38,304 nt of DNA from Chloroflexota bacterium. Its GTDB lineage: Bacteria > Chloroflexota > Dehalococcoidia > Lucifugimonadales > Lucifugimonadaceae. The first letter of the stretch is position 1. Each line of letters opens with the position of its first letter. The stretch is taken from the NCBI GenBank assembly GCA_002714425.1, contig PAXI01000009.1:16361-54664 (forward strand), in the 5' to 3' direction. The position numbers and the translations under genes are program-made. Shown in pieces: positions 1 to 38,304 of this stretch. The notes beneath the pieces are model-generated. The model had not been told where the DNA came from. It saw nothing but the letters and a program-made list of their open reading frames with translations, and did not search any database.

Positions 1-485
1 GGTGCGACACAATTAGTAGTACATGAAGCATTAGAAATTATATTATGTTTTTTTGGATCGTAATCTTTGTGATTTACACCTAAAACAATAGTTATATCTT
101 CGTTTTTTGCTGGAGCAGATATAATTACTTTTTTTACAGATCCCCCTAAATGTGAAGATGCTAGATTACCATCTGTAAAAATACCTGTTGATTCTATAAC
201 AATTTGTACTCCTTCTTTATCCCAATTAATATTCTCTGGAGATTTCTCTCTAAAAAACTTTATATAACGACCGCTAATATTTATGCCATTATCATTTATT
301 TCGAATTTTTCTTGAAATCTTCCATGTGTAGAATCATATTTTAGTAAATGGGCACTTGTTCTGATATCACCTAAATCATTAATCGCTACCACTTCAAGTG
401 AATCTTTAAAATTGCTGTTAATTGTTTTTAGAACTTGCCTACCAATCCTCCCAAAACCGTTAATTCCTATCTTTATTTTATTCAT
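1..485 (-). CDS. gap: Glyceraldehyde-3-phosphate dehydrogenase (partial, N-terminal part)
   Basis: The first 161 residues of NAD(P)-dependent GAPDH, the glycolytic enzyme that oxidises glyceraldehyde 3-phosphate to 1,3-bisphosphoglycerate in the cytoplasm. The N-terminus has the Rossmann motif INGFGRIGR, and the visible part ends just after the active-site segment NASCTTNC, with catalytic Cys155. The C-terminal catalytic half lies beyond base 1, so the gene is truncated by the window and not broken. The ATG at 485 has an AAGGAAA-type ribosome binding site just upstream. It follows eno by 23 nt on the same strand, so rph-eno-gap is probably one transcript pairing two lower-glycolysis enzymes. 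Confidence 0.95.
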   Translation of the reverse strand, partial: MNKIKIGINGFGRIGRQVLKTINSNFKDSLEVVAINDLGDIRTSAHLLKYDSTHGRFQEKFEINDNGINISGRYIKFFREKSPENINWDKEGVQIVIESTGIFTDGNLASSHLGGSVKKVIISAPAKNEDITIVLGVNHKDYDPKKHNIISNASCTTNCVA

Positions 486-508
486 TTTTTTTCCTTTGAA
501 TTTATTTT

Positions 509-1789
509 TTATAAAATATTTTTACCTATGTATTTGTTATAGCCAATTGTTTGTTCAATGCTCAGCAATCTGTTGTATTTTGCTACTCGCTCACTTCTAT
601 TTGGCGCGCCTGTTTTTATTTGACCTGCTGAGACACCGACAGCAAAATCAGAAATTGTGGTATCTTCTGTTTCTCCAGAACGGTGACTAATAATACATTT
701 GAAATTGGACTTTTTGGCTAATCTAATTGCACTTAATGTTTCTGAAACTGTTCCAACTTGGTTTAGTTTGATTAAAATAGAATTTGCAGATTTATTATCT
801 ATCCCTTTTTTTAAGTATTTTTCTTGTGTAACGAATAAATCATCACCAACTAATTGAACGTTATTCCCTAGAGTTTTGGTTAAGTCAGACCATCCATCCC
901 AATCGTCTTCAGAAAGGCCGTCTTCAATAGAATAAATTGGGTATTGCTCGCATAGTTTTTTATACTCACTGACCAATAGTTTGCTTGACAGGACCTTATT
1001 TTCTCTACTTAGGTGATATTCATTATTTATATAAAATTCTGATGCAGCAACATCAAGTGCAATGTAAACTTCATCTCCAAGTTTATAGCCTGCATCTTCA
1101 ATAGATTCTGCTACATAATTTATTGCCTCGTTATTAGTTAGGTTTTGTGGCGCAAACCCACCCTCATCTCCTACTGTTGTGACGTGATTTTTTTTTATAA
1201 GATTACTTTTTAAAGTATGGTAAATTTCTACACCACATCTTAATGCTTCATGAAAATTGTCAAATCCAATAGGAGCAATCATAATTTCTTGGAAGTCGGT
1301 TGATCCCTCCGCATGAGCTCCACCATTTAGTATATTCATCATTGGCACAGGTAAAGAAATTTCATTATGAGAGTCATTTAATTCATTTATATATTTATAT
1401 AGCGGTATTTCTAAACTTTTTGCAGCAGATTTCATTGTTGCCAAAGAAACAGCTAGTATAGAGTTTGCTCCGAGATTTTTTTTATTTTCAGAATTGTCAA
1501 AATCAATCATAATATCATCAATACTTTTCTGTTTTAAAGGATCTAAATTTAGGATAATATTACGGATTTTTTCGTTTATGTTATCAACTGCATTTAATAC
1601 TCCTTTTCCTAAAAATCTTTTTTTATCTCCATCCCGTAATTCAACGGCTTCCCTTTTACCTGTACTAGCTCCAGAAGGAACAGCTGCAGTTCCGGTTTTG
1701 CCGCTTGATAAAACAACTGTTGTTTCTATTGTCGGGTTGCCACGAGAGTCTAATATTTCTCTAGCAGATACATCTATAATTTTATCCAT
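509..1789 (-). CDS. eno: Enolase (phosphopyruvate hydratase)
   Basis: Enolase, 426 residues, interconverts 2-phosphoglycerate and phosphoenolpyruvate. Seen in the sequence: the N-terminal signature AREILDSRGNPT, GDEGGFAPQ with the general acid Glu, the metal-binding ED in SIEDGL, the catalytic Lys region LIKLNQVGT, and SHRSGETED near the C-terminus. The open frame extends 23 codons upstream to 1858, but that would overlap the end of rph. The ATG at 1789 has an AAGGAAC ribosome binding site and gives the family-standard N-terminus, so it is taken as the start. It sits between rph (25 nt upstream) and gap (23 nt downstream). Confidence 0.97.
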   Translation of the reverse strand: MDKIIDVSAREILDSRGNPTIETTVVLSSGKTGTAAVPSGASTGKREAVELRDGDKKRFLGKGVLNAVDNINEKIRNIILNLDPLKQKSIDDIMIDFDNSENKKNLGANSILAVSLATMKSAAKSLEIPLYKYINELNDSHNEISLPVPMMNILNGGAHAEGSTDFQEIMIAPIGFDNFHEALRCGVEIYHTLKSNLIKKNHVTTVGDEGGFAPQNLTNNEAINYVAESIEDAGYKLGDEVYIALDVAASEFYINNEYHLSRENKVLSSKLLVSEYKKLCEQYPIYSIEDGLSEDDWDGWSDLTKTLGNNVQLVGDDLFVTQEKYLKKGIDNKSANSILIKLNQVGTVSETLSAIRLAKKSNFKCIISHRSGETEDTTISDFAVGVSAGQIKTGAPNRSERVAKYNRLLSIEQTIGYNKYIGKNIL

Positions 1790-1814
1790 TATGGTTCCTT
1801 GTTTCCTAATCGTT

Positions 1815-2558
1815 TTATTTATCTGAAATAGCTTTTTTTTGTAAATTAAAAAGCTCATTTATTCCTTTTTTTGCTATTGTGATCATTTCAGAAAAATCAT
1901 CATAACTAAAGGAAGATTTTTCAGCAGTTCCTTGAATTTCAACGAATTCAAATTTATCGTTCATCACAATATTCATATCAACTTCTGCTCTAGAATCCTC
2001 ATCATAATTTAAGTCCAATAATATGTTTTTTTCTACGATTCCTATGCTTACTGCTGATACTAAATTTTTGATTGGATTGGCAGTAAATAATTTTTCATCT
2101 ATACCACGTATTATTGCTAGGTTGAGTGCTGTAAAAGCTCCGGTTATTGATGCTGTTCTTGTTCCTCCATCCGCTCTTATAACATCGCAGTCAATTATAA
2201 TAGAAACTTCACCAAGCATTTCTAAATCAACTATTGATCTAAGAGATCTACCTATTAATCTTTGAATTTCTTGAGTACGACCAGAAACTTTGAATCTCTC
2301 TCTTTGTATTCTATCTTTAGAAGATCTTGGCAACATTGAATATTCTGCTGTAACCCAACCACTACCTTTTCCTTTGAGCCATCGAGGTACTTTTTTTTCA
2401 ATAGTTGCTGAACATATTACCTTTGTATTTCCCACTTCTATTAATGCAGATCCTTCTGAATCAGGTAAATAATTAGGAGTAATCTTAACATCTCTTAGTT
2501 CTGAAGAATTTCTATTGTCAATTCTTTTAATATTTTTTTTAGTCAATTTGCTCACCAT
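1815..2558 (-). CDS. rph: Ribonuclease PH
   Basis: RNase PH, 247 residues, is a phosphate-dependent 3'-to-5' exoribonuclease that trims tRNA 3' ends. It has one RNase PH/PNPase core domain. Recognisable elements are the N-terminal R-N-x-x-x-x-LR segment, the RNA-binding SGRTQEIQRLIGRSLR region, the phosphate-binding ADGGTRTASITG segment and the acidic DLNYDEDSRAEVDMN segment carrying metal-coordinating Asp residues. Length is normal for the family (about 240). It is the first gene of the rph-eno-gap transcript and is divergent from panE across an 85-nt intergenic gap. Confidence 0.97.
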   Translation of the reverse strand: MVSKLTKKNIKRIDNRNSSELRDVKITPNYLPDSEGSALIEVGNTKVICSATIEKKVPRWLKGKGSGWVTAEYSMLPRSSKDRIQRERFKVSGRTQEIQRLIGRSLRSIVDLEMLGEVSIIIDCDVIRADGGTRTASITGAFTALNLAIIRGIDEKLFTANPIKNLVSAVSIGIVEKNILLDLNYDEDSRAEVDMNIVMNDKFEFVEIQGTAEKSSFSYDDFSEMITIAKKGINELFNLQKKAISDK

Positions 2559-2643
2559 TACACTTATATTAAAATGATAACAGTATTACAATTATTGTTT
2601 CTTATAAAAAAAAAAATTAATTACAAGTATTTTGAGGTGAATA

Positions 2644-3564
2644 ATGCATGTAGTAATAATGGGAGCAGGAGCTGTTGGTGGATATTTTGGTGGAATGCTG
2701 GCAAATCAAGGTGAACAAGTTACATTTATAGCTAGAGGTAATCATTTAAAAAAAATTAAGGAAAAAGGATTATCTGTTGATAGCCATTGGGGTAATTTTA
2801 ACGTTAATGTAACGGCAACAGACGATCCTTCAAATACTCCGCCAGCAGACTTAATTTTCTATAGCCCAAAACTATATTCTAATTTTGAAACATTACCCCT
2901 GATTTCTCCAGTTGTTACTCAAAAAACTTCAATATTAACCATACAAAATGGTATTTCTAGTGGAGAAATAATATCAGAACGCTTTGGCAAAGAAAAAGTC
3001 TTACAAGGAGCTACGTATATTGAGTCGTCAGTAGCAGCTCCTGGTCATATTTCTCAAACTGGGCCTGTTGCAAAGATTGAATTTGGTGAAGAAGATGGAT
3101 CCATCACAAACAGAGTTCAGGAATTATCTGAATTCTTGAAGCGACCAGGTATTCAAATTGAAGTAAGTAATAATATCAAAAAAACTTTATGGACAAAGTT
3201 GATTTTTGTAGGCTCAATAGGCACAATTATGGCTGCTACGAGATCAAAACTATCTGAGGTTTTTTCTTCTCCATTTGGATATAATACCATCAAAACAACA
3301 ATGCAAGAAATATTACTAGTTGGTCAATCTCAAGGTATAGAATTTGATGCAGATTTAATAAAGAATTTTATGGATTCGGCTGAAAAAGATGCAGAGCATT
3401 TTCAAGCTTCCATACAATATGATTTATATGCTGGAAAACCATTAGAACTTGATGATCTGCTAGGCAGTGTAGTAAAGATCGCATACAAAGAGGGGATACC
3501 AGTACCTTCAAGTATGGCACTAATCACAGCACTTGATAAATTTAAGAGCGGAAAAACAGATTAA
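2644..3564 (+). CDS. panE: 2-dehydropantoate 2-reductase family (ketopantoate reductase)
   Basis: A 306-residue ApbA/PanE-family protein. Known members reduce 2-dehydropantoate to pantoate with NADPH in coenzyme A synthesis. The N-terminal Rossmann motif is GAGAVGGYFGGML. The C-terminal helical domain contains the family segment NIKKTLWTKLIFVGSIG, whose Lys matches the catalytic lysine position, and ends with the ExD-type LELDDLLGSVV segment. A GAGGTG ribosome binding site precedes the ATG. The family includes paralogues acting on other 2-oxoacids, and no other pantothenate gene is nearby, so the substrate is not certain. The gene converges on the CocE-family hydrolase with 6 nt between stops. 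Confidence 0.85.
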   Translation: MHVVIMGAGAVGGYFGGMLANQGEQVTFIARGNHLKKIKEKGLSVDSHWGNFNVNVTATDDPSNTPPADLIFYSPKLYSNFETLPLISPVVTQKTSILTIQNGISSGEIISERFGKEKVLQGATYIESSVAAPGHISQTGPVAKIEFGEEDGSITNRVQELSEFLKRPGIQIEVSNNIKKTLWTKLIFVGSIGTIMAATRSKLSEVFSSPFGYNTIKTTMQEILLVGQSQGIEFDADLIKNFMDSAEKDAEHFQASIQYDLYAGKPLELDDLLGSVVKIAYKEGIPVPSSMALITALDKFKSGKTD

Positions 3565-3570
3565 TAGTGA

Positions 3571-5502
3571 TTAGTTTTTTATGATAGGTAAAATTATCCT
3601 AGAGGGATAAGTATCATTAGTATAAATTGTATTATTTGCGATAATTTTTTTTGTATGAAACCCTAATTTTTCACCCGTATTTGGATTTACATCAAATCTT
3701 GGGTAGTTTGAACTGGATATATCTAATCTAATTTTATGACCTTTCTTAAATAAGTTTGAAACTGGCCACAATTTAACAGAAATTTCGTATGGTTTATCGG
3801 GGATTAATAACTCTGGATTTGTCCATGAATCTCGATATCTCATTCTTAGTATAGTATCAGTTATATTCAAATGGTAGCCTTCAGAGTAATCAGATGATTC
3901 AGGGTAAATATCTAAAAGTTTAAAAGTAAAATCTGTATCTAAACAATCTGATGAAACCCATAATTTCAAAACTACTTCTCCGGTAACCTCTGTGTCTTCC
4001 TCGAGTATTTTTGTCTCGAATGATATAACATCATCTCTATCCCTTAATAATTTATACGGTTTTTTGGCTCCTATCCACATTTTTGATTCTTTCTGATGCC
4101 ATCCAGCAGCAGATATAACTTCTCTCATATTATTTCGAACAAGAGTCCATTGATCTAGGAAATCTGGAACAAAATCTTCTTTTGGACCTCCTTCTTTTTC
4201 AGGGATTATTTCAAACATTCCTACAATCTGCCCACCTATTGTTGGTACTGGATTATTGGGATCAAACTTATAGGTTATTTTACTGTTTTCTTCAGTATCT
4301 AAAAATGGAGTAAGTTCTCTTTCATTGCTAAGAAATAAAGTGTTATATTCTGTTCTTTCCAAAGGCCATTCAATCTCATCTCTCCATATTCCTCCATGAT
4401 TAAGGTTTCCATTTGTCGTTTTTCTCCCATCACCATGTCCCATTATGTATAACCTTATTTTTGGTTTTTCTTTTAAGTCAATATTTTTTAGGTGTTTGTC
4501 AAAAAAGTTTAATCTTTCTTCATTATATTTTTGTACACCCCAAACACTTTGTATGCCTGTGTCAGCATCTCCATGGGAACTTCCTTCTGCTCTCATTCCT
4601 CCGTGACACCAAGGACCAATGATTAGGCTTGTGTTAGATTTATTTTTTTCATTCATAAATTTATAATAATCACACGATGCTCCAATAAAGTTGTCATAAT
4701 ATCCACAAGCTATCATTAAGGGAACATCTGCATGCTCATTAAAATATTTTTCCTGGTTAGCGTAATCTCCATCCCACCACTCATCATAATCACTTTTTAG
4801 CAAATAATTTTTTGCAGTTTGTTCTATTGAAGGAGCAACCTTAAGAGCTGTATCAAATGGATTGTCGGGAAAATTTTGTATCCAATCTCTCATATTTCTC
4901 ATTGCGTCCATAATTTCCTTAGCCTTATTTCTATCATGTCCAATTTCATGACAATCCAAAGCATGTAAATGGATTGCAGCAAACATTTGAAGAGACATTG
5001 CGCCACCTTCTCTGCACTCGTGCAAGTAAGGGTTGGTCGGTGCGGCTTCAACCCACATTGCAGATAGATGTGGAGGTTTTTTTAAAGCTAACTGTTGTTG
5101 AACAATACCTCTATGTGATGATCCTAAAGTTCCAATTTTTTTATTGGACCATTCTTGTTTTGCTAACCATTCGATTGTATCGTATCCATCGTCACCTTCC
5201 CATGGATTATGAGCATGAAAATATTTACCATCTCCTTCCGATCTAAATCTTGATCTCAAATCTTGAATTACAAATACATATCCTCTTCTAGAAAAAAAAG
5301 GATATATATCATCCCATTCTGGTGCTGTTTTATCATATGATGTTCTTACTAGTAATGTAGGCAGTTTTTCTCTTGGAATTAATCCGTCCCCATGACATGG
5401 ATAATAGATATCAGTGGCAAGTTTTATTCCATCTCTCATAGGTATCATGACATCGCGTTCAGCATAAAATCCGTAAGAAGGTTCTGAAATTTTTTTATTC
5501 AT
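3571..5502 (-). CDS. CocE/NonD family alpha/beta hydrolase (X-Pro dipeptidyl-peptidase S15-like)
   Basis: A 643-residue serine hydrolase of the CocE/S15 type; known members cleave acyl esters or amides such as cocaine or X-Pro peptides. Seen: an alpha/beta-hydrolase N-terminal part with oxyanion-type YDK near residues 56-58, the G-x-S-x-x-G nucleophile elbow GSSHRG (Ser129), the ACGYYDNF segment carrying the probable acid, and the GPWCHGG segment carrying the probable catalytic His. The last third is the jelly-roll C-terminal domain (LRLDISSSNYPRFDVN). No signal peptide is seen, so it is probably cytoplasmic. A TTG directly before the chosen ATG is an alternative start; an AAGGAAA site lies upstream of both. 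The natural substrate cannot be read from sequence. Confidence 0.9.
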   Translation of the reverse strand: MNKKISEPSYGFYAERDVMIPMRDGIKLATDIYYPCHGDGLIPREKLPTLLVRTSYDKTAPEWDDIYPFFSRRGYVFVIQDLRSRFRSEGDGKYFHAHNPWEGDDGYDTIEWLAKQEWSNKKIGTLGSSHRGIVQQQLALKKPPHLSAMWVEAAPTNPYLHECREGGAMSLQMFAAIHLHALDCHEIGHDRNKAKEIMDAMRNMRDWIQNFPDNPFDTALKVAPSIEQTAKNYLLKSDYDEWWDGDYANQEKYFNEHADVPLMIACGYYDNFIGASCDYYKFMNEKNKSNTSLIIGPWCHGGMRAEGSSHGDADTGIQSVWGVQKYNEERLNFFDKHLKNIDLKEKPKIRLYIMGHGDGRKTTNGNLNHGGIWRDEIEWPLERTEYNTLFLSNERELTPFLDTEENSKITYKFDPNNPVPTIGGQIVGMFEIIPEKEGGPKEDFVPDFLDQWTLVRNNMREVISAAGWHQKESKMWIGAKKPYKLLRDRDDVISFETKILEEDTEVTGEVVLKLWVSSDCLDTDFTFKLLDIYPESSDYSEGYHLNITDTILRMRYRDSWTNPELLIPDKPYEISVKLWPVSNLFKKGHKIRLDISSSNYPRFDVNPNTGEKLGFHTKKIIANNTIYTNDTYPSRIILPIIKN

Positions 5503-5634
5503 CAAACAGCAAATTTCCTTATAAATCTATTTAAAAGATCATTTAATTCGAAAAAAGTAATACACTAAATACTTTTTTTCCATTATTATCTACAAATTAT
5601 AAACTATTCTAATTCTTAATTATAGGAGAAAAAA

Positions 5635-6708
5635 TTGACCTTCAAAGTTATTGCTATGGATTACAAAAAGTCACCATTAGACTTGACTATAAATACTATC
5701 ACTGATGCTGGAATCGAGTTTGAATATATTCCTTGTAAATCGGAAAATGATATGGTTCAGGCAGGTAAAAATGCTGATGTCATACTAGTAGGTACTGTTC
5801 CTCATACCACTAGAGAGGTTATTGAAAGTTTACCAAGATTAAAAATGATTGCTAGGCATGGAGTTGGTGTTGACTCGGTTGATTTAGTTGCTGCTACTGA
5901 AAAGGGTATATGTGTTACTAATACTCCAGGAGTAAATACTAGTGAGGTAGCAGATCACGCTGTAGCTCTACTTCTTTCTATCACAAGAAATATACCTTAT
6001 TTGAACGATGCACTAAAACAAGGTCATTGGTCTAATCCGCCAGAAGGGAAAAATATATCATCATTAACTTCCAATTTGAGAAGAATATCTGGAAATACAG
6101 TTGGGATTTTCGGATTTGGCAATATTGGTAAGGCTTTTGCCTCAAGAATTAGAGGATTTGGTCCTGGAAGAATCATAGCTTGCGATCCTTATGTAAACCA
6201 GACATCAGCTGATCTTTTTGGGGTAGAATTAGTTGATTTTGATACACTAATCACGCAGTCAGACTTTATTTCTGTACACTCTCCCTCTTCAGAAGAAACT
6301 AAACATAGATTTAATTATGATGTTTTTTCTAAAATGAAACCCAATGCAATTTTTATAAACTGTGCAAGGGGACCTATTGTTGATGAATTAGGTCTTCAAG
6401 AAGCACTAGAAAAAAATCTTATTTCAGCTGCTGGTATAGATGTTACTGAAACTGAGCCAGTAAGTTCTGAAAGCCCTCTTTTAAAATTAAATAATCTATT
6501 TATTACTCCCCACATAGCTGGTAATTCTGATGTAAGTCAAATTGAAGGAGCTATAAGATGGGGAGAAAATGCAGTTAATGTTCTTACAGGTAAACCTTTG
6601 CATGGTTTAGCAAATCAAGAAGTCCTAAAACGAATAGCAGTTATAAGATCGCATGGTCAATCTAGGTGGGACAATATTCCAGACCCAACAGTACGAACTT
6701 GGAGTTAA
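5635..6708 (+). CDS. D-2-hydroxyacid dehydrogenase, phosphoglycerate-dehydrogenase-like
   Basis: A 357-residue NAD-dependent D-isomer-specific 2-hydroxyacid dehydrogenase. It has the split catalytic domain and a central Rossmann fold with GIFGFGNIGKAF. The catalytic triad is intact: Arg245 in NCARGPIVDE, Glu274 in TETEPV and His293 in PHIAGN. There is no C-terminal ACT domain, unlike many SerA enzymes. It could make 3-phosphohydroxypyruvate for serine synthesis, which would fit glyA in the window, but other 2-hydroxyacids are equally possible. The start is TTG with a good AGGAG site 6 nt upstream. ilvE follows after 52 nt on the same strand. Confidence 0.88.
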   Translation: MTFKVIAMDYKKSPLDLTINTITDAGIEFEYIPCKSENDMVQAGKNADVILVGTVPHTTREVIESLPRLKMIARHGVGVDSVDLVAATEKGICVTNTPGVNTSEVADHAVALLLSITRNIPYLNDALKQGHWSNPPEGKNISSLTSNLRRISGNTVGIFGFGNIGKAFASRIRGFGPGRIIACDPYVNQTSADLFGVELVDFDTLITQSDFISVHSPSSEETKHRFNYDVFSKMKPNAIFINCARGPIVDELGLQEALEKNLISAAGIDVTETEPVSSESPLLKLNNLFITPHIAGNSDVSQIEGAIRWGENAVNVLTGKPLHGLANQEVLKRIAVIRSHGQSRWDNIPDPTVRTWS

Positions 6709-6760
6709 ATAAAAATAATATATAATAATAAATGATTTTTAATAAAGTTAAGGTAAAATT

Positions 6761-7678
6761 ATGTGGGCTTTTATAAGCGGAAATCAAGTAGATATAAAGG
6801 AAGCAAAAGTTAGTATTATGACTCACGCTTTGCACTATGGGACAGCTACTTTTGAAGGTATACGTGGAAATTGGAATGAAAATAATAACTCGATGTATAT
6901 TTTTCGTATGAAGGAACACTACGAACGCCTACTTAGAGGATGTAAAATTCTAAGAATTGAACTACCATATTCTGTTGAAGATCTTAGCGAAATTACCATA
7001 GACTTAATCAAAAAAAACAATCTAAAAGAAGATGTTTATATAAGGCCCTTAGCATATAAGGGTGCAGAAATGGTGGCAAATTTAAAATTACATGAAGTGT
7101 CAGATGATTTTGCTTTAGTTACTCTTCCATTTGGGTCTTATATTGATAATAGTAATTCAATTAGATGTCAAACATCAAGTTGGAGGAGGCCAATGGATTC
7201 ATCTATGCCCACTGGTGTTAAACTTACTGGACTTTACACTACAAATATTTTGGCTAAAACTGAAGCAGTATCTGCTGGTTTTGATGAAGCAATATTATTA
7301 AATCAAGATGGTACTGTTTCAGAAGGTAGTGGGGAAAATTTATTTATGATTCAAAATGATAAATTAATTACGCCTGCTGAGACAGATAATGCATTATTAG
7401 GAATTACAAGAGATTCTGTAATTGAGCTTGCAACTAAAGAAATAGGGATAGATGTTCAAGAGAGAAGAATTCATAGATCAGAATTATATTTATCAGATGA
7501 AATTTTTCTAACTGGAACAGCTGCTCATGTCACATCCGTAGGAGAATTAGATAATCGAAAAATAGGAAGTGGAGAAATAGGTAAAATCACAAAACAAATC
7601 CAAGATCTTTATTTTTCAGTTTTGGTAGGTGAGAATTCAAAATATTTAGATTGGTGCACTAAAATTTCAATGGATTGA
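6761..7678 (+). CDS. ilvE: Branched-chain amino acid aminotransferase
   Basis: A 305-residue fold-type IV PLP aminotransferase performing the last step of valine, leucine and isoleucine synthesis. Diagnostic segments: THALHYGTATFEGIRG near the N-terminus, the PLP lysine Lys154 in GVKLTGLYT, EAILLNQDGTVSEGSGENLF, the GITRDSVIEL phosphate-binding segment and EIFLTGTAAHVT near the C-terminus. Length is typical of IlvE. The ATG is preceded by AAGG. It sits away from the T-box ilv-leu operon, between the hydroxyacid dehydrogenase and a small membrane protein 4 nt downstream. D-amino-acid transaminase or ADC lyase are close relatives, but the motifs favour IlvE. Confidence 0.93.
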   Translation: MWAFISGNQVDIKEAKVSIMTHALHYGTATFEGIRGNWNENNNSMYIFRMKEHYERLLRGCKILRIELPYSVEDLSEITIDLIKKNNLKEDVYIRPLAYKGAEMVANLKLHEVSDDFALVTLPFGSYIDNSNSIRCQTSSWRRPMDSSMPTGVKLTGLYTTNILAKTEAVSAGFDEAILLNQDGTVSEGSGENLFMIQNDKLITPAETDNALLGITRDSVIELATKEIGIDVQERRIHRSELYLSDEIFLTGTAAHVTSVGELDNRKIGSGEIGKITKQIQDLYFSVLVGENSKYLDWCTKISMD

Positions 7679-7682
7679 CACT

Positions 7683-8201
7683 ATGAACTACTTCAATAGT
7701 GATATTAGAGAAATATTTATAAATCATTATGTAATTTATGTATACCTTTCTTGTTTTGGTACATTACAAATAGTTTCTGCAATATCAAATTTGCGCGGCA
7801 TAATGATATTGTCAAATCCTAAATCAAATAAGATACTTGGTATAGTATTTCTTGTCTCAGGTTTTATTTTCTTTTTTTCTGCTCCTCTATTTATAAATTC
7901 ACTATCGACAGGTTCTGGCTTTAGTAGAGCAACAATGGAGAATTTTGCATCAGTAAGAAATGTTAATGATATAGATGGAGGGTTGCATGGAACAGCTCAA
8001 TTTCTTTTATTTTTTTTAGGTTGTATTTTATCTTTTTTTACATCTGTGATAATTTCTGGGATTTTGAGGTTTTTAAATAAAAAATCGGAAACCCTTATTG
8101 TAGGTAAAAAAAAATCTAGAGGGATTTTTACTCTAAAAAATTATAATTATTATTCATCATTAAGATTGAATCTTAAAGGTAGATTTTTAGATGATGCTTG
8201 A
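7683..8201 (+). CDS. Unrecognised small integral membrane protein
   Basis: A 172-residue protein not assigned to any family. Three strongly hydrophobic stretches are visible (roughly residues 15-37, 55-77 and 101-127), so it is probably an inner-membrane protein, with a basic Lys/Arg/Tyr-rich C-terminal tail (GKKKSRG and following). It starts 4 nt after ilvE stops, and its last 11 nt overlap the start of the PAP2-family gene, so the two are probably co-translated. That coupling is the only hint to function: a partner for a membrane protein acting on lipids or envelope. No catalytic motif is seen. Confidence 0.75.
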   Translation: MNYFNSDIREIFINHYVIYVYLSCFGTLQIVSAISNLRGIMILSNPKSNKILGIVFLVSGFIFFFSAPLFINSLSTGSGFSRATMENFASVRNVNDIDGGLHGTAQFLLFFLGCILSFFTSVIISGILRFLNKKSETLIVGKKKSRGIFTLKNYNYYSSLRLNLKGRFLDDA

Positions 8202-8781
8202 CGAAAAAATAACTATTTTTATAAATAACTTGAACGGTAAAAATCTTTTTTGGGATTCATTTTTTCAAATTTTTGCAAGTGACTACTTAGTTCCAGTTAT
8301 TTGTGCATTATCAATTTTTTCACTATGGTTTTTAGTTTTAGATTCAAAAAAATTATTATTAAATCAAAAATCAGTATTTTATTCAATTTCAGCTATCATA
8401 GTAACTAATATTTTGGTTTGGTTAGTGAATAATTTAGTTTCAAGGCCAAGACCTTTTATTGGTAATTCAGATGAAATACAACTGATGTTTTATGCCCCTA
8501 CAGATCCGTCTTTTCCTGCAAATCCGGTGGCGATTGGATTTACCGTTGCTGCCTCGATTTTTCCTGCAAATAAATATCTAGGATATATTTTATTAGTAGC
8601 ATCTTTAATATTTAGCTTTTCGAGAATATATGTTGGCGTTTTTTACTTTATTGATGTTTTTTCAGCTGCAATTCTTGGTTTTATAGTTGCATTGTTAGTA
8701 AGAAAAATTATGCGCATAAAAATTATTAATTTAATTTTGATGAAGCAGATAAAAATCTTAAGGCTTTTAGCACTATCCTAG
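8191..8781 (+). CDS. PAP2-superfamily membrane protein, catalytic histidines replaced
   Basis: A 196-residue membrane protein with about five hydrophobic segments and the layout of PAP2 lipid phosphatases. The three conserved blocks are recognisable but altered. Block 1 is SRPRP (Arg85, Arg87). Block 2 is DPSFPANP, where the usual His is Pro112. Block 3 is SRIYVGVFYFID, where the nucleophilic His is Phe151 while Arg145 and Asp155 remain. The family mechanism needs both histidines, so this copy is probably not a phosphatase (inference). The frame is intact, with no sign of decay. Its end overlaps the convergent CpsB-like gene by 4 nt. The start could be either of two adjacent ATGs (8191 or 8194), with AAGGT upstream. 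Confidence 0.85.
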   Translation: MMLDEKITIFINNLNGKNLFWDSFFQIFASDYLVPVICALSIFSLWFLVLDSKKLLLNQKSVFYSISAIIVTNILVWLVNNLVSRPRPFIGNSDEIQLMFYAPTDPSFPANPVAIGFTVAASIFPANKYLGYILLVASLIFSFSRIYVGVFYFIDVFSAAILGFIVALLVRKIMRIKIINLILMKQIKILRLLALS

Positions 8782-9524
8782 TCTTCAAATTTAGGTAAGT
8801 GCCCGTCAAGAATAAGTTGAGGGTTAGAAATAAATAATTTATTTGAGACTTTTTCTCCAAAAACTTCGGTAATTAACTCGTAGGATACATTTAGGTTAGG
8901 AAAAAGAATTTTATCTTTATTATGTATTTCAGAGGAAATACATGTAGCATGTTTTTTTTCTATGATTTCTAGTGCAAATTTTTTACTTATATCACCATTA
9001 TTACCGATAATACTGTCCGAACTAATTTGAATTAAAGCACCTAGATTTATAATTTCTTCTATAATTTTATAATTTTTTCTTAAGTAAATATTTCTTTCAG
9101 GATGTGATATTATCGGGTAAAGTCTTTTATCTCTAAATTTTTCAATAATTTTTAGATTACTTTCATCAAAATAATTAAAAGTTGATTCGATCAAGAAAAA
9201 TCGCGTTTTGTTAAGTGAAAAATTTTGTGCTTCATTATCGATAATATCAATAATTTTTTCAGAGAAATTTAATGAAATTCCAGAAAAAATATTAATACCT
9301 ATAGAATTTTTATGAGCTAATGTATTTAATTTTTCTACATACTCTTCAATATCCTTAAAATTCTTATTATTAATCAAAAGGTTTTCATAATGAGGTGTTG
9401 CAATAATTTTTGAAATCCCACTTTTTTCTGCCAAAACTAAAATTTCTAGAGATTCATCAAAGTTAAATGGACCATCATCAAATTCTGGTATTATATGTGA
9501 CTTAATATCTGTAAATTTTTTCAT
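8778..9524 (-). CDS. CpsB/YwqE-like PHP-domain protein with altered metal site
   Basis: A 248-residue protein resembling the PHP-fold manganese-dependent tyrosine phosphatases (CpsB, YwqE) that regulate capsule and exopolysaccharide kinases. Matching segments are SHIIP--DDGP, IIATPHY, PIISHPER and the C-terminal NPQLILDG. Of the metal ligands expected from pneumococcal CpsB, His10, Glu113, His141 and His201 are present. The first His of HxH is Lys8, the Glu of the GxE motif is Ser84, and the Asp of DxH is Glu199. Activity may be lost or changed. It lies 2 nt after the PIG-L gene on the same strand, with its AAGGT site inside that gene's end. No tyrosine kinase or polysaccharide cluster is seen nearby. 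Confidence 0.8.
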   Translation of the reverse strand: MKKFTDIKSHIIPEFDDGPFNFDESLEILVLAEKSGISKIIATPHYENLLINNKNFKDIEEYVEKLNTLAHKNSIGINIFSGISLNFSEKIIDIIDNEAQNFSLNKTRFFLIESTFNYFDESNLKIIEKFRDKRLYPIISHPERNIYLRKNYKIIEEIINLGALIQISSDSIIGNNGDISKKFALEIIEKKHATCISSEIHNKDKILFPNLNVSYELITEVFGEKVSNKLFISNPQLILDGHLPKFED

Positions 9525-9526
9525 TA

Positions 9527-10240
9527 TTAAGACCTTGCCTTAACCCTCCTAAAAACTTCTCCATACTTAAATTTAAATTTTATTGATGCATCTTCATGTC
9601 TTTTTTTCATGCTATTCCATAAATCAGACCCAACAGATAATCCAGGTATCTGGCTTTTATGCATGGATAAAGCCTGAATTTTAGTATTTATAGATTCGGT
9701 TATATCTACAATTATATTGGGTTCATCTGCTCCCCAGAAAAATATTTCTTTAACCTTGTGGGTGGACAATCCATTTTTTATTTGATTTTCGAAATGTAAA
9801 TGATCTCTTGCAAAAGGATATACTGCGTCTTGAACAGTAATTCCTGTATTTCTGTGATCTCTATGCTGAAAAGAGTTTTTTCGAAAATGATCATGAGTGA
9901 AAACAACTTCTGGCTTAAATTTTCTTATATTTTCTACAATTTGTTCTAAGAAATCATCACTTGCTTTTAGTTTGCCATCTTCATATTCCAGAGATATAAG
10001 ATTTTTAACTCCTATAACATTGGCTGCTTCTTTTTGTTCTTTCTGGCGAAGAATTTCAATTTTTTCTGATGTCATTTTTAAATCATTACTTCCGCTATTA
10101 CCTGTAGTACATTGCACAAATGTAATTTCAGTGCCATTCTTTGACCATTTTGATACCGTACCTCCGGAACCAATCTCTGCATCATCAGGGTGAGCAAAAA
10201 TCACCATTGCTGTTTCTGGCCTATAATCGACAATATCCAT
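9527..10240 (-). CDS. PIG-L (LmbE) family zinc deacetylase
   Basis: A 237-residue PIG-L/LmbE-family N-deacetylase. The family includes MshB and BshB, which remove acetyl from GlcNAc-inositol or GlcNAc-malate in thiol synthesis. The zinc and catalytic motif AHPDDAE is at residues 16-22, with GSGGTVSKW after it and the second zinc-binding segment THDHFRKN...HRDHRNTG. Length fits. An AGGGT site precedes the ATG. It is upstream of the CpsB-like gene (2-nt gap) and divergent from glyA. The MshA-like, MshD-like and IMPase genes elsewhere in the window make an amino-sugar substrate plausible, but that is inference; other PIG-L enzymes act on antibiotics or GPI-like sugars. Confidence 0.9.
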   Translation of the reverse strand: MDIVDYRPETAMVIFAHPDDAEIGSGGTVSKWSKNGTEITFVQCTTGNSGSNDLKMTSEKIEILRQKEQKEAANVIGVKNLISLEYEDGKLKASDDFLEQIVENIRKFKPEVVFTHDHFRKNSFQHRDHRNTGITVQDAVYPFARDHLHFENQIKNGLSTHKVKEIFFWGADEPNIIVDITESINTKIQALSMHKSQIPGLSVGSDLWNSMKKRHEDASIKFKFKYGEVFRRVKARS

Positions 10241-10308
10241 ATTAATACCCTATAAATTTCCTAAATCTCTTATCTAATTTTCAATATAATACAATTAAGT
10301 TTAAATAC

Positions 10309-10333
10309 TTTTATAACTTTTGTAGTTATAAAA
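10309..10333. repeat. Perfect 10-bp inverted repeat upstream of glyA
   Basis: TTTTATAACT (10309-10318) and AGTTATAAAA (10324-10333) form a perfect inverted repeat with a 5-nt loop. It ends 21 nt before the glyA TTG start, in the 114-nt divergent gap with the PIG-L gene. There is no U-run after it, so it does not look like an intrinsic terminator. An operator or a 5'-UTR hairpin are the simplest readings. Confidence 0.5.
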
Positions 10334-10354
10334 ACATTAGTATGAGGTTATAAA

Positions 10355-11596
10355 TTGACACATTTACTAAAATCTGACTCGGAAATTCACTTAGTAATTG
10401 AGAATGAAAAAAAACGCCAAAGAGAGCAATTAGTAATGATTGCTTCTGAAAATTATACAAGTTCAGCTGTTCTTGAAGCTACTGGTTCTATTTTGACTAA
10501 TAAATATTCTGAAGGTTATCCTGGAAAAAGATATTATGCAGGGTGTGAGAATGTTGATATTTCGGAAAGCTTAGCTATAGAAAGAGCTAAATCTTTATTT
10601 AACGCTGAATCAGCAAATGTTCAAGCCCATTCTGGTTCACAAGCCAACATGGCGGCTTTTTTTTCTATGTGTCAGACAGGAGATACTATTATGGGTATGT
10701 CTCTGGACCATGGTGGCCACTTAACTCATGGCTCAAAGGTTAACTTTTCAGGTAAACTGTATAAATTTGTCCCTTTTGGTGTTAATAGAGAAACAGAAGC
10801 TTTAGATTTCAATAATTTATATGAAATCGCAGAAAAAAATAAACCAAAACTTATAATTGCAGGATTTACAGCATATCCACTAAAGGTTGATTTCGAGAAG
10901 TTTAAGCATATTGCTGATTCAGTCGGAGCTTTACTTTTAGCTGATATGGCTCATATCTCTGGTCTTGTTGCTGGAGGTGCTCATCCTTCCCCTGTTGCTC
11001 ATGCAGATATAGTTACTAGTACCACCCATAAGACTCTCAGAGGCCCCAGAGGTGCTTTAGCTTTGATGAAGAAAAATTTTGAAAAAAAATTTAATTCAGC
11101 TGTATTTCCTAATATGCAAGGTGGTCCAATGCAGCATTCAATAGCTGCTAAAGCAGTAGCATTTAAGGAAGCTATGTCAGAAGATTTCAAAAACTATTCT
11201 TTTCAAATAGTGAAAAATTCAAAAATTTTAGCAAAATCTTTGTCTGAAAATGGTCTAAGAATTGTAGCTGGAGGCACTGATACTCATATGCTTCTTGTGG
11301 ACACAAAGGCTATTGGATTAAACGGTTCAGATGCAGAGTCAGCATTATTATCATCAGGGATTGTTGTGAATAAAAACTCAATACCATTCGATGATGAACC
11401 ACCCATGATTACTTCTGGTATCAGGATTGGGACTGCGGCACTCACTTCTAGAAATATGTTAGAAAAAGATATGGAAATAGTATCGGAATTTATTTTAGAG
11501 TCTCTAAGAAATCACGATAATAGTAAAATTTTAAGTTCAATTAAGGAAAAAGTAGCGAGTTTTTCAGCAAAATTTATCGTTCCAGGTTTGGATTAA
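10355..11596 (+). CDS. glyA: Serine hydroxymethyltransferase
   Basis: A 413-residue PLP enzyme that converts serine plus tetrahydrofolate to glycine and methylene-THF, the main source of one-carbon units. Recognisable segments: ASENYTS, NKYSEGYPGKRYYAGCE, ADMAHISGLVAGG, the PLP lysine Lys226 in TTHKTLRGPRG, and FPNMQGGPM. Length matches the family. The start is TTG at 10355, as no ATG gives the usual N-terminus; a GAGG-like site is 7-8 nt upstream. It is followed after 97 nt by rpsF, where a separate promoter may exist. A perfect inverted repeat lies just upstream. Confidence 0.96.
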   Translation: MTHLLKSDSEIHLVIENEKKRQREQLVMIASENYTSSAVLEATGSILTNKYSEGYPGKRYYAGCENVDISESLAIERAKSLFNAESANVQAHSGSQANMAAFFSMCQTGDTIMGMSLDHGGHLTHGSKVNFSGKLYKFVPFGVNRETEALDFNNLYEIAEKNKPKLIIAGFTAYPLKVDFEKFKHIADSVGALLLADMAHISGLVAGGAHPSPVAHADIVTSTTHKTLRGPRGALALMKKNFEKKFNSAVFPNMQGGPMQHSIAAKAVAFKEAMSEDFKNYSFQIVKNSKILAKSLSENGLRIVAGGTDTHMLLVDTKAIGLNGSDAESALLSSGIVVNKNSIPFDDEPPMITSGIRIGTAALTSRNMLEKDMEIVSEFILESLRNHDNSKILSSIKEKVASFSAKFIVPGLD

Positions 11597-11628
11597 TATA
11601 CTAATATTTGGTCAAAAAACTAATAATA

Positions 11629-11660
11629 TTGCTGAATTTTTATCCTTTTGATAGTAAAAT
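11629..11660 (+). promoter_or_regulatory. Candidate promoter for the rpsF-ssb-rpsR operon
   Basis: TTGCTG at 11629-11634 could be a -35 element, with either TAGTAA (11652-11657, 17-bp spacing) or TAAAAT (11655-11660, 20-bp spacing) as -10. It lies in the 97-nt gap between glyA and rpsF. The match is modest, and AT-rich sequence gives such hits by chance. Confidence 0.3.
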
Positions 11661-11693
11661 AAGATGGTTAAAAAAAATAGGTAACGGTTAATT

Positions 11694-12032
11694 TTGATTA
11701 AATATGAAATAGTATGTATTGTATCTGGTGAATTTTCTGAGAAGGAAGTAAAAGACGTAGAATCTAATTTGGTTACTACACTTTCTTCAAACGATGCACA
11801 GTCTCCCCTGACAAAAATTTGGGGTAAAAGGACTCTAGCTTATCCCATTAATAAAAATGATGAGGGCTACTATATTCAAGCAAACTTTGAAATGTCTCAA
11901 GATAAAATTAAGAATGTGGATGAAGCATTAAGATTTGATCAAAAAATTATCAGGTATCTTATTGTAAAAGACGATCTTTTTGGCAGAGTTCCTGTTAAGC
12001 GTAAGAAAAAGGAAGCTGCAGTTGAGTCTTAA
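11694..12032 (+). CDS. rpsF: Small ribosomal subunit protein bS6
   Basis: A 112-residue bS6, the small-subunit protein that binds bS18 and 16S rRNA. The ferredoxin-like core is visible: YEIVCIVSGEF at the start, WGKRTLAYPINKNDEGYYIQANFE in the middle, DEALRFDQKIIRYLIVK, and a basic tail (KRKKKE). The start is TTG at 11694, with AGGT about 11 nt upstream; no ATG gives the family N-terminus. It heads the classic rpsF-ssb-rpsR arrangement and overlaps the probable ssb start by 11 nt. Confidence 0.95.
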   Translation: MIKYEIVCIVSGEFSEKEVKDVESNLVTTLSSNDAQSPLTKIWGKRTLAYPINKNDEGYYIQANFEMSQDKIKNVDEALRFDQKIIRYLIVKDDLFGRVPVKRKKKEAAVES

Positions 12033-12462
12033 TCAAATATTACTAATTGGCAATGTCGGGAATGATCCAGAGATGAGGTATACTTCATCTGGTACTCCTG
12101 TAACAACATTTAATTTAGCGACTAACAATACTTACAGGGATCAAAATGGAGAAACAGTAAGCGAAACAGAGTGGTTCAGAATTACAGCATGGAATCGTCA
12201 GGCTGAATCGGTAAATCAATACCTAACAAAGGGTAGAAAAGTTTTTGTAGAAGGTAGACTTACAAAAAGTGAATATGTTGACAAGGAAGGCGTTAATAGG
12301 TCTAGTCTAGAGGTAAGTGCAACTAGAGTAGTATTTTTAAGTAGTCAATCAGGCGAAGAGCCATCCTCTCAACCAAGCTCAAGTAATGATAATAATATAA
12401 ATAATAATGATACATTCTCTCCTAACGATAACTCAGAAGATATTGAAGAACTACCGTGGTAA
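12022..12462 (+). CDS. ssb: Single-stranded DNA-binding protein
   Basis: A 146-residue SSB that coats single-stranded DNA in replication and repair. The OB fold covers about residues 1-105 (LNQILLIGNVGNDPEMRYT, WFRITAWNRQAE, KGRKVFVEGRL). A low-complexity Ser/Asn/Asp linker follows, and the acidic tip EDIEELPW is a variant of the usual DDDIPF peptide that recruits partner proteins. The open frame reaches back to 11980, but TTG at 12022 is preceded by AAAGGAA at 7 nt and gives the normal SSB N-terminus MSLNQ. It therefore overlaps the rpsF end by 11 nt, suggesting translational coupling. Confidence 0.94.
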   Translation: MSLNQILLIGNVGNDPEMRYTSSGTPVTTFNLATNNTYRDQNGETVSETEWFRITAWNRQAESVNQYLTKGRKVFVEGRLTKSEYVDKEGVNRSSLEVSATRVVFLSSQSGEEPSSQPSSSNDNNINNNDTFSPNDNSEDIEELPW

Positions 12463-12477
12463 AAAAATAGGAGATAA

Positions 12478-12885
12478 ATGACTACTTATAATAGAAGAAA
12501 TAATTTCACAAGTTACAAACGCTCTAAATACGATTTCTGCAAGGAAAATCTTATTGATTATAAAGATGCTTCCTTATTAAGAAAATTTATTACTGATCGT
12601 GGTAGAATTGATGCAGGTATAAAATCTGGTAATTCAGCAAAATGTCATAGAGAGGTGACAAAAGCAATAAAAAGAGCAAGATATCTAGCTCTTTTGCCTT
12701 ATGCTCCTCAACACGAGAGGGTAACTGGTCCAGTAAAGATTTTTGAAATTGATGAAAAACCTTCAGAAGAACCAGAAGTTAAAGATTCCAAAGTTGTTGC
12801 TGCAGACGAGGATAATTCTAACTCTTCAGACGATCAAGTTACAGAGCAAGAAAATTCTACTTCTGACGATACCCAAACTTCTTAG
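12478..12885 (+). CDS. rpsR: Small ribosomal subunit protein bS18 with acidic C-terminal extension
   Basis: bS18 binds bS6 and 16S rRNA in the small-subunit platform. The core, residues 1 to about 80, has CKENLIDYKDASLLRKFI, AKCHREVTKAIKRARYLALLPYAP and the usual basic character. The protein is 135 residues where typical bS18 is about 75-80: residues from about 91 on form an acidic Ser/Asp/Glu/Thr-rich tail, very unlike a ribosomal protein core. The usual PRR-type segment before SGNSAK is replaced by DAGIK. The ATG has GGAG 7 nt upstream and lies 15 nt after ssb. No second bS18 copy is visible in the window. Confidence 0.94.
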   Translation: MTTYNRRNNFTSYKRSKYDFCKENLIDYKDASLLRKFITDRGRIDAGIKSGNSAKCHREVTKAIKRARYLALLPYAPQHERVTGPVKIFEIDEKPSEEPEVKDSKVVAADEDNSNSSDDQVTEQENSTSDDTQTS

Positions 12886-12908
12886 ATTGCGTTTTTTATC
12901 AGAATTTC

Positions 12909-14105
12909 ATGTTTAGTAATAACGAAAAAGAAGACAATAAATTAAACGATCTCAATGATGATGTTGAGGAGAAATTAGAATTTAATATAGGGCAAAGAAG
13001 TATCCAGCAGTCTATTAAAAAATCCCGGATGGATTATCTGAAAGAGAGTAAGGAAAATAGTTCAAGGTCTCGTCCTTACGTTATATTTGGAATAATTATT
13101 GTAATAATTTTATTACTTATTCCTGCATACTCATATTTTCAAATTTATGTATTCCCGCCTAGAGAACTGGCATTGAGAGTTGAGGATAAAGAATATTCAA
13201 GAGGTGATGTTGTAGATTTTATAAGGTACAACCAAAGAATTAGTGAAGATCTTGGAGTTCCATTTCAAGTTGGTAATTCACTTTTTGACGCAATGCTAAC
13301 TCTTCAGGAAAATGAATTATCGTATCAGTTAGCTCCTAAATATGGTATATCTGTGTCTAAGGAAGAGGTTGATGAAAGATTCAGTACTACTTTGGGTTTT
13401 GTAGCATTTAATGCTTCAGATGATCCTAACATAGCTGCAGAAGATAAAGTGAATTTAGATGAAGCAAAACGTCAATTTATAAATAAAATTGGTGTAAATG
13501 AAGATGATTTTAGAGATTTTATTAAAAAATCAATGTTTAGAGAAAGACTTCGTGAAGTAGTTGGTCAATCAGTTCCAAAGTTACAAGTTCAAGTTCATAT
13601 TTATGAAATTATTTTGCTAAATCCAGACAACCAAATTCAGCAAAAAATTGATAGGGAACTTAAAGCCGGAGATCCGATAGAAGATATTGTAATGAGATAT
13701 TCTGAAGACCCTAATAAAAGAAGGGATCTTGGAGAAATTGGTTGGTTCCCATATGGTACTAATCCTGAACTTGATGCCTTGCTTTTTGGCCTTGATAAAG
13801 ATGGAAATAGGCTACTGCCTATTCGTCAAACAACTTCTTCTAGGTACGATGAAGAAAAAAAATGGCATAGTTACATTGTTGTAAATGAAGTATCAGAAGC
13901 AAGAGAGGTAGACAAGGAAAATATGGAATTACTTGTAGATAGAGCAATGACATTATTTTTGAACGAAGAAAGAAAAAATTTTGATCTAAAAATGGTTTTA
14001 GATAGTGACATTTTTGAATGGGTTAATAAGCAAGTTAAGATGTCTTCATTACTTCCTACTCCAACAGCAGTATCATATGATTTTTCGAATTTACCTGGAA
14101 ATTAA
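12909..14105 (+). CDS. Membrane-anchored SurA/parvulin-like peptidyl-prolyl isomerase homologue
   Basis: A 398-residue protein with a charged cytoplasmic N-terminus, one transmembrane helix at about residues 57-78, and an extracytoplasmic part resembling SurA/PrsA chaperones. A SurA_N-like helical region (about 85-225) is followed by a PpiC-like domain (about 230-340) containing YSEDPNKRRDLGEIGWFPYG. The His that normally opens the parvulin motif (RHIL-type) is Glu233 here (YEIILL), so isomerase activity is doubtful. It starts 23 nt after rpsR and is followed by hom after 3 nt, so it is embedded in a housekeeping operon. Probable role: folding of secreted proteins. Confidence 0.8.
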   Translation: MFSNNEKEDNKLNDLNDDVEEKLEFNIGQRSIQQSIKKSRMDYLKESKENSSRSRPYVIFGIIIVIILLLIPAYSYFQIYVFPPRELALRVEDKEYSRGDVVDFIRYNQRISEDLGVPFQVGNSLFDAMLTLQENELSYQLAPKYGISVSKEEVDERFSTTLGFVAFNASDDPNIAAEDKVNLDEAKRQFINKIGVNEDDFRDFIKKSMFRERLREVVGQSVPKLQVQVHIYEIILLNPDNQIQQKIDRELKAGDPIEDIVMRYSEDPNKRRDLGEIGWFPYGTNPELDALLFGLDKDGNRLLPIRQTTSSRYDEEKKWHSYIVVNEVSEAREVDKENMELLVDRAMTLFLNEERKNFDLKMVLDSDIFEWVNKQVKMSSLLPTPTAVSYDFSNLPGN

Positions 14106-14108
14106 GAT

Positions 14109-15368
14109 ATGAAAAAGGTTTTTATTCTTTCCAAAAGAAATATTGCATTACTTGGTTTAGGTACTGTAGGTAAAGTCGTTTATGAAGAGATTAATAATAA
14201 TGTTTCCTATGTTTTAGTTAAAGACATCACTAAGAAAAGAAACATTCAATTAAGTGAAAAAATTATCACTAATGATTTTCAAGAAATAATACAAGATAAA
14301 AATATCGATATAGTTATTGAGTTAATAGGTGGTGAAAATCCGGCTTATAATTATATTAAGAAATCAATAAAAGCAAATAAAAATGTGATCACTGCTAATA
14401 AAGAGGTTATGGGTAAGCATGGTAAAGAATTACTAAATCTTGCAGAAAAAAATAATGTTTTTTTACTTTATGAAGCTAGTGTCGCAGGTGGTATACCAAT
14501 AATTAGTCCATTAGTTAATGATCTTTCGGCTAATGAATTTTCAAGTATTAGGGGGATTATTAATGGTACAACTAATTATATTTTAACTAAAATGTCAAAT
14601 CAAAAATTAGAATTATCAGACGTATTAAAAGAAGCGCAGGATTTAGGATATGCAGAAGCAGACCCGACCTCTGATATTGATGGATTCGATGCTCAATATA
14701 AAATATCTATTTTGTCACGAATTGCTTTTAAATCTGATGTATCAATAGATCAAATATATGTTGAAGGAATTAGTAGTATAAAAAGTAAGGATTTTGGATA
14801 TGCTAGTGAATTAGGTTACACTATAAAACTTTTAGCTACAGCAAGTATTAATCAGGATAAAAATTTGCTAGTAAAAGTTCACCCAGCACTTATACCAAAT
14901 CATGTTCCTATGTCATCAGTAAATGGAGTACTTAATGCTGTGGAAATTAAGGGTGATTTGGTTGGAACTTTGTGGTTTCAGGGTGCAGGAGCAGGAGCAA
15001 AAGCAACTGCTAGTTCTGTTTTATCTGATCTAATCAAGATCCAAAATACTGAAAAAAAAATAGATATAAATCGCAAAAATACGTATGAAATTACTAGTAT
15101 GAGCAGTCATATTTGTCAGTATTATTTAAGATTAAATGTGTCTGACAAGCCAGGTGTTTTGGCTGGTATTGCTATGGAATTTGGGAAAAAAAATATTAGT
15201 ATCTCATCTGTACTTCAGAAAGATTTACACGATGATGGAAGTGCAGATTTAGTTATAATGACATATCCTTCATTAGAAAGAGACATGCAAGCTTCTATAA
15301 AACAAATAAAGAATCTTGATACAGTATTTAATATAAAGGGCATGATTAGAGTAGAATCTTATAAATAG
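14109..15368 (+). CDS. hom: Homoserine dehydrogenase (with ACT domain)
   Basis: A 419-residue NAD(P)-dependent homoserine dehydrogenase, which reduces aspartate semialdehyde to homoserine in threonine and methionine synthesis. The N-terminal nucleotide motif is LLGLGTVGK, followed by VITANKEVMGKHG, the catalytic-domain hallmark GIINGTTNYILTKM, and LGYAEADPTSDIDGFDAQYKI. The C-terminal 80-90 residues (LRLNVSDKPGVLAGIAMEF) form an ACT domain, usually the site of threonine feedback. It follows the SurA-like gene by 3 nt and precedes thrC, forming a threonine-synthesis pair. No aspartokinase is fused. Confidence 0.95.
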   Translation: MKKVFILSKRNIALLGLGTVGKVVYEEINNNVSYVLVKDITKKRNIQLSEKIITNDFQEIIQDKNIDIVIELIGGENPAYNYIKKSIKANKNVITANKEVMGKHGKELLNLAEKNNVFLLYEASVAGGIPIISPLVNDLSANEFSSIRGIINGTTNYILTKMSNQKLELSDVLKEAQDLGYAEADPTSDIDGFDAQYKISILSRIAFKSDVSIDQIYVEGISSIKSKDFGYASELGYTIKLLATASINQDKNLLVKVHPALIPNHVPMSSVNGVLNAVEIKGDLVGTLWFQGAGAGAKATASSVLSDLIKIQNTEKKIDINRKNTYEITSMSSHICQYYLRLNVSDKPGVLAGIAMEFGKKNISISSVLQKDLHDDGSADLVIMTYPSLERDMQASIKQIKNLDTVFNIKGMIRVESYK

Positions 15369-15403
15369 ATATCCTTATTTTTAAATGAGATATGGAGGGT
15401 AAA

Positions 15404-16471
15404 ATGAAAAATAGAGGCTTAATCGATAGATATAAACATTTTTTACCTGTGAACGATTCTACACCTATAATTTCAATGGGAGAAGGAAACACACCATTAG
15501 TTACTTCTCAATCATTATATAAAGATATTGGATGTAAAAATCTTTGCTTTAAACTCGAAGGCTCTAATCCGACTGGCTCATTTAAGGACAGAGGAATGGT
15601 TTTTGCAGTATCTAAGGCAATAGAAGAAGGTAAAAAAAGAATTATTTGTGCTTCAACGGGTAATACTAGTGCATCAGCAGCGGCTTATGGAGCAAGATAC
15701 GGATTAGAAACATTTGTTTTTATTCCTGATGGTAAAATAGCAATGGGGAAACTATCTCAAGCAATGATTTATGGAGCTAAAATTATTTCTATAAAAGGTA
15801 ATTTTGATGAAGCATTAAAAGCTGTGATTAGTATTTCAGAGGAATTTAATATTGGACTTGTTAATTCTCTTAATCCATACAGAATTGAAGGACAAAAAAC
15901 GGGATCTTTCGAGATAGTAGATGAAATAAATGATTCACCAGATTACTTGTTTATTCCTGTTGGAAATGCTGGAAATATAACTGCATACTGGAAAGGGTTT
16001 AAGGAGTATAAAAATCATAATAAAATCAAAAAACTGCCCAAAATGATGGGTTTTCAGGCGGCGGGAGCTGCACCAATTGTTATTGGAAAGCCGGTAAAAA
16101 ATCCTGAAACAATAGCTACTGCAATAAGAATTGGTAATCCAGCTAGTTGGGAAAATGCAGAAAAAGCAAGAGACGAGTCTGGTGGTACTATAGGAATGGT
16201 TGAAGATAAAGAAATATTGAGTGCCTATATGAAATTATCAAATGAAGAAGGCATTTTCTGTGAACCATCTTCAGCTGCTTCTTTAGCAGGCTTAATGAAA
16301 CTCAGTAAAGAGGGTTTTGATTTTAGAGATAAGAATATTGTATGTATCTTAACAGGTAATGGCTTAAAAGATCCAGCTACGGTGAAGGATAATGTTGTAT
16401 CAGAAATATTTAAGGTTGATTCTGATATGAACAAAATTAGACACAAAATTACATCGATAATGAAAGAATAA
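15404..16471 (+). CDS. thrC: Threonine synthase
   Basis: A 355-residue PLP enzyme that converts O-phosphohomoserine to threonine. Diagnostic segments: GEGNTPLV, the PLP lysine Lys61 in NPTGSFKDRGM, ICASTGNTSASAAAYGARYGL, VPVGNAGN-like PVGNAGNITAYW, and CILTGNGLKDP near the C-terminus. The compact length is that of the shorter ThrC class found in many bacteria and archaea. The ATG at 15404 is chosen over an ATG at 15392 because GGAGG (15394-15398) lies inside the longer version at ideal spacing. No thrB is seen in the window, so homoserine kinase must be elsewhere. Confidence 0.95.
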   Translation: MKNRGLIDRYKHFLPVNDSTPIISMGEGNTPLVTSQSLYKDIGCKNLCFKLEGSNPTGSFKDRGMVFAVSKAIEEGKKRIICASTGNTSASAAAYGARYGLETFVFIPDGKIAMGKLSQAMIYGAKIISIKGNFDEALKAVISISEEFNIGLVNSLNPYRIEGQKTGSFEIVDEINDSPDYLFIPVGNAGNITAYWKGFKEYKNHNKIKKLPKMMGFQAAGAAPIVIGKPVKNPETIATAIRIGNPASWENAEKARDESGGTIGMVEDKEILSAYMKLSNEEGIFCEPSSAASLAGLMKLSKEGFDFRDKNIVCILTGNGLKDPATVKDNVVSEIFKVDSDMNKIRHKITSIMKE

Positions 16472-16472
16472 A

Positions 16473-17495
16473 TTGACAAGTTCTAAAAGTTCTAATTTTG
16501 ATGGATTTAGCAATATTAAATTGGTTAATAATTTAATTTTTGATAATTCAAACACTAGAAAAAATATAAATTATACAAATCCATTTGATTATTTTGATAC
16601 AAAAAATATTTGGTACAAGCATTTTGGTCAAGAGTATGAAGTTTGTATGTTTCTTCTTTCTGATGACAAAAAAAACAATAATATAATTGCTCCTATGAAA
16701 ATTAAAGATAATGAAATTTCACTTTTAGGAAGCAAGAGTTTATTTGATTATCAAGATTTACTTTACTCATTTGATTATGATGAGAAGAATCTTAGTAATG
16801 ATATAAAAAAAATTCTTTATGAAATTTATAACTTAAAAAATATTGATAATTTTATGTTTGAGTCAGTCTCTGAACTATCACCTCTGTACAATTACTTTAA
16901 TGAAAATGATGATGAATTATGGGATTATGAGGTTGTTTTTGAAGATGTATGCCCAAAAGTTAGTTTACCAAATTCATGGGAAAGCTACCTAGTCAACTTA
17001 AAGAAGAAATATAGACATGAATTAAAAAGGAAGATCAAGAGAATACATACTTCAGGTACTGTAAATCATTATGAATTATCAAAGAAAAGTGAAATTATGG
17101 AAAATTTAGACTATTTTATTCAACTAATGAAGTCTAGTTCTGTAGATAAAAGTAAATTTATGACACAAGACAATCAAGCTTTTTTTATTGATCTTATTGA
17201 TAATCTAAAAGAAAAAGATAATATAGTTAGACTAACTTTTCTAGAGTTTGATAACACTAAAGTAGCATCTTCACTATCATTTGTTATGAATAATACCCGT
17301 TATTTATATAACAGTGGCTATGATCCAAAATTTTCTGATTTGTCAGTCGGTTTAATTAATCATGCTTACGCTATAAAGCTTTCTATAAAGCAAAATATAA
17401 AGTTTTTTGATTTTATGAGAGGCAATGAAAGGTATAAGTATCATCTTGGATCTGTAGATAGTAAACTCTATACTATCAATGGAAAGCGTAAATAA
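16473..17495 (+). CDS. GNAT-fold acyl/aminoacyl transferase of the PF13480 (BioF2-like)/FemAB type
   Basis: A 340-residue protein of the double-GNAT-like class annotated as Acetyltransf_6 or FemAB-related; members include CelD-like and peptidoglycan bridge aminoacyltransferases. The central basic segment KKKYRHELKRKIKRI and the C-terminal DFMRGNERYKYHLGS are characteristic of it. The start is probably TTG one base after the thrC stop; the ribosome binding site is weak and no nearby ATG exists. It is followed after 3 nt by the MshA-like glycosyltransferase, so the two are probably co-expressed and may act on one glycoconjugate. Acceptor and donor are unknown. Confidence 0.72.
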   Translation: MTSSKSSNFDGFSNIKLVNNLIFDNSNTRKNINYTNPFDYFDTKNIWYKHFGQEYEVCMFLLSDDKKNNNIIAPMKIKDNEISLLGSKSLFDYQDLLYSFDYDEKNLSNDIKKILYEIYNLKNIDNFMFESVSELSPLYNYFNENDDELWDYEVVFEDVCPKVSLPNSWESYLVNLKKKYRHELKRKIKRIHTSGTVNHYELSKKSEIMENLDYFIQLMKSSSVDKSKFMTQDNQAFFIDLIDNLKEKDNIVRLTFLEFDNTKVASSLSFVMNNTRYLYNSGYDPKFSDLSVGLINHAYAIKLSIKQNIKFFDFMRGNERYKYHLGSVDSKLYTINGKRK

Positions 17496-17498
17496 TTT

Positions 17499-18716
17499 AT
17501 GAAAATTGCTTTATTAAGTGTGCATGGATGTCCTCTAAGAATGGCAGGTACTAAGGATGTTGGAGGTATGAACATTTATATCAATGAGATTTCTAAATCT
17601 TTATCCAGTATTTCAATTAATTGTCAGATAGATATTTTTTCTAGAAGGCATGATTTATTTGATCCTTTTATAATACAAATCAATGATAATGTAAGAGTAA
17701 TTCATATTCCTGCTGGCCCTCCGTCATTATCAAAAACAGATACATATGACCTACTAGAAGAGTTCACAAAAACAATTAGTGAATTTACCTTAAAAAATCA
17801 AATTACTTATGATTATATTTGGAGTCATTATTGGTTATCAGGAATTGTTGGAATTGAATTAAAAAAACTTTGGGGAATACCACATATAACAACTTTTCAT
17901 ACAATTTTTTCAATTAAGCAATTTTATAACATAAATATTGAAACTGATCATAAAATGAGGTCTAAATATGAAGAAATCATATCTAAAAAGGTGGATATGA
18001 TAATAACCTTTAGTGAGCACGAAAAGAGGTGGTTGTCACAGAATTTTAAAGCAAATGAAAAGAAAATTAAAATTGTTTATCCTGGGGTTGATAAAAATAA
18101 GTTTTATAGTATGAATAAGAGTTATTCTAACGAGAAAAATCGTAGACTCAAACTCGAATTACTTTTTGTTGGTAGAAACGAAACAATAAAAGGATTAGAC
18201 GTTCTTATAAACTCATTAATAAAGGTAAGTAATCACCAACAATCTTATCAATGGAGGCTAAATGTTGTTGGAGGTGAATATACTGACTCAGAACTCATTG
18301 ATATTAAAAAAAAAATAGGTCAAGATATCTTTTCTAATTCAATTAATTTTATTCCTAGCGTGACTCATACAAAATTATACGAATATTACGATAGAAGCGA
18401 TTTACTAATTGTTCCAAGTTATTATGAAAGCTTCGGATTAGTAGCGCTAGAATCTATCGCATGTTCAACTCCCGTAATAGCTTCAAATGTAGGAGGGCTT
18501 AGCATTATAATTAACCCTGGTTATAATGGATTTTTGTTTGAAGCAGGGGATGATTATAGTCTTTCCGAAATTATAATTTCTATGTATTTAAGAGATGGTA
18601 ATCCTGACTGGATGAAGATAAAATCATTATCAAAAAATGCACTTAATCATTCTGAGATGTTCTCATGGGAAAATTCTGCAAAAAAAATTATTTCTTATAT
18701 GGAAAAGTTAGTCTAA
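17499..18716 (+). CDS. MshA-like GT4 family glycosyltransferase
   Basis: A 405-residue retaining GT-B glycosyltransferase. The N-terminus SVHGCPLRMAGTKDVGGMN and the SHYWLSGIVG segment are very close to the pattern of MshA, which joins GlcNAc to inositol 3-phosphate in mycothiol synthesis. Sucrose-phosphate-type GT4 enzymes share part of it. The C-terminal nucleotide-sugar site has LFVGRNETIKGLDVLI and the E-x7-E motif ESFGLVALES followed by IASNVGG. It is the last gene of the run beginning at rpsF, and its end overlaps the convergent tandem-GNAT gene by 9 nt. MshA-like is what is seen; mycothiol itself is not shown. Confidence 0.85.
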   Translation: MKIALLSVHGCPLRMAGTKDVGGMNIYINEISKSLSSISINCQIDIFSRRHDLFDPFIIQINDNVRVIHIPAGPPSLSKTDTYDLLEEFTKTISEFTLKNQITYDYIWSHYWLSGIVGIELKKLWGIPHITTFHTIFSIKQFYNINIETDHKMRSKYEEIISKKVDMIITFSEHEKRWLSQNFKANEKKIKIVYPGVDKNKFYSMNKSYSNEKNRRLKLELLFVGRNETIKGLDVLINSLIKVSNHQQSYQWRLNVVGGEYTDSELIDIKKKIGQDIFSNSINFIPSVTHTKLYEYYDRSDLLIVPSYYESFGLVALESIACSTPVIASNVGGLSIIINPGYNGFLFEAGDDYSLSEIIISMYLRDGNPDWMKIKSLSKNALNHSEMFSWENSAKKIISYMEKLV

Positions 18717-19595
18717 TTCTTTTTCCCACCAAGTTAGTGATAGATATTTATTAAAACCAAATTTCTCATATAATTTACATGCTTGTGTATTTCTTGAATC
18801 TACATCTAATATAACTTTTTTCAGCCCATTGTTAATTTGATGTTTTAAGGCATAATATAATAGATATTTACCTAGCCCTTTTCCAGTAAAATCGGGGTCA
18901 ATACCTAACATATTAATTTTTGAAATAAAGTCTTGTGTTTGCATAATCCAAACGTAACCTAAAATTGAATGAGATTTATTTTTATGTATAAATATTGTAT
19001 TGTACTTTTTAGTAATTTCTTCTTTTATTTCTGAGGAAGTATTTTTTTCATAACCCCAATGGCTTTTGAATGCGTCATTTTGTAAATTAGTTAATTTACA
19101 TGAATCTTTTTCTTCGATTTGAATAATATTAAATTTATTATCTATTTTAATTCTTAAGTCATCAAATAACATTTTTTCTAATTTATGAAATTCTCTAACT
19201 GCTCTCCAGTTACAGCTAATAAGGTATTTTTGTAGTTTTTTTTCATCATTATTTGATGCTATAACCAATTTTTTGGTTGTGATTTTTGAATTTTTCTTCA
19301 AAAAATTTATTATTTTTGTAATATTTGAGTAATTTTCATCTTCTAAAAAAATATTTAATTGGGAGTAACCCAAGCCTAACTTATTTTCAATTAAGCAGTA
19401 ACCAGAAATTACTTTTCTATTTTGACCTGAAAAAATTAGGAAAAAACTTTTAGAAGTGTCATTTTGTTTAGAGTTAAGAGAGTTTTTGAAAAAATTGTAC
19501 TCAAATATCCAGTCTATATAACCATGTGGCTTAGAATTTTTTATAAATTCATATAAGTTTTTTGTATATGATTTATCGAAATTAATTATGCGCAT
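18708..19595 (-). CDS. Tandem GNAT acetyltransferase, MshD-like
   Basis: A 295-residue protein with two GNAT-like halves, the architecture of mycothiol synthase MshD. The C-terminal half is a clear GNAT: LGYVWIM, then NMLGIDPDFTGKGLGKYLL with the acetyl-CoA-binding Q/RxxGxG/A-type loop (TGKGLG), and LDVDSRNTQACKLYEKFGF. The N-terminal half (about 1-130) is degenerate, as in MshD where only one half is catalytic. The segment NDAFKSHWGYE also fits this group. It converges on the MshA-like gene with a 9-nt overlap. Other GNATs such as RimI relatives share the C-terminal motif, so the substrate is unproved. Confidence 0.78.
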   Translation of the reverse strand: MRIINFDKSYTKNLYEFIKNSKPHGYIDWIFEYNFFKNSLNSKQNDTSKSFFLIFSGQNRKVISGYCLIENKLGLGYSQLNIFLEDENYSNITKIINFLKKNSKITTKKLVIASNNDEKKLQKYLISCNWRAVREFHKLEKMLFDDLRIKIDNKFNIIQIEEKDSCKLTNLQNDAFKSHWGYEKNTSSEIKEEITKKYNTIFIHKNKSHSILGYVWIMQTQDFISKINMLGIDPDFTGKGLGKYLLYYALKHQINNGLKKVILDVDSRNTQACKLYEKFGFNKYLSLTWWEKELD

Positions 19596-19661
19596 ATTAT
19601 GATTTTTTTTTCTGAAAATTTATCAAATCTTTTTTTATTATGTTTATTTTACAATTAAGAA

Positions 19662-19691
19662 TTGATTTGAACTACAGTTAGCCTTTATAAT
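19662..19691 (+). promoter_or_regulatory. Sigma70-type promoter for the T-box ilv-leu operon
   Basis: TTGATT (19662-19667) and a perfect TATAAT (19686-19691) are separated by 18 bp. The predicted start, about 19697-19699, lies exactly where the T-box leader must begin. This is the best promoter match in the window. Confidence 0.7.
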
Positions 19692-19697
19692 AGTACA

Positions 19698-19907
19698 GGC
19701 GTTGAAAGAAAGTAGTAAGTTATATTTTTATTTTAGAGAGTCGGTGTTAGCTGTAAATCGATATAAAAAATTTCTGAACTCGTTCTGGAGCTTTTCTCAG
19801 TGAGAGACGTTGATTTCGTAAAAATTATAAGTGGTTAGGAAGTAATCCTGACAATAAAGGTGGTACCGCGGGTAATTTCTCGTCCTTTGTATGGACGAGA
19901 TTTTTTT
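19698..19907 (+). ncRNA. T-box riboswitch (leucine specifier) upstream of ilvB
   Basis: A complete T-box leader that senses uncharged tRNA and controls transcription of the ilv-leu operon. Seen: the Stem I start AGTAGTAAG, the conserved AGAGAG followed by GGTG, and GAACTCGTTCTGGAG with CTC (Leu) at 19779-19781 in the specifier position. A Stem III hairpin (AGGA/TCCT, 19835-19851) follows, then the T-box AAAGGTGGTACCGCGG (19856-19871). In the antiterminator AAAGG pairs with CCTTT (19884-19888) and GCG with CGT (19881-19883). The bulge TGGT has T at the variable position, matching a tRNA discriminator A as in tRNA-Leu. Together with its promoter it accounts for most of the 350-nt gap 19596-19945; only about 65 A/T-rich bases before the promoter are unexplained. 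Confidence 0.95.
19878..19907 (+). terminator. T-box attenuator (intrinsic terminator)
   Basis: TCTCGTCC (19878-19885) and GGACGAGA (19893-19900) form a perfect 8-bp stem with a 7-nt loop, followed by seven T (19901-19907). The left arm shares CGTCC with the T-box antiterminator, so the two structures exclude each other. It ends 38 nt before the ilvB ATG. Confidence 0.93.
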
Positions 19908-19945
19908 GTTAATAAAGATATAGAAAAATATTTATGTAGGAAAAA

Positions 19946-21634
19946 ATGAAAGAGAAAAAATTAGGGAGTCAAATAGTTTGCGAGGCATTAATTAATGAAG
20001 ATGTTAATGTTGTTTTTGGTATACCAGGTGGCGCTATTTTACCACTTTACGGAGTTTTATCTCAGTATGAAGATCTAAAGCATATACTTGTTAGACATGA
20101 ACAAGGTGCAGCGCATGCTGCAGACGGTTATTCTAGATCTACAGGTAAAGTAGGAGTGGCTTTTGCTACATCTGGTCCCGGGGCTACTAATCTTATAACT
20201 GGATTGGCGACTGCTATGATGGATTCTGTTCCTATGGTTGCAATTACAGGTCAAGTAGGAAGGGCTGCTATAGGATCAGATGCTTTTCAAGAAACTGACA
20301 TTACTGGAGCTACATTGCCAGTAACTAAACATAATTATTTAGTTATGAAAGCTGATGATATAGGAGAAATTATTCATGAGGCTTTTTATATTGCTCGCAC
20401 CGGAAGGCCTGGCCCTGTATTAATTGATATACCTAGAGATGTTTTCACAGAATTAGGAAATTATGATCCAAAAAAACAACTTTTTATTCCAGGTTATAAT
20501 GTTCCCAAAAATGCTGATGATAATGAGGTAGAATTTGCATCTAAATTAATTAATAAAGCAAACAAACCTGTAATACTTGCAGGGCATGGAGTAATAATTT
20601 CTAAAGCTTGGGATGAATTAAGACTTATTGCAGAAAAAGCCCAAATTCCCGTTGTAACTACTTTACTAGGTATATCATCTTTTCCTGAGAATCATATATT
20701 AAGTACTGGATGGCCTGGGATGCATGGAATGGCATATGCTTCGTTAGCATTAGATCAAGCTGACTTAATAATAAATTTTGGTAGTAGATTCGATGATAGA
20801 ATTGTTGGAGATGTTTCAAGGTTCGCTAAAAGATCAAAAAAAATTCATGTTGATATAGATCCTGCAGAAATAAATAAGAGTGTTCAAGTTGATGTTTCTT
20901 TAATAGGGAATATCAAAGATGTTATTACTCAACTTTTACCTTTAGTTGAAAAAACTACCCATACTTCATGGATAAATCACATAGATAAATTAAAAAGTGA
21001 TCATCCGTCACTAGAAATTCCTAAGTCGGATAGAATATTGGGCCAATATGTTGTAAAAAAACTTTCTGATACTACAAAAGGTAATGCTATAATTTGTTCT
21101 GGGGTTGGGCAGCATCAAATGTGGGCTGCTCAGCATTACACTTTCACTAATCCAAACTCATGGCTATCATCGGGTGGTCTAGGTACTATGGGTTATGAAG
21201 TTCCATCAGCAATAGGTGCTCAGGTTGGGAATCCAGGCAAACTTGTTTGGTCAATATGTGGTGATGGAGGTTTTCAAATGACACTTATGGAATTAGCTAC
21301 TATTGCTGAAAACAATTTACCAATTAAATACGCAATATTAAATAATAATCATTTAGGTATGATTACTCAATGGCAAGGTTTATTTTATAATCAAGATTAT
21401 CAGGCTGAAACGTATACTGGTAATCCTGACTTTGTAAAGCTTGCTGAAGCATATGGTATAAAGGGTATCAGAGTCTCTAAAAAAGATAATGTTGAAAATG
21501 CAATAATTGAAGCTAATAAACACAATGGGCCTGTATTGGTAGATTTTGTTATAGAAAAAGTAGATGATGTATATCCAATGATACCTGCAGGGCAGAGTGT
21601 AAATGAACTTATAGAAGGACCGAATAATGTCTAA
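19946..21634 (+). CDS. ilvB: Acetolactate synthase, large (catalytic) subunit
   Basis: A 562-residue ThDP enzyme that condenses two pyruvates to acetolactate, or pyruvate with 2-oxobutyrate, as the first common step of branched-chain amino acid synthesis. The catalytic Glu52 is in RHEQGAAHAADGY. The FAD-binding middle domain and the C-terminal ThDP motif ICGDGGFQM...NNNHLGMI...QWQ are present. Length is normal. An AGGA site precedes the ATG. It is the first gene after the leucine T-box and overlaps ilvN by 8 nt. Confidence 0.97.
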   Translation: MKEKKLGSQIVCEALINEDVNVVFGIPGGAILPLYGVLSQYEDLKHILVRHEQGAAHAADGYSRSTGKVGVAFATSGPGATNLITGLATAMMDSVPMVAITGQVGRAAIGSDAFQETDITGATLPVTKHNYLVMKADDIGEIIHEAFYIARTGRPGPVLIDIPRDVFTELGNYDPKKQLFIPGYNVPKNADDNEVEFASKLINKANKPVILAGHGVIISKAWDELRLIAEKAQIPVVTTLLGISSFPENHILSTGWPGMHGMAYASLALDQADLIINFGSRFDDRIVGDVSRFAKRSKKIHVDIDPAEINKSVQVDVSLIGNIKDVITQLLPLVEKTTHTSWINHIDKLKSDHPSLEIPKSDRILGQYVVKKLSDTTKGNAIICSGVGQHQMWAAQHYTFTNPNSWLSSGGLGTMGYEVPSAIGAQVGNPGKLVWSICGDGGFQMTLMELATIAENNLPIKYAILNNNHLGMITQWQGLFYNQDYQAETYTGNPDFVKLAEAYGIKGIRVSKKDNVENAIIEANKHNGPVLVDFVIEKVDDVYPMIPAGQSVNELIEGPNNV

Positions 21635-22205
21635 TAATATAGAACAAAGAACGATATCTGCATTGGTTCAGGATAAACCAGGCGTTTTAGCTAGAATTGC
21701 TGGATTATTTAGGCGAAGAGGTTTCAACATTGCAAGCTTGACTGTAGGTAGGTCAGAACAAAAAGGATTATCTCGTATGACTTTTGTTGTTGAGGGGCCT
21801 CAAGAGGTTGTGTGTAAGGTATCTGCTCAACTTGACAAACTCATTGATATAGTTGAGGTACAGGATATAACAGAATCAAATATAGTATGGAGAGAATTGG
21901 CGTTAATTAAAGTAAATGCTGACTCAGTTTCGAGAAGTAAGGTGCTAGAAATTGCAAATATTTTTAGGGTTAACATAGTTGATATTGGTGTTGAGTCACT
22001 AACAATGGAGATTTCGGGTGGTAAGCAAAAAATCAATTCTCTAATTGAACTATTGAAACAATTTGGCATCAAGGAAATTCTACGAACCGGAAGAATAGCT
22101 ACCCTAAGAGGTACGCTCATTGAGGGAGAAGATGATGGAATTTTTCAATCAGAACAAGATAATGATAATAACTTTATAATACCTACTGAAAGTGGTAGTG
22201 TGTAA
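21627..22205 (+). CDS. ilvN: Acetolactate synthase, small (regulatory) subunit
   Basis: A 192-residue regulatory subunit that activates IlvB and usually confers valine feedback inhibition. The N-terminal ACT domain has ISALVQDKPGVLARIAGLFRRRGFNI and LTVG, and the second half (LALIKVNAD..., FGIKEILRTGRIATLRG) is the ALS small-subunit C-terminal domain. An extra acidic tail (EGEDDGIFQSEQDNDN) runs past the usual end near residue 170. It overlaps the ilvB end by 8 nt, with its AAGGA site inside ilvB, consistent with coupled 1:1 synthesis. Confidence 0.96.
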   Translation: MSNNIEQRTISALVQDKPGVLARIAGLFRRRGFNIASLTVGRSEQKGLSRMTFVVEGPQEVVCKVSAQLDKLIDIVEVQDITESNIVWRELALIKVNADSVSRSKVLEIANIFRVNIVDIGVESLTMEISGGKQKINSLIELLKQFGIKEILRTGRIATLRGTLIEGEDDGIFQSEQDNDNNFIIPTESGSV

Positions 22206-22229
22206 ATAAAAAAATAACAAGGAGAAGAA

Positions 22230-23228
22230 ATGGCAAAATTATTTTATGATAAAGATATAGACGAATCATCATTAGTTGAAAAAACTATAGCAGTTTTGGG
22301 ATTTGGATCCCAAGGCCATGCTCACGCTTTGAACCTAAAAGAGAGTGGCTTTAATGTGATAGTTGGTCTCTATGAGGGAAGTAAAAGCAAGGAAAAAGCA
22401 GAGGCTGCAGGGCTATCTGTTTATTCGAATTCAGATGCAGCTGAGAAAGCAGATTTAATTTCTTTTTGTCTTCCTGATACTGTTCAGGCTAAGGTATATA
22501 AGGAAGATGTTGAACCTAATTTGTCTCCTGGTAATATCCTTTTATTCGCGCATGGTTTTACTATTTTTTATGATCAGATATCTCCACCCGATAACGTTGA
22601 TGTAGTTATGATTGCACCAAAAGCACCAGGTCATAGAGTTAGAGCTGTTTATGAGAGAGGCTTGGGTGTCCCATGCTTAATTGCTGTAGACAAAGATTTT
22701 TCAGGAAATGCTCATTCAATTGCTTTAGCTTATGGTAAAGGAGTTGGAGGAGGTAGAGCGGGAATATTAGAGACAACTTTCAAAGAAGAAACCGAAACAG
22801 ATTTATTTGGAGAACAAGCGGTTTTATGCGGTGGAGTAAGTGAACTTGTTAAGACTGCATTTGATGTACTTGTAGAAGGTGGCTATGAACCAGAATCAGC
22901 TTACTTTGAAGTTTTGCATGAATTAAAGTTAATTGTTGACCTAATGCATCAAGGCGGATTAGAGCATATGAGATATTCAATTAGTGAAACTGCTGAGTAT
23001 GGAGATTATTCAAGAGGCCCAGTTGTGATAGATGAAAACGTCAAGAAAAATATGCAGAAAGTTCTTGAACAAATTCAATCTGGAGAATTTGCTAAAGAGT
23101 GGATAGCTGAAAATGATGAAGGCTTACACCGTTTTAAGCAGATGAGAGAAAAAAATAAAGAGCATGGAGTAGAGAAAGTCGGAAAAGAACTAAGAAGCAT
23201 GATGCCTTGGCTCGAATCTACTACATAA
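22230..23228 (+). CDS. ilvC: Ketol-acid reductoisomerase (class I)
   Basis: A 332-residue short-form (class I) KARI that isomerises and reduces acetolactate to dihydroxyisovalerate. Seen: [27 protein letters not shown], the metal-binding [11 protein letters not shown], and [20 protein letters not shown], with E(H/Y)...[10 protein letters not shown] near the C-terminus. In the cofactor-specificity loop ([10 protein letters not shown]) residue 48 is Tyr where class I enzymes usually have Arg, while Ser residues of the phosphate-binding kind remain, so the NADPH/NADH preference is open. A strong AAGGAG site precedes the ATG. It lies 24 nt after ilvN. Confidence 0.97.
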
Positions 23229-23255
23229 ATTTTAGTGAAAAAGTTATAAGAGAAA

Positions 23256-24812
23256 ATGAATAAAAGTGATAAAGTCATAATATTTGATACAACTCTTAGA
23301 GATGGTGAACAGTCTGCTGGTGCTGGATTAACTGTTGAAGAGAAATTGAGAATAGCTCATCAACTTAATAAACTGGGAGTTGATGTGATAGAAGCAGGTT
23401 TTGCTGGAAGTTCTCAAGGTGATTTTGATGCAGTAAAACGTATAGCTAATGAGGTTAAGGGTCCAATAATTACTTCATTGGCAAGAGCTGTTGCAACGGA
23501 TATAGATGCAGCTGGAGAAGCATTAAAAGGTGCTGAAAATGCACGTATTCATACTTTTATTTCTGCATCTGATATTCATCTGATGCATCAGATGAGAAAA
23601 GATAGAGAATCTATTATGGATATGGCTGTAAAAGCTGTTGAAAGAGCAAAAAAATATGTTGATGATGTAGAATTTTCTCCTATGGATGCAACTAGAACCG
23701 ACCCTAAGTATTTATATACGATGTTGGAGGCTGTTATTAAGGCTGGAGCTACAACAGTTAACATTCCTGACACTGTAGGGTATTCAAACCCAAAAGAATT
23801 TGGAGAGCTAATTAAAGGTATTAAGGAAAATGTTCCTAATATTGACCAGGCAATTATAAGTGTGCATTGTCATAATGATTTAGGTATGGCTTCAGCTAAC
23901 TCTTTATCTGCAATAGAAAATGGGGCAAGACAGATTGAGGGATGTATAAATGGTCTTGGTGAAAGGGCTGGCAATGCTGCTCTTGAGGAAGTAATAATGG
24001 CGCTTGAAACTAGGCCTGACTTTTATGGCATAGAAACAAATATAGATCCCAAAGAGATAGGAAATTCAAGTAGAATGGTGGGCTCAATATTTGGTTTTCC
24101 TGTACAAGCTAACAAAGCAATTGTAGGGCAAAATGCCTTCAGACACTCATCGGGGATACATCAAGACGGATATATAAAAAATCATTCAACTTTTGAAATA
24201 ATGGAACCCGAGTCAGTTGGATGGAGAGGTGAGGCTTTGGTGCTTGGTAAGTTGTCTGGTAGAGCTGGTCTTAGAGCAAGATTGAGGGAGTTGGGTTATG
24301 AATTAAATGATGAAGAATTAGCAAATATATTCCTCAAGTTTAAAGATTTAGCTGATAATAAGCGTGAAATTACTGATATGGACTTAGAGGCATTAATGTC
24401 TGAACAACATAGAATAATTGATACAAATCGTACATATCATGTTGATAGCGTAAAAGTTGTCTGTGGTAATAACGTCATCCCAAAAGCAGAAGTGACACTT
24501 GAATGTCCTAATAAGGATAAACGACAAGTAACATCTGAAGGTACTGGCCCTGTTGATGCAGTGTGCAAGGCAATAGATCAAGTAGTAAAATTAGGAGCAG
24601 AATTAACAGAATTTTCAGTTTCTGCTGTGACTGAAGGGATCGATTCTTTAGGTGAAGTAACAATACGAATTCAGAAAGAAGGATCTGTTTATTCCGGTAG
24701 AGGCTCAGATTCAGATATTGTTTTCGCGTCTGCTAAGGCTTACGTGAATGCTATAAATAGGTATCTTATGATTAGTGAAAAAGAAAGAAATTTCACTCGA
24801 GAAATATTTTAG
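23256..24812 (+). CDS. leuA: 2-isopropylmalate synthase
   Basis: A 518-residue DRE-TIM metallolyase that condenses 2-oxoisovalerate with acetyl-CoA to start leucine synthesis. The N-terminal motif is FDTTLRDGEQSAGAGL, with metal ligands in HCHNDLGMASANSL and the signature GCINGLGERAGNAALEE; KAIVGQNAFRHSSGIHQDG follows. The C-terminal domain (about 390-518) is the LeuA allosteric dimer domain, the usual site of leucine feedback. It lacks the sequence features of the neighbouring-paralogue citramalate synthase found at 33508-35130. A perfect 20-bp palindrome (23576-23595) lies inside the coding sequence. Confidence 0.96.
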   Translation: MNKSDKVIIFDTTLRDGEQSAGAGLTVEEKLRIAHQLNKLGVDVIEAGFAGSSQGDFDAVKRIANEVKGPIITSLARAVATDIDAAGEALKGAENARIHTFISASDIHLMHQMRKDRESIMDMAVKAVERAKKYVDDVEFSPMDATRTDPKYLYTMLEAVIKAGATTVNIPDTVGYSNPKEFGELIKGIKENVPNIDQAIISVHCHNDLGMASANSLSAIENGARQIEGCINGLGERAGNAALEEVIMALETRPDFYGIETNIDPKEIGNSSRMVGSIFGFPVQANKAIVGQNAFRHSSGIHQDGYIKNHSTFEIMEPESVGWRGEALVLGKLSGRAGLRARLRELGYELNDEELANIFLKFKDLADNKREITDMDLEALMSEQHRIIDTNRTYHVDSVKVVCGNNVIPKAEVTLECPNKDKRQVTSEGTGPVDAVCKAIDQVVKLGAELTEFSVSAVTEGIDSLGEVTIRIQKEGSVYSGRGSDSDIVFASAKAYVNAINRYLMISEKERNFTREIF

Positions 24813-24848
24813 ATTAGAAAAAAAACCTTTTGATATATGGAGGATAAA

Positions 24849-26258
24849 ATGTCGAAAACTATGTTTGAAAAAATATGGGATCAGCATGTTGTTGTTGAAC
24901 CCAATGGTCAACCTGCATTAATCTATATTGACCTGCATCTCGTGCACGAAGTTACATCTCCTCAAGCTTTCGAGGCACTTAGAATTTCCAATAGAGGCGT
25001 TAGAAGGCCAGATTTGACAATATCTACTGTGGATCATAATCTACCAACTGATGATACAAGAATGCAAGAGATTAAGGATCCTATAGCGCGTCAACAGGTT
25101 GAAACATTAAGAAAAAATTGTAAAGATTTTGATATAACATTATATGATGTTGATTCGGAAGGCCAAGGAATAGTACATGTTATAGGTCCGGAGCAAGGTT
25201 ACACGCAACCGGGAATGACTATAGTTTGTGGAGATTCACATACTTCAACTCACGGAGCATTTGGTTCATTAGCATTTGGTATTGGTACTTCTGAAGTAGA
25301 ACATGTTTTGGCTACTCAAACATTGCGTCAAAGAAAACCTAAAACTATGGAAGTAAGATTCAATGGTGAATTAAAACCTGGAATTACTGCTAAAGATATG
25401 ATTTTAGCAACTATTGGAAAAATGGGTACAGCAGGTGGTACAGGATATGTTTTGGAATATACTGGTGAAGCAATCAAACGCCTTGATATGGCCGGTAGAA
25501 TGACAATTTGTAATATGTCTATTGAGGCAGGTGCAAGAGCTGGAATGATAGCTCCAGATGAAAAAACTTTTGAATGGATGAAAAATAGAAAATTTGTACC
25601 CAAGGGGCAAGAATTTGAAGATGCAAAAAAAGAATGGACTAAATTAGTTTCTGATCCAAATGCTATATATGATAATTTATTAGAAATAAATTGCGATGAA
25701 TTAACTCCTTATGTCAGCTGGGGTACAAATCCTGGGCAAGTAGCTAAGGTAACAGATAAAATCCCTTTATTGACAGATTATGATGATGATGCGGAAAAAA
25801 ATTCAGCTGAACGAGCATTAGAATATATGAACCTAAGACCTGGTATGAACATTCAAGATATTAATCTTGATAGAGTTTTTATAGGCTCATGTACTAATGC
25901 TAGAATAGAAGATTTACGCTCCGCAGCCAAATTTATAGCAGGTTACAAGGTCTCTGATAGAGTTAGAGCGCAGGTAATGCCAGGGTCAACTTTGACAAAA
26001 ATAATCGCTGAAAAGGAAGGTTTAGACATTATATTTAAGGAAGCAGGTTTTGAATGGAGAGAGTCAGGTTGTTCTATGTGTTTAGGTATGAATCCTGATA
26101 TTTTAGTTCCAGGAGAAAGGTGTGCCTCAACTTCTAATAGAAATTTTGAAGGTAGGCAGGGAAAAGGTGGTAGGACCCATTTAGTAAGTCCTGAAATGGC
26201 AGCAGCGGCAGCTATAAAAGGTCATTTTGTTGATATAAGAGAATGGCAAATAAACTGA
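24849..26258 (+). CDS. leuC: 3-isopropylmalate dehydratase, large subunit
   Basis: A 469-residue aconitase-family enzyme that isomerises 2- to 3-isopropylmalate with LeuD, using a [4Fe-4S] cluster. Cluster cysteines are visible in [14 protein letters not shown] and in GCSMCLGMN. Other family segments are [28 protein letters not shown] and [15 protein letters not shown]. Bacterial-type length. The ATG at 24849 is chosen over one at 24837 because GGAGG (24839-24843) then lies at ideal spacing. Its LeuD partner is not adjacent: a membrane protein gene lies between. Confidence 0.96.
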
Positions 26259-26268
26259 ACATTCTAGA

Positions 26269-27210
26269 ATGAACAAAGATAAAAATAGAAATTTTAGCCA
26301 GAACAAAAAGTACAGTCTTTATGATAAGTTGACTGGTAAGTCAGAGTTAGAAAAAATTCGAGAGAAAAAATTTGAGCCTTACAGTTTTGAAAGTAATAAT
26401 TTTCAACTCTTTACTCTCATTATTAGTTTAATTTCTTTTGTTATTCTTTCAATATTTTTATTAATTCAAGATAATAGGATTATTACCCACTTAGAAAGTC
26501 TTAGAGTTGACGGTCTAGAGACCTCTCCACCTAGTCGTTTTTTTGTTGATGATTTATTAGCTTTTGCCGATAGAGAAGAAATTAAATGTGAGAATGAGAG
26601 TGAAATTTTACTATTAAGATCCGATTGTCCATTAGTTGTAGACATCCACTCGAATTATGCCAAGGTGAAAAATAATTCTTTTATTATTACAGGATTATTA
26701 ATTTTTTCATCACTGGTTTCTATTTTCATCTTTTGCTCATTTATACATAGAGCAACTAGAAATTTATTAACATTGAAGTTTGATAACCAATCTCTTACTG
26801 CAGATCAAAGTATATTTTGGTTATTGATTCCCTTGGTAAATTTTTGGAGATCTTTTCAAGTTTTTCAACAACTATACTTGGGAAGTAAACCTAAATATAG
26901 AAATAATTTTTTACTTCAAATTTTTACTTACTCTTTTGTTTCTTATATATTAATTCTTTTGTGGGTTTTAATCCTAGTACTTTTTACAGTATTCAATAGG
27001 AGAACTATTGACTTTTTTTGGTCTCGGCAAAATGATATGTTATATAATTTAATTGATTATTACAATATTTTATTTTTGTCTGATATTGTACTTATAATAA
27101 TTGGAATTTTAACAATAATTAATATATCAGTGATAAATACTTTTCAAAACTTAAGACATAAAGAAGTTGGTATGATAGTTGTAGATCCAAAAAAAATGAT
27201 TAAAAAATAG
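26269..27210 (+). CDS. Unknown membrane protein, DUF4328-like
   Basis: A 313-residue protein with a charged N-terminus and about four hydrophobic segments (roughly residues 46-68, 138-162, 217-245 and 265-290). The middle part, FWLLIPLVNFWRSFQVFQQLYLGS, resembles the W-x-I-P-x-x-N-x-x-x-P motif of DUF4328 membrane proteins; the resemblance is from memory of the family and not tested. It starts 10 nt after leuC with no clear ribosome binding site and ends 8 nt before leuD, whose AGGTGAT site lies in that gap. Function is unknown; a role as a transporter or sensor linked to leucine is only a guess from position. Confidence 0.7.
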   Translation: MNKDKNRNFSQNKKYSLYDKLTGKSELEKIREKKFEPYSFESNNFQLFTLIISLISFVILSIFLLIQDNRIITHLESLRVDGLETSPPSRFFVDDLLAFADREEIKCENESEILLLRSDCPLVVDIHSNYAKVKNNSFIITGLLIFSSLVSIFIFCSFIHRATRNLLTLKFDNQSLTADQSIFWLLIPLVNFWRSFQVFQQLYLGSKPKYRNNFLLQIFTYSFVSYILILLWVLILVLFTVFNRRTIDFFWSRQNDMLYNLIDYYNILFLSDIVLIIIGILTIINISVINTFQNLRHKEVGMIVVDPKKMIKK

Positions 27211-27218
27211 GTGATAAT

Positions 27219-27815
27219 ATGGAAAAATTTACAAAAATTAATGCAATTGTAGCTCCTCTTGATAGAGAAAACGTAGATACTGATCAAATTATACCTAAGC
27301 AATTTCTAAAAAGAATTGAAAGAACTGGGTTTGGAGAATTTGCTTTTTTTGATTGGAGATATTTAGAAGATGGAGCACCAAATCCTGATTTTATCTTAAA
27401 TCAAAATAAGTATAAAAATGCAGAAATACTAGTTAGTGGAAGAAATTTTGGTTCAGGCTCATCAAGAGAGCATGCACCCTGGGCGCTTAAAGAAATGGGT
27501 TTTAGTGTAATTATAGCCCCTAGTTTTGCTGATATTTTTAAGAATAATTGCATGCAAAATGGATTATTACCCGTAGTATTAGATCAACAATATGTTGAAT
27601 TGATAATGGCAAGATCTATAAGAAATAATAGTTATAAACTCTCCGTAGATTTAGAAACTCAAACTGTTAATGATGACCAAGATTTGAGTTTGAAATTTGA
27701 TATAGATCCTTTTAGAAAAAACTCATTAATCAAAGGTCTTGATGATGTTGGGATTACTCTAACAATGTCCAATGATATAGATGAATTTGAGAATAAAAGA
27801 AGTTCTAGATGGTAG
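27219..27815 (+). CDS. leuD: 3-isopropylmalate dehydratase, small subunit
   Basis: A 198-residue swivel-domain subunit that completes the isopropylmalate isomerase with LeuC. Seen: APLDRENVDTDQIIPKQFLK, the FGSGSSREHAPWAL substrate-binding loop, and FADIFKNNCMQNGLLPV. Length is typical for bacterial LeuD. An AGGTGAT site precedes the ATG. It is separated from leuC by the DUF4328-like gene and from leuB by a 116-nt gap with regulatory features. Confidence 0.96.
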   Translation: MEKFTKINAIVAPLDRENVDTDQIIPKQFLKRIERTGFGEFAFFDWRYLEDGAPNPDFILNQNKYKNAEILVSGRNFGSGSSREHAPWALKEMGFSVIIAPSFADIFKNNCMQNGLLPVVLDQQYVELIMARSIRNNSYKLSVDLETQTVNDDQDLSLKFDIDPFRKNSLIKGLDDVGITLTMSNDIDEFENKRSSRW

Positions 27816-27830
27816 CAATAATTAGATAAA

Positions 27831-27870
27831 TTTATGAATTGTAATTAATAAAATTTGTTAGATTCATAAA
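27831..27870. repeat. 9-bp inverted repeat over the leuB promoter region
   Basis: TTTATGAAT (27831-27839) and ATTCATAAA (27862-27870) form a perfect inverted repeat with a 22-nt spacer. The right arm lies between the -35 and -10 boxes of the candidate leuB promoter, as an operator would. It could also fold in the leuD 3' transcript; no U-run follows. Confidence 0.4.
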
Positions 27871-27883
27871 CAAATGATACAAT
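27855..27883 (+). promoter_or_regulatory. Candidate promoter for leuB
   Basis: TTGTTA (27855-27860) and TACAAT (27878-27883) are spaced by 17 bp in the 116-nt leuD-leuB gap, about 49 nt before the leuB ATG. The gap is far longer than others in this operon, supporting separate control of leuB. Confidence 0.5.
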
Positions 27884-27931
27884 TTTAGATTGTTTTGAGA
27901 AAAAAAAAATAATGATGAAAGTGTAAAAAAT

Positions 27932-29041
27932 ATGGAAGCAAGGATTTCGGTTTTAGGTGGAGATGGGATAGGTCCGGAGGTTACTTTAGAAGCTGTAAAA
28001 GTTTTAGATTCTATAGCTAAACGTTTTGGGCATGATTTTACTTATGTTGCAGGAGATGTTGGTGGAATCGCAATAGATAAAACAGGTACTGCTTTACCGC
28101 AAGATACTATGAATATAGTAATGGGCTCTGATGCAGTTTTATTCGGTGCCGTAGGTGGCCCAAAATGGGATGATCCAAAAAATAAAGTTAGACCAGAAGA
28201 TGGTATTTTAGGTTTGAGAAAATCCTTGGGTCTATATGCTAACTTACGTCCATGTAAAGTATATGATCAACTTATTGAATCTTCTCCACTCAAACCTCAT
28301 CTAATAAAGGATGTTGATTTCATTATTGTAAGAGAACTTACTGGAGGTCTTTATTTTGGTAAGCCAAAAAGAAGATGGGAAAATTCAAGAGGTAGAAGAG
28401 CTGTTGATACATTGGCATATTCTGAAAAAGAGATAGAAAGGGTATTACGTGTTGCATTTGAACTAGCAAAATCTAGGAAAGGTGTACTTCATTCACTAGA
28501 TAAAGCTAATGTAATGGAATCTTCTAGATTATGGAGGCAAATTGCAATGGAAGTTGCAGGTGATTATCCCGATATAAAACTCCACCATATGTTAGCAGAC
28601 TCGGCCGCTATGCAAATAATAACTAACCCTAGTATTTTTGATGTGATTGTAGCTGAAAATACATTTGGTGATATTTTATCTGATGAAGCAGCTGTAATAG
28701 GTGGCTCATTAGGTATGCTTCCCTCAGCATCTTTGTCATCATTACCTCCCAAGAGTGGTAGAAGACGAAGAGGTGGTAAGCCAGCATTGTATGAGCCAAT
28801 ACATGGCTCAGCTCCAGATATAGCTGGTAGATCTGAAGCAAACCCAATAGCATCTATACTTAGTGCAGCAATGATGCTAAGATGGTCATTTGGTCTCCAC
28901 AAAGAAGCCGATGCTATTGAAGCAGGTGTTCAGGCATTATTAGATGAAGGGTATAGAACCTTTGATATTGCTAATAAAGATGACAGACCATTAACAACCA
29001 GTCAAGTTGGTAGTATGGTAGCTGGTTTGGTTAAAGGGTAG
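27932..29041 (+). CDS. leuB: 3-isopropylmalate dehydrogenase
   Basis: A 369-residue NAD-dependent enzyme that oxidises and decarboxylates 3-isopropylmalate in leucine synthesis. Seen: LGGDGIGPEVTLEAV, GAVGGPKWDD, the substrate arginines in LRKSLGLYANLRPC, RELTGGLYFG, SLDKANVMESSRLWR, and the metal-binding ADSAAMQ and NTFGDILSDEAA. Between GMLPSASL and LYEPIHGSAPDIAG, where the family normally has only a few residues, there is a basic insert at about residues 270-284 (KSGRRRRGGK). The start has only a weak GAAAG site. It ends 2 nt before the convergent mandelate-racemase-like gene. Confidence 0.96.
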   Translation: MEARISVLGGDGIGPEVTLEAVKVLDSIAKRFGHDFTYVAGDVGGIAIDKTGTALPQDTMNIVMGSDAVLFGAVGGPKWDDPKNKVRPEDGILGLRKSLGLYANLRPCKVYDQLIESSPLKPHLIKDVDFIIVRELTGGLYFGKPKRRWENSRGRRAVDTLAYSEKEIERVLRVAFELAKSRKGVLHSLDKANVMESSRLWRQIAMEVAGDYPDIKLHHMLADSAAMQIITNPSIFDVIVAENTFGDILSDEAAVIGGSLGMLPSASLSSLPPKSGRRRRGGKPALYEPIHGSAPDIAGRSEANPIASILSAAMMLRWSFGLHKEADAIEAGVQALLDEGYRTFDIANKDDRPLTTSQVGSMVAGLVKG

Positions 29042-29043
29042 AA

Positions 29044-30237
29044 TTAGTCAGCTGAAGGGTCATATTCAATAGGTCTATTAATATCCATCTCATTAGCGAT
29101 TAAATATTCTTCATTAAGATTGATACCTAATCCCGGTGATTCGTCTAGATATAAATCTCCATTCTTGATATTTAATGGCTTGTCTATCATATCGTTATAG
29201 TAAGAAAGATCATATCTTGAAGTTTCTAACTTATAAAAATTGGGTACTGTCATCATTACTTGAGCTCCAGACATTACATTTATTGGCCCACTTGCATCGT
29301 GGGGTGAAATAGGAATATAGTAAGCTTCGGCCATAGTTGCAATTTTTTTCAACTCAGTAATTCCGCCAGTCCAAGTTATATCAGGCATAACAAAATCTGC
29401 GAGGTTATTCTCAAAAATTGGAATAAACTCCCACCTAGTATGCAATCTCTCTCCAACTGATATTAGTGGCTTAACCTGCTCTTTTACCTGTTTTAAGGCT
29501 TTCCAACTTTCAGCGGGAACAGGTTCCTCAAACCAAAATATATTCCACTCAGCCATCCTATTAGCAAGTCTTGTAGCAGTTGGTACATTATAAAGACCAT
29601 GAGCATCAATAAGAATCTCAGTTTTTGGTCCTACTGCTTCTCTTGCAGCCGCAACTATTTCTATCGCTTTTTCTTCTGCATCTGCGCTAATTTCACCATC
29701 AAGAAAAGTTGAATTACCTACATGTAGATGATGCATCATTGGATCCATTTTAAAAGCTTTATATCCGGCATTAACAATATCTTTTGCATGCTTAGTGATA
29801 TGTTCCGGGTTCTCTGGTTCGGGAGGATGACAATATAATGCTATCTTATCTCTAACCGCTCCACCAAGTAACTTATATACAGGTTGATTAAGCACTTTTC
29901 CTTTTATGTCCCATAATGCAATATCTATACCACTTATAGCTGCACTTGTTGCACCTCTTGTGCCGACATATGTCATACCTCTAAATATTTTGTTCCATAT
30001 CCTTTCAATATCTTGAGGATCTTCTCCAACCAGCCATGAACCAATTTGATCTACATAAGCTGATATAGCTCGGTTTGCTACTGGCCCAGGATAGGTTGTG
30101 ATTTCTCCCCAACCAGTTATACCTTCATCTGTATCCACTTGAATAAAAACAAAGCCTCTATCTTTAATTTTTAGTTGATTATCTATTTTTCTTGCAGGCT
30201 GCTTTACTACCCAAGATCTAGCTCGCGTTATTTTCAT
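29044..30237 (-). CDS. Mandelate racemase/muconate lactonizing family enzyme (galactonate dehydratase-like)
   Basis: A 397-residue enolase-superfamily protein with the N-terminal capping domain and TIM barrel of sugar-acid dehydratases. Metal-ligand segments are visible in order: LIDAHGLY (Asp, with a nearby His), FEEPVP (Glu) and SVGERL (Glu). The SPHDASGPI segment carries the barrel-end His seen in galactonate and related dehydratases, so a dehydratase on an acid sugar is the likeliest reaction. The exact sugar cannot be read. No sugar transporter or kinase is nearby. It converges on leuB and is divergent from the penicillin-acylase gene over 134 nt with no strong promoter visible. Confidence 0.87.
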   Translation of the reverse strand: MKITRARSWVVKQPARKIDNQLKIKDRGFVFIQVDTDEGITGWGEITTYPGPVANRAISAYVDQIGSWLVGEDPQDIERIWNKIFRGMTYVGTRGATSAAISGIDIALWDIKGKVLNQPVYKLLGGAVRDKIALYCHPPEPENPEHITKHAKDIVNAGYKAFKMDPMMHHLHVGNSTFLDGEISADAEEKAIEIVAAAREAVGPKTEILIDAHGLYNVPTATRLANRMAEWNIFWFEEPVPAESWKALKQVKEQVKPLISVGERLHTRWEFIPIFENNLADFVMPDITWTGGITELKKIATMAEAYYIPISPHDASGPINVMSGAQVMMTVPNFYKLETSRYDLSYYNDMIDKPLNIKNGDLYLDESPGLGINLNEEYLIANEMDINRPIEYDPSAD

Positions 30238-30371
30238 GATTTCTCCGATATGATTTAATTTATATTTATGAATTTATAACATTTATCTATTTTTTGCAAA
30301 ATATTTCAAAGATTATTTAGATATAATTTTTGGTATTATTATTTTGAAATAGTTATATTAATGAGACTTTT

Positions 30372-32714
30372 ATGAATTTAGAATCGTACCTGCCAGATTA
30401 TACTAAAAAATTAACTATTGATTCCTTAGAGAATCAAGTAAAAATTTATCGAGATAATTGGGGAATACCTCATATTGAAGCTAGTACTCAATATGATTTA
30501 TTTTTTGCTCAAGGATTTGCAACTGCTCAAGATAGATTATTCCAAATGGACTTGGATAGATTAAGGTGCTTAGGTAGATCTTCAGAATATTTAGGTCTAA
30601 AAGGAATTTCAAATGACAAATTAAATTTAAAGCGAAATTTTGAGTTAGTCGCCAAAGCTGATCTCAAGAAAGCGAGCTCTATTGCAAAAGAAATGCTTCA
30701 GGCATTTACAATGGGGGTTAATTTTTATATAAATACTTTAGATAATCTTCCTTTCGAATATCATCTTTTAGATACTAAGCCAGAACCTTGGAAACCTTGG
30801 CATTCGATCTTGGTTTATAAAATTAGAAATGCTGCTGAAGGTTCTTTCAATGGAAAACTTTTTTACTCTCAATTAGCAAAAGAAATAGGTGCAGAAAAGG
30901 CAGCAAAGCTTATTCCAGGATATTTTCCTGGTGCATTGCTAACATTGCCTCCAGGGGGAAAATATACAGGTGAGATAGAAAATGCAATTAAGGAATTATC
31001 TGAAGCTGCTAGAAACTTCAAAGCGATAGGGGCTATAGATGGAGAATCAAATGGTTGGTCTATATCAGGAAATAAAACGTATTCTGATTTTCCTCTTGTT
31101 GCAGGAGATTCACATAGAACATTAGATACACCTAATGTGTACTATCAGGTTCATCTAAAATGTGATGATTTTGAAGGTATCGGATATACTATACCTGGAT
31201 ATCCTGGATTTATGCATTTTGCTCATAATAAAAACGTAGCATGGGGTATGACTCATGGTGGAGCAGATACACAAGATTTATTTTTAGAAAAACTTAGATC
31301 TAAAAATAATAAAACACAATTTTTTTATGATGATAAATGGATAGACGCAAAAACATATAAGAGAAAAATAAATCCCAGGAATTCAGAATCTATAAACATT
31401 GAAATTATTGAAACATATAATGGAAATATATTATTTGGAGGACCGGATAAGGAGTATGGGATTTCTTTATCAGACCCGGGAGGAAAAAATAATGGCACAT
31501 ATTGGATTGATTCTGCATACGAGGCAATGATTTCTAAATCTGCAGACGATCTTGAAAAAGCATTTGATAAATGGACTGATAGAACCAATAATTATCCTTA
31601 CGCTGATTCTGATAAAAATTTTGGGTATAAATTCGCAGGCGCTGTACCTGTGAGGAACCGTCAGCATCATTGGGGAATAGCAAAAGGATGGGATCCAAAA
31701 AATATAGTCAATAAAGAAGTTCCGAGACAAGATTTACCCATGTCTAGAAATCCCAAAACTGGATTGGTAGTAACCTGTAACCAAAAGGTAGTTGACGCGG
31801 ATTATCCTTATTTTATGTCTATAGCTTTTGCTCCTGAGTATAGAGCCAGGGTTTTAGTAGAATACATTAATAATTGTTCAAAAAAAATGGACATTAGTAA
31901 TATGCTGGAGATGCACAATCAAATAATTTCTATTCCTGCTAAGAAAATGATCAACTTTTCTAAAAAAATTAGTATAAATAATAAAGGATTTTCTGAGTTA
32001 GAAAAAATATCATTTAATTCACTTATTCAATGGGATTTTAATATGGATAAAGAAAGTTATGAAGCTTGTATTTATACAGTAACTAAAGAGATGCTGATAG
32101 AGAAAATAATTTCAATTAACTATGGGTCACTTAGTGAAGAAGTTATAAATTGGAGAAACGAAGGAGGAATATCTCATGTTAGAAGATTTCTTGTTCCATT
32201 AATAAATGAGAGTATCGGTGATAAAGACAGTTTTTTGATAAATGGTTTATCGTGGGAGGAATTATTTTTAGATTCTTTTAGAAAGGCTATTGAATTTTTG
32301 AAAGATAAATTTGGAGACAGTATTTTCGACTGGAAATGGGGTGCTCTTCATACAACAAATCATACTCATCCATTAAGTTCAGAATTTCATGAATATTCTG
32401 AAATATTGAATCCAAAAAAGGTCCCGGCAAGCGGAGATGGCGATACTCCTTTAGCCGGAAGTTACGACAGAAATTTTAAAGTTTCAGCAGCATCAGTTAA
32501 TAGGTATGCTCATGACATAAATAATTGGGAAAATAGTAAATGGATTGTGCCATTAGGTTCTTCCGGAAACCCAGGGTCAAAACATTATTTTGATCAACTA
32601 GAACTTTGGGCGAATGGAGAAACTATACCTCAATTATGGAACTGGAAAGAAATAAAGAATAATAGTGAAACACTTCAAATACTTACTTCTAAAAAATTAT
32701 CTAAATTTCAATAA
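30372..32714 (+). CDS. Penicillin acylase family (S45) Ntn hydrolase
   Basis: A 780-residue member of the penicillin/cephalosporin/quorum-signal acylase family, amidases matured by autocleavage before a Ser nucleophile. The alpha part starts with VKIYRDNWGIPHIEAST and FAQGFATAQDRLFQMDLDRLR. The new beta N-terminus would be Ser226 in ESNGWSISGNKT, followed by FPLVAGDSHRTLDTPNVYYQVHL. The C-terminus has the usual RGGNSGNPGS-like segment SSGNPGSKHYFDQLELW. No signal peptide is seen at MNLESYLPDY, unlike the periplasmic classic enzymes. The gene end overlaps the convergent MhpD-like gene by 18 nt. The substrate (acyl amide) is unknown. Confidence 0.9.
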   Translation: MNLESYLPDYTKKLTIDSLENQVKIYRDNWGIPHIEASTQYDLFFAQGFATAQDRLFQMDLDRLRCLGRSSEYLGLKGISNDKLNLKRNFELVAKADLKKASSIAKEMLQAFTMGVNFYINTLDNLPFEYHLLDTKPEPWKPWHSILVYKIRNAAEGSFNGKLFYSQLAKEIGAEKAAKLIPGYFPGALLTLPPGGKYTGEIENAIKELSEAARNFKAIGAIDGESNGWSISGNKTYSDFPLVAGDSHRTLDTPNVYYQVHLKCDDFEGIGYTIPGYPGFMHFAHNKNVAWGMTHGGADTQDLFLEKLRSKNNKTQFFYDDKWIDAKTYKRKINPRNSESINIEIIETYNGNILFGGPDKEYGISLSDPGGKNNGTYWIDSAYEAMISKSADDLEKAFDKWTDRTNNYPYADSDKNFGYKFAGAVPVRNRQHHWGIAKGWDPKNIVNKEVPRQDLPMSRNPKTGLVVTCNQKVVDADYPYFMSIAFAPEYRARVLVEYINNCSKKMDISNMLEMHNQIISIPAKKMINFSKKISINNKGFSELEKISFNSLIQWDFNMDKESYEACIYTVTKEMLIEKIISINYGSLSEEVINWRNEGGISHVRRFLVPLINESIGDKDSFLINGLSWEELFLDSFRKAIEFLKDKFGDSIFDWKWGALHTTNHTHPLSSEFHEYSEILNPKKVPASGDGDTPLAGSYDRNFKVSAASVNRYAHDINNWENSKWIVPLGSSGNPGSKHYFDQLELWANGETIPQLWNWKEIKNNSETLQILTSKKLSKFQ

Positions 32715-33488
32715 TACGTCACCTAAAGCATCAAATGATGCAATGATTTCATCATTTTTACTTACCCATTTAGTTTGAGTCATACTCCCTAGCATTACAA
32801 TTTCTCCTTGTTTTAGAAATTTATCTTTTTTTTGCAAAATATTAATTAACCAACTAAGAGCATTAATTGGATGTTTCATTATATTTTTCGTATTTCCTTC
32901 GGAAACTTGATCTTCATTTATTATAAGTTTTCCAGTTAAGTTGTCTAGATTATTGATTTTATGGGATGGCAATGGGTTCCCAAGTATTATTTCAGAGGCA
33001 AAAAAATCATCAGCAATTAAGCTGTTTTTATCTATTATTTTATAGTCTATCCATCTGTTATCAACGAGTTCTATAGCTGGGAAAAGGGTTAATTTGTCTA
33101 GTGGGATTTCGTCAATAGTTGTTTCATTAGAGAATTTGAAGTCTTCGTTAACAAAAACTGCAATCTCGATTTCAACTCCAGGCATGCTAAAATCTTGAAA
33201 GTTTTTATTGGCAGAGATATAATTTGTGCCTGTATTTAGGATTCCCCCATAGCACGGTTCATTAATATCTAAATACTTTCTCATCACTGAAGAGGTACAC
33301 CCAATTTTATATCCTATACGCTTTCCAAAATTTATTTCCTGAAATATATTATGCATTTGTTCTTGAATTTTATATGCATCATGAATATTTTCGGGTTTTA
33401 ATTTATCTGGAATTTCTTTTAATTGCTGTTTTTTTATTCTATTTAGAGCTAGTATTCCAGCAGACATTTTAATATTTTCTGGGTTCAT
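32697..33488 (-). CDS. 2-keto-4-pentenoate hydratase (MhpD)/fumarylacetoacetate hydrolase-like
   Basis: A 263-residue protein of the MhpD-type hydratase/decarboxylase family, which acts on 2-oxo-4-pentenoates or related oxo acids in aromatic ring breakdown. Family features: AYKIQEQM near residue 39, GYKIGCTS, the metal-binding PGVEIEIAVFV with E-x-E, and ALELVDNRW-like PAIELVDNRWIDYK. Length matches MhpD. It lies 19 nt after cimA on the same strand, so cimA may be co-transcribed with it, but no other aromatic catabolism genes are seen. Its end overlaps the penicillin-acylase gene by 18 nt. Confidence 0.85.
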   Translation of the reverse strand: MNPENIKMSAGILALNRIKKQQLKEIPDKLKPENIHDAYKIQEQMHNIFQEINFGKRIGYKIGCTSSVMRKYLDINEPCYGGILNTGTNYISANKNFQDFSMPGVEIEIAVFVNEDFKFSNETTIDEIPLDKLTLFPAIELVDNRWIDYKIIDKNSLIADDFFASEIILGNPLPSHKINNLDNLTGKLIINEDQVSEGNTKNIMKHPINALSWLINILQKKDKFLKQGEIVMLGSMTQTKWVSKNDEIIASFDALGDVLLKFR

Positions 33489-33507
33489 CGAAGGGGTTGA
33501 ATCTTTT

Positions 33508-35130
33508 TTATTTAGGTGGGTTGTTAATATTATGCTTGTTTATCCACCATTCAAAACTATCGCTGAGAGCTAACCAACTAGCTTCCAAAATATTGCTTGA
33601 TGCACCTACTGTGTACCACACATTTTTATCATCTGCAGATTCAATAATTACTCTAACAATTGAGCCAGTTCCAGAACCTTCATTCACTACTCTGACTTTA
33701 TAATCTGTTAAACGAATTGCTTTTAATTCAGGATAAGAATTTAATAATCCTTTTCTAAGTGCTTGATCAAGTGCGTCCACGGGGCCATTGCCTTCAGCGG
33801 CAGTGTGATGAATATCTTCATTGATTTTAACCTTAACAGTTGCTTCTGATAACATTTCATGTTCTACCCCATCATTTCTCCACCCAATCCCAAATGATGA
33901 CCTTCTTTTATTTTCAACAATAACCATAAAATCTACAAGCTCAAATGGAGATTCATAATTGGGTAAAAATTGATTTAAAATCAATTCAAATGAAGCTTCA
34001 GCACCTTCATAAGAAAAACCTTTTGATTCTCTATCTTTTATAAAATTTACAATTTTTATTGCATCCTCATTTCCTAGCATATTATCAAGATTAAGTTCTT
34101 TTATTCTATTTAAGATATTACTCTTACCTGATAATTCTGAGATAACAACTCCATTAGAGTTTCCAACAAGTCCAGGATCTATATGTTGGTAAGCATTTAC
34201 TTGTTTTTCAGTTCCAGATGCATGTAAGCCTCCCTTGTGAGCAAATGCACTTGATCCTACGAATGGCTGAAACTGAAAAGGTCTTCTATTGGCTTTCTCA
34301 GCTACAAAATTTGCAAGCTCAGTAAGTTTTGAAACATTTTGATCCTCAATTGCATCTACGTTCATCTTGAGTTTTAGATTTCCAATTATGCTGACAATAT
34401 TTGCATTTCCAGTTCTTTCCCCATATCCATTAACACAACCTTGTATTTGAATTGCACCTGCTTCATAAGCTGCTAATGAAGATGCAACAGCTGTATCTGT
34501 ATCATTATGTGTATGAATACCTATAACTGCACTTTTTGGTAAAGCATTAACTACCTCTTTAGTGATTTTATAAATCTCACTAGGTAAAGTCCCTCCATTT
34601 GTATCACACAAGATCAATCTTTCAGCTCCGTTGTTAAGAGCTATCTTTAATACATTTACAGAGTACTCTGGATTAGATTTATATCCATCAAAAAAATGTT
34701 CAGCATCAAAAAATACTATTCTATTTTTTGATTTTAAGTATGATACAGAATCTGCTATCATATTCATATTTTCTTCTAGTGATGTTTGTAGAACTTTTTC
34801 GACTTGGAAGTCTGATGATTTACCTACAATAGTTAAAATTTCAGCTTTTGTATCAATTAAAGCTTTTAGTGTTGGGTCTGATTCAGGATTATTATTAGCT
34901 CTTCTTGTATTACCAAATGCTGCAATTTTAGCATTCTTAAGTTGAAGTTTTTGAACCTTTTTGAAGTATTCATCATCTTTGGGGTTGGCTCCTGCAAAGC
35001 CACCTTCTATATAATGTACCCCTATTTCATCTAACTTTTGAGTTATTGCAAGTTTATCTTCTACAGAAAGAGATATTCCTTCCTGTTGAGTCCCGTCTCG
35101 CAATGTAGAATCATATATTTCAATTTTCAA
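33508..35130 (-). CDS. cimA: Citramalate synthase
   Basis: A 540-residue DRE-TIM metallolyase of the CimA type, which condenses pyruvate with acetyl-CoA to citramalate, giving 2-oxobutyrate for isoleucine without threonine deaminase. Motifs: YDSTLRDGTQQEGISLS, IEGGFAGANPKDDEYF, FFDAEHFFDGYKSNPEY, LCDTNGGTLPSE, GIHTHNDTDTAVASSL and GCVNGYGERTGNAN. The FDAEHFFDG and DTNGG segments separate it from LeuA. A C-terminal LeuA-type dimer domain follows. The start is TTG with GGA upstream. It is downstream of the IMPase gene (80 nt) and upstream of the MhpD-like gene. Confidence 0.94.
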   Translation of the reverse strand: MKIEIYDSTLRDGTQQEGISLSVEDKLAITQKLDEIGVHYIEGGFAGANPKDDEYFKKVQKLQLKNAKIAAFGNTRRANNNPESDPTLKALIDTKAEILTIVGKSSDFQVEKVLQTSLEENMNMIADSVSYLKSKNRIVFFDAEHFFDGYKSNPEYSVNVLKIALNNGAERLILCDTNGGTLPSEIYKITKEVVNALPKSAVIGIHTHNDTDTAVASSLAAYEAGAIQIQGCVNGYGERTGNANIVSIIGNLKLKMNVDAIEDQNVSKLTELANFVAEKANRRPFQFQPFVGSSAFAHKGGLHASGTEKQVNAYQHIDPGLVGNSNGVVISELSGKSNILNRIKELNLDNMLGNEDAIKIVNFIKDRESKGFSYEGAEASFELILNQFLPNYESPFELVDFMVIVENKRRSSFGIGWRNDGVEHEMLSEATVKVKINEDIHHTAAEGNGPVDALDQALRKGLLNSYPELKAIRLTDYKVRVVNEGSGTGSIVRVIIESADDKNVWYTVGASSNILEASWLALSDSFEWWINKHNINNPPK

Positions 35131-35210
35131 TTATTATTCCAATTTAAAATTTATAAAATCTTATTTTATCATTAGTTATGTCATCAAAATAAATTTTTTA
35201 ATAATTTTTT

Positions 35211-36074
35211 TCATTTTTTCATGTTATTAGATATGTACTCAACAATTTTTTTATTTCCAGATAAGATTAGTCCTTTCCAGTTTTGGATAAAACTATAAGT
35301 ATCCTCGTTATTTATGTAATCTTTTGACCATCCATGGAAATTTACGAACCTATTTTCTTTTTTAGAAAATTGCATCACGCTTCCTCCAGCTTCTTTTATC
35401 AATAGTATTCCTGCTGCGAAATCCCATGATCTAGCATAGCCGCTAATTGCGTATTGCATTTGATTATTGGCTACTAAAAAAAGTTCATAGCATGTACTGC
35501 CTAGATTTCTAATTTCTCCCAAATTCCCAATTAATTTATCAGATAAAGTAAATTTGTTTCTTAACCATTTTGGATTTCCTGATAATATACCTTTTTTAGG
35601 TACTTCAAAACTATGATTAATATTTATTTTTTTATCATTTATCCAAGTACCTTGATCTTTTATTGCAAACATAATGGTTTTTTTATGCTTAATGCTTGGT
35701 ATTGTTATAGATGATGCGACAGGGGTCCCTTTATATAAAATTGCTATTGATATAGCAAATATTGATAGTTTATTAACATAATTAGTTGTTCCGTCTATTG
35801 GATCTACAATCCACATCCAATCTTTGGCTTTTTTTTCGTTATAATCTGAATCTTCTTCACCCAGTAAAACGTGATCAGGGAAATTTTTTATCATTATTTT
35901 ATATACTATTTCTTGACTTTTTTTATCTATACTAGTTACTAAATTTTCTCCCTCGATAATTCCCTTATTAAATACATCAAAATCTCCCTCGAAATTATTT
36001 ATAACAAATTCACTTGCAGCATTTGATGCTTCAAGTAATGCATTTTTTATTTTTTTAGTTAAAGATTTGTCCAT
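35211..36074 (-). CDS. Inositol monophosphatase family protein (SuhB/CysQ-like)
   Basis: A 287-residue lithium-sensitive-type phosphatase of the IMPase superfamily. All three metal-site segments are seen: LLGEEDSD, WIVDPIDGTTNYV, and the C-terminal SWDFAAGILLIKEAGG. Substrates across the family include inositol 1-phosphate, PAP and fructose bisphosphate. The WIVDPIDGTTN form is typical of inositol monophosphatase. If the MshA-like pathway is real, it could dephosphorylate a glycosylated inositol phosphate, but that is speculation. First gene of the minus-strand group with cimA and the MhpD-like gene; divergent from htpX over 71 very AT-rich bases. Confidence 0.9.
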   Translation of the reverse strand: MDKSLTKKIKNALLEASNAASEFVINNFEGDFDVFNKGIIEGENLVTSIDKKSQEIVYKIMIKNFPDHVLLGEEDSDYNEKKAKDWMWIVDPIDGTTNYVNKLSIFAISIAILYKGTPVASSITIPSIKHKKTIMFAIKDQGTWINDKKININHSFEVPKKGILSGNPKWLRNKFTLSDKLIGNLGEIRNLGSTCYELFLVANNQMQYAISGYARSWDFAAGILLIKEAGGSVMQFSKKENRFVNFHGWSKDYINNEDTYSFIQNWKGLILSGNKKIVEYISNNMKK

Positions 36075-36145
36075 TGTAAGAGATTTTAAAATGTAAAAAT
36101 AATAATATTAATATTATAATTATAATAAATATAAAGGAACCTTTT

Positions 36146-37051
36146 ATGGATTCTAACCCAGTTACAAAATTTCATAAAGACAAAAGTTTAATTCTTAGAA
36201 TGTATTTTACGATATTTATGCTTGGAGTTTTATACGGAATTTTTTCTCTTTTCTTACTTGCTAGTGGTGTTCCTATAACTTTTATAGTTTTAATTGTTGG
36301 AGTAATGATGCTTTTTCAATATTACACCTCTGACAAGCTTGTATTAAAAAGTACAGGAGCTAAAATCATTAACGAAAATTCAGATCCGGCTCTTTTTAAT
36401 ATTGTTCGAAACTTGGCAAATAACTATAGTATGCCTATGCCTAAGGTTGCAGTGATTGAATCTAACGTTCCAAATGCTTTCGCAACAGGAAGAAATCCAG
36501 ATAATTCTGTTGTGGCAATTACAACTGGAATTAGAGAAAGACTAACTGAATTAGAACTTAGAGCTGTTATAGGGCATGAATTAGCCCATGTTGCTAATCA
36601 AGATATGAAAGTATTAGCTATTGCTAATTTCTTAACTACTATAACTAGTTTCTTGATGACAATGTTTTTTTGGAATATGATGTTTGGAGGAATGGGAAGA
36701 AATAGAAATAATGGTTCTAGTGGTATAATGATCGTTTATTTGGTTACTATCATTGTTTATTTTATAGGGCAACTTCTTGTTTTATCTCTTACCCGTCATA
36801 GGGAATATGGAGCAGATCATACTGGTGCTGAGATAACTGGAGATCCAGAATCATTAGCAAGCGCTCTTGAAAAAATTAGTGGGTCACTTGCCAGAATTCC
36901 AGATCAAGACCTTAGAAAATTGCAAACAGCTAATGCTTTTCTGATAATACCTTCAGCATTAAAAGGTGAGGGTTCGATGAATCTTTTTTCTACCCATCCA
37001 CCCGTTGAAGAAAGAGTTAAGAGGCTTAGAAACTTAAAACATAGGTTTTAG
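36146..37051 (+). CDS. htpX: Membrane zinc metalloprotease HtpX (M48)
   Basis: A 301-residue M48B membrane protease for quality control of damaged or misfolded membrane proteins. The zinc motif HELAH is at residues 144-148 (GHELAHVANQ), and the third ligand Glu is in the REYGADHTGAEITGDP segment. Two hydrophobic segments at about 20-58 and two more after the zinc motif (about 165-215) fit HtpX topology with a cytoplasmic catalytic site. The C-terminus FSTHPPVEERVKRLRNL is characteristic. An AAGGAAC site precedes the ATG. It is followed after 1 nt by pspAB, an arrangement known from Actinobacteria and Chloroflexota. Confidence 0.95.
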   Translation: MDSNPVTKFHKDKSLILRMYFTIFMLGVLYGIFSLFLLASGVPITFIVLIVGVMMLFQYYTSDKLVLKSTGAKIINENSDPALFNIVRNLANNYSMPMPKVAVIESNVPNAFATGRNPDNSVVAITTGIRERLTELELRAVIGHELAHVANQDMKVLAIANFLTTITSFLMTMFFWNMMFGGMGRNRNNGSSGIMIVYLVTIIVYFIGQLLVLSLTRHREYGADHTGAEITGDPESLASALEKISGSLARIPDQDLRKLQTANAFLIIPSALKGEGSMNLFSTHPPVEERVKRLRNLKHRF

Positions 37052-37052
37052 G

Positions 37053-37664
37053 TTGATAAATAAAATACTCCATATTTTTAAAAGCCCAAGGAAAAATCTT
37101 AACGATTGGGATGTTCTATTTACTTTAGATAAGGCATGTAGAGAACTTTATGATAGAGGAGAAATTTCGGCTGCTAGAAAAGCTGGAGTTATTTTTCACC
37201 CTGATGACAAAAACTTATATCTTTCTAATTTGCAAAAAGAATTGAATGCTGCTCTTTATACTGGTGAGGGTTCTACAAAAACTTCTTTTAGTATTCTGGA
37301 TGATTCCCACTCTACTAAATGGATAGTATTAGAAGATGGGAAATTCTATGATTTGCTATCAAGTGTATTTACTGTTGGAAATGCGATCAATAGTAATGGT
37401 GGAGGAGAAAATATTATAGGCTTAGTTTTTGAATTTTTTTTCACCGATAAACGAAACTCTCAAGAAAATACTGAAACAACGAAAGTCTACTTAATTTACA
37501 GGTATGACCTAAAGGCTTTTTATCCATTTGTACCGACTGGAGATACCAAGGGTGAAAGAAATAGAATTATTGAAAATAGATTAGGTTCTGCCTTGAAAAA
37601 TTATGGGGTAATAATTGAACCAAGGTTAGAAAAATGGCTTGGTTTATGGGGGATTCCTTTTTGA
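37053..37664 (+). CDS. pspAB: PspA-associated protein PspAB-like
   Basis: A 203-residue protein recognised as PspAB-like by its C-terminus: VYLIYRYDLKAFYPFVP, GERNRIIENRL and PRLEKWLGLWGIPF match the family pattern (FYPFAP...RRDN...EPDLERWFPLWGAP). The N-terminal NDWDVLFTLDKA also fits. No transmembrane segment is seen, so it is probably cytoplasmic. PspAB is linked by gene neighbourhood to HtpX and PspA-type envelope-stress proteins; no biochemical activity is assigned. The start is TTG one base after the htpX stop, so the two genes are probably coupled. Identification is from remembered family pattern, not from a search. Confidence 0.78.
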   Translation: MINKILHIFKSPRKNLNDWDVLFTLDKACRELYDRGEISAARKAGVIFHPDDKNLYLSNLQKELNAALYTGEGSTKTSFSILDDSHSTKWIVLEDGKFYDLLSSVFTVGNAINSNGGGENIIGLVFEFFFTDKRNSQENTETTKVYLIYRYDLKAFYPFVPTGDTKGERNRIIENRLGSALKNYGVIIEPRLEKWLGLWGIPF

Positions 37665-38287
37665 ATATGGTAAATGAATTACATAAGTCAGAGGTTGGGG
37701 TTTTTACTTCAGTTAATGGAGAAAAAACAATATTAGACCAATTGATTAATGACATAAAAGAATTTGGTTCTAGTGTAGTTAATTTAAGAGAAAAATCCAG
37801 AAAATTGTCTTCCTTGATTATAGTTAGTGATGAAGAGTTCGAACCTAAAGAAAAAATAATGGCTAGAGAAATACTTAAAGAATCTCTTTTGGCAAATATA
37901 CCTATTCTTTGTATTAATTGGGGTATGTACTTGTTTAACTCTTTTTTTGGAGGGTCGGACCCAGTTTTTATTAAAGATCACCACCTCCATAATGGTGAGA
38001 ATTCTAGGCATCCAGTGTTTATATCTCCTGGAGGTAAGTTGTCATACACAATTGGTGGGTCTGGCTGGGTAACAATACCTTCAGAACATAAATTTGGATT
38101 ATCACATAAGGAACTTTCTAGTGAATTAATATCTACTATTTATTCTGAGGACAGGATACTTCATGGAATTGAGCTTCCAGGAAAAAACTGGGTAGTTGGT
38201 GTCCAGTGGCAGGCACATAAAATTGATACTAATCCTAAAGGTTTTGACAACCTGTTACGTTATATATCTGAGATTCCTAATATTTGA
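37661..38287 (+). CDS. Class I glutamine amidotransferase-like protein with lost catalytic triad
   Basis: About 208 residues with the outline of PuuD/peptidase C26-type class I GATase domains. In the nucleophile elbow, normally GICRGMQ-like, the sequence is LCINWGMYLFN, with Asn86 in place of the Cys. The C-terminal VQWHPE motif reads VQWQAHK (His to Gln184, Glu to His186), so the whole triad is gone. FFGGS and GKNWVVGVQW keep the fold signature. TTG at 37661, overlapping the pspAB TGA and preceded by GGGGGA at 7 nt, is the likeliest start; ATG at 37667 or 37634 are alternatives. Third gene of the htpX-pspAB operon; a binding or regulatory role is more plausible than amidohydrolysis. Confidence 0.72.
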   Translation: MNMVNELHKSEVGVFTSVNGEKTILDQLINDIKEFGSSVVNLREKSRKLSSLIIVSDEEFEPKEKIMAREILKESLLANIPILCINWGMYLFNSFFGGSDPVFIKDHHLHNGENSRHPVFISPGGKLSYTIGGSGWVTIPSEHKFGLSHKELSSELISTIYSEDRILHGIELPGKNWVVGVQWQAHKIDTNPKGFDNLLRYISEIPNI

Positions 38288-38304
38288 TCTTATTGTTAAT
38301 AAAT

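Follow-up and report, generated by a model that had tools for sequence, protein, structure and literature searches.

A PAP2-fold protein without catalytic histidines is co-inherited with a small membrane protein in the Dehalococcoidia

Results and discussion

Within the 38,304-nt stretch of Chloroflexota DNA analysed here (the window), two overlapping forward-strand ORFs, at 7683–8201 and 8191–8781, encode a small membrane protein and a PAP2-fold protein that has lost both catalytic histidines. The two are inherited together across the class Dehalococcoidia and so most likely work as one unit. On balance, we favor the reading that they are the two subunits of a complex that would hold the headgroup of a polyprenyl (di)phosphate and, in the lineage of the window, would carry out no phosphatase chemistry.

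A PAP2-like protein with a substituted active site

The ORF at 8191–8781 (+) encodes a 196-aa protein that matches PF01569 over residues 64–175 with 45.9 bits, against a gathering threshold of 27.2, and this profile score above the curated cut-off, together with a helical-bundle fold, places it in the PAP2 superfamily. Set against the catalytic consensus KX6RP – PSGH – SRX5HX3D, block 1 (residues 80–88; 8428–8454, +) has Asn80 in place of the Lys and retains Arg85, Arg87 and Pro88. Block 2 (residues 105–112; 8503–8526, +) reads D105-P-S-F-P109-A-N111-P112, with Pro112 for the His, Asn111 for Gly/Asp and A110-N111-P112 where SGH is expected. Block 3 (residues 145–155, RIYVGVFYFID; 8623–8655, +) lies within S144-R145-I-Y-V-G149-V-F151-Y-F-I-D155 and has Phe151 for the nucleophile His, with Arg145 and Asp155 kept. 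A preliminary description of this DNA had already recognised the PAP2-type ORF, its frame and coordinates, Pro112 and Phe151 at the two His positions and the retained supporting Arg and Asp, all of which agree with the Pfam match and the alignment, but it overlooked three losses, the Lys to Asn80 and the block-2 Ser-Gly to Ala110-Asn111. It had also allowed for a His shifted to another position; realignment places no His at 112 or 151, and the whole 196-aa sequence has no His at any position and only one Cys.

The AlphaFold2 model is a confident helical bundle (pLDDT 96.4, pTM 0.90). Its nearest solved fold is that of Aquifex LpxE (6ebu; Z 19.1 over 159 residues), with B. subtilis YodM (5jki; Z 16.0) next, and the Aur1-Kei1 structure (9ivc) is also matched (Z 14.2). 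In sequence, the best NCBIfam matches are of the BcrC/YbjG/SepP type (PRK11837, E 1.1e-13; SepP, E 1.3e-12), at scores below the equivalog cut-offs of these undecaprenyl-diphosphatases (51.6/229 and 48.1/250 bits). Enzymes of this type are similar to the window protein in length and fold, and the nearest canonical sequences in the phylum read D-x-S-F-P-S-D-H, whereas the family of the window protein has P[A/S]N-x for PSDH and the window protein itself has Phe at the nucleophile position. This family also differs in having its own conserved residues (DY31-32, Q59, FY100-101 and R191) and in being inherited with a partner.

An obligate partner encoded by the overlapping ORF

The partner is a 172-aa membrane protein (7683–8201, +) with no match of note in Pfam, NCBIfam or PHROGs. 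Its conserved residues are Y16, G26, Q29, G39, F64, R92-N93-x-N-D96-xx-G-G100, F110 and G147, with the RNxND motif strong within the order of the window, not across the class. PAP2-like orthologues are present in 64 of 100 relatives, and the partner profile matches 63 of the 100; both genes occur in 63, neither in 36, and one has only the PAP2-like gene. The profile search of these relatives found the partner in none of the 36 that lack the PAP2-like gene, and the lone exception (G024) is a genome only 61% complete with a fragment of the PAP2-like gene. In a class-level sample of 197 genomes, 60 have the partner, and every one of these also has the PAP2-like gene. The PAP2-like profile also matches 14 further genomes that have no partner; the nine matches that were inspected are canonical PAP2s that retain His, and the remaining five are weak (E 6e-11 to 7e-15). 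One family member (L158) is a second PAP2-like copy with no partner nearby, and another (L143) and its partner sit at the ends of different contigs. Beyond the class, the pair occurs, through either inheritance or transfer, in a few genomes of the phylum; the loci concerned are L175 and L176 (genomes G287 and G299, outside the class), L177 and L178.

The two ORFs overlap by 11 nt in the window and in its genus, and mostly by 4 nt (ATGA) in its own taxonomic family. In two genomes (G075, locus L093; G092, locus L106) they are naturally fused into one reading frame, with an added hydrophobic segment between the two parts. A model of the L106 fusion, built from a smaller alignment (A4), has a pLDDT of 84.6 and a pTM of 0.75, and places a helix in the linker at residues 145–168, a low-confidence stretch. 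The partner part of this model gave no separate match to a solved structure in searches that barely probe that part. Three other candidate fusions were rejected: what looks like a fusion in L118 is produced by a stretch of N, and in L082 and L112 the partner is in another frame. Co-occurrence, overlap and the two fusions tie the PAP2-like protein functionally to its small membrane neighbour much more strongly than the preliminary description had guessed.

The stretch between helix 2 of the partner and RNxND is 3–4 residues long in all 49 partners of members that keep the block-3 His (His151); among partners of members that have lost it, 16 have 4 residues there, and all 32 from the window's own taxonomic family have 19–47. 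The expanded stretch corresponds to partner residues 66–91 (about 7878–7955 in the window), and the members concerned all lack His151. This expansion is one event on the tree and so marks a lineage; it is not evidence of cause.

Histidine loss and selection

Three separately assembled congeneric genomes share P112/F151 in proteins 77–89% identical to that of the window, which argues against the local mutation that the preliminary description had considered. The same residues in these congeners, the pattern across the whole family, the open frames and a dN/dS of ~0.2 rule out a sequencing error, a pseudogene or a shifted alignment, and the chance that the substitutions are an artefact of any such kind is negligible. 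The family spans the class Dehalococcoidia. The block-2 His is present in none of 61 aligned orthologues, in which position 112 is Pro, Ser, Ala or Thr and is preceded by an almost invariant Asn111, and the most His-rich column of that alignment is position 151 itself, with the block-3 His retained in 17 rows. When class- and phylum-level genomes are added, the block-2 His is absent from all ~110 partner-linked rows, a number in which some genes are counted twice, and from all 100 distinct members used for the tree, where P-[A/S]-N-x stands for the BcrC-type PSDH. It is kept in 36 of 36 complete canonical rows, none of which has the partner. Position 80 in block 1 is Asn or Asp in nearly all family members. 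Of the phosphate-site residues, R87 is retained in 98, R145 in 97, and D105 and D155 in all 100 members.

Of the 100 members, 49 have His151 and 51 have lost it, among them all 32 that were sampled from the window's own taxonomic family. Where lost, His151 is replaced mostly by Phe, and otherwise by Ser, Ala, Gln, Cys, Tyr, Thr or Asn. The deletion of both histidines, as first described, holds for the lineage of the window and is not the general condition of the family: the block-2 His is absent family-wide, but about half of the members still have the block-3 His. Parsimony on a maximum-likelihood tree from which the trait columns had been left out gives 11 changes of the His151 state (10–12 in bootstraps), at least four of them forced by supported branches; His151 was lost repeatedly. 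With all rows included, loss of the block-2 His requires two changes. Only one family row, L177, falls outside the main group, and it neighbours a long branch, which makes one origin of this loss plausible, though unproven. Positions 112 and 151 vary together, with P112 and a non-His residue at 151 in 46 members, a residue other than P112 with His151 in 45, and nine off-diagonal. These losses cluster in clades, so few independent events lie behind the coupling, and independent support for the P112/F151 coupling is slight, at four pairs on supported branches.

Calculated by NG86 against two congeners, dN/dS for the PAP2-like gene is 0.23 (dN 0.057, dS 0.243) and 0.20 (0.081, 0.400), well below 1, as would be expected of a maintained non-phosphatase subfamily, and for the partner gene 0.42 and 0.26. 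Values for neighbouring genes are 0.04 to 0.14. Both genes are under purifying selection that is weaker than that on the surrounding enzymes.

Other phosphatases in the relatives

UPP synthase is encoded in 94 and a BacA-type UPP phosphatase in 62 of the 100 relatives. The BacA-type gene of the window genome (contig C11:12062-12827) is in two overlapping pieces in different frames, and so is frameshifted, by mutation or by assembly error; two congeners (G001 and G002) have intact copies. Among the order-level relatives outside the window's own taxonomic family (G061–G099), BacA is present in 14 of 17 that keep His151 versus 3 of 12 that have lost it (Fisher p 0.006, phylogeny ignored). As this trend runs opposite to the simple expectation, a dependence of His151 loss on BacA was rejected. 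Most His151 losers without BacA carry another PAP2.

Proposed function and alternatives

The ancestor of the family would have been a BcrC/YbjG-type undecaprenyl-diphosphatase in which PSDH changed to PSN-x as the protein became tied to the partner. In the lineage of the window, the block-3 nucleophile would then also have been lost and the pocket refilled with Pro112 and Phe151. With these changes, a PAP2 phosphohistidine is not possible in the window protein, and PAP2 chemistry should have ended in this lineage with the loss of His151. The residues predicted to line the phosphate site, two Arg and one Asp, remain and, as Arg87, Arg145 and Asp155 are nearly invariant in the family, a phosphate-binding pocket can persist. 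Most likely, a complex of the two proteins would bind a lipid-phosphate headgroup, putatively polyprenyl (di)phosphate or similar, at the outer face of the membrane, and would present, sequester or move it. We infer a lipid-binding or transport role for the PAP2-like protein, and its probable ligand from the nearest enzymes only. Precedent is provided by E. coli PgpB. Its block-3 His is indispensable, with removal abolishing all activity (PMC7413402), and the dead H207A variant is stabilised by phosphate, with the Tm increased by 17.1 C (PMC7413402); PDB entry 8bm3 is titled as PgpB H207A with farnesyl pyrophosphate. In contrast, the PgpB block-2 variant H163A has 27% of its C55-PP activity left (PMC7413402), and Aquifex LpxE is active despite an Asp at block 2 (PMC6581854), so losing only the block-2 His does not necessarily inactivate a diphosphatase. 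The roughly half of the family that keeps His151 may thus be active diphosphatases, and the role of the family might be enzymatic and the branch of the window derived.

Three known systems are informative. Aquifex LpxE, like the window protein, has no block-2 His and is still an active lipid phosphatase, but it keeps the block-1 Lys and the nucleophile His143, neither of which the window protein has, and the accessible portions of the LpxE report name no partner (PMC6581854). Vertebrate PLPPR/PRG proteins are likewise membrane proteins of the PAP2 fold in which catalytic residues are substituted, and they have no detectable LPA phosphatase activity (PMC9520309). Their phosphate-binding residues are, however, severely disturbed (PMC9520309), whereas Arg/Arg/Asp are kept in the window protein, and they have no counterpart of its partner. 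The fungal IPC synthase Aur1-Kei1 resembles the window pair in combining a PAP2-like fold with a small membrane subunit. Kei1 is that subunit of Aur1, which is an active transferase, unlike the role proposed here.

The strongest competitor, although we consider it unlikely, is that function resides in the partner, with the PAP2-like subunit only a structural or stabilising shell that binds no ligand. Strict co-inheritance, the existence of fusions, the repeated loss of PAP2 chemistry in the family and the PLPPR precedent of a PAP2 fold without phosphatase activity (PMC9520309) are all consistent with such a scaffold. A pure shell would not, however, need R87, R145, D105 and D155, and these are nearly invariant in the 100 members even though the catalytic His residues could be lost. 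Continued catalysis, as hydrolysis or phosphotransfer by another nucleophile, its own or donated by the partner, is very improbable. Asp155, Arg87 and Arg145 are retained, relatives with His151 could hydrolyse diphosphates through a His/Asp dyad (PMC7413402), and one 97% complete genome (G089) encodes a member with His151 but lacks both BacA and any other PAP2. But PgpB without its block-3 His is inactive, the residues at position 151 of the losers provide no consistent replacement nucleophile, and neither the PAP2-like protein nor the partner has an invariant His, which rules out a catalytic His donated by the partner.

It is also improbable, and more so than a scaffold, that the pair is a non-orthologous undecaprenyl-phosphate flippase in which the PAP2 pocket would hold the headgroup and the helices of the partner would contribute to the path. 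Polyprenyl-phosphate transport is the role of DUF368/PopT proteins, and the pair is present in only 2 of the 11 genomes found to have a PopT-type (PF04018) gene; the linker of both fusions also adds a hydrophobic helix, the one predicted at 145–168 in the L106 model. The PopT pattern is, however, weak. PopT-type genes are rare (5 of 60 relatives, three of them one genus, and 6 of 197 genomes in the class), and one of the six PopT genomes in the class has the pair versus 30% carriage overall. DedA-type (PF09335) genes are present in 83 of the 100 relatives, including the window genome, so that another flippase candidate is usually available. Strict complementarity of the pair with PopT or DedA is, therefore, not supported by the phyletic patterns.

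Non-catalytic PAP2-fold proteins were already known from vertebrates, as the PLPPRs (PMC9520309); in the open-access literature we found neither a bacterial PAP2-fold pseudo-phosphatase nor a description of this gene pair. Living lineages preserve the loss of the two histidines as successive steps: intermediates that lack the block-2 His but keep the nucleophile exist beside end states that lack both, so that living members allow a direct test of how the enzyme became a non-enzyme. The closest enzymes act in recycling the lipid carrier used for cell-envelope synthesis, which makes the pair a candidate for a component still missing from the handling of the envelope or of polyprenyl lipids in Chloroflexota. 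In its boldest form, which is doubtful, the pair would be a class-wide two-subunit machine in which a disarmed PAP2 diphosphatase has been converted into a carrier or flippase that holds the headgroup of polyprenyl phosphates, the partner supplying the other half of the path.

Neighbouring genes

Upstream of the pair is a branched-chain aminotransferase-like gene (6761–7678, +; named from sequence), which lies next to the pair at almost every orthologous locus in the order and whose gene cluster is represented in 57 loci, counting that of the window. Downstream, a convergent CpsB/CapC-like gene (8778–9524, −; PF19567, 151.5 bits) shares 4 nt with the end of the PAP2-like ORF; this neighbour is common in the window's own taxonomic family and rare elsewhere in the order. 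It is followed at 9527–10240 (−) by a PIG-L deacetylase gene, for which the best NCBIfam match, below cut-off at 114.2/182.5 bits, is BshB1 of bacillithiol synthesis.
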